Assembly (NCBI RefSeq): GCF_036250065.1
Contig: NZ_CP109199.1
Span: 7,252,001 to 7,316,000 of the forward strand
DNA from: Micromonospora sp. NBC_01699
Lineage (GTDB): Bacteria; Actinomycetota; Actinomycetes; Mycobacteriales; Micromonosporaceae
Reading direction: 5' to 3'
DNA: 64,000 nucleotides
How positions within the stretch are numbered: position 1 is the first letter of the stretch; every line of letters begins with the position of its first letter. Below are positions 1 through 64,000 of this stretch, piece by piece. The notes beneath the pieces are model-generated. The model searched no databases. It had not been told where the DNA came from and saw only the letters and a list, made by a program, of their open reading frames with translations. The position numbers were made by a program, and so were the translations under genes.

Positions 1-1
1 C

Positions 2-781
2 TCCGGTCTCTACCCGGCGGTCGCCGCCGCCCTGGCCGGGGTGATCCTGGTCACCGCCGCCGTCCAACTGCGCAGCCGGCCCACTGGCGTCGCCGGACGC
101 GCCCGCTGGGACGGCGTGCTGATCACCGGCAGCGCGCTCACCGCGCTCGGCTGGGGCGCCGTCCTCGCCGGGCTGCTCCAGGGGGTGCCGCTGCACGCCG
201 ACGGGCACGTCGCCGGGGTCGGCCACCTCTTCACCCCGTTCGTCGCCGCCGGCGGGCTGACCCTGGTCGGGCTGGTCGCCGTACACGGGGCGGTTTTCCT
301 CGCCCTGCGACTGCCCGGCGCGGCCGGCGAGCGTCACGCCCGACTGGGCCGGCGCCTGGTCCCGGTCGCGCTGATCGCGGTGGCCGCGGCCACCGTCGTG
401 GGCCTGCTCACCGACCGGGTACGCGAAACCGCGCAGCAACCCGTCGCCGCGCTGCTGCTGCCGGTGCTGCTGACCGTGGCCCTGCTCGCCGCCGGCCGGG
501 CGCTCGCCCGACGGCGTCCCGGTGTGGCCTTCGTCGCCAGTTCCGCCGCGCTCGCCCTGCCGGTGCTGCTGGTCGCCGCGACCACCTGGCCCTACGCCCT
601 GGTCTCCAGCGTCGATCCGGCCGCCGGGCTGACCGTGTCCGAGGCCGCCGCCAGCACACCCACGTTGCGGCTGCTGAGCTGGCTGCTGATTCCGCTGATC
701 CCGGCCCTACTAGGCTTTCAGGCGATGAGCTGGTGGGTGTTCCGCGGACGGATCGACGACCGGGCGCCGGTGTACTGGTGA
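2..781 (+). CDS. cydB: Cytochrome bd ubiquinol oxidase subunit II (CydB), C-terminal part
   Basis: This is the last 259 residues of CydB, the membrane subunit that works with CydA to oxidise quinol and reduce oxygen at low oxygen tension. The family is about 330-350 residues, so roughly the first quarter lies before the window. Several hydrophobic membrane helices are visible, and the end (FQAMSWWVFRGRI) matches the usual CydB C-terminus. Its stop codon overlaps the GTG start of cydD by 4 nt (GTGA), which places it in a cydABDC operon. The identification rests on helix pattern, C-terminal motif and the following cydD and cydC genes. Confidence 0.9.
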   Translation, partial: SGLYPAVAAALAGVILVTAAVQLRSRPTGVAGRARWDGVLITGSALTALGWGAVLAGLLQGVPLHADGHVAGVGHLFTPFVAAGGLTLVGLVAVHGAVFLALRLPGAAGERHARLGRRLVPVALIAVAAATVVGLLTDRVRETAQQPVAALLLPVLLTVALLAAGRALARRRPGVAFVASSAALALPVLLVAATTWPYALVSSVDPAAGLTVSEAAASTPTLRLLSWLLIPLIPALLGFQAMSWWVFRGRIDDRAPVYW

Positions 782-2472
782 GCCGACGCCGCCCGTTCGA
801 TCCGCGGCTGCTGCGCCGGGTCCCTTCGACCCGGCGCCAGGTTGTCGTGCTCGGCGGGCTCGGGCTGCTCGCCGCCGCCCTGGTCCTCGCCCAGGCCACC
901 ACCCTCGCCGACCTGCTCGCCACCGCCGCCGGTGGGCGCCTCGACCGGGCCGCGCTGCTCGGCTTCGTCGCCGCCGTGGCCGGACGGGCGACCGTGCTCT
1001 GGGCCCAGGGCGCGGTGGCGGCCCGGATGGCGGCAACGGTCAAGGCCGCCCTGCGCACCGACCTGCTCGACGCGGTCGGGCAGCGCGGGCCCGGTTGGCT
1101 CGCCGGCCAGCAGGCGGGCAGGATCGCCACCCTGGCCGGGCGCGGGCTGGACGCGCTGGACGCGTACTTCACCGGCTATCTGCCGCAGCTCGTGCTCAGC
1201 GTCACCGTGCCGGTGGCCGTACTGGCCCGGCTGACGTTCGCGGACTGGAGTTCCGCGCTGATCATCGCCGCCACGCTGCCGCTCATCCCGATCTTCGGCG
1301 CGCTGCTCGGCTGGCAGGCCCAGGCCGCGACGCAACGGCAGTGGCGCCGACTCAGCCTGCTCGGCGGGCACTTCCTCGACATGGTCGCCGGGCTGCCGAC
1401 ACTGCGCGCGTTCGGCCGGGCCCGCGCCCAGGTCGACGTGGTCCGGCGGATGGCCGACGGCCACCGGGCCGCCACCATGAAGACGCTGCGGATCGCCTTC
1501 CTGTCCGGGCTGGTGCTCGAACTCGTCGCCACCCTCTCGGTGGCCCTGGTCGCCGTCCCGATCGGGCTGCGCCTGCTCGACGGCGGACTGGCCCTGCACA
1601 CCGCTCTGCTGGTGCTGCTGCTCGCGCCGGAGGCGTACCTGCCGCTGCGGACCGCCGGCAGCAGGTTCCACGCCAGCATGGAGGGGCTGACCGCACTCGA
1701 CGACGCGCTGACCGTACTCGGCACCGGCTCCCCCGCCGACCGAACCGGCCACGGCGGGCCCGTGCCGGCCCCCGGCGAGATCCGGTTCGAGGCCGTGACC
1801 GTCGAGTACGAGCGCACCACCGCGCTGCGCGACGTGACGCTGACCATCCGGCCGGGCGACCGGATAGCGGTGATCGGCCCCAGCGGGGCCGGCAAGAGCA
1901 CCCTGCTCGGCCTGCTGCTCGGCAACGTCGTACCGACCGCCGGCCGGATCACCGTCGACGGCGTCGACCTGGCCACCGCCGACCTGGAACAGTGGCGCCG
2001 GCACCTGGCCTGGGTGCCGCAGCGGGCCCACCTGTTCGCCGCGTCGCTGACCGACAACATCCGCCTCGGCCAGCCCGACGCCCCGATCGAGTCGGTACGG
2101 ACCGCGGCCAGCTTCGCCGCCCTCGACGACGTGCTGCGGGACCTGCCCGAGGGACTGGACACCCTGCTCGGCGAACGCGGCCACGGGCTGTCCAGCGGGC
2201 AACGGCAGCGGGTAGCGCTGGCCCGCGCCTTCCTGCGGGACGCGCCGGTCGTGCTGCTCGACGAACCCACCGCCCGGCTCGACGGCGCCTCCGAGGCCGC
2301 CGTACTGGCCGCCACCCGCAAACTGGTCGCCGGCCGGACCGCCGTGCTGGTCGCCCACCGGCCCGCGTTGCTGGCCGAGGCCGACCGGGTGCTCCGGATC
2401 GAGAACGGGCGGGTGACCGAACTCACCCCCGACCGGCTACCGGACCGCAGCGGGGCGGGGGCGGCCCGATGA
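778..2472 (+). CDS. cydD: Thiol reductant ABC exporter subunit CydD
   Basis: A 564-residue half-transporter: an N-terminal six-helix exporter domain, then an ATPase domain with Walker A (GPSGAGKST, near residue 367), a signature variant LSSGQ (near 471) and Walker B (VVLLDEP, near 491). CydDC exports glutathione or cysteine to the cell exterior and is needed to assemble cytochrome bd. I chose the GTG at 778 because it overlaps the cydB stop as GTGA. A start at 733 would overlap cydB by 49 nt. The 3' end overlaps cydC as ATGA, so the two subunits are translationally coupled. Confidence 0.93.
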
Positions 2473-4328
2473 ACGGAAACGGCGCGCTCGACGGCCTCGG
2501 GGCCGAGCGGACAGTGCTCCGGCTGGGCCGTCCGTACCTGGGCCGGCTGGTCGGCGCCGGACTGCTCGCCGCCGGCACCGAACTCGCCGGACTGGCCCTG
2601 ATGGCCACCGCCACCTGGCTGCTGATCACCGCCGCCGGGCAGCCGCCGCTGGACGTACTCACCGTGGCCATCGTCGCGGTCCGGGCGCTGGCCATCGGCC
2701 GGGGCGTGCTGCGCTACACCGAACGCCTCGCCGGGCACGACGCCACCCTGCGCTTCGTCACCGACGTACGGGCCCGGGTCTTCGCCACCCTGGCCGGACG
2801 CCGCACCGGCGCCGCAGAACACACCGGCGACTCGCTCAGCCGGCTCGTCTCCGACGTGGAGGCGGTCCAGGACCTGCTGCTGCGGGTGCTGGTGCCGGGC
2901 GCGGCGGCAGCGGTGGTGAGCCTGCTGGCCGTCGCCGGCACCGCCGCCCTCGCCCCCGCGGCAGCGGCACCGCTCGCCCTCGGGCTGCTGCTGGCCGGAA
3001 TCGTCCTGCCGGCCGCCGCCACCGCGCTGACCCGGCGCACCGCCGACCGGGTCGCCCCGCTGCGCGGCGCGCTCGCGGTCGACGCGGTCGACCTGACCCA
3101 CGGCGCCGCCGACCTGGCCGCCTTCGGCGCCACCCGGGCCGCGCTCGACCGGGCCGACGGCCGGGCCCGGGAACTGGCCGGGCTGGAACGGCGGCTGGCC
3201 GCTGCCGGCTGGGCGATCGACGGGCTCGGGGTGCTGGTGTCCGGTGCGACCACCGCCGCCGTCGTCGCCACCGCGCTGTACGCCGGGCTGGACGGGGTGC
3301 TGGTCGGCGTACTGGCGGTGGGCACCCTGGCCGCGGTGGAGGTGAGCCTGGCCCTGGTCGGTGCCGCCCGCCAGTGGACCCAGCTCCGCGCCGCCCTGCG
3401 CCGGGTGGCACCCCTGCTCACCGCCACGTCGAGCGAAGAAGCAACCGTCGAATCGACCGCTGCATCGACCGGCCAAACGACCGACGAAACGACCGACGAA
3501 ACGACCGGCGGGGCGACCGCCGGATCGACGGGCGGGCTCGGGGCGAGCGGGTCGGTGGTCGAGCGGCACGACTGTGTGGTCGACGAGGTGACCGTCCGGT
3601 ACCGGGACGGGGCGCCGGCCGCGCTCGACCGGGTGAGCCTGGATCTGCCGGCCGGCCGGCGGGTGGCCGTGGTGGGGCCGAGCGGGGCCGGCAAGAGCAC
3701 GCTGATCGGCGTACTGACCGGCGCGGTGGTGCCGGACGGCGGCCGGGTCACCGTGGGTGGTCGGGAGCTGTCCGCGTACCCGGTCGAGCAGTTGCCCCGG
3801 CTGGTCGGCGGGCTGCTCGCCGAGGCGTACGTGTTCCACGCGTCGGTCCGGGAGAACCTGCTGCTCGGCCGGGCCGACGCGAACGACGACGAGTTGGCCG
3901 CCGCGACCGGGACCGCCGGCCTGCTCGACTGGGTACGACAGCAGCCCGCCGGTTGGGAGACCATGGTCGGCGAGGACGGCGGCCAGCTCTCCGGCGGCCA
4001 GCGGCAGCGGCTGGCCCTGGCCAGGGCACTGCTCGCCCGGCCACCGGTGCTGGTGCTGGACGAGCCGACCGAGGGGCTCGACCCGACCGCCGCCGACCGG
4101 GTGCTCGCCTCGATCACCGACACGATCCCGACCGGGCACGCCGTACTGCTGGTCACCCACCGGTTGCGCGGCCTGGACCGGTACGACGAGATCCTGGTCC
4201 TGGACGCCGGCCGGGTACGGCAACGTGGCCGGCACGCCGACCTGCTCGACCAGCCCGGCTGGTACCGGGAACAGTGGCTGGCCCAGGAGGCGGCGGAGGG
4301 CGACTACCTGGCCCTCACCGCCCACTGA
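2469..4328 (+). CDS. cydC: Thiol reductant ABC exporter subunit CydC with Thr-rich linker
   Basis: The 619-residue partner of CydD. The exporter membrane domain comes first, then the ATPase domain with Walker A (GPSGAGKST, near residue 403), signature LSGGQRQR (near 507) and Walker B (VLVLDEP, near 526). The ATG at 2469 overlaps the cydD stop. Between the two domains, at about residues 322-360, lies a Thr/Glu/Ala/Gly-rich low-complexity stretch partly built from 12-nt DNA repeats around 3474-3510. It makes the protein longer than the usual 550-590 residues. A short inverted repeat (CCCCGA/TCGGGG, 4419-4437) lies downstream and could end the operon. Confidence 0.92.
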   Translation: MNGNGALDGLGAERTVLRLGRPYLGRLVGAGLLAAGTELAGLALMATATWLLITAAGQPPLDVLTVAIVAVRALAIGRGVLRYTERLAGHDATLRFVTDVRARVFATLAGRRTGAAEHTGDSLSRLVSDVEAVQDLLLRVLVPGAAAAVVSLLAVAGTAALAPAAAAPLALGLLLAGIVLPAAATALTRRTADRVAPLRGALAVDAVDLTHGAADLAAFGATRAALDRADGRARELAGLERRLAAAGWAIDGLGVLVSGATTAAVVATALYAGLDGVLVGVLAVGTLAAVEVSLALVGAARQWTQLRAALRRVAPLLTATSSEEATVESTAASTGQTTDETTDETTGGATAGSTGGLGASGSVVERHDCVVDEVTVRYRDGAPAALDRVSLDLPAGRRVAVVGPSGAGKSTLIGVLTGAVVPDGGRVTVGGRELSAYPVEQLPRLVGGLLAEAYVFHASVRENLLLGRADANDDELAAATGTAGLLDWVRQQPAGWETMVGEDGGQLSGGQRQRLALARALLARPPVLVLDEPTEGLDPTAADRVLASITDTIPTGHAVLLVTHRLRGLDRYDEILVLDAGRVRQRGRHADLLDQPGWYREQWLAQEAAEGDYLALTAH

Positions 4329-4494
4329 GGACCCACCGCCCGGCGGTCCGATCCCCGGCGAACTCCGGTCCACCGACCGGCGAGCCCCGGTCCGGCGCCA
4401 GGCGAGCCGCCCGGCGAACCCCGAGTCGGTCTCGGGGACGGAACCGGGGGAACGCCGGACCTGAGGCGGCGGGCCGACATGGCAGGCTGAACGG

Positions 4495-5175
4495 ATGTCG
4501 ACCCGCGAGGCCCCGATCGACCACTATCTTCGACTGCTCGGCGGCCGGCTGCGCGGACCGGCCCGGCTCAGACGCGACCTGCTGACCGAGGTGCGCGACA
4601 GCCTCCGGGACGCGACGGAGGCGTACCGGGAATGTGGTCTGGATCCGATCGCGGCGCAGCGGCGGGCGGTGGCCGAGTTCGGCGCGCCCGACCGGCTCGC
4701 GCCGGCCTACCAGGCCGAGCTGACCGCCGGGCAGGGGCGGCGGCTGGCGCTGCTGGTGGCGCTCGTCCCGGTCGCGATGCTGACCGCCGACCTGATGTGG
4801 TGGCAGCCGCCGGCCACGACCCCGTCGGCGCCGTCGGGCTTCCTGCTCCTGGTCCAGGCCCTGGACTGGGCCTCGTACGCCGCCGGCGCCCTGGCCCTGC
4901 TCGCGCTCCTCCTGCTCGGCCCGGCCGGCCGCCGGTGGCCGATCGCCCCGCGTGGGGTGGTCCGCCCGCTGGCCGTGGTCGCCCTGGTCGTCGGCGGCCT
5001 GATCTGGGCGCTCGGCGTCTTCGCCGGGGTGAACGCGGTCCGGGAGTCACCGGCGGCGCTGACCTGGCCACCGATGATCACCGCCTGGATCATGCTGAAC
5101 GCCACCTTCGGCCTGCTCACCTGGCTGACCGTCCGGGCGATCGCGGCAACCGGACACCGGCCGATCCCGGCATGA
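4495..5175 (+). CDS. HAAS/permease-prefix domain membrane protein, copy 1
   Basis: A 226-residue protein. Its first 75 residues match the HAAS (DUF1700, permease prefix) fold: a helical region ending in AVAEFGAPDRLAPAYQAEL. About four hydrophobic helices follow. HAAS proteins commonly sit beside PadR regulators and are thought to transmit a signal through the membrane part; their biochemical role is unknown. A CAGGCT hexamer ends 6 nt before the ATG and there is no ribosome site, so translation may be leaderless. The stop overlaps the next gene as ATGA. The next gene is a paralogue, so the pair is a tandem duplication. Confidence 0.8.
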   Translation: MSTREAPIDHYLRLLGGRLRGPARLRRDLLTEVRDSLRDATEAYRECGLDPIAAQRRAVAEFGAPDRLAPAYQAELTAGQGRRLALLVALVPVAMLTADLMWWQPPATTPSAPSGFLLLVQALDWASYAAGALALLALLLLGPAGRRWPIAPRGVVRPLAVVALVVGGLIWALGVFAGVNAVRESPAALTWPPMITAWIMLNATFGLLTWLTVRAIAATGHRPIPA

Positions 5176-5834
5176 TCGACGAGTACGTGCACGAGCTGGG
5201 CCGGGCGCTGCACGGGCCGGCCCGGCTCAAATCGGACCTGCTGACCGAGGCCCGGCACAGCCTGACCGACAGCGCCGAGGGCTACCGCGACGGTGGCCTG
5301 CACCCGGCCGAGGCCGAGCGGCGGGCCATCACCGAGTTCGGCCCGGTAGGCCGGCTCGCCCACGAGTACCAGTCGGAGCTGCTCGCCGGCGCGCTGCGCG
5401 CCCTGGCCCTCCGGGTTGTCCTCGTGGGTGTGGTGCTGATGGCCACCGCCGACCTGATGTGGCACGAGGCGCCCTGGACCGGCCCCCGGCCACCCGCCGG
5501 TTACCTGCTGCTCTCCGGCTCGCTGGACTGGCTCTGGCGGGGCATCCTCCTGCTCGCGCTCGGCTCCTACCTGTGCCTGGCCCGGTACGCCCGGAGTGGC
5601 CGGACCGGTCCGGTACGGCTGGCGCGGGCGGCCGGGATCGGCCTGTCGGTCTCGCTCGGTCTCGGCTGGATCGTCACGGTGGCGGTGTACGCCTGGTCCG
5701 TGACCCTCTGGGACTCGGCGCTGGCCTGGCCGCCGATGCTGGTCGGCGGGATCGCGCTGGTCGCCGTGCACGCTTGGCTGGGTCGGGCGGCGTACGCCTG
5801 CCTGGCGACGGGTCGGCCGACCGGAGGCCGGTGA
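5172..5834 (+). CDS. HAAS/permease-prefix domain membrane protein, copy 2
   Basis: A 220-residue paralogue of the preceding gene. The N-terminal HAAS region (residues 1-70, with AITEFGPVGRLAHEYQSELL) aligns with copy 1, including the run ADLMWxxxP at the first membrane helix, and about four hydrophobic helices follow. It overlaps copy 1 by 4 nt, so the two are co-translated and may form a heteromeric membrane complex. The convergent PadR gene 40 nt downstream is the likely regulator partner by family habit; that link is inferred from context. Confidence 0.8.
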   Translation: MIDEYVHELGRALHGPARLKSDLLTEARHSLTDSAEGYRDGGLHPAEAERRAITEFGPVGRLAHEYQSELLAGALRALALRVVLVGVVLMATADLMWHEAPWTGPRPPAGYLLLSGSLDWLWRGILLLALGSYLCLARYARSGRTGPVRLARAAGIGLSVSLGLGWIVTVAVYAWSVTLWDSALAWPPMLVGGIALVAVHAWLGRAAYACLATGRPTGGR

Positions 5835-5874
5835 GGGGTGGCGGCCCTGCGCAACGGCGGCGTGGCCGGGTGGG

Positions 5875-6216
5875 TCAGGCGGGCGCCTGCGACGGGCCGT
5901 CCACGCCGAGGAAGCGGCCCACCGTCGAACTGAGCTCCTGCCAGCTCGTCCGCTCACCGGCCAGGGCCCGGTGCCCCGCCCCGGTGAGCCGGTACGTCCG
6001 CCGCTCCCGGCCGTTCACCGTGCTCCAAGTGCTGTCGACGTAGCCGGCCCGCTCAAGCCGGCGCAGGGCCGGGTAGATCGTCCCGGTGGGCAGGTTCAGC
6101 ATGCCGCCGCTGCGTTCGCGGAGCGCCTCGATGATGGCGTAGCCGTGCAGCGAGCCCTCCTCAAGCACCGAGAGCAGCAGCGCGTCGAGATGGCCGTGCA
6201 ACGCCTGGGCCTTCAT
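5875..6216 (-). CDS. PadR family transcriptional regulator
   Basis: A 113-residue winged-helix regulator with the PadR hallmarks: LLLSVLEEGSLHGYAI near residues 12-27, LPTGTIYPALRRLERAGYV for the recognition helix and wing, and RRTYRLTGAGHRAL. I chose the ATG at 6216 (MKAQALHGHLDALLL) because PadR proteins begin just before this helix. An in-frame start at 6288 adds 24 residues that look unrelated. On the minus strand a TAGTCT hexamer lies 8 nt upstream of the ATG, overlapped by the inverted repeat GTAG-N5-CTAC (6219-6231), which suggests leaderless translation and autorepression. It converges on the two HAAS genes. Confidence 0.9.
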   Translation of the reverse strand: MKAQALHGHLDALLLSVLEEGSLHGYAIIEALRERSGGMLNLPTGTIYPALRRLERAGYVDSTWSTVNGRERRTYRLTGAGHRALAGERTSWQELSSTVGRFLGVDGPSQAPA

Positions 6217-6218
6217 AG

Positions 6219-6231
6219 GTAGCAAGACTAC
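6219..6231. promoter_or_regulatory. Candidate PadR operator
   Basis: A short inverted repeat, GTAG CAAGA CTAC, lies just upstream of the padR start codon and overlaps its probable -10 hexamer (minus-strand TAGTCT, 6230-6225). PadR proteins often repress their own promoter from such sites. The arms are only 4 bp, so chance is possible. Confidence 0.4.
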
Positions 6232-6371
6232 TAATAGATGGTGGCTTCGCCAACGGGGTGCCGGCACCCGCCCCGTCGAGCCGCCCACTAGGGTATGTGC
6301 GCAGAGTCACCCACCCGACAGTTCCACCCCGGATCGGGTGCCGCAAACCTTGAGTGCACACGGAGGTCAGC

Positions 6372-7367
6372 GTGGCCCGCCAGTCGCCCCACCGGCCCGA
6401 CGCCGACGAACCCGACACCGAGTTCGACGAGAGCAGCCGGACCACCGACACCGCGACCGACAGCACAGCGGACGCGGCAGCCGACCCCGTCGAGGCCGAC
6501 CAGGACCTCGACGACGACGAGGTAACCGAGCCCGCGAACCGCGCACTGTGGGAAGACGTGCGGATCGACCCGGTGGAGATCGCGCTGCCCGCCGGCAGCG
6601 GCTTCACCCTGCGGGCGTACCGGATGTCCAACACGGTGACGCCGACCGAGATCGGCGAACGCGAGGACGACCCGTTCGACGCCCGCGCCCGCCGGTTGGA
6701 GGACGAGGAGACGGTGGTCTTCCTCGACGAGGAGTTCGCCGAGGACTTCGAGGACGACGACGGCAAGCCCCGGCGGGTCCGCCGTACCCGTGACGGCGAC
6801 GAGGTCGACGACGAGGAACTGCTCGCCGACGACGACGCCGACGATGAGGAAGCGGACGAAGCCGACGACGATGAGGAAGCCGAAGAAGTTGCGGTCTTTC
6901 TCACTCACCGGGGCAAACTGCTGCTCTTCAAGAGCCGCGAGTCACTGGTCAGCTTCGTCCTGTCCGGCGCACCGCACGACATGTCCGGGCTCGACACCTG
7001 GGACGACCTGGTAGCCCGGCTCCAACCAGCGGATATCACCCCACTGGACGATGACTCGTACGAGCTCGACCTGGTCGTGGAGAACCTCCGCGGCGGCCAC
7101 GACACGTGGGACCCGGCCCTGCTCATCTCGGCCGGAGAGATCGCCCGCGACCTGTCGTACGCGCTGCGGCTTCCCTCCGTACTGGATATGCTCTCGACCG
7201 GCTCCAGCCTCGATGACCTGGACGAGGCGCTGCGCGCGACGGCCAACGGTGGCCTCGGCGGTTTCATGGGGCGGCGCCGACTCAAGAAAATCGGGGCACA
7301 AACCGCAAGTTTGGGTTGGCGCACGATTATCGGCAAGATCTCTGCATCGGTGGACTGGCGCGACTGA
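6372..7367 (+). CDS. Conserved acidic protein of unknown function
   Basis: A 331-residue protein. Its first 170 residues are dominated by Asp and Glu (for example the DDDADDEEADEADDDEEAEE run) and are probably disordered. The C-terminal half looks folded (HRGKLLLFKSRESLVSFVLSG, then LDMLSTGSSLDDLDEAL) and ends in a basic patch GRRRLKKIG. I chose the GTG at 6372 because GGAGG lies just upstream. I recall similar proteins being called primosomal protein in databases, but nothing here supports a replication role. The RNase H-like gene starts 62 nt downstream, so the two are probably co-transcribed. Confidence 0.75.
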   Translation: MARQSPHRPDADEPDTEFDESSRTTDTATDSTADAAADPVEADQDLDDDEVTEPANRALWEDVRIDPVEIALPAGSGFTLRAYRMSNTVTPTEIGEREDDPFDARARRLEDEETVVFLDEEFAEDFEDDDGKPRRVRRTRDGDEVDDEELLADDDADDEEADEADDDEEAEEVAVFLTHRGKLLLFKSRESLVSFVLSGAPHDMSGLDTWDDLVARLQPADITPLDDDSYELDLVVENLRGGHDTWDPALLISAGEIARDLSYALRLPSVLDMLSTGSSLDDLDEALRATANGGLGGFMGRRRLKKIGAQTASLGWRTIIGKISASVDWRD

Positions 7368-7429
7368 CCCCTCACCAGGGAGCATCAGTCTTTGGCACAC
7401 CACCTGGGTCTCGGGAGGAGGACGACGCC

Positions 7430-10162
7430 GTGGCGCTCGTGCGGGTGTACTGCGGTCTGGCCTCAGCGGATCCGTCCGCTGGACCGGCTTCGGCCGGATC
7501 CACGCTGACGTCTGCTGTGGTTGACGACGCAGGCCGACTGCTCCACGTCGGCGAGATCGGCGACGACCCGGCTGGCTACGCCCAGCTCGGCGCGCTGCTC
7601 GTCGAACGTTCGAGCGGCATGAGCGGTGTGGCGATCGCCGCCGACAGCGACGACCACCTGGTCACCTCGCTGCTGAGCGCGGCCGGCCGACCCCTCGCGA
7701 TCGCCGACGACGACTCGGTCGACGACTTCGCCGAGCGGTTCGCCGACGACGAGTCGGTGGAGGAGATGGAGAGCTCGCCGGCCCAGCGGCGGGCGGTCGG
7801 ACTCGCCCGCGCGTTGCAGGCCGGCGCGCTCTCCGCGATGACCCTTCCGGCGCCCCGGGACCTGGCCGGCTACAAGCCCGTACTGGCGGCGCACGCCGCG
7901 CTGGCCAGTGGGCGTCACTCCGCCGCCGCGACCCTGCGCGAGGTGCTCCGCGAGCTGTACCCGGCCGCCCTGCGGGCGTACCCGGATCCGGCCGATCCGG
8001 TGCCGCTCGCGGTGCTCGACGCGCTGCCCGAGCCGGGCATGCTCGCCGGCACCGGCGAGCGGGGCCGGGACACCTCGGTCGCCGCCGACGCCATCGCCGC
8101 CCACCTCGCCGCGGACGGCATCGCCGACCCCGAGGAGATCTCCGAGGCGATCACCGCGCTCCAGGTGGCGATCGTCGAGACACCCCGCCGGGCCACGGTC
8201 AGCAACAAGGCGCTCACCTCGGCCGTCGCCGAGGCGGTGCGGCAGGCCGTCGCCGCGGTACGCGCCTGTGACGCGGGCTGTGACGCGCTGGTGGCGACGC
8301 TGGCGGCACGGGTCACCACACCCGCGCCGCTGTCCGGCCGCCGTACGGTGCGCCGCGCCACCGTGGGCGCCACCACGGGCGCCGGTGCCCACGGGACCGG
8401 CAGCCACGGCGTCGTCGGCAGCCACGGCGTCGGCAGCCAGGGGCCGGGCAACCACGGCGTACGGCCGGCGAACCACGAGCCGGTACCGGCGGTCGGCCGA
8501 CGCAGCCGGCCTCAACCAGCCCCCGGCGGCGGGATGCCGGTCACCCCGCAGCCGATGTCACCGCCTCCGGTCGCGCCCGCGCCGTTGACCCCGCCGCCGA
8601 GCGCCCCGCAGCCCCTCGCACCCGCGGCCGCCCTGCCCGGCCGGCAGCTCGCGCCGCCGGTGGCACAGCCGCAACGCGACCTGCCCCCACCGCCGCCCGC
8701 GAACCCGGCGGGACCGGCGCAGTGGCGGGAGTCGCCGGCCAACCGGCCGGTGTCCGCCCCGCCCCCGCCGCCGCCGGGCATCACGCCGATCGTGCCGGTG
8801 CAGCGCAGCAGCAGCGTGCCGCCGGTCGACGCGGGTGAGCCGTTCCGCGCCACCCTCACCACCGCAGCGATCAACAGCGCCCGCAGCGAGCGTCAGCGCC
8901 CGACGCCGATCGTGCCGCGGCCGAAGACCAAGGGCGAACCGGGTCTCGCCGCCACCGGTTTCGGCGCCACCGACCTCAATGTTCCGGTGCCGACTCCCCG
9001 GCCGGACGCGGTCACCGCGCCGCCGGGATCGCGGGCGAACTGGCCCCTGGTCGGCCCCGCCGAGGACCGTAACCAGCTGGAACTGGAGCAGCTCGACCGC
9101 GACCGGGCCGACCGCGAACGCGCCGAACGCGACCGGGCCGACCGGGAGCGGAACGAGCGCGCCGAGCGCGACCGGGCCGACCGGGAGCGGAATGAGCGCG
9201 CCGAACGCGACCGGAGCGACCGGGAGCGGGGCGAACGCGCCGAGCGCGACCGTCTGGACCGCGACCGGGCCGACCGGGAGCGGAACGAACGCGCCGAACA
9301 TGGCAGAGCCGAACGGGACCGGGCCGACCGGGACCGGGCCGAGCGCGACCGTCTGGACCGTGAGCGGGCCGGGCGGGACCTGGCTGCCGCCGCCGAGCCG
9401 GCGTACCAGTTCGACAAGCGTTCCCCGGCCGGTCTCGACCTGCCGGCGGCGGCCGGACCGGGCGACGGACGGGTGACCCCGCCGTGGCTCGCGGACGACC
9501 TGCCGCAGGAACCGCCGATGCTCCGGCTGGTCGAGCCACCGCCGCTGGCCGACCGTGCCCTGACCGACCGCGCCCTGCGCGACCACCAGCCCGGCCCAAC
9601 CGCCGACCAGCGTCTGGACGGCCCGCCGCTGCGCCTGGTGGAGCCCGAGGACCCGGACCGCGGTGGCCGGCTCATCACCCGGTCGGCCCGCCGCGCCGCC
9701 GAGCCGAGCGCTCCGCCGGTGGCGGCCGAGGGCGACGGCGACCTGCTGATCTTCGCGGCCGCTCGCTCGGCCTGGTTCACCGGACATCCGGAGGACGACG
9801 CACAGGTGGAGTGGGTCTCGACCGCCGACACCGGCTGGCGGGCGGCCGAGCAGGCGGCCAGGCCGCAGGTGGGCGACGAGACGCGGGCGGGTCTGCCGAA
9901 GCGGGTGCCGCAGGCGAACCTGGTTCCGGGCTCGCCGCTGCGGGACGAGCGGCCGCTGCGCATCGTGCGCGACGCGGCCCGGATCGCCGAGCACACCACC
10001 GGCTACTTCCGCGGCTGGCGCAGGGGTCAGGAAATCGGCGGCTTCGCGGTCGGCGGTCGCCCCGGACGCGAGGCCGCGGGTGGCTGGGACTTCACCCGCG
10101 ACGGCAACGAGCGGGACGACGATCGGGAGTACGAGTTCCGCTCCGCCGGTTACCGCTCCTGA
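7430..10162 (+). CDS. RNase H-like N-terminal protein with charged repeat and kinase-type C-terminal motif
   Basis: A 910-residue protein of uncertain function. The N-terminus (YCGLAS, LTSAVVDDAGRLLHVGEI, VAIAADSDDHLV) resembles the RNase H-like start of IS110-type transposases, and relatives are sometimes labelled transposase. There are no terminal repeats, no C-terminal transposase domain and a very long insert, so I do not regard it as mobile. A Pro-rich region (about 380-530) and an Arg/Asp/Glu repeat (about 555-652) follow. Residues 821-835 read GLPKRVPQANLVPGS, and the tail has GYFRGWRRGQ, a pattern shared with the nearby CvnA kinase. The GTG at 7430 is preceded by GGGAGGAGG. Confidence 0.7.
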   Translation: MALVRVYCGLASADPSAGPASAGSTLTSAVVDDAGRLLHVGEIGDDPAGYAQLGALLVERSSGMSGVAIAADSDDHLVTSLLSAAGRPLAIADDDSVDDFAERFADDESVEEMESSPAQRRAVGLARALQAGALSAMTLPAPRDLAGYKPVLAAHAALASGRHSAAATLREVLRELYPAALRAYPDPADPVPLAVLDALPEPGMLAGTGERGRDTSVAADAIAAHLAADGIADPEEISEAITALQVAIVETPRRATVSNKALTSAVAEAVRQAVAAVRACDAGCDALVATLAARVTTPAPLSGRRTVRRATVGATTGAGAHGTGSHGVVGSHGVGSQGPGNHGVRPANHEPVPAVGRRSRPQPAPGGGMPVTPQPMSPPPVAPAPLTPPPSAPQPLAPAAALPGRQLAPPVAQPQRDLPPPPPANPAGPAQWRESPANRPVSAPPPPPPGITPIVPVQRSSSVPPVDAGEPFRATLTTAAINSARSERQRPTPIVPRPKTKGEPGLAATGFGATDLNVPVPTPRPDAVTAPPGSRANWPLVGPAEDRNQLELEQLDRDRADRERAERDRADRERNERAERDRADRERNERAERDRSDRERGERAERDRLDRDRADRERNERAEHGRAERDRADRDRAERDRLDRERAGRDLAAAAEPAYQFDKRSPAGLDLPAAAGPGDGRVTPPWLADDLPQEPPMLRLVEPPPLADRALTDRALRDHQPGPTADQRLDGPPLRLVEPEDPDRGGRLITRSARRAAEPSAPPVAAEGDGDLLIFAAARSAWFTGHPEDDAQVEWVSTADTGWRAAEQAARPQVGDETRAGLPKRVPQANLVPGSPLRDERPLRIVRDAARIAEHTTGYFRGWRRGQEIGGFAVGGRPGREAAGGWDFTRDGNERDDDREYEFRSAGYRS
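9094..9385 (+). repeat. In-frame repeat encoding Arg/Asp/Glu-rich segment
   Basis: Degenerate tandem DNA repeats inside the 910-residue protein encode variants of DRADRERNERAER over almost 100 residues. The alternating acidic and basic residues would favour a long single helix or coiled coil. The repeats keep frame throughout, so they are protein repeats and not a CRISPR array. Confidence 0.8.
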
Positions 10163-10318
10163 CCACCGCCAATCCCATGCCCCTGTGACCGGGCCCACAT
10201 ACCGTCGAGTGTTCCTGGCCACACCATAAATATTTGACGGCAGGACTATCCGCTCGGCAACATACCGGCGGAACAGTAGGCGGGCCGGTGAGCATGCCGG
10301 CGTGAGAGGCGGCATCTG

Positions 10319-11536
10319 ATGGCGACACCGGCGATCGGTTCATCCGCCCTTACCCGTCGCGGCCTGCTCCTGGCCGGCACCTCCACGCTGTTCCTGGCCG
10401 CCTGCGGGCGCGGCGACGAGGACGATCGCAGCGGCCCCACCGGCAAGGGTCCACAGGACCTCGCCATCGGTGCCAGCCTGGAACTGACCGGCGCCGGCGC
10501 GGCACTGGGCGTCCTCCAGGAACGGGCACTGCGGATCACCCTCGAAACGTTGAACGAGGAAGGCGTACCGGTCGGCAACCTGCGCCGGAAGATCCGCCTG
10601 GTGGTGCAGGACAACGGCAGCAACCCGAAGACCGCGGCGGAGCAGGCGACCGAAATGGTCAACCGCGACCAGGTGCACGCGCTGGTCGGCGGCACCCTGG
10701 CCGAGACCTCGATGTCGATGATCGCTGTCGCGCAGGAGGCGCAGGTCCCGTTCATCTCCCTCGCCGCCGCCGACGAGATAGTGCTGCCGCTCCCCCAACG
10801 GACCTTCGTCTACAAGCTCACCCCCGACGCCAGCGACGTCGCCCGCCAACTGGCCCGCCTGATCAACTCACAGCGGCTGGAGAAGGTCACCCTGCTGGCC
10901 GCACCGGGCCTGCACGGAAACTCCGGCGTACGGGCCATGACGGGGGCGCTCGACACCGTCGGGGTGGGCCTGAACAAGACCGTACGGCTGCCGGCCACCG
11001 GTGCCGACTTCGCGTCCGCCGCGACCCGGGTGGCGAGCGGCAAGCCGGACGGGGTGACGATCTGGGCCACCGCCCCGAGTTCCGGCGCCGCCGCCCGCGC
11101 GCTGCGCGACGCCGGCTACCAGGGCCCGATCTTCTTCGACGCCGGCGCGGTCGCCGAGGAGACCCTCTCGACCGAGAACGCCGAGGCGGTCGAGGGGTCC
11201 TTCGTGGTCCACCCGATGGCGCTGAGCGGCTCCTCGCTGACCAACACCACCAGCGCCGGCCTGGCCCGGCGGGACTTCGTCTTCCGCTACATCCAGGAGC
11301 ACGGCTCGTTCAGCGGGTTCGCGCCGTACGCGTCGGACGCGGTGCACCTGATCACCGCCGCCGCCCGGCTCGCGAACAGCGTCGACCGGGGACGTCTGCG
11401 GGTGTACCTGGCCCGTCAGGTGACCGAGGGAATCGCCGGCTCGTACGCGTTCGCGCCGATCCGTCACGGCGGCATGGAGCCCGACTCGCTCGGCGTGTTC
11501 ACCGTCAGCCGTGGCGAGTGGACCCGGATCTCCTGA
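10319..11536 (+). CDS. Branched-chain amino-acid-type ABC substrate-binding lipoprotein
   Basis: A 405-residue periplasmic-binding-protein-6 (Leu/Ile/Val receptor-like) protein. The N-terminus has a twin-arginine-like RRGLLLAG followed by a lipobox FLAAC, with the lipid-anchored Cys near residue 22. The body has the family pattern (IGASLELTGAGAALG, VVQDNGSNPKTAAEQATEMV, VHALVGGTLAETS). No permease or ATPase lies beside it, so it may act as a ligand sensor more than as a transporter subunit. It sits between the RNase H-like gene and the convergent conservon, and ends at a strong bidirectional terminator. The ATG at 10319 follows a GAGAGGCGG-like ribosome site. Confidence 0.85.
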   Translation: MATPAIGSSALTRRGLLLAGTSTLFLAACGRGDEDDRSGPTGKGPQDLAIGASLELTGAGAALGVLQERALRITLETLNEEGVPVGNLRRKIRLVVQDNGSNPKTAAEQATEMVNRDQVHALVGGTLAETSMSMIAVAQEAQVPFISLAAADEIVLPLPQRTFVYKLTPDASDVARQLARLINSQRLEKVTLLAAPGLHGNSGVRAMTGALDTVGVGLNKTVRLPATGADFASAATRVASGKPDGVTIWATAPSSGAAARALRDAGYQGPIFFDAGAVAEETLSTENAEAVEGSFVVHPMALSGSSLTNTTSAGLARRDFVFRYIQEHGSFSGFAPYASDAVHLITAAARLANSVDRGRLRVYLARQVTEGIAGSYAFAPIRHGGMEPDSLGVFTVSRGEWTRIS

Positions 11537-11594
11537 CCCGGCCCGACCCCGAGCGCTCGGTGGTCATTCAGCCCGCCCTATTCCGTACGCACGT

Positions 11595-11634
11595 CGACCG
11601 CCCGACCGGGATGGAACTCCCGGTCGGGCGGTCG
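11595..11634. terminator. Strong bidirectional hairpin between binding-protein gene and cvnD
   Basis: A perfect 17-bp inverted repeat (arms 11595-11611 and 11618-11634, loop TGGAAC) lies between two convergent genes. There is no U-tract, as is usual in high-GC actinomycetes. It should stop transcription from both sides. Confidence 0.85.
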
Positions 11635-11649
11635 GTACGTCAACTCGCG

Positions 11650-12258
11650 TCAGGCGGGCGCGACAGCGCGTGACCTGCGCATGGTGAGCACGTACTCCAC
11701 CAGCGAGATCAGCACGTGCTTGGTCGACTCGCGGTTACGCGCGTCGCAAGCCACCACCGGGACGTCACTCGAAATGGCGAGCGCGTCCCGCACGTCCTGC
11801 GGGTCGTGGTACTGCATACCGTCGAAGCAGTTGATGGCCACCAGGTACGGCAGCCGCCGGTGCTCGAAGAAGTCGATCGCCGCGAAGCAGTCGGCCAATC
11901 GACGGGTGTCCACCAACACCACGGCCCCGATCGCTCCCCGTACCAGTTCGTCCCACATGAACCAGAAACGTGTCTGGCCCGGGGTGCCGAACAGGTAGAG
12001 GATCAGATCCCGGTCGATCGAGATCCGACCGAAGTCCATGGCGACCGTGGTGGTCGTCTTTCCCGGCACCTGTCGCGTGTCATCGACGCCGACGCCGGCG
12101 GACGTCATGATCGCCTCAGTGGTCAACGGCGTGATCTCCGAGACCGAGCCGACCAGCGTCGTCTTGCCGACGCCAAACCCACCGGCGATGACGATCTTCG
12201 CCGATGTCACGCGCCCGGGCATCGGGCGGTGCGACATGTCAGAGCCTGCGAAGTCCAC
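11650..12258 (-). CDS. cvnD: Conservon small GTPase-like ATP/GTP-binding protein (CvnD)
   Basis: A 202-residue Ras/MglA-like P-loop protein: GGFGVGKTT (G1), the segment MDFGRISI followed by LYLFGTPGQ (G3 region) and a late VVACDARNRES. It is the last gene of a conservon, the actinomycete module in which a sensor kinase-like protein, a roadblock protein, a DUF742 protein and a GTPase form a membrane-associated complex resembling a eukaryotic G-protein system. I prefer the GTG at 12258 (overlapping cvnC by 20 nt, with GGAGAGGG upstream). The ATG at 12237 would give a product 7 residues shorter. Confidence 0.92.
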   Translation of the reverse strand: MDFAGSDMSHRPMPGRVTSAKIVIAGGFGVGKTTLVGSVSEITPLTTEAIMTSAGVGVDDTRQVPGKTTTTVAMDFGRISIDRDLILYLFGTPGQTRFWFMWDELVRGAIGAVVLVDTRRLADCFAAIDFFEHRRLPYLVAINCFDGMQYHDPQDVRDALAISSDVPVVACDARNRESTKHVLISLVEYVLTMRRSRAVAPA

Positions 12259-12619
12259 TCAGCACCCTCTCCAGCAGTTCAGTGCCCACCGCGTCGTTAG
12301 AGTCGTCCAGGATTGTCGGTTCATGCACCGCGACCAGGCCTTCGGCGGCCATGTCAGCGATGAGGACCCGGGCCACTCCGAGCGGTAGCTGCATCCGCGC
12401 CGCGATTTCCGCGAGCGACTGCAACTGACCGTCACACAGCGCGGCGATGTATTGGTGCTCCCGACCCTGGCCGCCGTTGCCGTTACCGGCTGTCCGGCCG
12501 CGCACCGTCGTCTCGACCAGTGCCTCCAGGGCGATGTTGAGCCTCGGCCGGGTCCGTCCACGGGTGACGGCATATGGCCTGACCAACGCGCCAGTTGGCT
12601 CGTCGCGTTCAGCCATCAT
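12239..12619 (-). CDS. cvnC: Conservon DUF742 protein (CvnC)
   Basis: A 126-residue DUF742 protein with the family start (LVRPYAVTRGRTRP) and a winged-helix-like region (SLAEIAARMQLPLGVARVLIADMAAEGLV). It is the third conservon component and is thought to take part in the kinase-roadblock-GTPase assembly. ATG codons at 12619 and 12616 are both possible starts. A 108-nt space separates it from cvnB, while it overlaps cvnD. Confidence 0.93.
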   Translation of the reverse strand: MMAERDEPTGALVRPYAVTRGRTRPRLNIALEALVETTVRGRTAGNGNGGQGREHQYIAALCDGQLQSLAEIAARMQLPLGVARVLIADMAAEGLVAVHEPTILDDSNDAVGTELLERVLSGLRRL

Positions 12620-12727
12620 CGCCGTTCACCCCCTTCTCGCCCCGTCCGTGACCCGAGCCCCTGGAACTCGTCGTCCTTCTTTCGTTGCCGTCGCACCCGT
12701 TGACCGGGTGGCCGACCGGCGGCACTC

Positions 12728-13132
12728 CTAGCCCAGCATCCCCGCCGCGGCGCGCGGCGCGGGCGTGAGCGCGTCTCCCACCCGGTCGACGAGCAGTGCC
12801 ATTTCGTAACCGACCTGTCCCACGTCGCTGTTGCGAGCGGCGAGCACCGCGAACGACGAACCGTCCGAGATGGACATGAGGAACAGGAAGCCATTGTCCA
12901 TCTCGACCACGGTTTGCAAAACCGCGCCACCCTCGAAACAGCGTGCCGCGCCCTGGGTGAGGCTGACCAGTCCGGACGCGATGGCGGCGAGCTGGTCGGC
13001 CCGGTCACGCGGAAGGTCCCGTGACGACGCGAGGAGCAGACCGTCCGCGGAGACCGCGATCGCGTGTGCGACGCCCGGCACCCGGTCGGCGAAGTTGGCA
13101 AGCAGCCAACCGAGATCCTGCGTAGATGTCAT
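12728..13132 (-). CDS. cvnB: Roadblock/LC7 domain protein (CvnB)
   Basis: A 134-residue single-domain roadblock/LC7 protein: [31 protein letters not shown], then [15 protein letters not shown] and [21 protein letters not shown]. Such proteins act as regulators or activators of partner GTPases, here probably CvnD. It overlaps the cvnA stop by 4 nt (ATGA), so it is translated together with the kinase. Confidence 0.94.
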
Positions 13133-16100
13133 GCTTCATGCTCCTTCTGACCGCTCCCGGCCGCGGGGCCTAAGCCGGCCTGCGGGGATTGCTGACCTCC
13201 CGGAGTCCCTTCCGGGTTGGTCGACGGGTCTTCCGAGGGGTTGGTACGGCCGCGCTGTACTCCACGGTGGTACGCGGACAGCAGGCCGCGTACCGCCTCC
13301 GGGGTCCGGCGTTGCACCGAGACGCTCGGCTTCTCCACCCCGCCGGGTACCAACTGTGCCATCGGCACCCGCTTGGGCAGACCCTTCTGCGTGGTCTCGG
13401 CGACCGGCACGTCGGTGGCCGCGGATGCGGCACGCCACCCGTCGTCGGCGGCCGTCTGCCAGCCGCCCACGGACGAGCCTGCCGGCCGGCTGGCGCCGTT
13501 GCCGTAGCCAACCGGTGCCGTCGTCGTCTCCGCCGGCCCCATCCCCCGGCCCAACCCGGCGGAAACCGCCGGAGCCGCCATAGCGGGGCTGGTAGGGGTG
13601 TTGACGGAACCGTTCTGGGTCGTGCTCCGGGCGGCGTCGGCGGTGACGTACTGGCCGTTGCCCGCAGTGGCGTCGTCGGCGGTCTCGTCGTTGACCTCGC
13701 GCCGGGTACGGAACCAGGCGGACTCCAGCTCACGGAAGATCGGCAGTTCCATGGTCTCGTCGGCGAACCTCGGCCGGGCCTCGACCGCCGCCGCCGAGGG
13801 CACCGTGATCGGCGGCTCGACCGACGAACGGGCGATCCGGGGCAGTTCGGCCGTCATGTCCAGCGCCGCCGCGAGCCGTTCCGGAACAGAGGGTGCGGGC
13901 ACTTCCCGGTCGGCCGCGCTGACCGGCGGCCAAGCCGGCGGGGCACCCGCCGCCGTCGCGGGGGGCGTCGACACCGGCGGAGCGGACGGGGTGGACGCCG
14001 GCGGCAGGACCGGCGGCGTCAGCCCGGCGTTCGCCGGTCGGGCTTCCGGGGTGGTCGGGAGCTGCCGGGGGATGTTCGGTGCGGGCGTGCCCGTCGGTTC
14101 CGCGTCGTTGCTCGACTCGGTCGCCCGGCGTTGCGGCAGCGGGTCGACGCCGTGCCCGTTGGACGGACGCGGGCTGAACCCGTCGCTGCTGCCGTTGCTG
14201 CCGGCCTTCGCACCGGTGAGGTCGGACCAGGCCGGCATGCCGCGCCCGGCGCCGTTGCCACGGCTGGCTCCGTTACCGAACCCGCCGCCGTTGCTGCCCA
14301 GACCGGAACCGTTGCCGAGACCGCCGTTGCCGAGGCCGCCACCGCCGTTGCCGAGACCGCCACCGCCGTTGCCGAGGCCGCCGCTGTTGAACGCGGCCGG
14401 CTCGAACGGGCGACCGGTCGACCCGAGGTCGCGCTCCGGGGTCCGCTGGACCGGCGGGACCTGGCCGCTCTCCAGGGCCAGCGGGGGGCCGAAGCTGGGC
14501 CGCTGGTTCGGCGGCTGCTGCGCCGGGGTGGTGTAACCACCGGACTGCTGGGCCCGGCCGGAGAGCGCTCGCGGCACGAGCACCGAGGTCGGCATGGTGA
14601 CATCGGCCACCGTGCCCCGGTCGGAGCCGGGTCGCAGCTCGACCTTGACCCCGTGCCGGGCGGCCAGTCGGGCGACCACCACCAGGCCCATCATCCGGGA
14701 GACCGCGACGTCCACCTGGGGTGGCGTGGCGAGTCGCTCGTTGAGGTCGTAGAGCTGGTCGGCGGTGATGCCGATGCCCCGGTCCTCGACGTAGAGCGAC
14801 GCACGGTCACCGACCCGCCGGGCCTCGACCATGACCTGCGAGTCGGGCGGCGAGAAGGCGGTGGCGTTGTCGAAGAGCTCGGCGACCAGGTGGACCAGGT
14901 CGTTGACGGCGTGCGCGGCCACCTCGATGTCGCGGTCGACCACCCCGAACTCGATCCGGGTGTAGTGCTCGACCTCGGACTGGGCGGCCCGCAGCACGTC
15001 GATCAGAGCGGCCGGCTCACGCTGCACCCGGGTGGAGTCCGCGCCGGCGAGCACCAGCAGGTTCTCGTCGTTACGACGCATCCGGGTGGCCAGGTGGTCG
15101 AGCTGGAACAGCTCGGCCAACCGGTCCGGGTCCTCCTCGCCGCGCTCCAACCGGTCCAGGTGACCGATCAGCCGGTCGACCAGAATCTGCGAACGACGGG
15201 CCAGGTTGACGAACATCGTCGCGACGGACGAACGGAGCGCGGCCTGCTCGGCCGCGGTCCGGACCGCTTCGAGGTGGACCGCGTTGAATGCCTCGGTGAC
15301 CTGCCCGAACTCGTCCTTGCCGCGTACCGGCAGGGGTTCGGCGATCTGGTTGGCGAGCTGCACCGGCGACATCTGGGCCGACAGCGCCGGGTCACGCAGT
15401 CGGGCGACCGCCTGGGGCAGGCCGTACTGGGCGATCGAGAGCGCGCCGTGGCGCAGCTCGCGCAGCGACCGGGCCATCGAGCGGGCCACGATCCAGGCGA
15501 ACAGGATGGCCAACAGCAGCGTGGCGAGCAGCAGCGTGGTCTCGACGAAGACCTGCCGGCGTACGTCGTCGCGGATTGCGGTCGCCCGGTTGACCGCGTC
15601 ACTGTCGAGCCGGGCCTCGACCGTACGGATCAGCTTCGCGTTGCCGATCATCGCCGCGTCCCACTTGTCCGCGTCGAACGGGGCGTCCGCCATGCTGTCG
15701 TTGGTCTTGCCCCGGATGTAGCCGCTGTAGTTGTCGGCCTCGCGCTGGTCGGAACCGGCCACCGTCTGCTCGTAGAACTCCGCCTCGGACCGGGTGGCGA
15801 CCGACTGGAAGGACTGGAGTGCCTGCTGCTGACCGGTCTCGGTGGCGATGTAGTCGGTGCGCAGCACCGGGGTCAGCTCGTTCTGGATCAGGGCGCGGTG
15901 TACCACGACCCGGCGTACGGAGAGGAACTCCTTGGCGCGCGACGTCGCGGTGGCGGCCCGCATCCGCTCGCTCAGCGCACTGTCGCCGGCGAGCTGGGAG
16001 GCCGAGTCGCGGATGTCGAGCAGGTCGCTGATCAGGCCCTCGTACGACTGCGAGGCGTCGGTGAGCTTCAGCTTGGCGTTGACCACCTGGCTCCGGGTGG

Positions 16101-16548
16101 CCGGCAGGTCGGCCAGGCTCCGGTCGATCCGGGTGAGCAGACCGGTGAAGTTGGCCGGCAGGTCGTTCAGCTCGGCGCGCTGCTCGGAGTACGGGCCCTT
16201 GGCCTGGTCGATCCGGGGGTGCACCTTGCCGTACGCGTCCTGGTACTTCTCCTTCGCCTCCTGGTTCGGCGAGCCGAGCAGCAGTACGGCGGCGGCCCGC
16301 TCGTCCTGGAGGCCGTCGACGAGTTCGCCGGATGCCTGGGCCAGGTTGGCGAGGGTGCGGGCGCGTTCCGCGTTGTTGTAGGTCTGAAGGTGGTCGATGA
16401 GCCCGGTGGTGCCGACCACGATGGTGGCGAGGGTCGGCACGATCATGATGATGCCGAGCTTGGACCAGATCGGCATGTCACGGAGCCGGCCCATTGGCCG
16501 GCGGAGACGCGACAGGAAAGAGTTCGCCGTGTTCGGCCGCTTGCTCAC
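13129..16548 (-). CDS. cvnA: Nitrate/sulfonate-sensing histidine kinase of a conservon (CvnA)
   Basis: An 1139-residue sensor. A first membrane helix (about 30-52), an extracellular NIT-type sensing region, a second helix (about 334-356) and a HAMP-like segment come first. Next are the phospho-acceptor region with [13 protein letters not shown] (His near 484), an N box with [13 protein letters not shown] (about 555-567), and DRGIGI (about 589). The rest is low-complexity: Gly/Asn repeats (about 718-759), Pro-rich stretches, then [15 protein letters not shown] (1056-1070) and YHRGVQRGR. The GTG at 16548 has a strong AGGGAGGGCGG site upstream; an ATG-type start at 16599 lacks one. Confidence 0.93.
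14272..14395 (-). repeat. In-frame Gly/Asn/Leu repeat in cvnA
   Basis: Tandem DNA repeats encode GGLGNGGG-like units over about 40 residues in the disordered part of CvnA. They keep reading frame and probably form a flexible linker between the ATPase domain and the conserved C-terminal motif. Confidence 0.75.
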
Positions 16549-16602
16549 GTCACCGCCCTCCCTTTTCGGCTCCCGCGCGTCGCAGCGGGCACCGCCCATC
16601 GA

Positions 16603-16620
16603 CCGACCCGGCCGGGTCGG
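16603..16620. repeat. Perfect 18-bp palindrome upstream of cvnA
   Basis: CCGACCCGGCCGGGTCGG reads the same on both strands. It lies about 55 nt before the cvnA start in the region between divergent genes. It could be an operator or a leader hairpin for cvnA. Confidence 0.5.
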
Positions 16621-16741
16621 ACCTCCGAGATTCCATCACGACACAAGTCAAAGAGAAAGCCCAGGTTGTCCGTCGCCGACGGTGTGATGGGATGTTCATG
16701 CAATTTGCTAGCAATCCGTCTGCTGGGAGTAACTCAAAGTA

Positions 16742-17431
16742 ATGAGATCCTCTGTCGGAGTGGTGCTGCTCGCTGGACCCTCGGGCTCCGGAAAGTCGTA
16801 CATCGCCCGTCGCACCGGGCTTCCCGTGCTCTCCCTCGACGATTTCTACAAGGACGGTGACGACCCTACGCTGCCGCGTCGGACCGGTTTGGCGGACTGG
16901 GAGTCACCACAGGCGTGGGACTCGGCCGGTGCCGTGGCGGCGATTGCCTCGCTGGTCGGGAGCGGCACTGCCGAAGTGCCGGTTTACGCGATCGGCGCGG
17001 ACCGGCGGGTGGACACTCGGACATTCGATCTAGCCGGATCGCCACTCTTTATCGCCGAAGGGATTTTCGCTGCCGAGATAGTACCCGAATGCCGTCGACT
17101 CGGGTTGCTCGCCGGAGCGTACACGTTGCGCCGGCCACGCGGCGCGACCTTCTTTCGCCGACTGGCACGCGACCTGAGTGAACGACGTAAGGCACCGGGG
17201 CTGCTGGTTCGTCGGGGAGTCGCACTCGCCCGTGCCGAACCCGCGGTGCTGCGCCGGCAGACCGGCCTGGGCTGCGAGCCGACCCGGGGCGGTCAGGTGA
17301 TCCGGCGGGTCGCCGCCCTGCACCACGCCGCGATCGACAACGGCACCCCGGTCGACAACGGCACCCCGGTCGACAACGGAGCCACGGTCGACAACGGAGC
17401 CACGGTGGGCTGCGCCGGGGGTACGGCCTGA
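16742..17431 (+). CDS. Uridine kinase-like P-loop protein
   Basis: A 229-residue P-loop kinase of the uridine kinase type: Walker A GPSGSGKSY (residues 12-20), LSLDDFYKDGDDP, then FIAEGIFAAEIVPEC and FFRRLARDLSERRK. The likely reaction is phosphorylation of a nucleoside such as uridine. A specific substrate cannot be assigned. The last residues contain four copies of the hexapeptide DNG(T/A)(P/T)V encoded by 18-nt repeats, and the very end forms one arm of a terminator hairpin. Divergent from cvnA and convergent with the adenosine deaminase gene. No clear ribosome site is visible before the ATG. Confidence 0.8.
   Translation: MRSSVGVVLLAGPSGSGKSYIARRTGLPVLSLDDFYKDGDDPTLPRRTGLADWESPQAWDSAGAVAAIASLVGSGTAEVPVYAIGADRRVDTRTFDLAGSPLFIAEGIFAAEIVPECRRLGLLAGAYTLRRPRGATFFRRLARDLSERRKAPGLLVRRGVALARAEPAVLRRQTGLGCEPTRGGQVIRRVAALHHAAIDNGTPVDNGTPVDNGATVDNGATVGCAGGTA
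17336..17407 (+). repeat. Four 18-bp tandem repeats at kinase gene 3' end
   Basis: The unit GACAACGGCACCCCGGTC occurs at 17336 and 17354, followed by two copies of a variant GACAACGGAGCCACGGTS at 17372 and 17390. All copies are in frame and encode a C-terminal hexapeptide repeat. Confidence 0.9.
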
Positions 17432-17446
17432 CCGTCCGGCGCAGCC
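17408..17446. terminator. Bidirectional hairpin between kinase and adenosine deaminase genes
   Basis: Perfect 11-bp arms (GGCTGCGCCGG, 17408-17418; CCGGCGCAGCC, 17436-17446) separated by 17 nt span the stop codon of the upstream gene and lie 7 nt beyond the end of the convergent gene. It probably serves both. Confidence 0.7.
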
Positions 17447-17453
17447 GCACGGA

Positions 17454-18530
17454 TCAGGGCAGCAGCTTGGCGTACGCCGGCTTGATCACCTCGTTGATGA
17501 TCGCCAGCCGCTCGTCGAACGGGATGAACGCGCTCTTCATCGCGTTGATGGTGAACCACTGCAACTCGGCCCAGCCGTAGTCGAACGCCTCCACCAGCAG
17601 GGCCATCTCGCGCGACATCGAGGTGCCGCTCATCAGCCGGTTGTCGGTGTTGACCGTGGCCCGGAACCGCAGGTCGCGCAGCAGCCCGATCGGGTGCTCC
17701 GCGATCGACGCGGCGGCACCGGTCTGCACGTTCGACGACGGGCAGAGCTCCAGCGGGATCCGCTTGTCCCGCACGTACGCGGCCAGCCGGCCGAGCACCG
17801 GCTCGGTGCCGGCGGTGATGTCGTCGACGATCCGTACGCCGTGCCCGAGCCGGTCGGCGCCGCACCACTGGATCGCCTGCCAGATCGACGGCAGGCCGAA
17901 CGCCTCGCCGGCGTGGATGGTGAAGTGGAAGTTCTCCCGCTGAAGGTATTCGAAGGCGTCCAGGTGCCGGGTGGGCGGGAAACCGGCCTCCGCGCCCGCG
18001 ATGTCGAAGCCGACCACGCCGCTGTCCCGGAACCGGACCGCCAGCTCGGCGATCTCCTGTGACCGGGCGGCGTGCCGCATGGCGGTGAGCAGGGTGCCGA
18101 TCCGGATCCGCTGGCCGGCCGCCGCCGCCAGTGCGGTGCCCTCGGCGAACCCGGCCACGGTCGCCTCGACCACCTCGTCCAGGCTCAGGCCAGCGTCCAG
18201 GTGCTGCTCCGGGGCGAATCGGACCTCGGCGTAGACGACGCCGTCGGCGGCCAGGTCCAGCGCGCACTCGGCGGCGACCCGGCGCAGCGCGTCGGCGGTC
18301 TGCATCACCGCCACGGTGTGCGCGAACGTTTCCAGATACCGCTCCAGCGATCCGGAGTCGGCGGCGGTGACGAACCACCGACCCAACTCGTCCGGATCCG
18401 TGCTGGGCAGCGGGTGCCCGATCGGGTCGGCCAGTTCGATGATGGTCGCCGGTCGCAGCCCGCCGTCCAGGTGGTCGTGCAGCAGCGCCTTGGGCGCCTT
18501 GACGATGTCTTCGTATTGGATTGCCACCAT
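17454..18530 (-). CDS. add: Adenosine deaminase
   Basis: A 358-residue zinc-dependent enzyme that converts adenosine or deoxyadenosine to inosine or deoxyinosine. It shows the family motifs: [10 protein letters not shown] for the two metal His near residue 19, [10 protein letters not shown] with metal His and catalytic Glu, LGHGVRI, and [12 protein letters not shown] with the metal Asp. Length is typical. It stands alone but close to the nucleoside uptake genes, consistent with purine salvage. The ATG at 18530 is preceded by a divergent 131-nt promoter region shared with the rRNA methyltransferase gene. Confidence 0.95.
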
Positions 18531-18648
18531 GACCAGACCCTAGTGCTCCGGCCGCCGGCACCGGGAAGGCGCGGCCGGGACGCCGGCCGTCCCGCCCGGT
18601 CCGCCCCGCGCGGGCCGGGCTCGGGCGGGGCGGGGACCGGGCACCGCC

Positions 18649-18654
18649 TAGGCT
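18649..18654 (+). promoter_or_regulatory. -10 hexamer of leaderless promoter
   Basis: TAGGCT lies 7 nt before the GTG at 18662, with no ribosome site between. Transcription would start at or very near the start codon. Confidence 0.6.
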
Positions 18655-18661
18655 GGTGGGA

Positions 18662-19528
18662 GTGAGTTCAGATCCGTTGCGGTTCCTGCGCTGCCCGCTC
18701 TGCGGCCAGCCGCTCACCGCGGTCGACCCGGGCGCCGCGCGGGCGCTGCGCTGTCCGCGCGGGCACAGCTTCGATCTGGCCCGCCAGGGGTACGTCAACC
18801 TGCTCGCCGGCCGCGCCCCGCACACCGGAGACAGCCCGGAGATGGTCACCGCGCGGGTCGACTTCCTCGGCGCGGGCCACTACGACATGATCGCCGCCGC
18901 CCTGGTCGACGCGGCACGGCGAAGCACCGCCCCGACCGACGGCGGCGGGACGTACCCGGATCTGGTGGTTGACGCCGGTGCCGGGACCGGCTGGCACCTG
19001 GCTGCGGTGCTCGACGCCATGCCGGACGCGGTCGGGCTGGCCCTGGACGTGTCGAAGCCGGCGCTGCGCCGGGCGGCCCGCGCGCATCCCCGGGCGGCGG
19101 CCGCGCTCTGCGACACCTGGGCCGGGCTACCGCTGGCCGACGCGTCCGCGCGCCTGCTGGTCAACGTCTTCGCCCCGCGCAACGGGCCGGAGTTCCGCCG
19201 GGTGCTCCGGCCCGACGGCGCCCTGCTGGTGGTCACCCCGGCCGGCGACCACCTGACCGAGCTGGTCGACCAGCTGGATCTGCTGCGGGTCGACCCGGCC
19301 AAGGCCGACCGGGTGGCGGGCAGCCTGGCCGGCGAGTTCGACCTGGTCGACCGGACCCGGCACACCCACCCGATGCGGCTCGACCGGCGCGAGGTGGCCA
19401 CCCTGGTCGGGATGGGACCGAGCGCCTGGCATGTCGACCCGGCCCGGCTCACGGCCCGGATCGAGGCACTACCCGAGCCGGTCGGAGTCACCGCCGCCGT
19501 GGAACTGGCCCACTACCGACCACGCTGA
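18662..19528 (+). CDS. RlmA-type 23S rRNA (guanine-N1) methyltransferase
   Basis: A 288-residue SAM-dependent methyltransferase. The N-terminal zinc ribbon (CPLCGQ, then CPRGHSFD) and QGYVNLL are hallmarks of RlmA-family enzymes, which methylate N1 of a guanine in hairpin 35 of 23S rRNA. The SAM-binding loop is VVDAGAGTGWHLAAVL, followed by ALDVSKPALRRAARAH and NVFAPRNGPEFRRVLRPDG. I chose the GTG at 18662 because TAGGCT sits 7 nt upstream, a leaderless pattern; GTG 18656 is an alternative. Some family members confer macrolide resistance, but the subfamily cannot be told from sequence alone. Confidence 0.88.
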   Translation: MSSDPLRFLRCPLCGQPLTAVDPGAARALRCPRGHSFDLARQGYVNLLAGRAPHTGDSPEMVTARVDFLGAGHYDMIAAALVDAARRSTAPTDGGGTYPDLVVDAGAGTGWHLAAVLDAMPDAVGLALDVSKPALRRAARAHPRAAAALCDTWAGLPLADASARLLVNVFAPRNGPEFRRVLRPDGALLVVTPAGDHLTELVDQLDLLRVDPAKADRVAGSLAGEFDLVDRTRHTHPMRLDRREVATLVGMGPSAWHVDPARLTARIEALPEPVGVTAAVELAHYRPR

Positions 19529-19553
19529 GGCAGCCGCCCCGGACCGGCCGACG

Positions 19554-20234
19554 TCAGGTGGACAGGTCGACTTCCTCCCAGCCGCCCGGCGGATCGTGGT
19601 ACGGCCCACGGAAGATCACCGCCCACTCCAGCGCCCATCGGCGCTGGCCGATCGCGTTCGCGCCGATCAGACTCGGGTGTGTCCCGCCCAGCCGCTCCAG
19701 CTCCAGGTGCCCCCAGTCGAGGCAGTAGTAGAAGTCGAGCAGGGCGGCGACCTCCACCGCATCCCTGGGTGCGACCAGGGTGCGCGACCGCCACTGGGCA
19801 AACGTCTCCCCCGCCACCAGGTTCGGCAACAACTCGGTCAGCCGCTCGTCGGTCGGCTCCGACGGGTCGAGGTGCTTGGTCAGCCCGAGCACCCAGGCGA
19901 GGGCGAAGACCGCGTCGTGGTGCAGGACGAACGAGCGGTGGTCGCCCCGGCCGCCCATCACGAACTGCCACTCCGGTGGGGTGACCAGGTCGAGCAGATG
20001 CGAGCCGAGCAACCAGCCCATCCCCGCCTCGGGCGGCATGCCGAAGCAGCGGGCCAGGATCACCTGCAAGATGGCGGCGCGGGCCTCGATCTCGGCCGTC
20101 GGCCGCAGCTCCACCTCGTCGCCGGGTTCCCAGACGAGGGGAAACTGCGTTGGCGGCAGCGGCAGCCCGAGGCGGCTCATCTCGTCGAGGTTGGCCGTTC
20201 GTACGGCCCGAGGGTCGGGAGCGGGTACGGTCAC
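19554..20234 (-). CDS. DUF4272-like protein
   Basis: A 226-residue cytoplasmic protein that resembles the DUF4272 family: DPRAVRTANLDEMSRLGLPLPP near the start, EIEARAAILQVILARCFGMP, and near the end the repeated Trp pattern WALEWAVIFRGPYHDPPGGWEEVDLST. Function is unknown. I prefer the GTG at 20234, which has AGGGA about 8 nt upstream and gives the usual family start. An in-frame ATG at 20321 would add 29 residues. It is the last gene of the nucleoside salvage run, 134 nt after deoA. Confidence 0.7.
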   Translation of the reverse strand: MTVPAPDPRAVRTANLDEMSRLGLPLPPTQFPLVWEPGDEVELRPTAEIEARAAILQVILARCFGMPPEAGMGWLLGSHLLDLVTPPEWQFVMGGRGDHRSFVLHHDAVFALAWVLGLTKHLDPSEPTDERLTELLPNLVAGETFAQWRSRTLVAPRDAVEVAALLDFYYCLDWGHLELERLGGTHPSLIGANAIGQRRWALEWAVIFRGPYHDPPGGWEEVDLST

Positions 20235-20368
20235 AGCTTCGTCCCTGCAAGTCGTCAGCGGCTCGGCACCGGATGATCCCCCTGGCCAGGGAGAGTAGCG
20301 GTTCACGGGCGGCGCCACCATGGCGACCCACCGGTCGTACCGGGCGGGCTGACCGAACGGCGCACGGG

Positions 20369-21649
20369 CTAGCTGATCCGTTCGAGGACCAGCGGTGCCG
20401 GCACCGGTGCGGCGTCCGCGACGGTGACCGCGGTGCCGGCGGTGGCCAGGGCCGCCGGGATACGCGACGCGCTGTCCGCACGCAGTTCGTAGAGCACGTC
20501 GCCGGCCCGTACCCGGTCGCCCGGACGCTTGTGCAGCAGTACGCCGGCACCGGCACTGACCGGGTCCTCCTTGCGGGCCCGGCCGGCACCGAGCTGCCAC
20601 GCGGCGACCCCGACGGTGTACGCGTCGACGGTCGAGACGTACCCGTCCCGGTCGGCCCGGACCAGCTCGGTCTCGTTCGCGGTCGGCAGCGGGGCGTCCG
20701 GGTCGCCGCCCTGTGCCCGGATCATGGCGCGCCAGGCGTCCATCGCGCGGCCGTCGCGCAGGGCCGGCTCGGGGTCGACGTCGGACAGTCCGGCGGCGTC
20801 GAGCATCTCCCGGGCGAGCGCGAGGGTCAGTTCCACTATGTCGGCCGGTCCGCCGCCGGCCAGCACCTCGACCGATTCGGTCACCTCGACCGCGTTGCCG
20901 ACCGCCAGGCCGAGCGGGGTGGACATCTCGGTGAGCAGGGCGACGGTGCGTACGCCGTGCGCGGTGCCGAGGTCGACCATGGTGCGGGCCAGTTCGCGGG
21001 CGTCGTCGACGGACTTCATGAACGCGCCGCTGCCGACCTTCACGTCCAGCACCAGGGCGCCGGTCCCCTCGGCGATCTTCTTGCTCATGATCGAGCTGGC
21101 GATCAGCGGGATCGCCTCGACCGTGCCGGTGACGTCGCGCAGCGCGTACAGCTTGCGGTCGGCCGGGGCGAGGTGGTCGCCGGCCGCGCAGATCACCGCG
21201 CCGGTGTCGGCGAGCTGGTTGATGAACTCGTCGTTGGTCAGCGCGGCCCGCCAACCGGGGATCGACTCCAGCTTGTCCAGGGTGCCGCCGGTGTGGCCGA
21301 GCCCGCGTCCGGACAGCTGGGGTACGGCGGCGCCGCAGGCGGCGACCAGCGGGGTCAACGGCAGCGTGATCTTGTCACCGACGCCACCGGTGGAGTGCTT
21401 GTCCACGGTCGGCCGGCGTACGCCGGACAGGTCGAGCCGCTCACCACTGTTGATCATCGCGGCGGTCCACCGGGCGATCTCCGCCGGAGTCATGCCGCGC
21501 AGCAGGATGGCCATGGCGAGGGCGGACATCTGCTCGTCCGCGACCAACCCCCGGGTGTACGCGTCGACCACCCAGTCGATCTGCCCGTCGCTGAGCACAC
21601 CACCGTCGCGCTTGGTCCGGATCACCTCGACCGCACTGAACGTACCCAT
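20369..21649 (-). CDS. deoA: Thymidine phosphorylase
   Basis: A 426-residue pyrimidine-nucleoside phosphorylase that splits thymidine or deoxyuridine with phosphate into base and deoxyribose 1-phosphate. Visible motifs are VIRTKRDGGVLSDGQIDWVV at the N-terminus, the phosphate-binding VDKHSTGGVGDK, SGRGLGHTGGTLDKLE, and LDVKVGSGAFMK. Length is normal for the family. The ATG at 21649 is preceded by GGCGGG. It lies 113 nt after cdd in the same direction, so deamination of cytidine can feed phosphorolysis of deoxyuridine. Confidence 0.95.
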   Translation of the reverse strand: MGTFSAVEVIRTKRDGGVLSDGQIDWVVDAYTRGLVADEQMSALAMAILLRGMTPAEIARWTAAMINSGERLDLSGVRRPTVDKHSTGGVGDKITLPLTPLVAACGAAVPQLSGRGLGHTGGTLDKLESIPGWRAALTNDEFINQLADTGAVICAAGDHLAPADRKLYALRDVTGTVEAIPLIASSIMSKKIAEGTGALVLDVKVGSGAFMKSVDDARELARTMVDLGTAHGVRTVALLTEMSTPLGLAVGNAVEVTESVEVLAGGGPADIVELTLALAREMLDAAGLSDVDPEPALRDGRAMDAWRAMIRAQGGDPDAPLPTANETELVRADRDGYVSTVDAYTVGVAAWQLGAGRARKEDPVSAGAGVLLHKRPGDRVRAGDVLYELRADSASRIPAALATAGTAVTVADAAPVPAPLVLERIS

Positions 21650-21762
21650 GGGCCCGCCACCCGCCTTTCCGATAATTTGATCTTTGCGTGCCCGCCCGGC
21701 ACCACGTTCCCGCCCCGGCACGGCGTACCCCGCCCCGGTAGGGACGGGTTCGATCGCCGGGG

Positions 21763-22485
21763 TCAGTCGATGTCGGATCCGGGCCAGCGGACCGGGATCT
21801 CCATCGGCGGCTCGCCCTCGCCGGCCCAGTACAGGCCACCGGCCGCGTCGACCACCACCACCCTGGGCGTACGGGCGTGGCCCCAGGTGACCGCGTCGTC
21901 CGGGTCGTCCCAGCTCGGCGCCTCCTCCAGCACCCCGGTGGGCTCGTCGCCGTCGTCGCCCGCGGACCGCTCCCAGTAGCCGGTCCAGACCTGCTTCCCG
22001 CCGGAGACGTCCGGGTGGACGAAGACGGTGCCCCGGCCCCGCCAGGCGGCGAGCCGTTCCGGCACGGTCGGCAGGACCGGTGGGGCGAGGACCGCCTCCA
22101 GGTCCGCCACGTCGAACGCATGCGGCAGCAACTCGGCCATCCGCAGCGGCCGGGGGGTCGCCTCGACCAGGCATTCCGCCCCGCCCTGCTCCCAGAGCAG
22201 CTGCCGGCACCGGCCGCACGGCATCAGCGGTTCACCGGTGGCGTCGACACAGGACAGGGCGACCAGCCGGCCACCACCGGTGGCGTGCAGGGCGGAGATC
22301 ACCCCGCACTCAGCGCACAGGGTCACGCCGTACGCGGCGTTCTCCACGTTGCAGCCGACCACCACCCGGCCGTCGTCAACCAGCCCGGCCGCCCCGACCG
22401 GGAAGTTCGAGTACGGGGCGTAGGCGTGCCGCATCGCCTCGGTGGCGGCGGCCCGCAGGCCGATCCAGTCGATCTCCATTGTCAC
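21763..22485 (-). CDS. cdd: Cytidine deaminase with C-terminal extension
   Basis: A 240-residue protein. The first 130 residues are a complete tetrameric-type cytidine deaminase: PYSNFPVGAA, NVENAAYG, the catalytic TLCAECGVISAL (zinc Cys and proton-shuttling Glu) and PCGRCRQLL (two zinc Cys). It deaminates cytidine or deoxycytidine to uridine forms. The family normally ends near residue 135. Here about 105 more residues follow (ERLAAWRGRGTVFVHP, KQVWTGYWERS, PRVVVVDAAGGLYWAG). They look folded and have no assigned function. It follows the transporter permease genes by 60 nt and precedes deoA. Confidence 0.93.
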   Translation of the reverse strand: MTMEIDWIGLRAAATEAMRHAYAPYSNFPVGAAGLVDDGRVVVGCNVENAAYGVTLCAECGVISALHATGGGRLVALSCVDATGEPLMPCGRCRQLLWEQGGAECLVEATPRPLRMAELLPHAFDVADLEAVLAPPVLPTVPERLAAWRGRGTVFVHPDVSGGKQVWTGYWERSAGDDGDEPTGVLEEAPSWDDPDDAVTWGHARTPRVVVVDAAGGLYWAGEGEPPMEIPVRWPGSDID

Positions 22486-22545
22486 GTCCCCATCCTGCCC
22501 CGCCGCTGGTCAGACCCGCCAACCGGCCGCCGTAACCCGCCCCGA

Positions 22546-23826
22546 TCAGCCCTTGATGTAGGGCTTGCCGTCGGCGGCCGGTGCCCGGACCCGGCCGACC
22601 AGCCCGGCGACGGCCAGGATGGTGGCGAGGTACGGCAGCATCGCCAGGAAGTCGCTGGGGATGACGCTGTTGATCGCGCTCAGGTAGGTGCCGAGCTGGT
22701 CGGCGAAGCCGAAGAAGAGCGCGGCGAGCAGCGCCCCGGTCGGACTCCACCGGCCGAAGATCAGCGCGGCCAGGGCGATGAAGCCCTTACCGCCGATCAT
22801 GTTCTTGCTGAACGTGTAGAGCGCCAGCGTGTACGAGGCGCCGCCGATCCCGGCGACCGCACCGGCCAGCAGCACGTTGCGGTAGCGCAGCCGGAGCACC
22901 CGTACGCCGAGGGTGTCCGCGGCGGTCGGGTGTTCGCCGACCGAGCGGGTACGCAGCCCCCAGCGGGTCCGGAACAGACCGAAGTGGATCACCAGCACCA
23001 GGACCAGCGCCAGGTAGAGGAAGATGTTGCTCTCGAAGATCGCCGGCCCGATCACCGGGATCTCCGACAGCAGCGGGATCGACCAGTTGCCGAAGTGCGG
23101 CGGCTGGTTGTACGTCGCCGCGTCGGTCTGCATCAGCCGCTCGTAGAGGAACCCGGTCAGGCCGACCGCCAACAGGTTCAGCACGATTCCCATGACCACC
23201 TGGTCGACCAGGTAGCGGATGGAGAAGACGGCGAGCAGCAGCGAGATGAAGGCGCCGCCGATGGCCGCCGCGACCAGCCCGACCCAGACGCTGCCGGTGA
23301 GCGAGCCGAACAGCGCACCGGCGAAGGCGCCCATCAGCAGCTGGCCCTCGATCGCCACGTTGACCACACCGGAGCGTTCGCAGAGCACCCCGGCCAGCGC
23401 CCCGAAGATCAGCGGCAGGGCCAGCAGGAAGGTGTTCCGGACGATGTTGACCAGGGGCATGAAGTTCTGCCCCGTCGGGGCGGCCGAAACCTGCCAACAG
23501 AGAAAGGAGAGGACCAGGCCAACCACGCCGACGCCGAGCAGCACCGTGAACCAGCGCTTGGGCACGCCGAACAGCAGCGCACCGCCGGCCGCGGCGGCGA
23601 TCAGCCCGAACAGGATCGCGCCGGCCGTACCGTTGATCTCCAACGCGGCACCGGCCGCGTCCTCGCTGAGGGTGAACCGGGCCAGCTCGCCGGTGGCGAG
23701 CGCCCCGAAGGCGATCGCCGCGGCCAGCCCGAAGACGACCAGCCCGAGGCCGATCCGCCGGTTGCGGGTCCAAAACCCCTGGTGTACGGGGGCCAGAGCG
23801 ACATCCCCCACTGCCATCGTGGACAT
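22546..23826 (-). CDS. Nucleoside ABC transporter permease, second subunit
   Basis: A 426-residue membrane protein of the BPD_transp_2 family (RbsC/YufQ type) with about ten hydrophobic helices. Conserved permease parts include RSGVVNVAIEGQLLMGAF, DTLGVRVLRLRYRNVLLAGAVAGIGGA and KGFIALAALIFGRWSP. It pairs with the permease encoded directly upstream (stop and start separated by 3 nt) and with the BMP lipoprotein and ATPase, forming a nucleoside importer. The ATG at 23826 starts a cytoplasmic lead of about 30 residues before the first helix. Confidence 0.92.
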   Translation of the reverse strand: MSTMAVGDVALAPVHQGFWTRNRRIGLGLVVFGLAAAIAFGALATGELARFTLSEDAAGAALEINGTAGAILFGLIAAAAGGALLFGVPKRWFTVLLGVGVVGLVLSFLCWQVSAAPTGQNFMPLVNIVRNTFLLALPLIFGALAGVLCERSGVVNVAIEGQLLMGAFAGALFGSLTGSVWVGLVAAAIGGAFISLLLAVFSIRYLVDQVVMGIVLNLLAVGLTGFLYERLMQTDAATYNQPPHFGNWSIPLLSEIPVIGPAIFESNIFLYLALVLVLVIHFGLFRTRWGLRTRSVGEHPTAADTLGVRVLRLRYRNVLLAGAVAGIGGASYTLALYTFSKNMIGGKGFIALAALIFGRWSPTGALLAALFFGFADQLGTYLSAINSVIPSDFLAMLPYLATILAVAGLVGRVRAPAADGKPYIKG

Positions 23827-23829
23827 CGA

Positions 23830-25185
23830 CTACCAGCCCTTCGCCAGGCTCGTCTGCAATCGGGCGGCTCGCGCGGCGCGGAGCTGGAAGATCGCCTTGA
23901 TCAGGGCGGGTGCGGCGATGAAGATGACGATCAGTGCCTGTAGCACGGTCACCAGCTCCAGCGAGATCCCGGCGTACGACTGCATCCGGTTGCCGCCGGC
24001 CTGTAGTGCGCCGAAGAGCAGCGCGGCGAGCAGGACGCCCCATGGTTTGACCCGCCCGAGCAGGGCCACCAGGATCCCGTCGAAGCCGATCTGTGCCACC
24101 ACCAGCGGAGTGAGCGCGCTGGCCGTGGAGCCGACCACCATGTTCGCCCCGCCGAGCCCGGCCAGCGCCCCGGAGATCACCATCAGCAGCACGTACGTCT
24201 TGGTGACGCTGATGCCGGCGGTCCGGGCGGCGTCCGGGTTGGCGCCGACCGCGCGCAGTTCGAAGCCGAAGGTGGACCGGTTGAGCAGCCAGGCGACCAC
24301 CGCCGTGGCGACCACCGCGAGCAGGATGCCGGCGTGCACCCGCAGGTCGCTGCCGAGCAGCCGGGGCAGTTGCGCCGACGAGTCGACCGAGCGGCTGATC
24401 GCGTCGGACCGGTCCGGGTCGTGTACGACCTTCTGGAGGATCACCCAGGAGAGCAGGTAGACGGCGACGTAGTTGAGCATGATCGTGTTGATCACCTCGT
24501 GCGCGCCGGTCCGGGCCTTCAGGAAACCGGGGATGAAGCCCCAGATCGCCCCGCCGAGCGCACCGGCGAGCAGCGCGACTATCAGGTGGATCACCGGCGG
24601 CAGCGGGATCAGGAAGCCGGCCAGCGCGGCCAGGATCACGCCGAGCGTGGCCTGACCCTGGGCACCGATGTTGAACAGCCCGCCACGGAAGGCCAGCGCG
24701 ACCGCCAGCCCGGTGAAGACCAGCGGCGCGGTGTACGTCAGCGTCTCGGAGATCGGCGCGAAGACCAGTTCCCAGCCGTTCTTGCCGTCGATCCAGCCCT
24801 GTACGGCGGCCGGGTCGAACACCGCGCCCTTGAACAGGTTGGCGTACGCCTCGCTGACCACGGCCCAGCTCGAATTGAACGCGTCCTGCGGCCGGGCGGT
24901 GATGTAGCTGTAGGTGTGCAGCACCTCCGGGTCGGAGATGATGATCAGGATCGCGCCGATCACCGTCGCCAGGACGATGGCCAGCACCGTCACGGTGAGG
25001 GTGTTGGCCGCCCAGAGGTTCTGCAAAAAGCTGCGCAGCAGTTGTGGACCGCGACCGGGCGGGGTCGCGGGCTCGTCACCCGTACCCGGCTTCGGCGGGT
25101 CGGCGTTCGCCGCCGCCGACCGCGCGGCCCCCGCCTGGCTCGCCGGATCCTTGTCCGGCGACGCCCCACCAGCAATCTCGCTCAT
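23830..25185 (-). CDS. Nucleoside ABC transporter permease, first subunit
   Basis: A 451-residue membrane permease of the BPD_transp_2 family (YufP type). The first 50 residues are hydrophilic (Pro/Ala-rich). About nine hydrophobic helices follow, with the family features FRGGLFNIGAQGQATLG, VGANPDAARTAGISVTKTYVL and PLVVAQIGFDGILVALLG. It is encoded between the ATPase (76 nt upstream) and the second permease (3 nt downstream) and should form the heterodimeric membrane channel of the importer. Confidence 0.92.
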   Translation of the reverse strand: MSEIAGGASPDKDPASQAGAARSAAANADPPKPGTGDEPATPPGRGPQLLRSFLQNLWAANTLTVTVLAIVLATVIGAILIIISDPEVLHTYSYITARPQDAFNSSWAVVSEAYANLFKGAVFDPAAVQGWIDGKNGWELVFAPISETLTYTAPLVFTGLAVALAFRGGLFNIGAQGQATLGVILAALAGFLIPLPPVIHLIVALLAGALGGAIWGFIPGFLKARTGAHEVINTIMLNYVAVYLLSWVILQKVVHDPDRSDAISRSVDSSAQLPRLLGSDLRVHAGILLAVVATAVVAWLLNRSTFGFELRAVGANPDAARTAGISVTKTYVLLMVISGALAGLGGANMVVGSTASALTPLVVAQIGFDGILVALLGRVKPWGVLLAALLFGALQAGGNRMQSYAGISLELVTVLQALIVIFIAAPALIKAIFQLRAARAARLQTSLAKGW

Positions 25186-25261
25186 GCCGCCGCCTCGCTT
25201 CGCTCGCCGCCGTCATGAGGCCCATCCGCACTGAGCCCGATGATTCGCTCGCTCCGCTCGC

Positions 25262-26818
25262 TCATGCCGTTTCCTCGTCCGCAGGGGTGCTACCGGGAGT
25301 CGGGGTCGCCGACTCGTCGGTTATCCCGGCCATCAGCAGCCCGATCTCCTCGCGAGGGGTGTCCGGACCGACGATGCCGAGGATCCGGCCGCGGTACATC
25401 ACCGCGATCCGGTCGGCCAGGCCGATCACCTCGTCCAGCTCGCTGGAGATAAGCAGTACGGCGGTGCCGATGTCCCGCTCGCGCACTATCCGCTGGTGGA
25501 TGAACTCGATCGAGCCGACGTCGACGCCACGGGTCGGTTGCGCGGCGACGAACAGCTTCAGTGGGCGGGACAGTTCCCGGGCCACGATGACCTTCTGCTG
25601 GTTGCCGCCGGAGAGCGTGCCGACGGCCGCGTCGGCGCTGGGCGTACGGATGTCGAACTGCTCGATCCGCTCGGCGGCCGACCGGGCGATCTCGTCCGGC
25701 CGCAGCCGCAGCCCGGTGCCGAACGGCGGCTGGTCGTAGATGTCCAGCACCAGGTTCTCGGCGATGCTGAACTCCTTGACCAACCCGTCGACGCTGCGGT
25801 CCTCGGGCACGTAACCGACCCCGGCGCGCAGCACCTTCTTGGTCGACCAGCCGTCGATCCGCTGTCCGACCAGGCTCACCGAGCCGGCCAGCACCGGCCG
25901 CAGACCCATGATCGCCTCGACCAGTTCGGTCTGGCCGTTGCCCTGAACCCCGGCGATGCCGAGCACCTCACCGGCGCGCACGGTCAGGTCGACACCGTCC
26001 ACCGCCCGGTAGGCGCGCTCGTCGTCGACGACCAGCCCCTCGATCTCCAGCACCGGTTCGCCCGGATCGGCGGGACCCTTCTCGACCAGCAGGTTGACCG
26101 TACGGCCGACCATCTGGGCGGCCAGTTCGTCCTCGCTGGCCTGCGGGCTCGCCGTACCGACGGTCCGGCCGCGCCGGATCACCGTGATCCGGTCGGCGAT
26201 CGCCTTGACCTCGCGCAGCTTGTGCGTGATGAACACGATCGACTTGCCGGACTCCTTGAGCGCCCGCATCACCGCGAGCAGCTCGTCGGTCTCCTGTGGC
26301 GTCAGCACCGCGGTCGGCTCGTCCAGGATGAGCAGGTCGACGTCGCGGGTCAGCGCCTTGACGATCTCGACCCGCTGCTGCACCCCGACCGGCAGGTCCT
26401 CGATCACCGCGTCCGGGTCCACCCGCAGGTTGTAGCGGGCGGAGACCTCGGAGACGAGCTTGCGGGCCCGCCGCTTGTCGAGGAACCCGGCGAGGCCGCC
26501 GCGTACCTGCTCGGCGCCGAGCATGACGTTCTCGGTGACGGTGAACACCGGCACCAACATGAAGTGCTGGTGCACCATGCCGATCCCGGCGCCGATGGCA
26601 TCCGCCGGCCCCTTGATCCGCAGTGGTACGCCGTCGACCAGGATCTCGCCCTCGTCGGGCTGGATCAGGCCGTACAGCACGTTCATCAGAGTGGACTTGC
26701 CCGCGCCGTTCTCTCCGAGAAGCGCGTGAATCTCTCCTGGCTCAACCGTCAGATCGATGTGGTCGTTGGCGACCAGGTCACCGAACCGCTTGGTGATGCC
26801 GCGCAGTTCGAGTCTCAG
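25262..26818 (-). CDS. Nucleoside ABC transporter ATPase with CTG start
   Basis: A 518-residue double ATPase of the YufO/simple-sugar importer type. The first domain has GENGAGKST as Walker A (residues 37-45) and [12 protein letters not shown]-like Walker B (LLILDEP); the second has GVQGNGQTE and [16 protein letters not shown]. No ATG, GTG or TTG exists in frame between the stop at 26854 and an internal ATG at 26686, which lies beyond Walker A. The CTG at 26818 follows a perfect AGGAGG by 5 nt and gives [19 protein letters not shown], the usual family start. TAGGCT at 26854-26849 may be its own promoter. Confidence 0.9.
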
Positions 26819-26823
26819 CGCAA

Positions 26824-26829
26824 CCTCCT
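26824..26829 (-). promoter_or_regulatory. Ribosome binding site deciding a CTG start
   Basis: The minus strand reads AGGAGG 5 nt before the CTG at 26818. A TTG directly after it is out of frame and reaches a stop after two codons, so it cannot start the ATPase. Confidence 0.8.
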
Positions 26830-26848
26830 GGAGTGCGGGCGATGGTGC

Positions 26849-26854
26849 AGCCTA
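26849..26854 (-). promoter_or_regulatory. Candidate -10 box for the ATPase gene
   Basis: TAGGCT on the minus strand lies 30 nt upstream of the CTG start. It follows the terminator after the lipoprotein gene, so the ATPase and permeases could have their own promoter. No convincing -35 box is visible. Confidence 0.4.
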
Positions 26855-26997
26855 GCCGCCACCGGGACGGGGCGGGAGGGGGAACGGGTCAGCGGTGTCG
26901 ACCCGTTCGGCCGACGGCTGAGCATGCTACGGGGCCTGCCTGAACGTACGCTCAGGGCCGTCCCGACCAGGGCGGGACAACGCCCCGGGGCGTACCA

Positions 26998-27041
26998 CGG
27001 CCGCTCCGGTCCGCGGTGCGACCACGGTGCCGGAGCGGCCG
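26998..27041. terminator. Second hairpin after the BMP lipoprotein gene
   Basis: Perfect 12-bp arms (26998-27009 and 27030-27041; CGGCCGCTCCGG and its complement) enclose a 20-nt loop that can form a smaller inner stem. It lies about 60 nt after the lipoprotein stop and before the ATPase gene. Confidence 0.65.
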
Positions 27042-27055
27042 GTTTGGTGCCGGGT

Positions 27056-27097
27056 GACCGGCCGTCGGGAAGGTGTTCCCAGCTACGACGGCCGGTC
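27056..27097. terminator. First hairpin after the BMP lipoprotein gene
   Basis: Perfect 12-bp arms (GACCGGCCGTCG at 27056-27067 and its complement at 27086-27097) begin 5 nt after the lipoprotein stop. The loop carries an inner GGGAA/TTCCC stem. With the next hairpin it should reduce read-through, so the binding protein is made in excess of the ATPase and permeases. Confidence 0.75.
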
Positions 27098-27102
27098 GGA
27101 CG

Positions 27103-28185
27103 TCACTTCGGCTGGGCCGGGGAGGTGACCTTGATGGTGCCGGCGCTGATGTCGGCCTTCAGCTTCTCGACCTCTGCCTTCAGCTCGGCCGGAACCTTGC
27201 TGTCGAAGTCGTGGTACGGGGCCAGCGCGACGCCGTCGTTGGCGAGCGTGCCGGTGAAGCCCGGGTCGTGCGCGAGCGCCTCGCCCTTGGCGGCCTTGGT
27301 CACGGCGTCCCGGACGACGTCCGGGATGTTCTTGACCACGGTGGTGACCAGGGCCGGGCAGTTCGGGGTGCTCTCGCAGCCGTCCACGTCGACCCAGATC
27401 GCGCTGAACTTGCCACCGGACGCCTGCGCGGCGGCGGTGGTGCCCTGACCGGCGCCACCGGCGACCGGCATGACGATGTCGGCGCCTTGGGCGACCAGGG
27501 TGTCGCTGACCTTCTTGCCCTCGTCCTGCTTGACGAAGTCGTTGGTGAACGACCCGTCCTGGGTGGCCTTGTTCCAGCCGAGCACCTGGACCGTCTTGCC
27601 CTTGACCTTGTTGTACTCGGCCACGCCGTCGGCGAAGCCGTCCATGAAGATGGTCACCGGCGGGATCTTGAGGCCGCCGTAGGTGCCGACCTTGCCGGTC
27701 TTGGTCATGCCCGCCGCGACGTAGCCGGCGAGGAACGCGGCCTGCGCCGTGTCGAACTGCATCGGGTAGACGTTGCTCTCCGCCAGCTTCGCGTCGACGA
27801 TGCCGAACTGCTGGTCCGGGTTCGCCTTCGCGATCTTGGAGGTGGCGTCGCCCATCAGGCCGCCGACCGCGAGGATGAAGTCGCAGTCCTGCTGCACGTA
27901 CTGGGTCAGGTTGGGCTCGTAGTCGGCCTCGGCCTTCGAGGCGACGTACTTGATGTCGATGTTGGGGTCCGCCGCCTTGGCCTCTTGCAGGCCCTTCCAG
28001 GCGGAGGTGTTGAACGACTTGTCGTCGATGCCACCGACGTCGGTCACCATGCAGGCGTTGTACTTCTTGGCGGCGGTGTCCGTGCCGCCGCTCTCGCTCG
28101 GTGCCTCGCCGCAGGCGGCGACGCCCAACGCGAGCCCACCTACCGCGAATACCGAAACGATCCGCATCCCACGCACTGAGCGCAA
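27103..28185 (-). CDS. BMP family nucleoside-binding lipoprotein
   Basis: A 360-residue substrate-binding lipoprotein (BMP/PnrA/Med family) for a nucleoside importer. A short basic N-terminus, a hydrophobic stretch and the lipobox GVAAC (Cys near residue 25) form the signal peptide. The mature part has ACMVTDVGGIDDKSFN, DFILAVGGLMGDAT, FLAGYVAAGMTKTGKVGTYG and VVKNIPDVV, all typical. I chose the TTG at 28185, which has GAAGGAG 6-7 nt upstream. The ATG at 28203 has no ribosome site. Two hairpins separate it from the ATPase gene. Confidence 0.92.
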   Translation of the reverse strand: MRSVRGMRIVSVFAVGGLALGVAACGEAPSESGGTDTAAKKYNACMVTDVGGIDDKSFNTSAWKGLQEAKAADPNIDIKYVASKAEADYEPNLTQYVQQDCDFILAVGGLMGDATSKIAKANPDQQFGIVDAKLAESNVYPMQFDTAQAAFLAGYVAAGMTKTGKVGTYGGLKIPPVTIFMDGFADGVAEYNKVKGKTVQVLGWNKATQDGSFTNDFVKQDEGKKVSDTLVAQGADIVMPVAGGAGQGTTAAAQASGGKFSAIWVDVDGCESTPNCPALVTTVVKNIPDVVRDAVTKAAKGEALAHDPGFTGTLANDGVALAPYHDFDSKVPAELKAEVEKLKADISAGTIKVTSPAQPK

Positions 28186-28496
28186 GACGGTCTCCTTCCC
28201 CATGCACACCGACTCGCGGTGGCAGCCCATCAGCCGGCCTGCACCTTGCACCCGGCGTCCCACGTTAGGACGGGAGCGTACGCCCGCGCCCACCCACCGG
28301 CTGACAATCGTGCCCGACTGTTGAGGTGCTGTTACCCTCACGTAACTCTCTCGTGGTCGAAATCACTCTTCGTGGTGGTACCCGAACAACCACATCCACC
28401 TAAACGGACCTTAAGCGGAGTTTCCCCTGCTCAGAGCCGTACCACTGGGTGACCAACCGGGAACCGTTGGCCAAGTTCCGCGTTAATAACAATTCC
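28186..28496. other. Intergenic region between BMP lipoprotein gene and membrane protein gene
   Basis: This 311-nt stretch has lower GC than its surroundings and no coding signal. It must hold the promoter of the lipoprotein operon on the minus strand, though no single -10/-35 pair stands out. GTTAC and GTAAC arms (28331-28346) form a short inverted repeat. An imperfect hairpin (CCAACCGG/CCGTTGG, 28453-28470) follows the membrane protein gene and may end its transcript. Confidence 0.5.
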
Positions 28497-29507
28497 TCAA
28501 GCCACCGAATTCGACAGCATTCGGCTCTCCTCCGTATCGGCGGGGGCGCCCTGGGTGATCGCGATCGCCGCCCGACCGATCACTGCCAGTAGCAACCCGA
28601 GCAGGGCGTACCCCGCGAGGATCAACAGCGGCGCGAGCGCGCCGGCCCCCTCGAAGAAGGCGGCCGACCGCAACAGGTTCGACCCGGCGCCGACCGGCAG
28701 CCACTGACCGATCTCCCCCCACGGCCGGGGCAGCAGTTCGGGTGCGGCGGCCACCGCGCCGAGCGAGTTGCCGACCAGGAAGAGCAGGAAGGCGCCGAGC
28801 CCGATGCCGGCCCGGCCGAGCAGTGCGCCTAGCCCGGTCACCATGGCCGAGGTCGCCAGCGCGAACAGCCCGATGGCCGAGGCGTTGGACAGGTAGTCGC
28901 CGGGCAGCACACCGAGCCAGCCCTGGAGCACGGCGGCGCCGACGAGACCGGCCAGGACGCCGTAGGTGAGCAGACCGGCCAGCCGGGCGACCCGACCGGC
29001 GGCGAACAGGGCGAGTAGCGCTCCGGCCAGCACGCTGACCAGCGCCAGGGGCAGGAACCCGGCCGCGAACCCGGTGCCGCGTGGGTCGTCCGGGTCGGCC
29101 GGCACCACGTCGACCACCCGTACCGCAGTGCCGTCGGCACGGGCGGCCTCGGTGAGCAGGGTGGCCACGGTGGGGCTGGCACCGGTGGCGGTGTGCAGGG
29201 TGAGCCCGTCCGGGCCGGGGACGAAGGCGGCGTACACCTCGCGGTCGCGCAACGCCCGATCGGCCGCCGCCGGGTCGGGCAGCAGGCGCAGGTCGAAGGC
29301 GCCGGGCCGGCTCTGCGCCAGCCGGGCCGCGAGCGCCTCGGCGGCGGGCGCCGGGCCGGCGACCGCGATCGGCAGGTCGCGCGGCGCCAGGTTCGCCGCC
29401 GGTGCCGCGAACAGGGGTACGAGCAGCGCCTGTAGGACCACCGCCACGGCGGCCAGCAGGACGGCGACGACAATCGGTGACCTGGCCCGGGTGGTTGGCT
29501 CAGTCAT
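28497..29507 (-). CDS. TetR-controlled membrane protein, YhgE/ABC-2 permease-like
   Basis: A 336-residue membrane protein. One N-terminal helix (about residues 10-32), an extracytoplasmic region of about 120 residues (PRDLPIAVAGPAPAAEALAA, TLLTEAARADGTAVRVVD) and five or six C-terminal helices match the layout of YhgE/Pip and ABC-2 permease-like proteins. The substrate is unknown. The ATG at 29507 follows a perfect-looking AAGGAGAGGGAG. A TetR operator palindrome lies immediately upstream of that ribosome site and the tetR gene is divergent, so this gene is probably repressed by it and may be a drug- or lipid-export function. Confidence 0.75.
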   Translation of the reverse strand: MTEPTTRARSPIVVAVLLAAVAVVLQALLVPLFAAPAANLAPRDLPIAVAGPAPAAEALAARLAQSRPGAFDLRLLPDPAAADRALRDREVYAAFVPGPDGLTLHTATGASPTVATLLTEAARADGTAVRVVDVVPADPDDPRGTGFAAGFLPLALVSVLAGALLALFAAGRVARLAGLLTYGVLAGLVGAAVLQGWLGVLPGDYLSNASAIGLFALATSAMVTGLGALLGRAGIGLGAFLLFLVGNSLGAVAAAPELLPRPWGEIGQWLPVGAGSNLLRSAAFFEGAGALAPLLILAGYALLGLLLAVIGRAAIAITQGAPADTEESRMLSNSVA

Positions 29508-29522
29508 CTCCCTCTCCTTAAA

Positions 29523-29536
29523 ACGAGCGCTCGTTC
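29523..29536. promoter_or_regulatory. TetR operator site 1
   Basis: AACGAGCGCTCGTT is a perfect 14-bp palindrome just upstream of the membrane-protein ribosome site. Its near twin at 29578-29591 lies 55 nt away, before the divergent tetR gene. Confidence 0.85.
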
Positions 29537-29577
29537 TCTTAAGCGCAGCGTCCCATCGCCCCGGATCGCTAGTCAAG

Positions 29578-29591
29578 AACGAACGCTCGTT
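29578..29591. promoter_or_regulatory. TetR operator site 2
   Basis: AACGAACGCTCGTT differs from site 1 by one base. It overlaps the region just before a TATTAT-like -10 box of tetR, so the repressor probably controls its own promoter as well. Confidence 0.85.
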
Positions 29592-29605
29592 TTATTATTT
29601 GTGAC

Positions 29606-30211
29606 ATGCCCCGCGTCTCCGACGAACATCTCGCCGCCCGCCGCCAGCAGATCCTCGACGCGGCGAGACGCTGCTTCCTGCGCGACGGCTTCCACAACAC
29701 CTCGATGCAGGACGTGATCGCCGAGGCCGGGCTCTCGGTCGGCGCGGTGTACCGCTACTTCAGGAGCAAGAACGACCTGATCACCTCGATCGCCGAGACC
29801 GCGATCAGCAGTGCCGACCAGGTGTTCGTCGACATCACCGCACACGACCCGCCACTGCCCCTGCTCGCCGCGATGGACCGCGCACTGACCTTTGTCGACG
29901 GGCAGACCGGTCCGGACGGTGTGCTGCGCATCGCCGTCCAGGTCTGGTCCGAGTCGCTGCGCGATCCCGCGCTGGCGGAGTTCGTCCGGCAGAAGTACAC
30001 CGACTTCCGCCACCAATTCGTGATCCTCGCCAAACGGGCCCGCGAGACCGGTGAGCTACCGGCGGGCGCCGATCCCGAGGCCACCGGCGCGGCCCTGTTC
30101 GGCCTGGTCCCCGGCTATTTCATGCAGCGCATCCTGGCCGACGGACCGGACCGGGCAACCTACCTCGCCGGCGTACGGGCGTTGCTGGCGGCGACACCGG
30201 TGGACGACTGA
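29606..30211 (+). CDS. TetR family transcriptional repressor
   Basis: A 201-residue TetR regulator. The N-terminal DNA-binding domain has RRQQILDAARRCFLRDGFHN, TSMQDVIAEAGLSVGAVYRYF and KNDLI, all canonical. The C-terminal ligand domain is TetR_C-like but gives no substrate. It is divergent from the membrane protein gene and two copies of its likely operator lie in the 98-nt space between them. No ribosome site precedes the ATG, and a TATTAT box lies 8-9 nt upstream, so the mRNA may be leaderless. Confidence 0.93.
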   Translation: MPRVSDEHLAARRQQILDAARRCFLRDGFHNTSMQDVIAEAGLSVGAVYRYFRSKNDLITSIAETAISSADQVFVDITAHDPPLPLLAAMDRALTFVDGQTGPDGVLRIAVQVWSESLRDPALAEFVRQKYTDFRHQFVILAKRARETGELPAGADPEATGAALFGLVPGYFMQRILADGPDRATYLAGVRALLAATPVDD

Positions 30212-30226
30212 CCCGCCCGGCCGGGG

Positions 30227-30300
30227 ATGACCGCGCCGGCCGACCCGTTCGGATCCGGCGGGTTCGAACCGCCGCCAGCCGGGTACCCCGGTCCTAACCT
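30227..30300 (+). pseudogene. Possible 5' fragment of a lost membrane-protein gene
   Basis: Fifteen nt after tetR, an ATG opens a frame whose first 24 codons (starting MTAPADPFGSGGFEPPPAGY) keep strong third-position GC and resemble the Pro/Gly/Tyr-rich start of small actinobacterial membrane proteins. After about 30300 the codon bias is lost and the frame runs out at 30421 inside the SDR gene. I read this as a truncated gene, but it may be chance. Confidence 0.35.
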
Positions 30301-30370
30301 GGTCGTCCGTTGTGCCCCGCGCCGACGGGCGACTGGGGTGAGCGCCCTTCATTGGCGGGCCCCGATCGCC

Positions 30371-30404
30371 CGAGCCGATGAATCGACCCGCAGCCCGCGG
30401 CTCG
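30371..30404 (-). terminator. Candidate terminator of the SDR gene
   Basis: Seven-bp arms CGAGCCG (30371-30377) and CGGCTCG (30398-30404) lie directly after the SDR stop on the minus strand. The stem is short and the loop 20 nt. Confidence 0.4.
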
Positions 30405-30408
30405 ATGG

Positions 30409-31188
30409 TCAGGAGCGGTAGCGGGTCGCCAGTCGGGGAGACTGGCCACCGAATGCGGCGAGGTCGGCGTCGAACACACTCAGCAGGAGCTCGTTCTGTT
30501 CGACGCCCGGCGCGGTGACGGTCTCGCCGAGCTGAAGACCGCGAAGACTCGCGGTGACCACGTCGGCGGCGCTCATGCGCGGGGCGGCACTGAGATCCAT
30601 GCCCTGCCGCTCGTGGAACTCGGTCGCGACGATGCCTGGGCACAGCGCCTGGACGTGGATTCCGTGCGGCGACAGTTCGGCATGCAGTGTCTGCGACAGC
30701 GCGACACTGTGCGCGAGGCTGGCCGCGTACACCGCACGGCGTAGCGGCACCTGCTCCAGGCTCGCCGGGCCACTGAACGCGATCATCCCGGACACGTTGA
30801 CGATCTGCCCGGCGCCACGAGCGACCATGCCCGGCGCGATTGCGCGGGTCAGCAGTGTCGGCGCGAGCACCTTCACCCCGACCAGTTCCGCTGCCTGTTC
30901 CGGCGAGAGCTCGACGAACGCCCTGTAGTGCGCCACACCCGCGTTGTTGACCAGCATCGTCACCGGCAGGTCCGCGACCGCGGCAATCACCTGCTCGATG
31001 CCGTCCTGCGTCGCGAGGTCCGCGGCCACCGTCTGCACGGTGACGTCGGGGAATTCTGCCTTTAGCTCGTCGAGTCGCTCCTGTCGGCGCCCGACCGCGA
31101 TCAGGTCCACACCCTGCGACGCCAGCCGGCGCGCGTACTCGCGGCCGATCCCGGACGACGCACCGGTAACTACTGCCAGCCCACTCAT
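30409..31188 (-). CDS. Short-chain dehydrogenase/reductase
   Basis: A 259-residue classical-type SDR. The NADP(H)-binding motif is VTGASSGIGREYARRL (TGxxxGxG), followed by LVNNAGVAHY (NNAG). In the catalytic region the serine appears within IVNVSGMIAFSG. The usual YxxxK is not plain: the expected place reads VYAASLAHSVALS, with Ala-Ser-Leu-Ala in place of a Lys four residues after Tyr, so activity may be altered. The ATG at 31188 has AAGAGGA upstream. It is divergent from an XRE/MmyB-like regulator, a common pairing. Substrate unknown. Confidence 0.85.
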   Translation of the reverse strand: MSGLAVVTGASSGIGREYARRLASQGVDLIAVGRRQERLDELKAEFPDVTVQTVAADLATQDGIEQVIAAVADLPVTMLVNNAGVAHYRAFVELSPEQAAELVGVKVLAPTLLTRAIAPGMVARGAGQIVNVSGMIAFSGPASLEQVPLRRAVYAASLAHSVALSQTLHAELSPHGIHVQALCPGIVATEFHERQGMDLSAAPRMSAADVVTASLRGLQLGETVTAPGVEQNELLLSVFDADLAAFGGQSPRLATRYRS

Positions 31189-31358
31189 GTCTGTCCTCTT
31201 CTTTCGCAGCCGGATGGGCGACTGCGGGCGCTTGCGCCTTCGCTCGGAAGCGCCTGGCGCTTGGTCTGTTACCGATGATGGTCCCGCCGCCATCACGGCG
31301 GGTATGCCTTGCCGATAGTGGTCCCCGCAGGGCTACGACCAGCCGCATTCCGGCGACT

Positions 31359-31364
31359 TACGAT
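31359..31364 (+). promoter_or_regulatory. -10 hexamer of leaderless promoter
   Basis: TACGAT lies 6 nt before the ATG at 31371, with no ribosome site in between. Confidence 0.55.
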
Positions 31365-31370
31365 CGGGAC

Positions 31371-32216
31371 ATGGCTTCCGGGAAGAACATGCTCGGCGAT
31401 TTTCTCCGCGCCCGCCGCGCGCAGGTGCGTCCCGACCAGGTCGGCCTACCCGATACGGGCAACCGCCGAGTGACGGGCCTGCGCCGGGCGGAAGTGGCCA
31501 TCCTCGCGGGAATCAGCGCCGACTACTACCTTCGCCTCGAACAAGGCCGCGACCGGCACCCCTCGCCGCAAATCCTGGGAGCCCTCGCTCGCGTCTTCGG
31601 GCTCGACCCGACCGGAACCGCCTACCTGCTCTCTCTCACCGAGCAAACCCCGGCACGGGTACGCCGCGGACCACGGCGCGAAACTGTCCCGGAAGGCATC
31701 CGGAAACTCCTGACCGCCCTACCGCTGCCCGCCTTCGTCGAAGGCCGCTACCTCGACGTGCTGGACGTCAACCCGCTCGCCACCGCGCTCTCGCCCCGGC
31801 TCATCCCGGGGGAAAACCGTCTTCGCGCTGTCTTCCTCGACCCGGACGAACAAGCCCTCTACCCGGACTGGGACGACACCACCGCCCGGCTCGTCGCGGG
31901 ATTCCGCCGCTCCGTCGGAACCGACACCAACGACAGCCGCTTCATCAAGCTCGTCGGAGAGCTCTCCCTCACCAGCGACCGCTTCCGGACCCTCTGGGCA
32001 CAGCAGGACGTCCAGGCTCAGCAGAACTGGCCGGTCGCCATCGATCATCCCCTCGTTGGGCCGCTCCGGCTCAATCGCTCGAAGCTCATCGTCGGCGACA
32101 CCGCCCAGACTCTCGCCCTCGCCGTCTACCACCCCGACCCGGGAACCGACAGCGCCGACAAGCTCACCCTGCTCGCCTCCTACACGGCCTCCGCACCGGT
32201 CAGCACCAGGCCCTGA
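31371..32216 (+). CDS. XRE-family regulator with MmyB-like ligand domain
   Basis: A 281-residue regulator. An N-terminal helix-turn-helix (about residues 10-75) has GLRRAEVAILAGISADYYLRLEQGR, then HPSPQILGALARVFGLD. The rest matches the MmyB-type sensor domain (PLPAFVEGRYLDVLDVNPLA, NRLRAVFLDPDEQALYPDW, NWPVAIDHPLVGPLRLNRSKL). In this family the domain is thought to bind a small fatty ligand. It is divergent from the SDR gene, which it probably controls. Third-position GC looks a little lower than in neighbouring genes, so the pair may be acquired. Confidence 0.9.
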   Translation: MASGKNMLGDFLRARRAQVRPDQVGLPDTGNRRVTGLRRAEVAILAGISADYYLRLEQGRDRHPSPQILGALARVFGLDPTGTAYLLSLTEQTPARVRRGPRRETVPEGIRKLLTALPLPAFVEGRYLDVLDVNPLATALSPRLIPGENRLRAVFLDPDEQALYPDWDDTTARLVAGFRRSVGTDTNDSRFIKLVGELSLTSDRFRTLWAQQDVQAQQNWPVAIDHPLVGPLRLNRSKLIVGDTAQTLALAVYHPDPGTDSADKLTLLASYTASAPVSTRP

Positions 32217-32225
32217 ACAGAAACG

Positions 32226-32678
32226 TCAACCGCTGAGATTGCCCAGCTTGTCGGCGATCCGGGCCATGCCCGCCCGCAACTCCTCCGGGCTCGGCGCCGG
32301 TCGCGGCTCGGCGTGCTGTTGCACCGTCTCCGGGCCGGATTCCTCGTCGAGCAGGTCCTCGTAGTCGCCGTAGATGTCGGCGTCGTCGGACTGCACCGCG
32401 TCGTCCTCGGCGGCGATCCGGGAGGCCGCGATCTCACCCCGGATCTCGTCCGCGCTCAGCCGGGGCAGCAGGGGTTCGACCACCGCCATCAGATCCTCGT
32501 CGGCCACCACCGACTCGGCCAGGGCGAGCGCGTGCGGCCGCTCGTACGGGCCGCAGACCACCGGCTCCCACTCGTCGTCGTCGCCCAACGGGCCGAACGT
32601 GATGATCCACGGCAGGTCGTGGATCGGCGAGTCGTCCGACAGTTCCAGCGTCACTAGTGCGCCCACGCGAATCATCAT
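32226..32678 (-). CDS. Conserved hypothetical acidic protein
   Basis: A 150-residue soluble protein I do not recognise. The first 70 residues look folded (RVGALVTLELSDD, DLPWIITFGPLGDDDEWEPV, ERPHALALAESVV). The middle is acidic (SDDADIYGDYEDLLDEESG), and the end is a short helix (SPEELRAGMARIADKLGNLSG). Codon bias supports it as a real gene. ATG codons at 32678 and 32675 are both possible. It converges on the XRE gene with 9 nt between stops. Confidence 0.65.
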   Translation of the reverse strand: MMIRVGALVTLELSDDSPIHDLPWIITFGPLGDDDEWEPVVCGPYERPHALALAESVVADEDLMAVVEPLLPRLSADEIRGEIAASRIAAEDDAVQSDDADIYGDYEDLLDEESGPETVQQHAEPRPAPSPEELRAGMARIADKLGNLSG

Positions 32679-33004
32679 CGCGGCCGATCGCCTACCTCGT
32701 AGGCATTTGCCCGAATTGCCCTAGCTTCCGGCCGTCACCGGCCAGCCGACCGAAGAAGGGTGATATCGGCCCGGCGGTCGCCTCAGCTCAGGCAGCGACA
32801 ACCGCCGGGGGCCCATCGGTGGTCGCGTCGAGAGCCGGTCGACGACGAGCATCGGCCCAGCTCACACCATGATCGCGAACACCCGGCCAGCATGCCACCA
32901 AGTGGATCTTCGTCACAAGGGGCTGTGACAATCTCACTACGCGTATCGGCCGATGGCGATGCGACGCCCCGTACCCGAAACCGCCACCGACCGGGCGGCG
33001 GCGG
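32679..33004. other. Intergenic region without recognised gene
   Basis: This 326-nt region between a hypothetical gene start and the yihY-type gene end shows no coding bias. A small inverted repeat (CCTAC CTC GTAGG, near 32692-32704) lies close to the hypothetical gene start and could be regulatory. I see nothing else. Confidence 0.5.
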
Positions 33005-33910
33005 TCAGCGGGGCTCGCCCAACCGTGGCGGGCCGGGTGGCAGCGGGTCGTCCGCCGCCAGGTCGATCACCCGACCCCGGTGACTGGTCGCCGCCAGCGC
33101 GGCGCCGAACAGCAGCAACTGGTTCAACAGGTACAGGTAGACCAGCAGGCCGACCGTACCGGCGACCGCGGTGTACGCGAGGTTCCGCTCGAACCGGATC
33201 ACGTAGTAGCGACCCACCGAGTTCAGCAGGGTCACCCCCAGCGCCACCAGCAGCACCGGCGAGAACAACCGGCGCGGGGTGATCCGCAGTCGGGGCACCG
33301 CCAGCATCAGCGCCGTGGCCAGCACCATGTTGATCACGACGGCCAGCAGCCAACTGGTGATCGAAACCAGGATCGAGTGCGAACCGAACACCATCCGGAA
33401 CACCGACTGGAGCGTGTCCACCGCGCCGACCGAGATGCCCAGCAGCAGGAACACACCGAGCACCACCACCAGGTCGATCAGCTGCCGGATCACCACGTAG
33501 CCGGGCTGCTGGTTGAGCCGGTAGATCAGGCGCTGCGACGAACGGATCGCCTCCACCCAGCCGACCCCGGTGATCACCAGGAGGACCACGCCGATGATGC
33601 CGACCCGCTTGGCCCCCTGCTGGATCTGCTCCGGGTCCAGGAACGGCAGATTCTGCCGGAAGAAGTGCGACGCCCCGGAGTTGACCCGGGCACTCTCGCC
33701 GAGGATCGTGCCGAAGATCCAGTACGCCACCAGGCCGAGCGCGAACACGGCAAAGAACCCGTAGTACGCGATCCCGGCGGCGAGCCGCCCGCCGAGCACC
33801 TCGACGTACCGGCCGACCGCCCGGCAGAAGTGGTCGAACACCGGCGACCGGTCCCGCCACACCCGCACCCGCCGCTCGGCGCGCGCCACCACCCGATCCA
33901 GGACGTTCAC
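33005..33910 (-). CDS. YihY/BrkB family membrane protein
   Basis: A 301-residue inner-membrane protein with about six hydrophobic helices. Family features are GGRLAAGIAYYGFFAVFALGL after an amphipathic start, EAIRSSQRLIYRLNQQPG, the long helix IRQLIDLVVVLGVFLLLGIS and VAGTVGLLVYLYLLNQLLLFGAALAA. YihY proteins were once called ribonuclease BN by mistake; their function is not settled. I chose the GTG at 33910 (GAGGAT upstream) because earlier in-frame codons encode an Arg/Gly-rich run unlike the family. Confidence 0.85.
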   Translation of the reverse strand: MNVLDRVVARAERRVRVWRDRSPVFDHFCRAVGRYVEVLGGRLAAGIAYYGFFAVFALGLVAYWIFGTILGESARVNSGASHFFRQNLPFLDPEQIQQGAKRVGIIGVVLLVITGVGWVEAIRSSQRLIYRLNQQPGYVVIRQLIDLVVVLGVFLLLGISVGAVDTLQSVFRMVFGSHSILVSITSWLLAVVINMVLATALMLAVPRLRITPRRLFSPVLLVALGVTLLNSVGRYYVIRFERNLAYTAVAGTVGLLVYLYLLNQLLLFGAALAATSHRGRVIDLAADDPLPPGPPRLGEPR

Positions 33911-33999
33911 GCCGTCATCCTCGCCGATCCGACGGGTTTCGGCGCGTCGGGCACGCGACGAGACACATCCGTACGCCGCGCGGGGGCCCGCACCGGAGC

Positions 34000-34554
34000 T
34001 CAGCCGCCCAGCAGATAGTCCCGACGCGGCTGCCAGCGCGCCGCGCCACTGTGCGAGAAGAGGGTGAACCCGCGTACCTCGAACCGGGCCGAGAACCCGG
34101 CCAGGTCCTCGTACACCCGGTCCAACGCCTGCGCGGCGACGTCGTGCGCCACCGTGACGTGCGGGTGGTACGGGAAACGCGTGTCCCGGACCAGCCCCGG
34201 CGCCCCGTTGATCGCCTCGGCCAGCAGCTCGCACTCGCCGATCCCGGCCGCCACCGCGACGAAGACCACCTCGGTGACCGGCCGGAAGGTGCCGGTCCCC
34301 CGCAGGTGCAGGGTGTACGGCGGATGGTCGGCGGCCACCTTCTCCAGGTGTGCCTCCACCGCCGGCAGGTACTCCAGCGGGATCTCGGTCGGCCCGAGCA
34401 GGGTCAGGTGCGCCGGCACGTACGCCGCCTGCGGGTCACCCGCCTCGGCCCGGCGCCGGGTGAGCAACTCACCCCACGGTTGCGGGATGTCCACCGCGAC
34501 CCCGATCCGGGTCGAGGCGCTCCCGGTCTGCTGCGACCCGTCCGTCCGAACCAC
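34000..34554 (-). CDS. 2'-5' RNA ligase/2H phosphoesterase family protein
   Basis: A 184-residue 2H phosphoesterase. The two catalytic HxT motifs are both present: PAHLTLLGP near residue 48 and YHPHVTVAHD near residue 134. Members cleave or join 2',5' or cyclic phosphate bonds in RNA or nucleotides; the actual substrate is not evident. Near the end it has GFTLFSHSGAARWQPRRDYLL. The start is a GTG at 34554. It lies 97 nt before trpS stop in the same direction and 89 nt ahead of the yihY-like gene. Confidence 0.85.
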   Translation of the reverse strand: MVRTDGSQQTGSASTRIGVAVDIPQPWGELLTRRRAEAGDPQAAYVPAHLTLLGPTEIPLEYLPAVEAHLEKVAADHPPYTLHLRGTGTFRPVTEVVFVAVAAGIGECELLAEAINGAPGLVRDTRFPYHPHVTVAHDVAAQALDRVYEDLAGFSARFEVRGFTLFSHSGAARWQPRRDYLLGG

Positions 34555-34651
34555 GCTCCGCTCTGCCCCACCGGCCGGCGCAGGACGCCGGCCGACCCCT
34601 CAACGTCGCCGGGTCGTCCCGGGCCGGATCCGGCCGGTGTCACCCCGCCGG

Positions 34652-35710
<1,059 letters not shown>

Positions 35711-35842
35711 TCATGACGGGCCCATGCCAAGTCCGCCCGGCCCCGCCACCGGCCCGCGAAACGCCGCCCTCCCGTCCCCGGCAACCTCCGCTGACCCTGT
35801 GCCGGGCAAGGACGGGTCCCGCTCCGGGCCGGAGCCGTACGC

Positions 35843-36865
35843 TCAGCCGGGCCGCCGCTGCTGGAGCAGGCGGGACGGGGAGATGCCGATCCGGGCCACC
35901 CGCCGGCCGTCCAGGGCGAGCACCCGCAGCACCCAACCGCTGTCGGTCCCGACCCGATCCGGTGCGCCGTCGCGGTCCGCCGGTGCCGGCTCGGCGTCGG
36001 AGTTCCGGCCGGCGTCGCTCGGGTCCACCGGGACCGGGACCTCGTCACCCGGTGCCGGCAGCCGGCCGAGGGCGGCCATCACGAACCCGCCGACCGTCTC
36101 GTACGGGCCGTCGGGCAGGGCGAACCCGGCCCGCTCGGCGAAGTCGGCCAGGTTTAGCCGGCCGTCGACCACCGCCGGTGCCCCGGCCAGCGCCGGTTCC
36201 GGCGTGGCGTCGTACTCGTCGTGGATCTCGCCGACCAGCTCCTCGATCAGGTCTTCGAGGGTGACGATGCCGGCGGTGCCGCCGTACTCGTCCACGACCA
36301 CGGCCAGGTGTTGGCCTTCCCGGCGCATCTCGGTCAGCGCGGCGAGCACCCGTTTGCTGCCGGGCAGCTGCTTGACCTCGCGGGTCAGCTCGCGGATCGT
36401 CACCCGCCGGTCGTCCTCCGGATGCAGCAGCACGTCGCGCAGGTGGACGAAACCGATCACGTCGTCGTGCGGCAGGTCGACCACCGGGTAGCGGCTGTGG
36501 GTCTCGGCCCGGACCAGCTTCGCCGCCTCGTCGAGGGTCAGCCGCGCGTTGAGGAAGACCACCTCCGTACGCGGCATCATCACCTCGCGGACCAGGCTCG
36601 CCCCGGCGACCAGCACCTCGCCGATGATCCGGCGTTCCACCGGGTCGAGCAGGGTGTTCACGGCGACCAGGTCGCGCAGTTCCGCTTCGCTGATCCGTTC
36701 CCGGCCGGAGGTCGGGCTGGCCCCGAGCATCGCGGTGACCAGGCGGGTGGCCGCGTCGGCGGCGCGCACCACCACCGCGGCCAGCCCGCGGGCGACCGGG
36801 CCGGGTTGTCGAACAGGACGCCCCGGCACTCTGCGCCGGGGCCCGGTACTGCCGGATACCCGCAT
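35843..36865 (-). CDS. CorC/HlyC-like CBS-domain protein lacking the DUF21 membrane domain
   Basis: A 340-residue protein: two CBS domains (VREVMMPRTEVVFL to VIGFVHLRDVLL, then KQLPGSKRVLAALTEMRREGQHLAVVVDEYGGTAGIVTLEDLIEELVG split over the second) and a C-terminal CorC_HlyC domain (VDGRLNLADFAERAGF, GDEVPVPV). In most relatives an N-terminal DUF21 membrane domain precedes them. Here only about 65 residues with a faint remnant (RGLAAVVVRAADAATRLVTAML) are found, and galE occupies the space upstream. TACCAT lies 7 nt before the ATG at 36865, so this start is likely leaderless. Proposed roles are metal-ion efflux control. Confidence 0.82.
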   Translation of the reverse strand: MRVSGSTGPRRRVPGRPVRQPGPVARGLAAVVVRAADAATRLVTAMLGASPTSGRERISEAELRDLVAVNTLLDPVERRIIGEVLVAGASLVREVMMPRTEVVFLNARLTLDEAAKLVRAETHSRYPVVDLPHDDVIGFVHLRDVLLHPEDDRRVTIRELTREVKQLPGSKRVLAALTEMRREGQHLAVVVDEYGGTAGIVTLEDLIEELVGEIHDEYDATPEPALAGAPAVVDGRLNLADFAERAGFALPDGPYETVGGFVMAALGRLPAPGDEVPVPVDPSDAGRNSDAEPAPADRDGAPDRVGTDSGWVLRVLALDGRRVARIGISPSRLLQQRRPG

Positions 36866-36872
36866 GTCAGAA

Positions 36873-36878
36873 ATGGTA
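36873..36878 (-). promoter_or_regulatory. -10 hexamer of leaderless promoter
   Basis: TACCAT on the minus strand lies 7 nt before the ATG at 36865 and fixes the start of the short CorC-like protein. Confidence 0.55.
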
Positions 36879-37097
36879 GACACCGGGCGGGTTCCGGACG
36901 AGGACATGCCGGACGCGACACCCTTGCTCGGTTGATGGTGGAACATGACCGGGTCGACCGGGACCGGGACCCGGTGGGGCTGGGGCAGCGTCGGCGTCGG
37001 TGACGTACGGCGGCGCCCGTAATCTGTCCCCGCACTCTCCGGGGTCCTCGCGTGCGCGGCGCACACACCCCGGCGGGCCTGGCAGGGAGGGCATCAC

Positions 37098-38087
37098 GTG
37101 AAACTGCTCGTCACCGGCGGCGCGGGCTACATCGGCAGCATCGTCACCCGGCTCCTGATCGACGCCGGACACCGGGTGGTCGTCCTGGACGACCTGCGTA
37201 CCGGCCACGTCGAGGCGCTCGCCCCGGAGGCGACCTTCGTCCAGGCCCGGATCCACGATGCCGCCCGGGTGCTCACCCCGGACGCCGGCTTCGACGGGGT
37301 GCTGCACTTCGCCGCGCTGATCGCCGCCGGTGAGTCGATGGTCCGACCGGAGATCTACTGGGAGAACAACACGATCGGCTCGCTCGCGCTGATCGACGCC
37401 GTACGCGCCGCCGGCGTACCCCGGTTCGTCTTCTCCTCGACCGCGGCGGTCTACGGCAACCCGACCGAGCTGCCCATCACCGAGCAGGCCACCAAGGCAC
37501 CGACCAACACGTACGGGGCCACCAAGCTCGCCGTCGACATGGCCCTCACCTCCGAGGCGATCGCGCACCAGCTCGGCGCGGTGTCGCTGCGCTACTTCAA
37601 CGTGGCCGGCGCGTACATCCGCCCCGACCTGGCGCTCGGCGAACGCCACGACCCGGAGAGCCACCTGATCCCGATCGCGCTGGACGTCGTCGCCGGCCGC
37701 CGGGAGAAGCTGCAACTGTTCGGCGACGACTACCCGACCGTCGACGGCACCTGCGTACGCGACTACATCCACGTCGAGGACCTGGCCCGCGCGCACCTGC
37801 TCGCGCTCGACGCGGCCACGCCGGGCGAGCACCGGGTCTACAACCTCGGCAACGGCAACGGTTTCTCCAACCGCCAGGTGGTCGACGTGGTCCGCGAGGT
37901 GACCGGCCACCCACTGCCGGTGGAGATGGCCCCGCGCCGGGAGGGCGACCCGGCCGCACTCGTCGCCTCGTCCGAGCGGGCCCGGACCGAGTTGGGCTGG
38001 GTGCCGGCGAAGCCGACCCTGGCCGACATGGTGACCGACGCCTGGAGCTTCTACCGCGCGCACATCCTCGCCGAGCCGGTCGAATGA
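37098..38087 (+). CDS. galE: UDP-glucose 4-epimerase
   Basis: A 329-residue SDR-extended enzyme that interconverts UDP-glucose and UDP-galactose with bound NAD. The NAD-binding motif is VTGGAGYIGS at the N-terminus, the catalytic set is FSSTAAVYG and NTYGATKLAVD (YxxxK), and the substrate region contains SLRYFNVAGAY. The GTG at 37098 follows GGGAGGG. The stop overlaps the galK start (ATGA), giving a two-gene Leloir operon. Confidence 0.95.
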   Translation: MKLLVTGGAGYIGSIVTRLLIDAGHRVVVLDDLRTGHVEALAPEATFVQARIHDAARVLTPDAGFDGVLHFAALIAAGESMVRPEIYWENNTIGSLALIDAVRAAGVPRFVFSSTAAVYGNPTELPITEQATKAPTNTYGATKLAVDMALTSEAIAHQLGAVSLRYFNVAGAYIRPDLALGERHDPESHLIPIALDVVAGRREKLQLFGDDYPTVDGTCVRDYIHVEDLARAHLLALDAATPGEHRVYNLGNGNGFSNRQVVDVVREVTGHPLPVEMAPRREGDPAALVASSERARTELGWVPAKPTLADMVTDAWSFYRAHILAEPVE

Positions 38088-39268
38088 CCCGGACCGACCA
38101 ACGCGACGTCGTGGCCGCGGTCGCCGCCCGCGCCATCGACGGCTTCACCTCCGGGTACGGCGAGCAGCCCGCCGGCGCGTGGGCCGCCCCCGGTCGGGTC
38201 AACCTGATCGGCGAGCACACCGACTACAACGACGGCTTCGTGCTGCCGTTCGCCCTGCCGCAGCAGACCGTCGTCGCCGTCACGCCCCGGCCGGAGCCGC
38301 TCTGGACGGTCTGGTCGGAGCAGTCCGGCGAGCGGATCGACCTCGACCTCGCCGACGTGGCCGAACCCGGCCGGGTCACCGGCTGGGGTGCGTACGTCGC
38401 CGGGGTGGTCTGGGCGCTGCGGGACGCCGGTTTCGACGTACCGGGGGCCAGGTTGGCGATCGCCTCCGACGTACCGCTGGGGGCCGGGCTCTCCTCGTCG
38501 GCGGCCCTGGAGTCGGCGGTGCTGACCGCCCTGGCCGACCTCGGCGGGCTGGACCTGCCGGTGGACGACCGGCCGGCGCTGGCCCAGCGAGCGGAGAACG
38601 TCTACGCCGGCATGCCCTGCGGGATCATGGACCAGTCCGCGTCGATCCGCTGCCGGGACGGGCACGCCCTCTTCCTGGACTGCCGGTCGCTGGCGGTCGA
38701 GCAGATCCCGTTCGACGTCGACGCCGCCGGGCTGGCCGTACTGGTGGTGGACAGCCGGGCCCCGCACCGGCACGTCACCGGCGAGTACGCGGCCCGCCGC
38801 GCGGCCTGCGAGGCGGCGGCCCGCGCGCTCGGCGTACCGGCGCTGCGGGACGTCCCCGCCGACGGGCTGGACGAGACACTGGCCCGGCTCGACGACCCGG
38901 TGGTCCGCCGTCGGGTCCGGCACGTGGTCACCGAGAACCGCCGGGTGCTGGAGACGGTGGCCCTGCTGCGCGCCGGCCGGGTACGCGAGATCGGGCCGCT
39001 GTTGACCGCCTCGCACGCCTCGATGCGCGACGACTTCGAGATCACCGTTCCGGAGGTCGACACCGCCGTCGAGGCCGCCCTGACCGCCGGTGCGTACGGC
39101 GCCCGGATGACCGGCGGCGGCTTCGGCGGCTGCGTCCTAGCCCTAATCGACGCAAACCGCTCCGAGCCCGTGACCGCCGCAGTCAAAAACGCATACACCG
39201 CCCAAAATTTCACAACCCCCCACACCTTCACCGCCACCCCCTCCCCCGGCGCCCACCGCCACACCTGA
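38084..39268 (+). CDS. galK: Galactokinase
   Basis: A 394-residue GHMP kinase that makes galactose 1-phosphate. All three family motifs are present: GRVNLIGEHTDYNDGFVLP (substrate), PLGAGLSSSAALE (ATP loop) and ARMTGGGFGGC. It is translationally coupled to galE. From about codon 345 the coding strand becomes very poor in G and richer in A (for example GTCAAAAACGCATACACC), unlike the rest of the gene, although the protein end is plausible. An inverted repeat follows 9 nt after the stop. Confidence 0.95.
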   Translation: MTRTDQRDVVAAVAARAIDGFTSGYGEQPAGAWAAPGRVNLIGEHTDYNDGFVLPFALPQQTVVAVTPRPEPLWTVWSEQSGERIDLDLADVAEPGRVTGWGAYVAGVVWALRDAGFDVPGARLAIASDVPLGAGLSSSAALESAVLTALADLGGLDLPVDDRPALAQRAENVYAGMPCGIMDQSASIRCRDGHALFLDCRSLAVEQIPFDVDAAGLAVLVVDSRAPHRHVTGEYAARRAACEAAARALGVPALRDVPADGLDETLARLDDPVVRRRVRHVVTENRRVLETVALLRAGRVREIGPLLTASHASMRDDFEITVPEVDTAVEAALTAGAYGARMTGGGFGGCVLALIDANRSEPVTAAVKNAYTAQNFTTPHTFTATPSPGAHRHT

Positions 39269-39277
39269 CCCACCGAC

Positions 39278-39347
39278 GATCTTGCAGTTGGGGTCCCTTA
39301 CATATCGCCTCAAACAGGGCGAACAGTAGGACCACAACTGCAAGATC
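39278..39347. repeat. Long inverted repeat between galK and cysN
   Basis: Arms GATCTTGCAGTTGGGGTCC (39278-39296) and GGACCACAACTGCAAGATC (39329-39347) pair over 19 bp with one mismatch. The 32-nt loop contains a small inner stem (CGCC/GGCG). It lies between two convergent genes, so it could be a bidirectional terminator. Its AT-richer arms are unlike the GC-only terminators elsewhere in this window, and it may be a dispersed palindromic element. Confidence 0.85.
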
Positions 39348-39358
39348 AGCGCGGAGAG

Positions 39359-40660
39359 TCAGGCCGTGTCGACGATCATGCCGGCGGCGACGGTGCGGTT
39401 GGTGGTCTCGTCGATGAGGATGAAGCCGCCGGTGGTGCGGTTGCGGCGGTATTCGTCGGCGAGGAGTGGGATCGTGGTCCGGAGTCGGATCCGGCCGATT
39501 TCGTTGAGGCCGAGTTCGGTGGCGGTCTCGTCGCGGTGTAGTGAGTTGACGTCGAGGCGGTAGTGGAGTTCGCGGATGACGGTCCGGGCGGTGCGGGTGG
39601 TGTGTTTGATGGCGTATTTCGCGCCGGGGCGTAGCGGCCGGCTTTCGTCCATCCAGCAGATCATCGCTTGGATGTCCTGGGCGATGGTCGGGGCGTTGTT
39701 CGGTCGGCAGATCAGGTCGCCGCGGGAGATGTCGATCTCGTCGGTGAGGCGGACGGTGACCGACATCGGTGGGAACGCCTCGGTCACGGGTCCGTCGGCG
39801 GTGTCGATGCCGGCGATCCTGCTGGTGAACCCCGACGGCAGGACCATCACCTCGTCGCCGGGTTTGAGTACCCCGGAGGCGACCTGTCCGGCGTAGCCGC
39901 GGTAGTCGGTGACCGTGGTCGACTGCGGGCGGATCACGTACTGGACCGGGAACCGGACGTCGACCAGGTTCCGGTCGGAGGCGATGTGGACCCGTTCGAG
40001 GTGGTGCAGCAGCGACGGGCCCTCGTACCAGGGGGTGTGTTCCGACCGGGTGACGATGTTGTCGCCGTGCAGGGCGGAGATCGGGACCACGGTCAGGTCG
40101 GGTGCTTCGAGTTTCGCGGCGAACGCGGTGAACTCGTCGCTGATCCGTTCGAAGACGTCCTGGGACCAGTCGACCAGGTCCATCTTGTTGACACACAGCA
40201 CCAGGTGCGGCACCCGCAGCAACGAGCACAGGAACGCGTGCCGCCGGGACTGCTCGACCAGGCCCTTACGGGCGTCGACCAGGATCAACGCCAGGTCGGC
40301 GGTCGACGCACCGGTGACCATGTTCCTGGTGTACTGCACGTGCCCGGGGGTGTCGGCGATGATGAACTTCCGCCGTGGGGTGGCGAAGTACCGGTACGCC
40401 ACATCGATCGTGATGCCCTGCTCCCGCTCGGCCCGCAGACCGTCGGTGAGCAACGCCAGGTTCGTGTACTCGTCCCCCCGAGCCGCACTGACCGCCTCGA
40501 CGGCGGCCAACTGGTCGGTGAACAACGACTTCGTGTCGTACAACAGTCGGCCGATCAGGGTCGACTTCCCGTCGTCGACACTCCCGGCGGTGGCGAAACG
40601 CAACAGGTCCATCGCCCGACCCTCGACCGGAACCACCTCGGTGACCGCTGTGGTGCTCAT
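39359..40660 (-). CDS. cysN: Sulfate adenylyltransferase large subunit
   Basis: A 433-residue EF-Tu-like GTPase that drives APS synthesis by CysD. GTPase motifs are AGSVDDGKST (G1), ADTPGHVQYTRN (G3) and CVNKMDLVD (G4), followed by the switch region EREQGITIDVAYRYF. It ends at the elongation-factor-like domain III; the APS kinase (CysC) extension found in some actinomycetes is absent. Start and stop share one base with cysD (TGATG), so the two are coupled. Confidence 0.95.
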   Translation of the reverse strand: MSTTAVTEVVPVEGRAMDLLRFATAGSVDDGKSTLIGRLLYDTKSLFTDQLAAVEAVSAARGDEYTNLALLTDGLRAEREQGITIDVAYRYFATPRRKFIIADTPGHVQYTRNMVTGASTADLALILVDARKGLVEQSRRHAFLCSLLRVPHLVLCVNKMDLVDWSQDVFERISDEFTAFAAKLEAPDLTVVPISALHGDNIVTRSEHTPWYEGPSLLHHLERVHIASDRNLVDVRFPVQYVIRPQSTTVTDYRGYAGQVASGVLKPGDEVMVLPSGFTSRIAGIDTADGPVTEAFPPMSVTVRLTDEIDISRGDLICRPNNAPTIAQDIQAMICWMDESRPLRPGAKYAIKHTTRTARTVIRELHYRLDVNSLHRDETATELGLNEIGRIRLRTTIPLLADEYRRNRTTGGFILIDETTNRTVAAGMIVDTA

Positions 40661-41589
40661 CAGAAGTAGCCTTCCCGTTTGCGGTCTTCCATCGCGGCCT
40701 CGCTGACCCGGTCATCACCACGGGTCGCCCCACGCTCGGTGATCCTCGTCGCGGCGACCTCCTCGATCACCAACTCCACCGAGTCGGCGACCGAACGGAC
40801 CGCCGCCGTGCAGGAGGCGTCACCGACCGTCCGGTACCTGACCCGCTCGGTAAACGGCACCTCACCACCACGCGGGGAGATGAACTCGTTCACCGCGTAC
40901 AACATCCCGTCCCGTTCGATCACCTCACGCTCATGCGCGTAGTAGATCGACGGCAACGCCAACCGCTCCCTGGCGATGTAGTGCCAGATGTCGAGCTCGG
41001 TCCAGTTCGACAACGGGAACACCCGGATCGACTCACCCGGATGATGGCGACCGTTGTACAACGACCACAACTCCGGCCGCTGGTTCTTCGGATCCCACTG
41101 CCCGAAATCGTCCCGGAAGCTGAACACCCGTTCCTTCGCCCGCGCCTTCTCCTCATCCCGACGCGCACCCCCGAACAGGGCATCGAACCGGTACTTCTCC
41201 ACCGCCGCCAACAACACCGGAGTCTGGATCCGGTTCCGCATCCCATCAGCGGACTCCCGCACCAACCCCGACTCCAACGCCTCCGGCACCGACGCCACCA
41301 CCAACTGCAACCCCAACTCGACCACCCGCCGGTCCCGATACTCCAGAACCTCGGCGAAGTTGTGCCCCGTGTCGACGTGCATCACCGGAAACGGGATCCT
41401 GCCCGGAGCAAACGCCTTCTGCGCCAACCGGAGCATCACTATCGAATCCTTACCGCCCGAGAACAGCAACACCGGACGCTCCAGCTCGGCCACCACCTCA
41501 CGCATGACGAAGATGCTCTCCGCCTCCAGAGCATCCAGATGCGACACCCGGTACGCCGCCGTGCCGTTCATGCCGCGCGTCCGCTGCAT
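40660..41589 (-). CDS. cysD: Sulfate adenylyltransferase small subunit
   Basis: A 309-residue ATP pyrophosphatase-type enzyme that forms APS from ATP and sulfate with CysN. The PP-loop is LLFSGGKDSIVMLRL; later come MHVDTGHNF, FGGARRDEEKARAKER and FPLSNWTELDIWHYIARE, all standard. The end, AAMEDRKREGYF, matches the family. ATG codons at 41589 and 41571 are both possible, with no strong ribosome site for either. It is the first gene of the cysD-cysN unit, and cysQ lies just upstream. Confidence 0.95.
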   Translation of the reverse strand: MQRTRGMNGTAAYRVSHLDALEAESIFVMREVVAELERPVLLFSGGKDSIVMLRLAQKAFAPGRIPFPVMHVDTGHNFAEVLEYRDRRVVELGLQLVVASVPEALESGLVRESADGMRNRIQTPVLLAAVEKYRFDALFGGARRDEEKARAKERVFSFRDDFGQWDPKNQRPELWSLYNGRHHPGESIRVFPLSNWTELDIWHYIARERLALPSIYYAHEREVIERDGMLYAVNEFISPRGGEVPFTERVRYRTVGDASCTAAVRSVADSVELVIEEVAATRITERGATRGDDRVSEAAMEDRKREGYF

Positions 41590-41649
41590 CCGCCGCCACT
41601 CATGCGCATTCCAGACCTTTCCGGTCGGTCAACCCGAGAACACTGGGGG

Positions 41650-42489
41650 CTAGGCTACCCGGAGGTGTCGCCGCAACGCTGTCAGCAGCCGGGTAGCAAG
41701 ATCTTTCCGGCAGACCACCAGATCGGGCAGCCGGGGGTCAGCCTCGTTGTATCTCAGCGCAGAACCGTCGATTCGGGAAGCGTGCAGACCCGTGGCCGTC
41801 GCCACAGCCACCGGCGCGGCCGAATCCCACTCGTACTGACCACCCGCATGCACGTACGCGTCCACCTCACCACCGACCACCGCCGCGATCTTCGCACCCG
41901 CCGACCCCATCGGCACCAACTCCGCACCCACCTCCTCCGCCAACTCCGTCAGGAACGCCGGCGGCCGACTACGACTCGCCGCCAACCGGATCGTCCGCCC
42001 ACCCGGCGCCGTCGCGGCCAGCAGATTCATCGGCGGGTACGCCGGAGGATGGTCGGTACCCAGCACCCGGTGCTGCGCCGGCAACGCCACCGCCCCGCCG
42101 ACCAGACCGTGCTCGGCCGTCGCGGTACGCGCCCAGAGCGCCACGTGCACCGCCCAGTCCGACCGGCCCGGCTCGGAGAACTCCCGCGTCCCGTCCAACG
42201 GGTCGATGATCCACACCCGGTCGGCGGTGAACCTCGGCGGAGCCGCCGGCCCCAGATCGGTGGACCAGGCCCGCCGCGCCCCGTCGTCCTCCTCGGAGAG
42301 GACCGCGTCCGCCGGCCGCCAACGGGCCAGTTCCGTACGGAGCAGATCGTGCGAAACCTTGTCCCCGGCGGCCTTGAGGGCCCCCGGATCCGCGTGCCCC
42401 ATCTCGGCCCGCAACTCCATCAGCGCGTCCCCGGCCTTGGCCGCCAACCAGCGGGCGAAGGCACTGTCGATCACCGGTGGCGCGGCCAT
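41650..42489 (-). CDS. cysQ: 3'(2'),5'-bisphosphate nucleotidase (CysQ-like)
   Basis: A 279-residue inositol-monophosphatase-fold enzyme. Metal-binding motifs are LSEEDD (Glu), WIIDPLDGTREF (DPxDGT) and QYEWDSAAPVAVATATG (WDxAAP). CysQ removes PAP, the by-product of sulfate assimilation. Its position next to cysD-cysN supports that role over inositol phosphatase. The ATG at 42489 (MAAPPVIDSAFARWL) gives the normal family length; the ribosome site is weak. Confidence 0.9.
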   Translation of the reverse strand: MAAPPVIDSAFARWLAAKAGDALMELRAEMGHADPGALKAAGDKVSHDLLRTELARWRPADAVLSEEDDGARRAWSTDLGPAAPPRFTADRVWIIDPLDGTREFSEPGRSDWAVHVALWARTATAEHGLVGGAVALPAQHRVLGTDHPPAYPPMNLLAATAPGGRTIRLAASRSRPPAFLTELAEEVGAELVPMGSAGAKIAAVVGGEVDAYVHAGGQYEWDSAAPVAVATATGLHASRIDGSALRYNEADPRLPDLVVCRKDLATRLLTALRRHLRVA

Positions 42490-42613
42490 CAGCGAACCGT
42501 CGGGGTCAGGGCGGCCACGGCCACCACCACACACACGATCATCGACCGCCTCCTCGCTGACGGAACCCCGCCTGGCCGCTCTCTGCGGCACACTACCGCC
42601 GGGTGTCCGGGAG

Positions 42614-43204
42614 TCAGGCGCTGTGGTACGCGTTTTGGGTCCACTCCACTCCCCGGACGACCACCGACTCCACCACGTCGGCCACCCGGTCGACCAGGAA
42701 ATCCAACTCCTTGCGCTCCACCGGCGAGAAGTCCGAGAGCACGTAGTCCGCCGGATCCTGCCGCCCCGGCGGTCGCCCGATGCCGAACCGGACCCGTACG
42801 TAGTCCTTCGTCGCCAGCGACTTCGACATCGACCGCAGCCCGTTGTGACCGCCCTCGCCGCCACCGATCTTCACCCGCACCTGCCCGTACGGGATGTCCA
42901 GCTCGTCGTGCACCGCGATCACCTGGGCCGCCGGCACCTTGTAGAACTGGGCCAGCGCGGCCACCGGACCACCGGAAAGGTTCATGTACGTCAGCGGCTT
43001 CGCCAGCACCAGCTTCGGCCCGCCGAAACCGAGCCGCCCCTCCGCGACATCGGCCATCGCCCGCTTGTGCCGGCCGAACTTCGACCCGATCCGGGACCCG
43101 ATCAGGTCGGCGACCATGAACCCGACGTTGTGCCGGTTGCCCGCGTACTCCCGGCCGGGGTTGCCCAGCCCGACCACCAGCCACGGCTCCGCCTCGTCCG
43201 CCAC
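42614..43204 (-). CDS. pth: Peptidyl-tRNA hydrolase
   Basis: A 196-residue enzyme that releases tRNA from stalled peptidyl-tRNA. It has [21 protein letters not shown] with the catalytic His near residue 25, [28 protein letters not shown] with the catalytic Asp, and [12 protein letters not shown]. The gene follows rplY across a strong hairpin, the usual actinobacterial order prs-rplY-pth. Confidence 0.97.
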
Positions 43205-43235
43205 ACCCGTCTCCCCTGCGTGTCAGCAGTACGGA

Positions 43236-43268
43236 ACAGGCGCTCCCGACCGGGTCGGGAGCGCCTGT
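43236..43268. terminator. Strong hairpin between rplY and pth
   Basis: Perfect 15-bp arms (43236-43250 and 43254-43268) with a tiny CGG loop lie 13 nt after the rplY stop. It should end or weaken the rplY transcript ahead of pth. Confidence 0.8.
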
Positions 43269-43281
43269 GTCACGACAACGA

Positions 43282-43965
43282 TCAGGCTTGGGCCGGAGCC
43301 TCGGCCTCGGTCGCCTCGGCGGTCTCGCCCTCGGCGGTCTCGCCCTCGGCAGCCTCCTCGGACTCCTCGGCCGGCGTCTCCTCGATGACCCCGGCGCCCT
43401 CGGCCTCAAGCTGCTCGGCGGTCGGCGCACCGGTGATCACCACGAGCACCTGCTCCGGGTCGGCGATCAACTCGACGCCCTCCGGCAGCTTCACGTCGCC
43501 GGCGGTGATCTGCGAGCCGGACGGCAGGCCCTCGATCGAAAGGTCGAGGTGGTCCGGCAGCCGGGTCGCGTCGGCGCTCACCGAGAGCGTGTCGATCTGC
43601 GGCATGACCAGGGTGTCGCGGGCCGCCTCGCCGACGAGCTGCACCGGGATCTCGACCGTGACCTTCTCGCCTCGGCGGACCAGGAGCAGGTCGATGTGCT
43701 CGAAGGTGTCCTTGATCGGGTCCCGCTGGATCGCCTTGGGCAGGGCGAGCGCCTGGGTGCCGTCACTGACGTCGATGGCGAAGAGCTGGTTCGCGCCGCC
43801 ACGGCGGATGGCCGCGGCGAACTCACGCGCGGGAAGCGCGATGTGCTTGGGGGCCTCACCGTGGCCATACAGCACGGCTGGCACCTTGCCGGCCCGACGG
43901 GTACGACGGGCACCACCCTTGCCGAACTCGGTACGGGGCTCGGCGCTGATCTTTACCTCGGACAC
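43282..43965 (-). CDS. rplY: 50S ribosomal protein L25/general stress protein Ctc
   Basis: A 227-residue long-form L25 that binds 5S rRNA. The L25 domain occupies residues 1-95 (RTEFGKGGARRTRRAGKVPAV, VLYGHGE); the TL5 C-terminal beta domain follows (VTVEIPVQLVGEA, LPEGVELIADPEQVLVVI). The last 40 residues are an acidic Glu/Ala tail, common in actinobacteria. The GTG at 43965 is preceded by AGGAG. A TAGAAT box on the minus strand near 44147-44142 could be its promoter -10. Confidence 0.95.
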   Translation of the reverse strand: MSEVKISAEPRTEFGKGGARRTRRAGKVPAVLYGHGEAPKHIALPAREFAAAIRRGGANQLFAIDVSDGTQALALPKAIQRDPIKDTFEHIDLLLVRRGEKVTVEIPVQLVGEAARDTLVMPQIDTLSVSADATRLPDHLDLSIEGLPSGSQITAGDVKLPEGVELIADPEQVLVVITGAPTAEQLEAEGAGVIEETPAEESEEAAEGETAEGETAEATEAEAPAQA

Positions 43966-44141
43966 GGGGAAACTCCTGATATCGTCGCTACGGCGGTACG
44001 TCGGCTGGCGGTGCTGGGGCGAGGGGCTCGCTGGGGCTCTTGCGTGCAGAACACTGCCCGGAGCACCGCGTCGATGACGGAACCTCCGTGCGGCGCTTCT
44101 GTCAGCGGCCCGCTGGGCACCCTCGCCGTGGCAACCGCACT

Positions 44142-44147
44142 ATTCTA
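44142..44147 (-). promoter_or_regulatory. Candidate -10 box of rplY
   Basis: TAGAAT on the minus strand lies 177 nt upstream of the rplY start in an otherwise GC-rich space after prs. No matching -35 box is clear. It implies a leader of about 170 nt. Confidence 0.35.
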
Positions 44148-44231
44148 CCCGAGGTTCCGACAAGCATTCAGCCGGTACCCCGGGTAACCACTCCAACGCC
44201 GCCACCGGCACCGGCACCGGCCGGATCCGGG

Positions 44232-45212
44232 CTAGCTGAGACCACCGAAAAGCGTGGTCACCGAGCCATCGTCGAACACCTCACGGATCGCCCGCGCCAG
44301 CAACGGTGCGATCGACAGTACGGTGAGCTTGTCCAACTGCTTCTCGGTCGGCAACGGCAGCGTGTTGGTGACGATCACCTCGCTGATCCGGCTGTTCTTC
44401 AACCGCTCGGTCGCCGGGTCGGACAGCAGCGCGTGGGTCGAGGCGACGATCACGTCCGAGGCGCCCGAGTCGTACAGGATGTCCGCCGCCTTGCGGATCG
44501 TGCCGCCGGTGTCGATCATGTCGTCGACGATCAGGCAGACTCGGTCCTCCACGTCACCGACCACCCGGTTCGCCACCACCTGGTTCGGCTTCAGCGGATC
44601 ACGGGTCTTGTGGATGAACGCCAGCGGGCAGCCACCCAGACGGTCGGTCCAGCGCTCCGCCACCCGTACCCGACCCGAGTCGGGCGCGACCACGGTCATC
44701 GGGCGTCCGGCGTACTGGCGCTCGACGTACTCGGCCAGGATGTCCATCGCGAACAGGTGATCCACCGGGCCGTCGAAGAAGCCCTGGATCTGCGCGGTGT
44801 GCAGGTCGACGGTGAGGATCCGGTTCGCGCCAGCGGTCTTGAGCAGGTCCGCCACCAGCCGGGCCGAGATCGGCTCCCGCCCCCGGTGCTTCTTGTCCTG
44901 CCGCGCGTACGGGTAGAACGGCAGGACCACGGTGATCCGCTTGGCCGAACCGCGCTTCAACGCGTCGACCATGATCAGCGTCTCCATCACCCACCGGTTC
45001 ACCCCGTGCGTGACGGACTGGACGACGAACGCGTCCGAACCGCGTACCGATTCCTTGAACCGTACGAAGATCTCGCCGTTGGCGAACTCGTACGAGTCGG
45101 AGGGCGTGGGCGCCACTCCGAGTACTTCGCCGATCTCCTTCGCCAACTCCGGGAAGCCCCGCCCGGAGAAGAGCATCAGGCTCTTGCGGTTTTCGGCGAC
45201 GATGCTGCCCAT
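44232..45212 (-). CDS. prs: Ribose-phosphate diphosphokinase
   Basis: A 326-residue class I PRPP synthase. It shows SGRGFPELAKEIGEVLG, the ATP-binding FYPYARQDKKHRGREPISARLVA, and the PRPP loop LIVDDMIDTGGTI. The product PRPP feeds purine, pyrimidine, His and Trp synthesis. The ATG at 45212 gives MGSIVAENRKSLMLFSG, the usual actinobacterial start. It follows glmU by 49 nt. Confidence 0.97.
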   Translation of the reverse strand: MGSIVAENRKSLMLFSGRGFPELAKEIGEVLGVAPTPSDSYEFANGEIFVRFKESVRGSDAFVVQSVTHGVNRWVMETLIMVDALKRGSAKRITVVLPFYPYARQDKKHRGREPISARLVADLLKTAGANRILTVDLHTAQIQGFFDGPVDHLFAMDILAEYVERQYAGRPMTVVAPDSGRVRVAERWTDRLGGCPLAFIHKTRDPLKPNQVVANRVVGDVEDRVCLIVDDMIDTGGTIRKAADILYDSGASDVIVASTHALLSDPATERLKNSRISEVIVTNTLPLPTEKQLDKLTVLSIAPLLARAIREVFDDGSVTTLFGGLS

Positions 45213-45261
45213 CGGCTCGTCTGCTCCCGTTGGTCGGTGGTTCCCGGCGGTGGACCAGGGA

Positions 45262-46800
45262 CTATTCGGTTGCAGTATCTCCCTTGGCCGGGCCGACGCC
45301 ACCCGCATCGGTCGCCGCGTGGATTGCCTCACCCTGGCTTGCGCCGCCGGCCCCGGACGGTATGCGATCCGCCGCCCCGGCCAGGGCCCGTTCCGCCGCC
45401 TCGGCAGAACGGGTGCCGCCCCGCCGACGGGCCACCCAGCCCTCGACGTTGCGCTGCCGGCTCCGGGCCACCCCGAGCGCACCGGGCGGTACGTCGGTGT
45501 CGATCGCACTGCCGGCCGCCACGTACGCGCCCGCGCCCACCTCGACCGGGGCGATCAGGGTGGTGTCGCAGCCGATGAAGGCCGCCTCGCCGACCGTGGT
45601 GCGGCTCTTGGTCACCCCGTCGTAGTTGACGAAGATCGTCGCCGCGCCGATGTTGGCCCGGGCGCCGATCGTGGCGTCGCCGACGTACGACAGGTGCGGC
45701 ACCTTGGCGCCTACGCCGACCTCGGAGTTCTTCACCTCTACGAACGTACCCACCTTGGCCTGTTCGGCAAGTCGGGCGGCCGGCCGCAGATAGGCGTACG
45801 GTCCGACGCTGGCCCGGTCGCCGATGACCGCGCTCACCGCGTGGCTGCGCAGCACCGTCGCGCCGGCTCCGACGCCGGTGTCGATCAACGTCACGTCCGG
45901 CCCGACGACCGCGCCGGTACCGATCGTGGTCGCCCCGCGCAGCTGTGTGTTCTGGTCCACCACCGCGTCCCGGTCGAGCGTCACCGTGACGTCGATCCAG
46001 GTGGTCGCGGGATCGAGCAGGGTCACCCCGGCGCGCATCCAGGCCGTGTTGACCCGGTCGCGCAGCAACTGCCGCAGCGCGGCCAGCTCGACCCGGTCGT
46101 TGCAACCGAGGGTCTCGGTGGCATCCGCGGCGACGTGCACCACCACCGGCTCGCCGCTGGCCGCAAACAGGCCGAAGACGTCGGTGAGGTACTCCTCGCC
46201 CTGGTCGTTGTCGGTGGAGAGCTTGCCGAGTGTGTCCCGCAGCCGGGCGGCGTCGAAGGCGTAGATGCCGGCGTTGATCTCGCGGATCGCGCGCTGCGCG
46301 GGCGTCGCGTCGCGCTCCTCGATGATCTGCTCCAGCCGTCCGACCCCGTCCCGGACGATCCGGCCCAGGCCGGTCGGGTCGGGCACCTCGGCGGCGAGCA
46401 CGGTCGCCGCCGCGCCGGCCGTCTCGTGCGCCTCGACCAGCGCGGCGAGGGTTTCCGGGCGGAGTAGCGGCGCGTCGCCGTTGATCACGATCACCGTGCC
46501 GGCCCGGTCGGGGGCGGCGTCGAGGGCGATCCGGACGGCGTGCCCGGTGCCGCGCTGCTCGGCCTGTAGGACCGGGAAGGCGGTGGGTGCGACCTCGGCG
46601 AGGTGCCCGGTGACCTGGTCGGCGCCGTGGCCGACCACTACCAGGGTGTGGTCCGGGGCCAGCGGTGAAGCCGCGGCCAGCACGTGACCGACCAGCGTAC
46701 GGCCGAGCAGGGGGTGTAACACCTTGGGCAGTGTCGACTTCATCCGCTTGCCCTCGCCGGCGGCGAGGACGACTACGGTGCGGACGCGGGGCTGGGACAC
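45262..46800 (-). CDS. glmU: Bifunctional GlmU
   Basis: A 512-residue enzyme with N-acetylglucosamine-1-phosphate uridyltransferase and glucosamine-1-phosphate acetyltransferase activities, making UDP-GlcNAc for peptidoglycan. The first half has LAAGEGKRMKSTLPKVLH and QRGTGHAV; the second is a left-handed beta helix (hexapeptide repeats) with VEVKNSEVG, NYDGVTKSRT and ALGVARSRQRN. A disordered Ala/Gly-rich tail of about 50 residues follows. I prefer the GTG at 46800. The ATG at 46842 adds 14 residues not typical for the family. Confidence 0.95.
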   Translation of the reverse strand: MSQPRVRTVVVLAAGEGKRMKSTLPKVLHPLLGRTLVGHVLAAASPLAPDHTLVVVGHGADQVTGHLAEVAPTAFPVLQAEQRGTGHAVRIALDAAPDRAGTVIVINGDAPLLRPETLAALVEAHETAGAAATVLAAEVPDPTGLGRIVRDGVGRLEQIIEERDATPAQRAIREINAGIYAFDAARLRDTLGKLSTDNDQGEEYLTDVFGLFAASGEPVVVHVAADATETLGCNDRVELAALRQLLRDRVNTAWMRAGVTLLDPATTWIDVTVTLDRDAVVDQNTQLRGATTIGTGAVVGPDVTLIDTGVGAGATVLRSHAVSAVIGDRASVGPYAYLRPAARLAEQAKVGTFVEVKNSEVGVGAKVPHLSYVGDATIGARANIGAATIFVNYDGVTKSRTTVGEAAFIGCDTTLIAPVEVGAGAYVAAGSAIDTDVPPGALGVARSRQRNVEGWVARRRGGTRSAEAAERALAGAADRIPSGAGGASQGEAIHAATDAGGVGPAKGDTATE

Positions 46801-46909
46801 GAGGGAGCTCCCGTCAGAACGGTTGGCAGTCTGCGGCCCCATGCTAGCCGCGCCACCGAACCCGGTCGCGGGGTTCCCCTGAACCGAACGAATCGGACGA
46901 AGAGGACAG

Positions 46910-46981
46910 CTCGGCCGCTAGGACTCGAACCTAGAAAATCGCCTCCAAAGGGCGACGTGTTGCCAATTACACCACGGCCGA
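46910..46981 (-). tRNA. tRNA-Gln (anticodon UUG)
   Basis: A complete 72-nt cloverleaf on the minus strand. The acceptor stem pairs TCGGCCG with CGGCCGA, the D-arm has GTGTAATTGGCAACAC, the anticodon loop is CTTTGGA with anticodon TTG, and the T-arm is CTAGGTTCGAGTCCTAG. The CCA end is not encoded. It lies 17 nt downstream of a helix-turn-helix gene in the same direction. Confidence 0.95.
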
Positions 46982-46998
46982 TCGTGACGCGCTTCAGC

Positions 46999-47865
46999 CT
47001 AACCCGACCCCACCACCCCGGTGAAGCCAGCGGGCGCCACTCCGGCCACAGTGCCAGCAATCACCCCTTCGATCCACACATATAGTTCGCGGCTCCGGGG
47101 CACCCGTACCACCAGGCAGCCGCGGTAGTCGGCGCCCGTGTTGAGCCGGTTCGTCTTTGGTTGGTGTCGCTTGATCTGGGGCGGACGAAACAGCTCCGCC
47201 CCGATCCCCAGTCGCTCGGCCCACCACCGGCCCGCCTCGGCCGCGTCGGCGGTCTCGTGGATGCTGAGCCGGTAACGCAATTCGCCACGGGTCATCCCCG
47301 TTGCCTCGACAAACCGTAGGAAGAGTTCCACCAGACGCGGATCGCTGTTGACGAAGGTCAGCTCGTACTGCTTACGGTGCGGCTTGTTCTTGGCCCCCTC
47401 ACACCAGTACATGAGGGCGCCGACCAGCATCAGTTCGCGAAGGTCGAGGTCACCGGCCCACTTCAGGGCCCGCTGGCGCAGCGCGTCCTCCCGGTCCGCT
47501 GCCGCATCCCGCCGCTGCTCCGCCTTTGCCGCCCGCAGCACGGCGGCTCGCGCATGCCGTTGCTTCACCTGCGGCGAGTCGGGGTCCAGCGGCAGGTGTC
47601 GGACCCACTGGTAGGCGGTGGACTTGGCGACGCCGAGCTCGGTCGCGATGTCCGTCACCGACCAGCCGGTCTCCCGCAACCGCAGTGCCCGTTCCCGCAG
47701 CTCGTCCTTGGCGTTCGGCCGCCGGGTCCACTCCGGCGCCGGGACACCGCGCAGCAGCTCGTACAGCCGGTCTTTGCCGATGCCCAGGCGTTGCCGGATC
47801 TGGGCCACGGCAAGGCCCTCGACGGTGCGCAGCCGCCGCGCCTCGGCGGCGAGATCGTCGGTCAT
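46999..47865 (-). CDS. Helix-turn-helix protein with homing-endonuclease-like C-terminal region
   Basis: A 288-residue protein of an actinobacterial family without known function. Two helix-turn-helix motifs come first (LAVAQIRQRLGIGKDRLYELL, about 15-35, and WSVTDIATELGVAKSTAYQWV, about 65-85). The rest has ELMLVGALMYWCEGAKNK, ELTFVNSDPRLVELFLRF and RLNTGADYRGCLVVRV, features that recall LAGLIDADG-like endonuclease folds. I prefer the ATG at 47865: TAATCT sits 7 nt upstream, so translation is probably leaderless. It ends 17 nt before the 5' end of tRNA-Gln and may be co-transcribed with it. Confidence 0.75.
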   Translation of the reverse strand: MTDDLAAEARRLRTVEGLAVAQIRQRLGIGKDRLYELLRGVPAPEWTRRPNAKDELRERALRLRETGWSVTDIATELGVAKSTAYQWVRHLPLDPDSPQVKQRHARAAVLRAAKAEQRRDAAADREDALRQRALKWAGDLDLRELMLVGALMYWCEGAKNKPHRKQYELTFVNSDPRLVELFLRFVEATGMTRGELRYRLSIHETADAAEAGRWWAERLGIGAELFRPPQIKRHQPKTNRLNTGADYRGCLVVRVPRSRELYVWIEGVIAGTVAGVAPAGFTGVVGSG

Positions 47866-47872
47866 GAGCAGC

Positions 47873-47878
47873 AGATTA
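47873..47878 (-). promoter_or_regulatory. -10 hexamer of leaderless promoter
   Basis: TAATCT on the minus strand lies 7 nt before the ATG at 47865. Confidence 0.5.
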
Positions 47879-47943
47879 GTACAGACGTACGACAGGTTTC
47901 GGCGGGACCTCGCGGGGAACTGTCGGGAAGGCATCCGTAGCGA

Positions 47944-47980
47944 GTTACGGTGCCGTAGGTTACGGTGACGTAGGCGTAAG
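47944..47980. promoter_or_regulatory. Repeated operator-like sequence before the desaturase gene
   Basis: Two 15-bp direct repeats (GTTACGGTGCCGTAG, 47944-47958; GTTACGGTGACGTAG, 47959-47973) are followed by GCGTAAG. Each repeat contains an inverted TACG/CGTA pair. A TAAGTT box (47977-47982) may be the -10 of the desaturase promoter, so a repressor bound here would block it. Confidence 0.65.
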
Positions 47981-48020
47981 TTTGCCGCTCTCGTTCCCCG
48001 TCTCCGCCCAGCGAGGTGCC

Positions 48021-48992
48021 ATGTCGACCACCCTGACCGGATCGCCCACGGAAACCACCGACAGAGGGCCGAAGCCGCTCACCGAAGGTAAGCAGCCGAC
48101 GGGCATCCTGATCGCCCTGTGGTCCTTTGTCATCGTTCCGTTCGTCGCCCTGGTCGCCGCCGTTCCGGTGGCCTGGGGCGGCTGGCTGACCTGGACCGAC
48201 GTCGCGATCGCCGCGGTCTGGTACGTGGTCGCCGGGATCGGCATCACGGTCGGCTTCCACCGCTACTTCACGCACGGGTCGTTCAAGGCCAAGCGGTGGC
48301 TGCGGGTGACCCTGGCGGTCGCGGGTTCGTTCGCGGTCCAGGGCAACATCACCCAGTGGGTGGCCGACCACCGCCGCCACCACGCGTTCTCCGATGTGGA
48401 GGGTGACCCGCACTCGCCGTGGCGGTTCGGTGAGAGCGTCTGGGGTCTGACCAAGGGCCTCTTCTTCGCGCACATGGGCTGGCTGTTCCACCGTGAGCTG
48501 TCCAACCGGGAGCGGTTCGCCCCGGACCTGCTGGCGGACAAGGACATCAGCCGGGTCGACCGGCTCTTCCCGCTGCTGGTGGGCATCTCGCTGCTCGCCC
48601 CGGCCGCCGTCGGTGGCCTGGTCACCTGGTCCTGGCAGGGCGCGCTGACCGCGTTCTTCTGGGCCGGGCTGGTCCGGGTCGGCCTGCTGCACCACGTGAC
48701 CTGGTCGATCAACTCGGTCTGCCACGTCTACGGGGAGCGCCCGTTCGAGGTGCGCCAGGGTGACAAGGCGTCGAACTTCTGGCCGCTGGCGATCCTCTCC
48801 TTCGGGGAGAGCTGGCACAACCTGCACCACGCCGACCCGACCTGTGCCCGGCACGGGGTGCTGCGCGGGCAGGTGGACATCTCGGCGCGGGTTATCTGGG
48901 TCTTCGAAAAGACCGGTGCGGCGTTCGACGTACGTTGGCCGAAGCCGGATCGGATCGCGGCGAAACTGGTGAAACCGGCCGCTCCGCAGTGA
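48021..48992 (+). CDS. Membrane acyl-CoA/acyl-lipid delta-9 desaturase
   Basis: A 323-residue di-iron fatty-acid desaturase. The three His boxes are present: FHRYFTHGSF, DHRRHHAFSD and WHNLHHADP. Four hydrophobic helices are visible. It introduces a cis double bond into saturated acyl chains, adjusting membrane fluidity. The ATG at 48021 follows GCGAGGTGCC. A TetR gene lies 52 nt downstream in the same direction, and repeated operator-like DNA lies upstream, so the pair is probably one regulatory unit. Confidence 0.93.
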   Translation: MSTTLTGSPTETTDRGPKPLTEGKQPTGILIALWSFVIVPFVALVAAVPVAWGGWLTWTDVAIAAVWYVVAGIGITVGFHRYFTHGSFKAKRWLRVTLAVAGSFAVQGNITQWVADHRRHHAFSDVEGDPHSPWRFGESVWGLTKGLFFAHMGWLFHRELSNRERFAPDLLADKDISRVDRLFPLLVGISLLAPAAVGGLVTWSWQGALTAFFWAGLVRVGLLHHVTWSINSVCHVYGERPFEVRQGDKASNFWPLAILSFGESWHNLHHADPTCARHGVLRGQVDISARVIWVFEKTGAAFDVRWPKPDRIAAKLVKPAAPQ

Positions 48993-49021
48993 CCGCCTCG
49001 CGCCGGGCACCCTTCCGGGAA

Positions 49022-49035
49022 CTGCCACCTGGCAG
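49022..49035. promoter_or_regulatory. Small palindrome at the tetR promoter
   Basis: CTGCCACCTGGCAG has 6-bp arms around CC and overlaps the CAGGAT hexamer (49033-49038) that lies 6 nt before the GTG of the TetR gene. It could be an autoregulatory site, though the sequence differs from the repeats before the desaturase. Confidence 0.4.
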
Positions 49036-49044
49036 GATGGCCGG

Positions 49045-49731
49045 GTGACAGAGAGCCCGAGCAGCAGCGGGGGCAGCGGGCGTGGGCGACCGCCGGCGGC
49101 GCCAACCAAGCAAAGTTCCAGGGTACGGATGTCAGCGGCGCAACGCCGCGAACAGTTGATTGCCATCGGCCGACAGATCTTCGCCGAGCGGGGTTTCGAT
49201 GCCACCTCCATAGAGGAGGTGGCGTCCCGGGCCAAGGTGTCCAAGCCGGTGGTGTACGAGCACTTCGGTGGCAAGGAGGGCCTCTACGCGGTAGTGGTCG
49301 ACCGGGAGGTCCGGGCTCTGCTGGACCGGGTGGCGGCCGCGCTGACCGCCGGTCATCCGCGCGAGTTGCTGGAGCAGGCCGCGCTGGCGCTGCTCGGTTA
49401 CATCGAGGAGGAAACCAGCGGTTTCCGGGTCCTGGTGCGCGAGTCGCCGGTGATGTCGGCGACGGGGAACTTCAGCAGTGTGCTCAACGACGTGGCGCAC
49501 CAGGTGGAGCACATCCTGGGTGCCGAGTTCTCCAGTCGTGGTTACGACCCGAAGCTGGCCGAGTTGTACGCGCAGGCGTTGGTCGGCATGGTCGCGCTGA
49601 CCGGCCGGTGGTGGCTGGAGGTACGCAAGCCGCGCAAGGAGACGGTGGCCGCGCACCTGGTCAATCTGGCCTGGCACGGGCTTTCTCACCTGGAGGCGAA
49701 GCCGACCCTGCTGACCCGCCGGGGTCGTTGA
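49045..49731 (+). CDS. TetR family transcriptional regulator
   Basis: A 228-residue TetR regulator with a 30-residue Ser/Gly/Pro-rich lead. The DNA-binding domain reads RREQLIAIGRQIFAERGFDATS, IEEVASRAKVSKPVVYEHFGGKEGLY. The C-terminal domain resembles lipid-responsive members near desaturase genes. CAGGAT lies 6 nt before the GTG at 49045, so the transcript may be leaderless. Its place after the desaturase suggests it controls that gene and perhaps itself; the ligand, probably an acyl-CoA, is inferred. Confidence 0.88.
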   Translation: MTESPSSSGGSGRGRPPAAPTKQSSRVRMSAAQRREQLIAIGRQIFAERGFDATSIEEVASRAKVSKPVVYEHFGGKEGLYAVVVDREVRALLDRVAAALTAGHPRELLEQAALALLGYIEEETSGFRVLVRESPVMSATGNFSSVLNDVAHQVEHILGAEFSSRGYDPKLAELYAQALVGMVALTGRWWLEVRKPRKETVAAHLVNLAWHGLSHLEAKPTLLTRRGR

Positions 49732-49759
49732 CGTTCTCGTCCCGGTGCACGGTATCGGG

Positions 49760-50236
49760 TCAGCCGGGTGAGGATTCGGACGAGGCGGCCCGCCGGTATC
49801 GCCGTTCCTCATCGGCGTACTCCGGCGGTCCGACCTTGTCGTAGAGGCCGGTGGCGAGGGTGATCAGGCCGAAGATCAGTGACACCACGACGGTGGCGAC
49901 GGAGAAGTTGAGGATGTTCGCGTCGGTCTGCAACACGCTGAGCATGATCAGGCCGACGACCAGGAAGACCACGCCGGCGGTCAGGTTCATGAGGTGGCCG
50001 AGGTTGCCCCGGCGGGATGCGCCGATCATGATGACGATCCCGAAGAACACCGACACGATCGAGAAGGCCAGGTTGGTACGCAGGCCGAGGGCGTAGTCGT
50101 TGTCCCGGCCGAAGAGTGGCTGCCCGGCGGTCGCGACGATGCCGAAGATCCCAAAGATCAGGATGTAGAGGCCGACAAGTCCGGAGATGACCCGGTAGAG
50201 CGTGCGCGCCGGGTGGTTGATGGGGATGTGCGCCAC
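49760..50236 (-). CDS. DUF4383 membrane protein, copy 1
   Basis: A 158-residue membrane protein with four hydrophobic helices. It begins MAHIPINHPARTLYRVISGLVGLYILIFGIFG (split by the first helix) and has TNLAFSIVSVFFGIVIM and GNLGHLMNLTAGVVFLVVG, typical of DUF4383. Function is unknown. The next gene upstream is a paralogue that starts the same way, so this is a tandem duplication. It lies 112 nt beyond that paralogue's stop codon. Confidence 0.85.
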   Translation of the reverse strand: MAHIPINHPARTLYRVISGLVGLYILIFGIFGIVATAGQPLFGRDNDYALGLRTNLAFSIVSVFFGIVIMIGASRRGNLGHLMNLTAGVVFLVVGLIMLSVLQTDANILNFSVATVVVSLIFGLITLATGLYDKVGPPEYADEERRYRRAASSESSPG

Positions 50237-50348
50237 CGGCTCCTCCTCCCGTTCGGGCGACGATTCTTCCGAATTGTCACCCAGATCGGGAGGTGGTTTC
50301 CGGTGAACGCGGATCCGCCCCGGTCAGCGCACCCGGCGCCGGTGCCGG

Positions 50349-50807
50349 TCAGAGGACCAGGCGCCCGTCCCGCCAGGCGCGGGCCTCCTCCTCGGAGCCG
50401 ACCCGGCCGTACATGCCGGCCATCAGCAGGACCAGCCCGATGAGCATGGTGACCACGACACCGGGGATGGTGAAGTTGAGGTAGTTGGCGTCGGTCCGGA
50501 TCACCGCGAGGCCGGCCAGGCTGACCACCATCAGCAGGTAGCCGAACCACTTGTTGACCGCGGCGTCGATGTTGCGGCCCAGGCCGGTGGCGATCAGGAT
50601 GATCATGCCGAGCACCACGGCGACCACCGAGTGACCGAGGTTGGTGCCCTGGCCGAGCACGGTGGTGTTCTGGTCCTGGGCGAACACCTCGTTGCCACCG
50701 GTCTCGATGAGCCCGAGGACACCGAAGATGACCAGGTATAGACCGGTCAGGCCGCCGATCGCCCGGTAGATCGGGCGCGCGGGGTGGTTGACGGGGTTGT
50801 GCGCCAT
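50349..50807 (-). CDS. DUF4383 membrane protein, copy 2
   Basis: A 152-residue paralogue of the preceding protein, also with four hydrophobic helices and the start MAHNPVNHPARPIYRAIGG. Shared features include the Q-N-T-N region before TNLGHSVVAVVLGMIIL, and ADG-free short loops. Function is unknown. ATG at 50807 is clear. The two copies are in tandem on the minus strand after the ABC-F gene. Confidence 0.85.
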   Translation of the reverse strand: MAHNPVNHPARPIYRAIGGLTGLYLVIFGVLGLIETGGNEVFAQDQNTTVLGQGTNLGHSVVAVVLGMIILIATGLGRNIDAAVNKWFGYLLMVVSLAGLAVIRTDANYLNFTIPGVVVTMLIGLVLLMAGMYGRVGSEEEARAWRDGRLVL

Positions 50808-50913
50808 AGTCGTAACTCTCCAACGCCGTTCCGGTGGGGGTCGTCAACCATTGTCCCGCACGCGACGGTGTGACGCCGCACACGCCCGGCCCCCACCGTC
50901 GCGCCCGCCCCGG

Positions 50914-52755
50914 TCAGGACCCCGGCACCTGCTCGGCCAGGGCCAGCCAGCTTTCCTCGATCTGCTCCCGCTCGGCCCGTACGGCGCGCAGTTCACCGTC
51001 CAGCTCGGCGACCTTGGCGTAGTCGGTGGCGTACTCGGCCAGCTGGCCGTGCAGGGCCGACTCGCGCTGGTCCAGCTTGCCGATCTGCCGCTCCAGCTTG
51101 CTCAGTTCCTTCTTCGCCAGCCGTACCTCGGCGGCACTGAGCTGGGCGGGACCGCCGCCGTCGCCGTTGGTACCGGCACCGGCCACCGGCGTGGTGGCGG
51201 TGACCGAGGCCACGGTCGCCGTCTGGGTCCGGCCGCCCTGACCCGACTCGGCGCGGGCGAGGTACTCGTCGATGCCGCCGGGCAGGTGGATCAGCCGCCC
51301 GTCGCCGAACATGCCGTAGACCACGTCGGTGACCCGCTCGATCAGGTAGCGGTCGTGGCTGGACACGATCACCGTGCCGGGCCAGGAGTCGAGCAGGTCC
51401 TCCAGCGAGGCCAGGGTGTCGGTGTCGAGGTCGTTGGTGGGCTCGTCGAAGAGCAGCACGTTCGGCTCGCCGGCGAGCAGCCGGAGTATCTGCAACCGGC
51501 GCCGTTCGCCACCGGAGAGGTCGCCCACCGGGGTCCAGAGCCGGCGGTCGTCGAAGCCGAACACCTCGGCGAGCTGCGACGCGGCCAGTTCACGGTCGCC
51601 GAGCACGACCCGCCGGGCCACCTCCTCGACCGCTTCGAGCACCCGCAACTGGTTAGGCAGTTCGGAGAGTTCCTGGGAGAGGAACGCCGGCCGGACGGTG
51701 GAGCCGGTGTTGATCCGGCCCGTCGCCGGTTCGAGTATCCCGGCGAGCAGGCGCAGCAGGGTGGTCTTGCCGGCACCGTTGGCGCCGACGATGGCGATCC
51801 GGTCACCGGGGCCGACCTGCCAGGTCAGGTCGTCCAGGATCAGTTTCGGACCGGCCATCAGGGTGACGTTCTCCAGGTCGTACACCTGCTTGCCCAGCCT
51901 GGACGTGGCCATCCGTTGCAGCGACATGGTGTCGCGCGGCGGTGGTACGTCGGCGATCAGCGCGTTCGCGGCGTCGATCCGGAACTGGGGCTTGGAGGTC
52001 CGGGCCGGCGGGCCCCGGCGCAGCCAGGCGATCTCCTTGCGGAGCAGGTTCTGCCGGCGGGCCTCGGTGGCGGCGGCGACCCGTTCGCGTTCGACCCGGG
52101 CCAGCGTCCAGGCGGCGAAGCCGCCCTCGTAGGCGCGTACGGTCTGGTCGCCGACCTCCCAGGTGGTGGTGCAGACCGCGTCGAGGAACCAGCGGTCGTG
52201 GGTGACGACCACCAGCGCGCCCCTGCGGTTGACCAGGTGCCGGGCCAGCCAGTCGACTCCGGCGACGTCGAGGTGGTTGGTCGGTTCGTCCAGGATCAGC
52301 AGGTCGGCGGTGCGGACCAGGAGCGCGGCGAGCGCGACCCGGCGCCGTTCGCCGCCGGACATCGGCCCGACCGGCTGGTCCAGCCCGAGGTACGGCATGC
52401 CGAGCCCGTCGAGGATGCCGCGTACTCCGGCGTCGCCGGCCCACTCGTGCTCGGCGCCCATGCTCTGGTCCAGCCAGGCGGTGCCGAGCACCACGTCCCG
52501 TACGGTCGCCTCGGCGGTCAGGTTCAGGGTCTGCGGCAGCCAGGCCACCCGCAGGTCGCGGCGGTGGGTGACCCGCCCGTTGTCCGGTTCCTCCAGCTTG
52601 GTGAGCAGGCGGAGCAGGGTCGACTTGCCGGCCCCGTTGAGCCCGACGACGCCGATCCGGTTGGCGTCGTCGAGGCCGAGGGACACGTCGGTGAGCAGTT
52701 GCCCGGCCGCGCCATAGCCCTTGGACACCCGGTCCAGGTTGACGATGTTGGCCAC
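50914..52755 (-). CDS. ABC-F family ATPase (Uup/EttA-like)
   Basis: A 613-residue soluble twin-ATPase of the ABC-F group, which acts on ribosomes (translation factors or antibiotic resistance proteins). Domain 1 has [16 protein letters not shown] and MSGGERRRVALAALL; domain 2 has VGANGAGKTTLLRLLAG, LSGGERRRLQILRLLAG and LLFDEPTNDLDTDT. An interdomain linker with WLRRGPPARTSKPQFR matches Uup-type proteins, and the C-terminus is a coiled coil (VRLAKKELSKLERQIGKLDQ). There is no membrane domain. ATG at 52755. Confidence 0.93.
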   Translation of the reverse strand: MANIVNLDRVSKGYGAAGQLLTDVSLGLDDANRIGVVGLNGAGKSTLLRLLTKLEEPDNGRVTHRRDLRVAWLPQTLNLTAEATVRDVVLGTAWLDQSMGAEHEWAGDAGVRGILDGLGMPYLGLDQPVGPMSGGERRRVALAALLVRTADLLILDEPTNHLDVAGVDWLARHLVNRRGALVVVTHDRWFLDAVCTTTWEVGDQTVRAYEGGFAAWTLARVERERVAAATEARRQNLLRKEIAWLRRGPPARTSKPQFRIDAANALIADVPPPRDTMSLQRMATSRLGKQVYDLENVTLMAGPKLILDDLTWQVGPGDRIAIVGANGAGKTTLLRLLAGILEPATGRINTGSTVRPAFLSQELSELPNQLRVLEAVEEVARRVVLGDRELAASQLAEVFGFDDRRLWTPVGDLSGGERRRLQILRLLAGEPNVLLFDEPTNDLDTDTLASLEDLLDSWPGTVIVSSHDRYLIERVTDVVYGMFGDGRLIHLPGGIDEYLARAESGQGGRTQTATVASVTATTPVAGAGTNGDGGGPAQLSAAEVRLAKKELSKLERQIGKLDQRESALHGQLAEYATDYAKVAELDGELRAVRAEREQIEESWLALAEQVPGS

Positions 52756-52861
52756 GGGGGCCCACCTTTCATGATCAAAGGCGCTCCGGGTGCCGGTCGG
52801 GCCGGCACGCGAAGACGCCTGGAGTAATCAAGCGTACGCGGGTGGCGTACCCGTCGGCCGG

Positions 52862-53818
52862 TCAGATCACCCGCGCGCCGGGCACCGGGCCGGTGGCCGT
52901 ACGGGCGGCCCGGCAGACCCCGGCGGCCTCCAGTTCGGCGGCGATCCGGCTGGCCCCGGCGGCGTCGGCGGCGAGAAAGACGCAGGTGGGGCCGGAGCCG
53001 GAGACCATGCCGGCGAGCGCACCGGCGGCCTCGCCGGCCTTCAGCGTCTCGGCCAGGGCGGGGCGCAGCGACCGGGCGGCGGCCTCCAGGTCGTTGCCGA
53101 GGGTCCCGGCGAGTACGGCCGGGTTGCGCTGGCGCAGCGCGGCGAGCAGCCCGTCGGCGTTCGGCAGCGGTGGCGGGGCGGCGCCGTCGGCCCGCAGCCG
53201 GTCCAGTTCGCGGTACGCGGTCGGGGTGGACAGGCCGCCGTCGGCGATCGCGACGACCCAGTGCCAGGTGGTCGGCCGGGCCAGTACCGGGCTGACCGTC
53301 TCGCCCCGGCCGGTGCCGAGCGCGGTGCCGCCGTAGATCAGGAACGGTACGTCGGAGCCGAGGTCGGCGGCGATCGCGGCGAGCTGGTCCCGGGACAGGT
53401 TCGTGCCCCAGAGCGTGTCGCAGGCGACGAGTGCGGCGGCGGCGTCGGCGCTGCCGCCGGCCAGTCCGGCGGCGAGCGGGATCTGCTTGCGCAGGTGCAG
53501 CCGGGCGTGGGCGGGCATCCCGGTGTGCGCGGCGAGGGCGCGGGCGGCCCGGATGACCAGGTTGTCGTCGTCCAGGGCCAGTTCGCCGGTCCCCTCGCCC
53601 TCCATGGTGAGGGTCAGGGTGTCACCGCGCCGCGCGGTCAGCTCGTCGTAGAGCGCGATGGCGTGGTAGACGGTGTTCAGCTCGTGGTAGCCGTCGGGAC
53701 GCAGCGGGCCGACCCCGAGATGCAGGTTGATCTTCGCCGGGACGCGGACCCGGACCGGCCCGGTCGCACCGCGCCGGGACCGCTCGTCGTCGTCGCCGGG
53801 TCGCCATGCCTCGGTCAC
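52862..53818 (-). CDS. ispE: 4-diphosphocytidyl-2-C-methyl-D-erythritol kinase
   Basis: A 318-residue GHMP kinase of the MEP isoprenoid pathway, phosphorylating CDP-methylerythritol. Motifs are VRVPAKINLHLGVGPLRPDGYHEL at the start (split by the conserved region), the ATP loop PLAAGLAGGSADAAAALVA and MVSGSGPTCVFL. The first 20 residues are a charged extension (DDDERSRRG). It follows rsmA in the usual actinobacterial order. The start may be the GTG or ATG near 53818. Confidence 0.95.
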   Translation of the reverse strand: MTEAWRPGDDDERSRRGATGPVRVRVPAKINLHLGVGPLRPDGYHELNTVYHAIALYDELTARRGDTLTLTMEGEGTGELALDDDNLVIRAARALAAHTGMPAHARLHLRKQIPLAAGLAGGSADAAAALVACDTLWGTNLSRDQLAAIAADLGSDVPFLIYGGTALGTGRGETVSPVLARPTTWHWVVAIADGGLSTPTAYRELDRLRADGAAPPPLPNADGLLAALRQRNPAVLAGTLGNDLEAAARSLRPALAETLKAGEAAGALAGMVSGSGPTCVFLAADAAGASRIAAELEAAGVCRAARTATGPVPGARVI

Positions 53819-53905
53819 CGGGCACGGCCCCGGACCCGTGGCGCCACCGCCGGGGTGGCGTCGGGTGGGGACGGTAGGGACCTCGTCGACAGCACGGGCG
53901 CCAGC

Positions 53906-54775
53906 CTACTCGGCGCGTTCGGGGGCGGCCGGGGCCGACGCGGCGATCGCGGCGAACTGCTCCACGGTGAGCGCCTCGCCGCGGGCGCCGGGGTCGACGC
54001 CGGCCGCGGTGAGCGCCGCCGCCGCCCGGTCCGCGCCACCGGCCCAGCCGGCGAGCGCGGCGCGCAGGGTCTTGCGGCGCTGCGCGAAGGCCGCGTCCAC
54101 CACCGCGAAGACCTTCTTTCGGGGTACGTCGACGCGGGGCGGCTCCCGGCGGGTGAAGGCGACCAGGCCGGAGTCGACGTTCGGTACCGGCCAGAACACG
54201 TTCGGTGGGACCTTGCCGGCGCCACGGGCGGTGGCGTACCAGGCGAGTTTCACCGAGGGGATGCCGTACGTCTTGGAGCCGGGGCCGGCGACCAGACGGT
54301 CGGCGACCTCCTTCTGCACCATCACCAGTCCCCGGCGCAGGGTGGGCAGTTCGGCGAGCAGGTGCAGCACCACCGGCACCGCCACGTTGTACGGCAGGTT
54401 CGCGACCAGCGCGGTCGGTGCGGGTTCGCCGAGTTGGGCAGCGGTGATCCGGAGCGCGTCGGCGGTGTGCACGGTGAGCCGGTCGACGGCGGTGCCGGCC
54501 CGGTCGGCGACGGTCGCCGGCAGCGCGGCCGCCAGCGTCGGATCGATCTCCACCACGTGTACCCGCGCCGCCGCCGTGAGCAGCCCGAGGGTGAGTGAGC
54601 CCAGTCCCGGGCCGACCTCCAGGGCCACGTCGTCCGGGGTCAGTTCGGCGGCGGCCACTATCCGCCGCACGGTGTTGGGGTCGTGGACGAAGTTCTGGCC
54701 CAGTTTCTTGGTCGGCGCGACGCCGAGGCGGGCGGCCAGTTCCCGGATCTCCGCCGGGCCGAGGAGTCCGGTCAT
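53906..54775 (-). CDS. rsmA: 16S rRNA dimethyladenosine transferase
   Basis: A 289-residue KsgA-family enzyme that dimethylates two adenosines near the 3' end of 16S rRNA. It has [18 protein letters not shown], the SAM loop [29 protein letters not shown] (NxPY) and [23 protein letters not shown] lies 8 nt before the ATG at 54775, suggesting leaderless translation; the longer in-frame start at 54853 lacks a ribosome site. Confidence 0.95.
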
Positions 54776-54783
54776 GAGGCCAG

Positions 54784-54789
54784 AGCCTA
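54784..54789 (-). promoter_or_regulatory. -10 hexamer of leaderless promoter
   Basis: TAGGCT on the minus strand lies 8 nt before the ATG at 54775. Confidence 0.5.
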
Positions 54790-54923
54790 CGGTGCGGCGT
54801 CGGGCGACCGGCCGGCACGCCGAGTCGGGAACCGGAGGGCCGTCGACCGCCACCGCCGGGAACTACCGGTCCGACACCTCGCGTACAACTCCGCTTTCCC
54901 CACGAGCTACCCGAAATCAGGAC

Positions 54924-55061
54924 ATGACGGCGTTGCTGCGCGGCGTTCCGTACCCCACGCTGGTCACCGTGGACCGACCGAACCCGATGATGCCCACCCG
55001 TCGCGGCCGGACGATCGCGGCGTCGATCTCCGGCGCCCCGTCGACCGTCTCCCCCGCGTGA
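54924..55061 (+). CDS. Small ORF coupled to the Lrp/AsnC regulator
   Basis: A 45-codon ORF that begins MTALLRGVPYPTLVTVDRP and ends ISGAPSTVSPA. About 41 of its 44 sense codons after the ATG end in G or C, as strong as real genes in this window, while first and second positions are far less biased. Its TGA overlaps the ATG of the regulator (TGATG), so it looks translationally coupled. I see no signal peptide or membrane helix and no recognisable family. It may be a small protein or a leader peptide that governs the downstream gene. Confidence 0.5.
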   Translation: MTALLRGVPYPTLVTVDRPNPMMPTRRGRTIAASISGAPSTVSPA

Positions 55062-56167
55062 TGGCTTCCGGCCCGTACGACCTCGACCCGACCGACCGGC
55101 GCATCGTCGCCGCGCTCCAGGTCAACGGCCGGGCAAGTTGGACGGAGATCGCGGCGCTGATCGGGACCTCGGTGACCACGGTGGCCCGCCGGGCCCAGCA
55201 ACTGATCGCCGACGGGCTGGTCAAGGTGGCGGTCGCGCCGCAGCCCGGTGGCGGCCCGGCCGACCTGCTGATCGTCCGGGTGCGCTGCGCACCGGGCAGT
55301 CAACTGCCGACCGCGCGGGCGTTGGCCGCCCGACCCGAGGTGCGCTTCGTCGCCGTGCTGACCGGCGCCCACGACCTGGTCGCCGAACTGCTGGTGCCGA
55401 GGGGGACCAGCATGCACAGCGTGCTCACCGGGGTGCAGCGGATTCCGGGTGTCCAGGCGACCATCGCCGACCTGCTGCTGCACACGTACAAGTCGGACCA
55501 CGAGTGGAGTCGCCGGCTGCTCGGCGACGACAGCCGGCCGCCGACGCCGCCGGTGCACGACTGTCCGCCGGACCACCTGGACGAGGTGGACGAACGGATA
55601 GTCGCCGCCCTGCGACACGACGGCCGGGCCAGCTTCCACGGCGTCGCGCTCGGCCTGGGCATCAGCGAGAGCACCGTCCGGCGCCGGTTCGAGGCCCTGC
55701 ACGGTTCCGGCTGCGTACAGGTGATCACGCTGGTGCCGGCGGCGGCGCTCGGGTTCCAGGCGGAGCTGCTGTTCTGGCTCTCGGTCACCCCGGCCCGACT
55801 GGAGGCGGTGGCCCACGAGCTCGCCGCGTTGGCCGGGGTGCGTTACGTCGCCGCGACCCTCGGCCAGGAGTCGCTGATGTGCGAGGTGATCCTGCCGACC
55901 CACGCCGACGTGCTGGAGTTCACCACCCGGACACTGGCCCGGATCGACGGCGTCCGGTCGTGGAGCGCCGGGGTGGAACTGCTCACCGTGAAACGCGGTT
56001 TCGTCCCCACCCCGTGGACGCCCGGCCGGGCCGGCACCGGGCCCGGTGCCCGCACCACGGCCGGCGGCGGGACCGAGGCCGCCACCGTCGGCGAGGACGG
56101 CGTACCCCGTCCACGGGGGATGCGCGGCGGCCGGCGTACGCCGAGGGTGTCCGCCCGGCGCGGCTGA
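55061..56167 (+). CDS. Double Lrp/AsnC family transcriptional regulator
   Basis: A 368-residue regulator with two complete Lrp/AsnC units in tandem. The first has a helix-turn-helix (LDPTDRRIVAALQVNGRASWTE, TSVTTVARRAQQLIADGLV) and a ligand domain to about residue 145; the second has LDEVDERIVAALRHDGRASF, ISESTVRRRFEALHGSG and a second ligand domain. The last 50 residues are basic and Gly-rich. Such doubled forms occur in actinomycetes. The target is unknown. The ATG at 55061 overlaps the stop of the small upstream ORF, and no separate ribosome site is evident. Confidence 0.88.
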   Translation: MASGPYDLDPTDRRIVAALQVNGRASWTEIAALIGTSVTTVARRAQQLIADGLVKVAVAPQPGGGPADLLIVRVRCAPGSQLPTARALAARPEVRFVAVLTGAHDLVAELLVPRGTSMHSVLTGVQRIPGVQATIADLLLHTYKSDHEWSRRLLGDDSRPPTPPVHDCPPDHLDEVDERIVAALRHDGRASFHGVALGLGISESTVRRRFEALHGSGCVQVITLVPAAALGFQAELLFWLSVTPARLEAVAHELAALAGVRYVAATLGQESLMCEVILPTHADVLEFTTRTLARIDGVRSWSAGVELLTVKRGFVPTPWTPGRAGTGPGARTTAGGGTEAATVGEDGVPRPRGMRGGRRTPRVSARRG

Positions 56168-56198
56168 CCGCGCCGGCCCGCGGACCCGGTCCGGGCTC

Positions 56199-57131
56199 TC
56201 ACCAGGGGCCGAAGATCCGTTCGCCGGTGGCGGAGATGGCGGCGCACAGCTCGTCCAGGTCGGCACCGGTGGCCTCGGCCAGGGTACGGACCGTCAACGG
56301 GATCAGGTACGACGCGTTCGGCCGCCCCCGGTACGGCGTCGGCGTCAGGTACGGCGCGTCGGTCTCCACCAGCAGTTGGTCCAGCGGGGTCAGCTTCGCC
56401 GCCGCGCGCAACCCGGCCGCGTTGCCGAAGGTGACCGTGCCGGCGAAACTCAGTACGTAACCGCGCCGCACGCACTCGGCCGCGAACTCCTCGTCGCCGG
56501 AGAAGCAGTGCAGCACCACGGTTTCCGGGGCGCCCTCGGAGTCGAGCACCCGCAGCACGTCGGCGTGCGCGTCCCGGTCGTGGATCACCAGCGCCTTGTG
56601 GTGGCGCTTGGCGATCGCTATGTGCGCCCGGAAGCTCTCCTCCTGCGCCGCCCGGCCCTCGTCGCCGGTCCGGAAGTGGTCCAGCCCGGTCTCGCCGATG
56701 CCGCGCACCCTGTCCCGGCCGGCGAGCGCCTCGATCTCGCGCAGGGCCGCGTCGAGGTCGGCCAGGCGCGGGGCATCGTTGGGGTGCAGGGCGACGGTGG
56801 CGAGCACGGCCGGGTATCTGTCCGCCGCCTCGGCGCCCCAGCGGGACGACCCCACATCGGTGCCGACCTGAACCAGCCGATCCACACCGGCCGCGGCGGC
56901 GACCTCGATCAGCAGATGAACCGGATCGCCGGATGCCGGTCCGGCATCCGGGGGCGCGGTCGTGGGTTCGGTGGCGGGTTGGGGTGCGCCGGGTACGCCG
57001 GACTCGGTGACGATGATGTCCAGGTGGGTGTGGCTGTCCAGCACCGGCAGGGGCAGCGGCTCGGGTGCGGGCGGGAACTCCCCGGCCCGGCGGGCGGCCC
57101 GCTGGCGGCGGGATTCGGTCGGCTCAGTCAT
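56199..57131 (-). CDS. TatD family metal-dependent hydrolase
   Basis: A 310-residue TatD-type deoxyribonuclease/amidohydrolase-fold enzyme. Metal-binding motifs are LDSHTHLD (HxH), RGIGETGLDHF with the Glu, HDRDAH and LHCFSGD, and VETDAPYLTP. A linker with PQPATEPTTAPPDAGPAS makes it longer than the usual 260 residues. TatD proteins act on DNA ends or D-aminoacyl-tRNA. Its position between metG and rsmA fits the usual metG-tatD-rsmA-ispE cluster. ATG at 57131 begins MTEPTESRRQRAARR. Confidence 0.92.
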   Translation of the reverse strand: MTEPTESRRQRAARRAGEFPPAPEPLPLPVLDSHTHLDIIVTESGVPGAPQPATEPTTAPPDAGPASGDPVHLLIEVAAAAGVDRLVQVGTDVGSSRWGAEAADRYPAVLATVALHPNDAPRLADLDAALREIEALAGRDRVRGIGETGLDHFRTGDEGRAAQEESFRAHIAIAKRHHKALVIHDRDAHADVLRVLDSEGAPETVVLHCFSGDEEFAAECVRRGYVLSFAGTVTFGNAAGLRAAAKLTPLDQLLVETDAPYLTPTPYRGRPNASYLIPLTVRTLAEATGADLDELCAAISATGERIFGPW

Positions 57132-57300
57132 CGCGGTCAGCATCACACATCGGTCGTCACCACCCGGGGCGTACCCGGAGAGCCGATCATGGCTGGGCCG
57201 CCCGGTCGGCCGGGGCCACCCGTTGGGCCGGCATCGAGCATCCTTCGGTCGCACTGCCTGTCGGTTACCCGCCGTTTACCTGAACGGCACCGAACCCTCC

Positions 57301-57306
57301 TAGCGT
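57301..57306 (+). promoter_or_regulatory. -10 hexamer of leaderless promoter
   Basis: TAGCGT lies 7 nt before the ATG at 57314. Confidence 0.5.
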
Positions 57307-57313
57307 CGCGCGC

Positions 57314-58564
57314 ATGAGCGTCACCCCCCAGGCACGGGACGTGCCCGAGGCACCAGCCGGGCTGGTGGTGACGCACGCCGGGGTCAACCATCCGGCCGAG
57401 GAACTCGCCCGCGGCGCGGCGTACGAGCTGTTCAGCGCCGACGAGCTGCCCGGATTCACCCGCGACCCGCGCCCGGACGCCCGCCGGCCGTGGCACCGGT
57501 TCGTGCACGCCAGCGAGGTCAGCGCCGTGTACGGGCCCCGGTCCGGTGGCGACCCGGAGCTGGAGCCGCCGCTGATGGCACCGCTGAACCGGGCCCGGAA
57601 CTGGGCCGACATCCACCAGCTCAGCCAGACCATGGCCGGCGCCGCCGACCCGGTCCTGGCCAGCGTCCGGGCCTCGGCCCTGATCCGCCAGGGCACCCCG
57701 ATGGTCAAGGTGCTCTCCGCCCGCCAGCTCGCCGGACACCTGCGCGGCTGGCTGCCGTACGGGTTCTGCTACCGCGAGTACGACATCGCGCACCTGCGTA
57801 CGCCGGAGGACCTGGCGCTGCTGCGGACCGACCCGGAGGGCGGCCGGGACGGGCTGGAGGTCGCGTACGCGCTTCGGTGGCGGGCGATCGACCCGCTCGA
57901 CTACGACGTACCCGGCGGTGACCGACACGCCGGCCTGGTGGCGATCCCGCCGCACGACCGGGTCGGTCCGCCGGTGCTCGGAACCGGGTTCACCCCGAGC
58001 GGGCGGCACCTGATCCCGGAGTTCGTCACCCGGGACATGGCCGACCTGCCGTTGCCGGCGAACGCGGCCCTGGTGGCGTACTCGCCGGCCGGCGACGAGG
58101 TGGTGCTCTACACGTACCAGCCGGAGCAGCGGGGCTGGTTGCGGATGGCCGGGCCGCGTTGGCGGCACCTGCTGGCCTCGGTGCCGGGCATCTCCCCGGA
58201 CCAGGAGTACGTGCCGTTCGGCGAGACCCAGCGCACCACCCAGCTCGTCGGCGACTTCCACGGCCAGGAGTACGAGGCGATCGCCGACCTGCCCGGCGGC
58301 TTCCGGGTGCTGGCGATGACCCGGGCCGCTCGGTACCCGGTCGAGGCGGTCCGCCGTCGGGCCCGCTACGCCACCTGGCGGGGCGTGCTCTGCCTGGTCC
58401 TGGCCGAGGAGACGGGTTGGCTGCGGCTGCGGCTGTGCCGGCCCAACCCGGACAGCGTGGCGGCCTGCGGCGCCCAGTGTTACGAGCGCGGCATCTACGA
58501 GGCTTGGGCGCCGGCCCAGGAGGTCACCGACGACCGGATGATCGACCTGCCGTACGGCCCCTGA
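57314..58564 (+). CDS. Conserved hypothetical protein
   Basis: A 416-residue soluble protein I do not recognise. It has conserved-looking blocks such as EELARGAAYELFSADELPGF, VRASALIRQGTPMVKVL, RGWLPYGFCYREYDIAHL and VPFGETQRTTQLVGDFHGQEYEA, with many Trp and Arg and few Lys. No signal peptide or membrane helix is seen. TAGCGT 7 nt upstream suggests leaderless translation from 57314. A small helical protein of 86 residues follows 85 nt later, so the two may work together. Confidence 0.75.
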   Translation: MSVTPQARDVPEAPAGLVVTHAGVNHPAEELARGAAYELFSADELPGFTRDPRPDARRPWHRFVHASEVSAVYGPRSGGDPELEPPLMAPLNRARNWADIHQLSQTMAGAADPVLASVRASALIRQGTPMVKVLSARQLAGHLRGWLPYGFCYREYDIAHLRTPEDLALLRTDPEGGRDGLEVAYALRWRAIDPLDYDVPGGDRHAGLVAIPPHDRVGPPVLGTGFTPSGRHLIPEFVTRDMADLPLPANAALVAYSPAGDEVVLYTYQPEQRGWLRMAGPRWRHLLASVPGISPDQEYVPFGETQRTTQLVGDFHGQEYEAIADLPGGFRVLAMTRAARYPVEAVRRRARYATWRGVLCLVLAEETGWLRLRLCRPNPDSVAACGAQCYERGIYEAWAPAQEVTDDRMIDLPYGP

Positions 58565-58649
58565 CCCGTCGCCCCGACGGACCGTGACCCCTCCGGTACG
58601 GTCGGCCCGGTCACGTCCAGTGGCACCCGGCGATGGGGAGGATGCGGAG

Positions 58650-58910
58650 ATGGCATCGGTGGAAGAGGTCAAGGCCGGCATCGGCCGGTTCAACGACGAG
58701 ACGGCCCGCCAGGCGGCCACCATCCGGTCGATCGCCGAGTCGATGGACCGGACGTCGGCCCTGCTGCGCGGCATCACCAGCGGGGCTAACCACGCCCAGG
58801 TCGCCGAGGCGCTGGTCCGCCTCGAACAGGCCAAGCAGCGGCTGCACGAGGCGGCGACGCTCGCCCAGGGCGCGGTCGAGGCGACCAACAGCTACGTCGC
58901 CGGCTTCTAA
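58650..58910 (+). CDS. Small helical protein of unknown function
   Basis: An 86-residue, almost wholly helical protein (VEEVKAGIGRFNDETARQAA, IAESMDRTSALLRGITSG, VAEALVRLEQAKQRLHEAA). Size and helix-turn-helix hairpin outline recall WXG100/ESAT-6-type proteins, but the WXG motif is absent. Related Micromonosporaceae proteins carry an uncharacterised-domain name. The ATG at 58650 is preceded by GGGGAGG. It follows the 416-residue hypothetical protein in the same direction. Confidence 0.75.
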   Translation: MASVEEVKAGIGRFNDETARQAATIRSIAESMDRTSALLRGITSGANHAQVAEALVRLEQAKQRLHEAATLAQGAVEATNSYVAGF

Positions 58911-59140
58911 CGCCCCGCCCGCGTCCTCGATCGACTCACCCGCGTGGTGCTGACCAGTGGATTCAAGAATTCCATGAGGGTTGTGTCAGATCCGTCGGCC
59001 AGGATGTGATCAGTCGGCCGGCGTTGTTGCCGCCGACCATCCGGCCGGACCGGTCGGCACGCGCCGCCAGGTCTGGATCGTCCCGGCACGGGGCTGGACG
59101 ACACAGACCTGGTGGCACGCGAGCCGCCGTACGGATGCGG

Positions 59141-60943
59141 TCAGGCGGTGAGGCGGGCGAGTTCCTCGTCCACGATGGACGGGTCGAGCTTGCGGAACAC
59201 GGGCTTCGGCGCGGCCAGCGGCCGACCGGCCTCGATCGGTGTCGACTCCCACCGGGCGCCGACCGTGTAGTCACCGGTCAGCACCGGGTACGACGGCCCG
59301 CCGTCAAGGTCCTCGACCTGCACGATCGAGGGCATCGGCGCGTGTACGCCGGTGCCGCCGAGCAACTCGTGCACCTGCTGCGCCGAGTGCGGCAGGAACG
59401 GCGTGAGCAGGGTGTTCGCGTCGCTCACCACCTGTAGGGCGACGTGCAGGATGGTGCCCATCCGGGCCTTCTGCTCCTCGCCCTTGAGCTTCCACGGCGC
59501 CTGCTCGGAGAGGTACTTGTTCGCCTCGCCGACCACCCGCATCGCCTCGCCGATCGCCGCCTTCTGCCGGTGCCGCTCGATCAGGTTCCCGACCGTGGTG
59601 AAGCCCGTACGCGCGACCGCCAGCATCGCCTCGTCGGCCTCGGTGAGCCCGTCCGGGTCGACCGGCGGGATCGCGCCGAAGTTCTTCGCCGCCATCGAGA
59701 TCGACCGGTTGACCAGGTTGCCCCAGCCGGCGACCAGTTCGTCGTTGTTGCGGCGGAGGAACTCGGCCCAGGTGAAGTCGGTGTCGTTGCTCTCCGGGCC
59801 GGCGACGGCGATGAAGTAGCGCAGCGCGTCGGCGTCGTAGCGGTCGAGGAAGTCCCGGACGTAGATGACCACCTGGCGAGAGGAGGAAAACTTGCGCCCC
59901 TCCATGGTCAGGAACTCGCTGGAGACCACCTCGGTGGGCAGGTTGAGCCGGCCGAGCTGCCCCGGCGTGCCGTCCCGGTCGCCCTCGCCGGAGTAACCGA
60001 GCAGCAGCGCCGGCCAGATCACCGAGTGGAAGACGATGTTGTCCTTGCCCATGAAGTAGTAGCCGGTGGCGTCCTTGCCCTCGCCGTCCGCCACCCACCA
60101 GCGCCGCCACGCGTCCGGGTCGCCGGAGCGGCGGGCCCACTCGATCGAGGCAGACAGGTAACCGATGACCGCGTCGAACCAGACGTAGATCCGCTTGTCG
60201 TTGCGGTCGCGCCAGCCGTCGAGCGGGATCGGTACGCCCCACTCCAGGTCCCGGGTGATCGCCCGGGGCTGAAGATCGCCGAGCAGGTTCTTCGAGAACC
60301 GCAGTACGTTCGTTCGCCAGCCCTCACGGGTGTCCAGCCACCTGCCCAGCGACTCGGCGAAGCCGGGCAGGTCGAGGAAGAAGTGCTCGGTTTCCACGAA
60401 CTCCGGCGTCTCGCCATTGATCTTGGAGCGGGGGTTGATCAGGTCGATCGGGTCGAGCTGATTGCCGCAGTTGTCGCACTGGTCGCCCCGCGCGCTGTCG
60501 TACCCGCAGATCGGGCAGGTGCCCTCGATGTAGCGGTCCGGCAGCGTACGGCCGGTGGACGGGGAGATCGCCCCCATCGTCACCTTGGGCACTATGTAGC
60601 CGTTGCGGTGCAGCCCCTCGAACAGCTCCTGCACCACCGCGTAGTGGTTGCCGGTGGTGGTCCGGGTGAACAGGTCGTAGGAGAGGCCGAGCCCGTGCAG
60701 GTCCTCGACGATCACCCGGTTGTAGCGGTCGGCCAGCTCACGCGGGCTGACCCCCTCCTTGTCGGCCTGCACCTGGATCGGGGTGCCGTGCTCGTCGGTG
60801 CCGGAGACCATGAGCACGTCATGACCCGCCATCCGCATGTACCGGCTGAACACGTCGGAGGGCACTCCGAAGCCGGAGACGTGGCCGATGTGGCGCGGGC
60901 CGTTGGCGTACGGCCAGGCGACCGCCGCAAGAACGTGACTCAT
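59141..60943 (-). CDS. metG: Methionyl-tRNA synthetase
   Basis: A 600-residue class I synthetase charging tRNA-Met. It has [11 protein letters not shown] (HIGH), a zinc knuckle [18 protein letters not shown] and a KMSKS region that reads [10 protein letters not shown], a variant seen in actinobacterial enzymes. The anticodon-binding domain follows ([26 protein letters not shown]). TAGGCT 7 nt before the ATG at 60943 suggests leaderless translation; an in-frame start 14 codons earlier is not supported. It heads the metG-tatD cluster and is divergent from a hypothetical membrane protein gene. Confidence 0.96.
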
Positions 60944-60950
60944 GGACAGA

Positions 60951-60956
60951 AGCCTA
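60951..60956 (-). promoter_or_regulatory. -10 hexamer of leaderless promoter
   Basis: TAGGCT on the minus strand lies 7 nt before the metG ATG at 60943. Confidence 0.55.
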
Positions 60957-61221
60957 ATGACCGCCGCCGGACGACCGCGAACCAATAGGCCCGATCCGCT
61001 CGCCGGCGCCCCACCGACGCCTCCGGCGACCGCCCGCGCTCGGGCCCGACCGGGCCGACCCCATCGACCGAGGTCATCACCCTCGCCGACCCCTCGTCAA
61101 GTCCGCACCGGCGGGCAAGGCCATCCCATCCGGAAACCGGTCGGATTTCTGCGCCCGATTTGTCGGCGACACGCGCCCCGGCTGCCCCTCCGGAGCGGAC
61201 GCACATAGTCCAATACTGTCT

Positions 61222-62247
61222 GTGACCGGTAGACCAGACGGGCAACAGCCAGGGAAAACCGACCCGGGCGGGGCCGATGGCGGCGGATCGCCGGCCGCCG
61301 AGCAGTCCCCCACCGACGGCACCACACCGCCCGACAAACCCCCGGCGCCACCCACCGCCGACGAACCCCCCGCGCAGCCGGTGGTCTCCGAGGCGGGGGC
61401 GGGGGTGGGGGTGGGTGGTTCACCGTGGCTGGCCGCGCCGGTGTCCGCCGGGATCGAGCCGACCACCGGTGCCCCGCGCAACACGGTGCCGCAACGGGTA
61501 CCCCGGATCGCCGACGCCGGACCGCGTACGGTCCCGTCGGTGCTGGACGACGCACCGATCGTCCCGAACCGGGCCGCGGTGCCGATGCCCGCGTCCGCCG
61601 CCGAGGACGAGGAGGACTTCTGGCTGCCGATCGAGCAGGTCAACTGGGACGGTACGCCGGCCCGACCCGACCCGGACGAGGGACCGCGCCGGCTGTGGTC
61701 GTTCCCGGCCAGGCGTACGCCGGACGGGCGGTCGACCCCGCCGCCGAAGCCACCGCGCCGACCGGCGTCCGGACTGGCCGGGTTGGTCCTGTTGGCACTG
61801 CTCTCCAGTTTCTTCGCCTGGGTCAGCGTGGAGCCGATGTGGCTCGCCTTCGGCCACGGTGACGTCGGCACGGCCACGGTCATCGACTGCACCGGCCAGG
61901 GCATCGGCCAGCGCTGCCGGGGTGAGTTCATCTCGGCGGACGGCAGGTTCAGCGCCGAGGGCATCCGGCTGGCCGGGGTGCCGGCGCAGGACAAGCTCGA
62001 AGGCTGGCAGCTCACCGCCAGGATGATCAGCGGCGACAGCCGCACCGCGTACGTCGGCACCGGGACCGGGCCCCTGCACCTGCGCTGGGCGCTGGGGCTG
62101 ACCCTGGTGCTGCTCTGCGGTGTCGGGATCGTCTGGGCGACCGGGGCGGGCCGACTGCCGGGCCGGACCGCCCGCCGGGGCGCGGTACTGGTCGGATTCG
62201 CCGGCCCGCTGGCCATCACCGCCGGTTTCCTCGCCGCCACCTTCTGA
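61222..62247 (+). CDS. Hypothetical membrane protein
   Basis: A 341-residue protein I do not recognise. The first 180 residues are Pro/Ala/Gly-rich and probably disordered in the cytoplasm. Then come a membrane helix (about 187-207), an extracytoplasmic segment of about 75 residues with two Cys (VIDCTGQGIGQRCRGEF), and two more helices near the end. The GTG at 61222 has no ribosome site; TACTGT lies only 2 nt before it, so the true start is uncertain. It lies next to rsmI (convergent). Confidence 0.65.
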   Translation: MTGRPDGQQPGKTDPGGADGGGSPAAEQSPTDGTTPPDKPPAPPTADEPPAQPVVSEAGAGVGVGGSPWLAAPVSAGIEPTTGAPRNTVPQRVPRIADAGPRTVPSVLDDAPIVPNRAAVPMPASAAEDEEDFWLPIEQVNWDGTPARPDPDEGPRRLWSFPARRTPDGRSTPPPKPPRRPASGLAGLVLLALLSSFFAWVSVEPMWLAFGHGDVGTATVIDCTGQGIGQRCRGEFISADGRFSAEGIRLAGVPAQDKLEGWQLTARMISGDSRTAYVGTGTGPLHLRWALGLTLVLLCGVGIVWATGAGRLPGRTARRGAVLVGFAGPLAITAGFLAATF

Positions 62248-62260
62248 TCGGTCGACCCGA

Positions 62261-63115
62261 TCAGTCGACGGTGTGCACGACCGCGTAGACCTCGCGGCGG
62301 CGCAGGCCGTACCCGGTGGCGATCTCGGTGATGGCGTCGCGCCGGGAGACGCCGGCGGCCTCGCGGTCGGCGACCGCCGCGCGCAGGTCCGCGTCACTCG
62401 GGCGGACGGCGGGCGTGGCACTGGCACCGGCGACCACGAGGGTGATCTCGCCGCGCGGGTCACCCTCGGTGGCCCAGGTGGCCAGCTCGCCGAGCGGCCG
62501 GCGCAACACCTCCTCGTACGTCTTCGTCAGCTCGCGGCAGACGGCGGCCGGACGGTCGGCGCCGAACGTGTCGGCGAGATCGGTCAGCGTGCCGGCGACC
62601 CGGTGCGGCGCCTCGAAGAAGACCAGGGTCCGTTCCTCTGCGGCGAGCGCGCGCAGCCGGGTACGGCGGGCGCCGCCGGTGCGGGGCAGGAATCCCTCGA
62701 AGCAGAACCGGTCGACGGGGAGCCCGGAGAGGGCGAGCGCGGTCGTGACGGCGCTCGGGCCGGGGGCGGCGGTGACCGGCGCACCGGCGTCGACCACGGC
62801 TCTGACCAGCCGGTATCCGGGGTCGGAGACGCTCGGCATGCCGCCGTCGGTGACCAGCGCGACCAGTTCGCCGGCCAGTACGGCGTCGACCAGCGCGGGC
62901 GTACGGCGTTCCTCGTTGCCCTCGAAGTAGGAGATGATCCGGCCCTTGATGGTGACGTCGAGGTCCCGGGCGAGCCGGGCGAGTCGACGGGTGTCCTCGG
63001 CGGCGACCACGTCCGCGCTGCCGAGCATTTCCCGGAGCCGGCTGGAGGCGTCGGCGGGGTTCCCGAGCGGCGCACCAAGTACGACAAGTCGCCCGCTTAC
63101 CGACATATCTCCCAC
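62261..63115 (-). CDS. rsmI: 16S rRNA (cytidine-1402-2'-O)-methyltransferase
   Basis: A 284-residue tetrapyrrole-methylase-fold enzyme. Family motifs are LGAPLGNPADAS, AAEDTRRLARLARDLD, LVTDGGMPSVSDPG and the SAM-binding AAPGPSAVTTALALSGLP. It methylates the ribose of C1402 in the decoding centre of 16S rRNA. The GTG at 63115 follows GGGGAAG by 6 nt. It is divergent from the protein mannosyltransferase gene, a common actinobacterial arrangement. Confidence 0.96.
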   Translation of the reverse strand: MGDMSVSGRLVVLGAPLGNPADASSRLREMLGSADVVAAEDTRRLARLARDLDVTIKGRIISYFEGNEERRTPALVDAVLAGELVALVTDGGMPSVSDPGYRLVRAVVDAGAPVTAAPGPSAVTTALALSGLPVDRFCFEGFLPRTGGARRTRLRALAAEERTLVFFEAPHRVAGTLTDLADTFGADRPAAVCRELTKTYEEVLRRPLGELATWATEGDPRGEITLVVAGASATPAVRPSDADLRAAVADREAAGVSRRDAITEIATGYGLRRREVYAVVHTVD

Positions 63116-63188
63116 CAGAAACTTCCCCTCATCGATACACGTAAAAACGTCGGGTCGGCGTAGGACTCCGTCGCCCGCCTCCGCAGCC

Positions 63189-63194
63189 TACGAT
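63189..63194 (+). promoter_or_regulatory. -10 hexamer of leaderless promoter
   Basis: TACGAT lies 6 nt before the GTG at 63201 of the mannosyltransferase gene. Confidence 0.55.
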
Positions 63195-63200
63195 CGCGGG

Positions 63201-64000
63201 GTGACCATGGCGTCGACAGCGCAGACCGAAAGCCGCGACAGCGATCGCGATCACTCGGGCGGTACGGCCACCGAAGCATCGGCCGCTCCCCCGGCCGACT
63301 CGACCTCGGCCGGACCGGAGACGCCCGGCGCCGGGCCGGAAACACCCGACCGCCGTGGCCTGCCCGCGATCCTGCGCCGCCGCCTGGTCCCGTTCGACAC
63401 CAGACTTGAGCCGTACTCCTGGCTCGCCACCCTGCTGGTGGTGGCCATCGCGGCGATCCTGCGCCTGGTCGGACTGAGCCACCCCAAGGGCAAGATCTTC
63501 GACGAGACGTACTACGCGAAGGACGCCTGGGGCCTGGTCAGCAAGGGCGTCGAATGGAACTACAAGGACAACGGCGCGTCGTACGTGGTCCACCCCCCGC
63601 TGGGCAAGTGGCTGATCGGGATCGGCGAGTGGGCCTTCGGCTACTCCGACGCCGACGGCAACATCGTCTCCGCCGGGCACATCATGACCACCTCCCCCGA
63701 ATTCGGCTGGCGCTTCTCGGCGGCGATCATCGGCACCCTCTCGGTGCTGCTGATGGTCCGGACCGCACGCCGTCTGTTCGGGTCGACCGTGCTCGGCTGC
63801 GCCGCCGGCCTGCTGCTCGCCCTGGACGGCTTCCACCTGGTGCTCTCCCGCACCGCGCTGCTCGACATCTTCCTGCTCTTCTTCATCTTCGCCGCGTTCA
63901 GCGCCCTCGTCGTCGACCGCGACCACCGCCGCCGCCGCTGGCTGAGGGCTGTCGAATCGGGTCTCGACCCGAGCGCACCCGGCCGGGCCGGACGGCTGCC
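63201..64000 (+). CDS. Protein O-mannosyltransferase (PMT family), N-terminal part
   Basis: The first 266 residues of a glycosyltransferase of family 39, cut by the window end. It transfers mannose from polyprenyl-phosphate mannose to secreted proteins. After a Ser/Ala/Gly/Pro-rich lead of about 55 residues comes the first helix (WLATLLVVAIAAILRLVGLS), then the catalytic loop with KIFDETYYAKDAW (Asp-Glu pair) and VHPPLGKW, followed by GFHLVLSRTALLDIFLLFF. These match the family closely. TACGAT at 63189-63194 makes the GTG at 63201 a likely leaderless start; the ATG at 63207 is an alternative. Confidence 0.94.
   Translation, partial: MTMASTAQTESRDSDRDHSGGTATEASAAPPADSTSAGPETPGAGPETPDRRGLPAILRRRLVPFDTRLEPYSWLATLLVVAIAAILRLVGLSHPKGKIFDETYYAKDAWGLVSKGVEWNYKDNGASYVVHPPLGKWLIGIGEWAFGYSDADGNIVSAGHIMTTSPEFGWRFSAAIIGTLSVLLMVRTARRLFGSTVLGCAAGLLLALDGFHLVLSRTALLDIFLLFFIFAAFSALVVDRDHRRRRWLRAVESGLDPSAPGRAGRL

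What the first reader, a model, noticed from the sequence alone, without database searches (positions are those of the whole stretch)
9890..10162. RNase H-like protein and conservon kinase share a bipartite C-terminal motif
Residues 821-835 of the 910-residue protein (GLPKRVPQANLVPGS) match residues 1056-1070 of CvnA ([15 protein letters not shown]) at 12 of 15 positions. Both proteins then have YxRGxxRG(R/Q) near the end ([20 protein letters not shown]). The rest of the two proteins is unrelated. This suggests a docking site for a common partner, perhaps CvnB or CvnD, so the RNase H-like protein may be an accessory of the conservon rather than a transposase.
Basis: seen in the sequence. Interest (0 to 1): 0.7.

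Follow-up and report, generated by a model that had tools for sequence, protein, structure and literature searches.

The report
Domesticated transposase wearing conservon-kinase tail
A dead relative of a jumping-gene enzyme carries the same long, conserved tail as the sensor kinase of a bacterial Ras-like signalling system next door, and in some relatives its gene sits directly in front of a gene for a partner of that system, so the tail is probably a shared docking strap for that partner.

Summary
The shared motif is real and larger than reported: RH (window 7430-10162) and CvnA share about 75 residues (score 129; at most 60 in 1000 shuffles) plus an upstream block. RH is an IS110-transposase derivative that has lost the first D and the E of the DEDD site; its N-terminal domain has a match in 60 of 61 genomes of the window's family. 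All 39 RH genes examined have the tail. Outside RH, every tail place I classified belongs to a conservon-type kinase or is an edge fragment, and 74 of 77 tail-bearing kinases have a roadblock (CvnB-type) gene directly downstream. In 14 of 39 RH genes, 13 of them on early branches of the RH tree, RH itself is followed by its own roadblock gene. The other 25, the window included, lie beside a conservon; none lacks both. Best reading: the tail is a roadblock-docking strap, and RH couples to the conservon's roadblock/GTPase module alongside, or in competition with, the kinase. Binding is untested. Two kinases with the tail and cvnC but no cvnB count against a strict CvnB rule, and not all tail places found were classified.

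The parts
7430..10162 (+). RH gene (910 aa, GTG start): IS110-derived N-terminal domain, mostly disordered Pro-rich linker, CvnA-type tail
7430..8329 (+). RH residues 1-300: inactive IS110-type RNase H-like domain followed by helices (low-confidence model)
8330..9733 (+). variable linker, mostly predicted disordered; mean pairwise identity 0.39-0.53 in the three stretches measured; contains a charged helix (residues 544-654)
9743..9778 (+). tail block 1, LLIFAAARSAWF (helix in the model, low pLDDT)
9812..9856 (+). tail block 2, WVSTADTGWRAAEQA
10043..10159 (+). conserved C-terminal extension (residues 872-910); by eye present in RH genes without an own roadblock, absent or diverged in those with one
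13129..16599 (-). cvnA: NIT, HAMP and HATPase sensor kinase of the adjacent conservon
13711..13746 (-). CvnA tail block 1, [12 protein letters not shown]
13246..13461 (-). CvnA tail blocks 2-4 ([15 protein letters not shown] ... [15 protein letters not shown] ... [22 protein letters not shown])
12728..13132 (-). cvnB: Roadblock/LC7 protein, proposed docking partner; best match in the own genome to the RH-linked roadblock family
12239..12619 (-). cvnC (DUF742)
11650..12258 (-). cvnD: small GTPase of the conservon (Pfam ATP_bind_1; weak Ras hit)

Best explanation
RH is a domesticated, catalytically dead IS110 transposase half joined through a long, mostly disordered linker to the same C-terminal strap that CvnA kinases carry. 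The strap (three helix-forming blocks around the extended GLPxRxPxAxLVPG segment) most likely folds onto a roadblock (CvnB-type) dimer. In the early branches of the family RH is encoded just upstream of its own roadblock; in the branch that holds the window that gene is missing and RH probably uses the CvnB of the conservon next door. There it would compete or co-assemble with CvnA and so influence the GTPase CvnD. Shown here: tail similarity, conservation, IS110 relationship, loss of two catalytic residues, gene order, roadblock linkage. Inferred: binding to roadblock, change of partner, effect on CvnD.
For: Tail similarity is far beyond chance. In 33 aligned RHs the blocks are 0.76-0.98 identical against 0.39-0.53 for three linker stretches. 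The tail is found in 39 of 39 RH genes examined, including six with only 26-31% identity in the N-terminal domain. A roadblock match begins within 250 nt downstream, same strand, of 74 of 77 tail-bearing kinases (one more at 250 nt) and 12-139 nt downstream of 14 of 39 RH genes. The RH-linked roadblocks form one group, 100/100; in 25 family genomes searched that subfamily occurs in 14, only beside RH, and in the own genome the best match is the window's cvnB. RH loci: own roadblock and conservon 8, own roadblock only 6, conservon only 25, neither 0. Two kinases have a roadblock without cvnC or D in the stretch fetched (L238, L279). CvnA9 is reported to interact with CvnB9 and CvnC9 (PMC8510531, passages).
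Against: No binding was measured or modelled; complexes could not be folded here. Two tail-bearing kinases have cvnC directly downstream and no cvnB (L248, L261), so CvnC, or a CvnB encoded elsewhere, cannot be excluded; CvnA9 is also reported to interact with CvnC9. Gene order within one family can reflect common descent. Structure models have low confidence (mean pLDDT 52.6 and 54.7). The RH tree is rooted on a very long outgroup branch, and one roadblock-linked gene (L138) falls inside the group without roadblock, so a single loss is not shown. L099 in the own genome is a conservon whose kinase ORF keeps little of the tail.
Confidence: 0.62

Rival explanations
1. The tail docks CvnC (DUF742) or CvnD rather than the roadblock protein.
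For: cvnC and cvnD follow most tail-bearing kinases too; two kinases have cvnC but no cvnB; CvnA9 is reported to interact with CvnC9 (PMC8510531, passages).
Against: In 14 RH genes a roadblock gene, and no cvnC or cvnD on the same strand, follows directly; 6 of them have no cvnC or D at all in the stretch fetched. Two kinases also have a roadblock without cvnC or D. That is 16 cases of roadblock without same-strand cvnC/D against 2 of cvnC without cvnB.
Confidence: 0.15
2. The tail is a homotypic, membrane or nucleic-acid contact: tails of RH and CvnA assemble with each other or with a surface, and the roadblock neighbour is incidental.
For: Block 4 is rich in Arg and helix-forming in a low-confidence model; the tail occurs on two otherwise unrelated proteins.
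Against: Does not explain why 39 of 39 RH loci have an own roadblock gene, an adjacent conservon or both.
Confidence: 0.12
3. RH is an active, mobile IS110 transposase that picked up a piece of cvnA by chance; the tail has no function.
For: The N-terminal half is IS110-like.
Against: First catalytic D and the E are absent in all 10 RHs aligned; no Transposase_20 hit in the 5 RHs scanned; one match in 56 of the 60 genomes with a match; conserved place; tail blocks strongly conserved.
Confidence: 0.04

Closest known systems
Conservon / actinobacterial G protein system (CvnA-CvnB-CvnC-CvnD)
   Same: RH carries the CvnA-type tail, and lies beside a conservon or directly before a roadblock gene in all loci examined
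   Different: window RH has no NIT, HAMP or HATPase hit and is convergent to the conservon, not part of its operon
CvnE (cytochrome P450) and CvnF (GAF) conservon accessory proteins (PMC13343842: abstract, outline and sections 3, 5, 6, 17 seen; the main text otherwise only searched for six terms)
   Same: an extra protein linked to a conservon; CvnF8 is reported to act on CvnA8
   Different: those go with kinases that lack a sensor domain, in the same operon; RH is linked to a kinase with a NIT domain, is on the other strand, is IS110-derived and shares the kinase tail. A search of that main text for C-terminal, C-terminus, tail, intrinsically, disordered and motif found no mention of such a tail
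RomR-MglC of Myxococcus xanthus (PMC12719032: abstract, outline and passages)
   Same: folded N-terminal domain, long disordered Pro-rich linker and a C-terminal helix with a key Trp that binds the MglC protein (KD 2.6 nM); that MglC is a roadblock protein is recalled
   Different: no sequence comparison was made here; RomR carries a receiver domain, and one helix suffices
LAMTOR1/p18 of Ragulator (PMC5680233 and PMC5696360: start of abstracts in a search listing)
   Same: a strap that wraps around roadblock dimers and thereby serves Rag GTPases
   Different: eukaryotic and membrane-anchored; analogy of principle only
IS110-family DEDD transposases / IS621 and ISCro4 recombinases
   Same: PF01548 at E 1.5e-6 for one RH (L143), 36% identity of the window's domain to a true IS110 transposase (L153), fold-search matches at E 1e-3 to 2e-2 from a low-confidence model
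   Different: first D and E of DEDD absent in all 10 RHs aligned, no Transposase_20 hit in 5 scanned, usually one match per genome

Membership tests
CvnA (conservon sensor kinase) | NIT/HAMP and HATPase domains | tested here: not met
   window RH: 0 Pfam families; window CvnA: NIT, HATPase_c, HAMP
CvnA (conservon sensor kinase) | four-block C-terminal tail | tested here: met
CvnA (conservon sensor kinase) | roadblock gene directly downstream | tested here: inconclusive
   met in 14 of 39 RH genes, not in the window's
Conservon accessory protein (CvnE/CvnF type) | gene in the operon after cvnD, P450 or GAF domain | tested here: not met
   RH is convergent to cvnD and has no Pfam hit
Conservon accessory protein (CvnE/CvnF type) | partner kinase lacks a sensor domain | tested here: not met
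   window CvnA has NIT at E 3.5e-39
Conservon accessory protein (functional sense) | physical contact with a Cvn protein | not testable with these tools
   only single chains can be folded
IS110 transposase | DEDD RNase H-like domain (PF01548) | tested here: inconclusive
   window RH no hit; L143 RH E 1.5e-6, 28.5 bits against cut-off 29; L147 E 0.14; L145 and L148 none
IS110 transposase | catalytic D, E, D, D | tested here: not met
   first D and E absent in all 10 RHs aligned; third and fourth D kept in some early branches. That these columns are the catalytic residues is recalled
IS110 transposase | Transposase_20 domain (PF02371) | tested here: not met
   not found in the 5 RHs scanned; found in the true transposase L153
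Roadblock/LC7 family (RH-linked gene) | PF03259 above cut-off | tested here: met
   3 of the 14 tested, all 3 pass: 47.3, 59.7 and 59.4 bits, cut-off 23

The most novel reading that the evidence does not exclude
A bacterial Ras-like GTPase module has acquired a second, non-kinase input: a domesticated half of an IS110 bridge-RNA recombinase whose dead RNase H-like domain still recognises a nucleic acid (or another ligand) and which, through a roadblock-binding strap shared with the sensor kinase, competes with that kinase for the GTPase regulator CvnB.
Probability: 0.15. Interest if true: 0.88.

Novelty: new variant of a known kind. Interest (0 to 1): 0.66.

Why it matters
How conservon kinases work on their partners is called largely unexplored, and the target of CvnA8 phosphorylation unknown (PMC13343842, sections 3 and 17). 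A tail present on the kinase and on one unrelated protein, each linked to a roadblock gene, points to a definite, mutable docking site and makes that step directly testable. It would also add a domesticated IS110 protein as a core gene of a whole bacterial family. I did not find either in print, in an open-access library only. One search (three of six terms required, so a paper with only two would be missed) listed 8 papers, none holding conservon or CvnA together with transposase or IS110. One search (IS110, domesticated, transposase, catalytic residues) found none. One search (four motif strings) found none. One search listed 4 papers, none with DUF742 and transposase together.

Tried and rejected
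Chance match: rejected. Motif scattered over many unrelated proteins: not seen. (79 class genomes, 24 with a hit, 50 places): 5 places are in the own genome (RH and four kinases); of the other 45, 44 are in ORFs with the kinase core (43, L239) and one, L232, is a contig-edge fragment followed by roadblock, cvnC and cvnD. (296 class genomes, 115 with a hit at E 1e-7; 150 places listed, more not listed): besides places already seen, I fetched 15, among them all 9 listed with frames under 700 aa. Fourteen belong to kinase-roadblock loci: in L270, L271, L273 and L274 the tail lies in a separate frame overlapping the kinase ORF, L272, L275, L276 and L278 are contig-edge fragments followed by cvnB, C and D, and L279-L284 have kinase and tail in one ORF. 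One, L277, is a fragment at a contig start without cvnB in 6 kb. The remaining listed places were judged by frame length only and the unlisted not at all.

RH outside the window's family: the RH profile in 246 class genomes matched 25, three of them of the window's family; of the 33 places in the other genomes 23 lie in frames of 330-460 aa. I read these as IS110 transposases but scanned only L153, from the window's family, against Pfam; two longer frames (756 and 576 aa) were not examined further. A regular-expression look for the tail in the short loci L173-L199 printed none; that script stopped later on an error. Plasmid records: a 73-residue CvnA tail matched 12 (best E 3e-6, weakest near 9); one is annotated as a NIT protein and two as ATP-binding proteins; not followed up. 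Active transposase: rejected. Kinase-roadblock fusion: none among the ORFs scanned. Structure: models of low confidence, so the fold matches (only two at E 0.001 or better, both Spt6; IS621 and ISCro4 from E 1e-3 to 2e-2) are only supporting. Alignment A2 has its first row out of frame and was not used. Own genome: 6 DUF742 places; of their CvnAs three pass the tail profile at E 0.001, two more show a weaker tail by eye (L096, L098), and L099 keeps little of it.

Full report
1. Observation. The similarity is larger: Smith-Waterman of the two tails gives 129 over about 75 residues, against at most 60 in 1000 shuffles of the RH tail; for the full, compositionally biased proteins it is 135 against at most 113 in 100 shuffles; a profile comparison of 60 RH tails with 50 CvnA tails gives E 1.9e-12 over 76 columns. 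Further upstream both have L-x-IF...SAWF, which makes four blocks. A pattern for block 1 was found in 39 of 77 tail-bearing kinases, for block 3 in 66 and for block 4 in 58, so blocks vary among kinases. In alignment A3 (14 RH and 5 CvnA rows, blocks 2-4) fifteen positions are invariant, among them D10, W13, G31, L32, P33, R35, P37, L41, P43, G44, G72 and R75.

2. Conservation. Among 33 aligned RHs (window and 32 loci) the mean pairwise identity is 0.91, 0.76, 0.98 and 0.93 for blocks 1 to 4, 0.83 for residues 1-300, and 0.39-0.53 in three stretches of the linker. AlphaFold2 on full RH has low confidence (mean pLDDT 52.6); it leaves most of the linker and tail without structure but draws helices at 774-783, 802-810 and 849-869, that is in blocks 1, 2 and 4. 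This is what one expects of a strap that folds on a partner (inference).

3. What RH is. Window RH hits no Pfam family. The RH of L143 hits DEDD_Tnp_IS110 over positions 7-155 of 155 at E 1.5e-6, just under the cut-off; L147 is weak (0.14), L145 and L148 have none. A true IS110 transposase in the same family (L153) matches the window's N-terminal domain at E 7e-13, 36% identity. In an alignment of 10 RHs with 4 transposases the first catalytic D and the E are absent in every RH; the last two D are kept in some early branches. A low-confidence model of residues 1-300 (mean pLDDT 54.7) has the strand-helix order of an RNase H fold and matches Spt6 and Tex and, less well, the IS110 recombinases IS621 and ISCro4. 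The N-terminal domain has a match in 60 of 61 genomes of the window's family, one match in 56 of them; second matches that I looked at were an IS110 transposase (L153) and an unrelated frame (L162). I examined RH in 39 of those 60 genomes, the window's included: all have the tail, in L169 on a separate frame after an apparent break.

4. Neighbourhood. The 80 named loci (records of Micromonospora, Plantactinospora, Salinispora, Asanoa, Verrucosispora and an unnamed Micromonosporaceae bacterium) all match the same upstream gene (80 of 80), and all 57 with at least 5.8 kb after the RH start have a convergent cvnD over 80% identical. In the second set of 39 RH loci (38 from other genomes of the family, plus the window) 33 have the conservon. 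Fourteen have a distinct roadblock gene directly after RH on the same strand; in L143 and L144 the start that my script chose overlaps the RH stop. Three of the 14 were tested and pass the Pfam Robl_LC7 cut-off. Cross-table: both 8, roadblock only 6, conservon only 25, neither 0. The RH-linked roadblocks form one group (100/100). A profile search of 25 family genomes finds that subfamily in 14, only beside RH (194-231 bits); in the other 11 no match exceeds 115 bits, and in the own genome the best is the window's cvnB at 109. On the RH tree, rooted with L153, 13 of the 14 roadblock-linked genes are early branches; L138 falls inside the group without roadblock, so the tree needs two losses, or a loss and a regain. 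The outgroup branch is very long and the root therefore unsure.

5. Who else has the tail. All class-level places that I classified are conservon-type kinases or contig-edge fragments (numbers and limits in Tried and rejected). A roadblock match begins within 250 nt downstream of 74 of 77 tail-bearing kinases; one more begins at 250 nt, and two have none within 900 nt. These two have cvnC directly downstream, which speaks against a strict CvnB rule. Conversely two kinases have a roadblock gene without cvnC or D in the stretch fetched (L238, L279).

6. Mechanism. CvnA9 is reported to interact with CvnB9 and CvnC9 (PMC8510531, passages), and the CvnB and CvnC homologues MfpD and MfpC to serve as GAP and likely GEF of their GTPase (PMC13343842, section 3). 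With the gene-order evidence the simplest reading is that the tail is the roadblock-docking part of CvnA, and that RH uses the same strap, first on its own roadblock and later on the neighbour's CvnB. RomR of Myxococcus has the same layout (folded domain, disordered linker, C-terminal helix with a key Trp) and binds MglC with a KD of 2.6 nM (PMC12719032, abstract and passages). That is an analogy of principle; no relation was tested. Origin: an IS110 copy landing inside a cvnA gene, keeping linker, tail and the downstream cvnB, would explain the whole arrangement (inference, untested).

7. Verdict. The conservon link is supported; docking to CvnB is likely but untested. It is a new variant of a known kind: an accessory arm of the conservon system built from a dead transposase.

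Noticed in passing
6354-7367 (+): Acidic protein of about 331 aa without Pfam match; a match lies upstream of RH in 80 of 80 named loci and in most of the second set, so it may form a pair with RH.
   Followed up: partly
L098 (own genome C1:7565000-7574000), 2918-6127 (+): A CvnA paralogue ends with what looks like two weak tandem copies of the block 3/block 4 pair, as if the docking strap were doubled.
   Followed up: partly
L238 4442-7470 (-) and L279 4040-6952 (-): Tail-bearing kinase and roadblock pairs without cvnC or cvnD in the stretch fetched.
   Followed up: partly
L248 3951-6463 (-) and L261 3363-6914 (-): Tail-bearing kinases with cvnC directly downstream and no cvnB; counter-examples to the roadblock rule.
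   Followed up: partly
11650-13132 (-): Best tblastn segments of CvnB and CvnD of the conservon next to RH are 87-100% and 80-100% identical to the window's across the second set, while those of CvnA are 40-91%.
   Followed up: no
10319-11536 (+): A substrate-binding protein gene between RH and the conservon is found in some genomes and not in others.
   Followed up: no
9059-9391 (+), residues 544-654 of RH: Long charged helix of ERDRADRER-like repeats, predicted with high pLDDT, in a linker that is otherwise not conserved.
   Followed up: no
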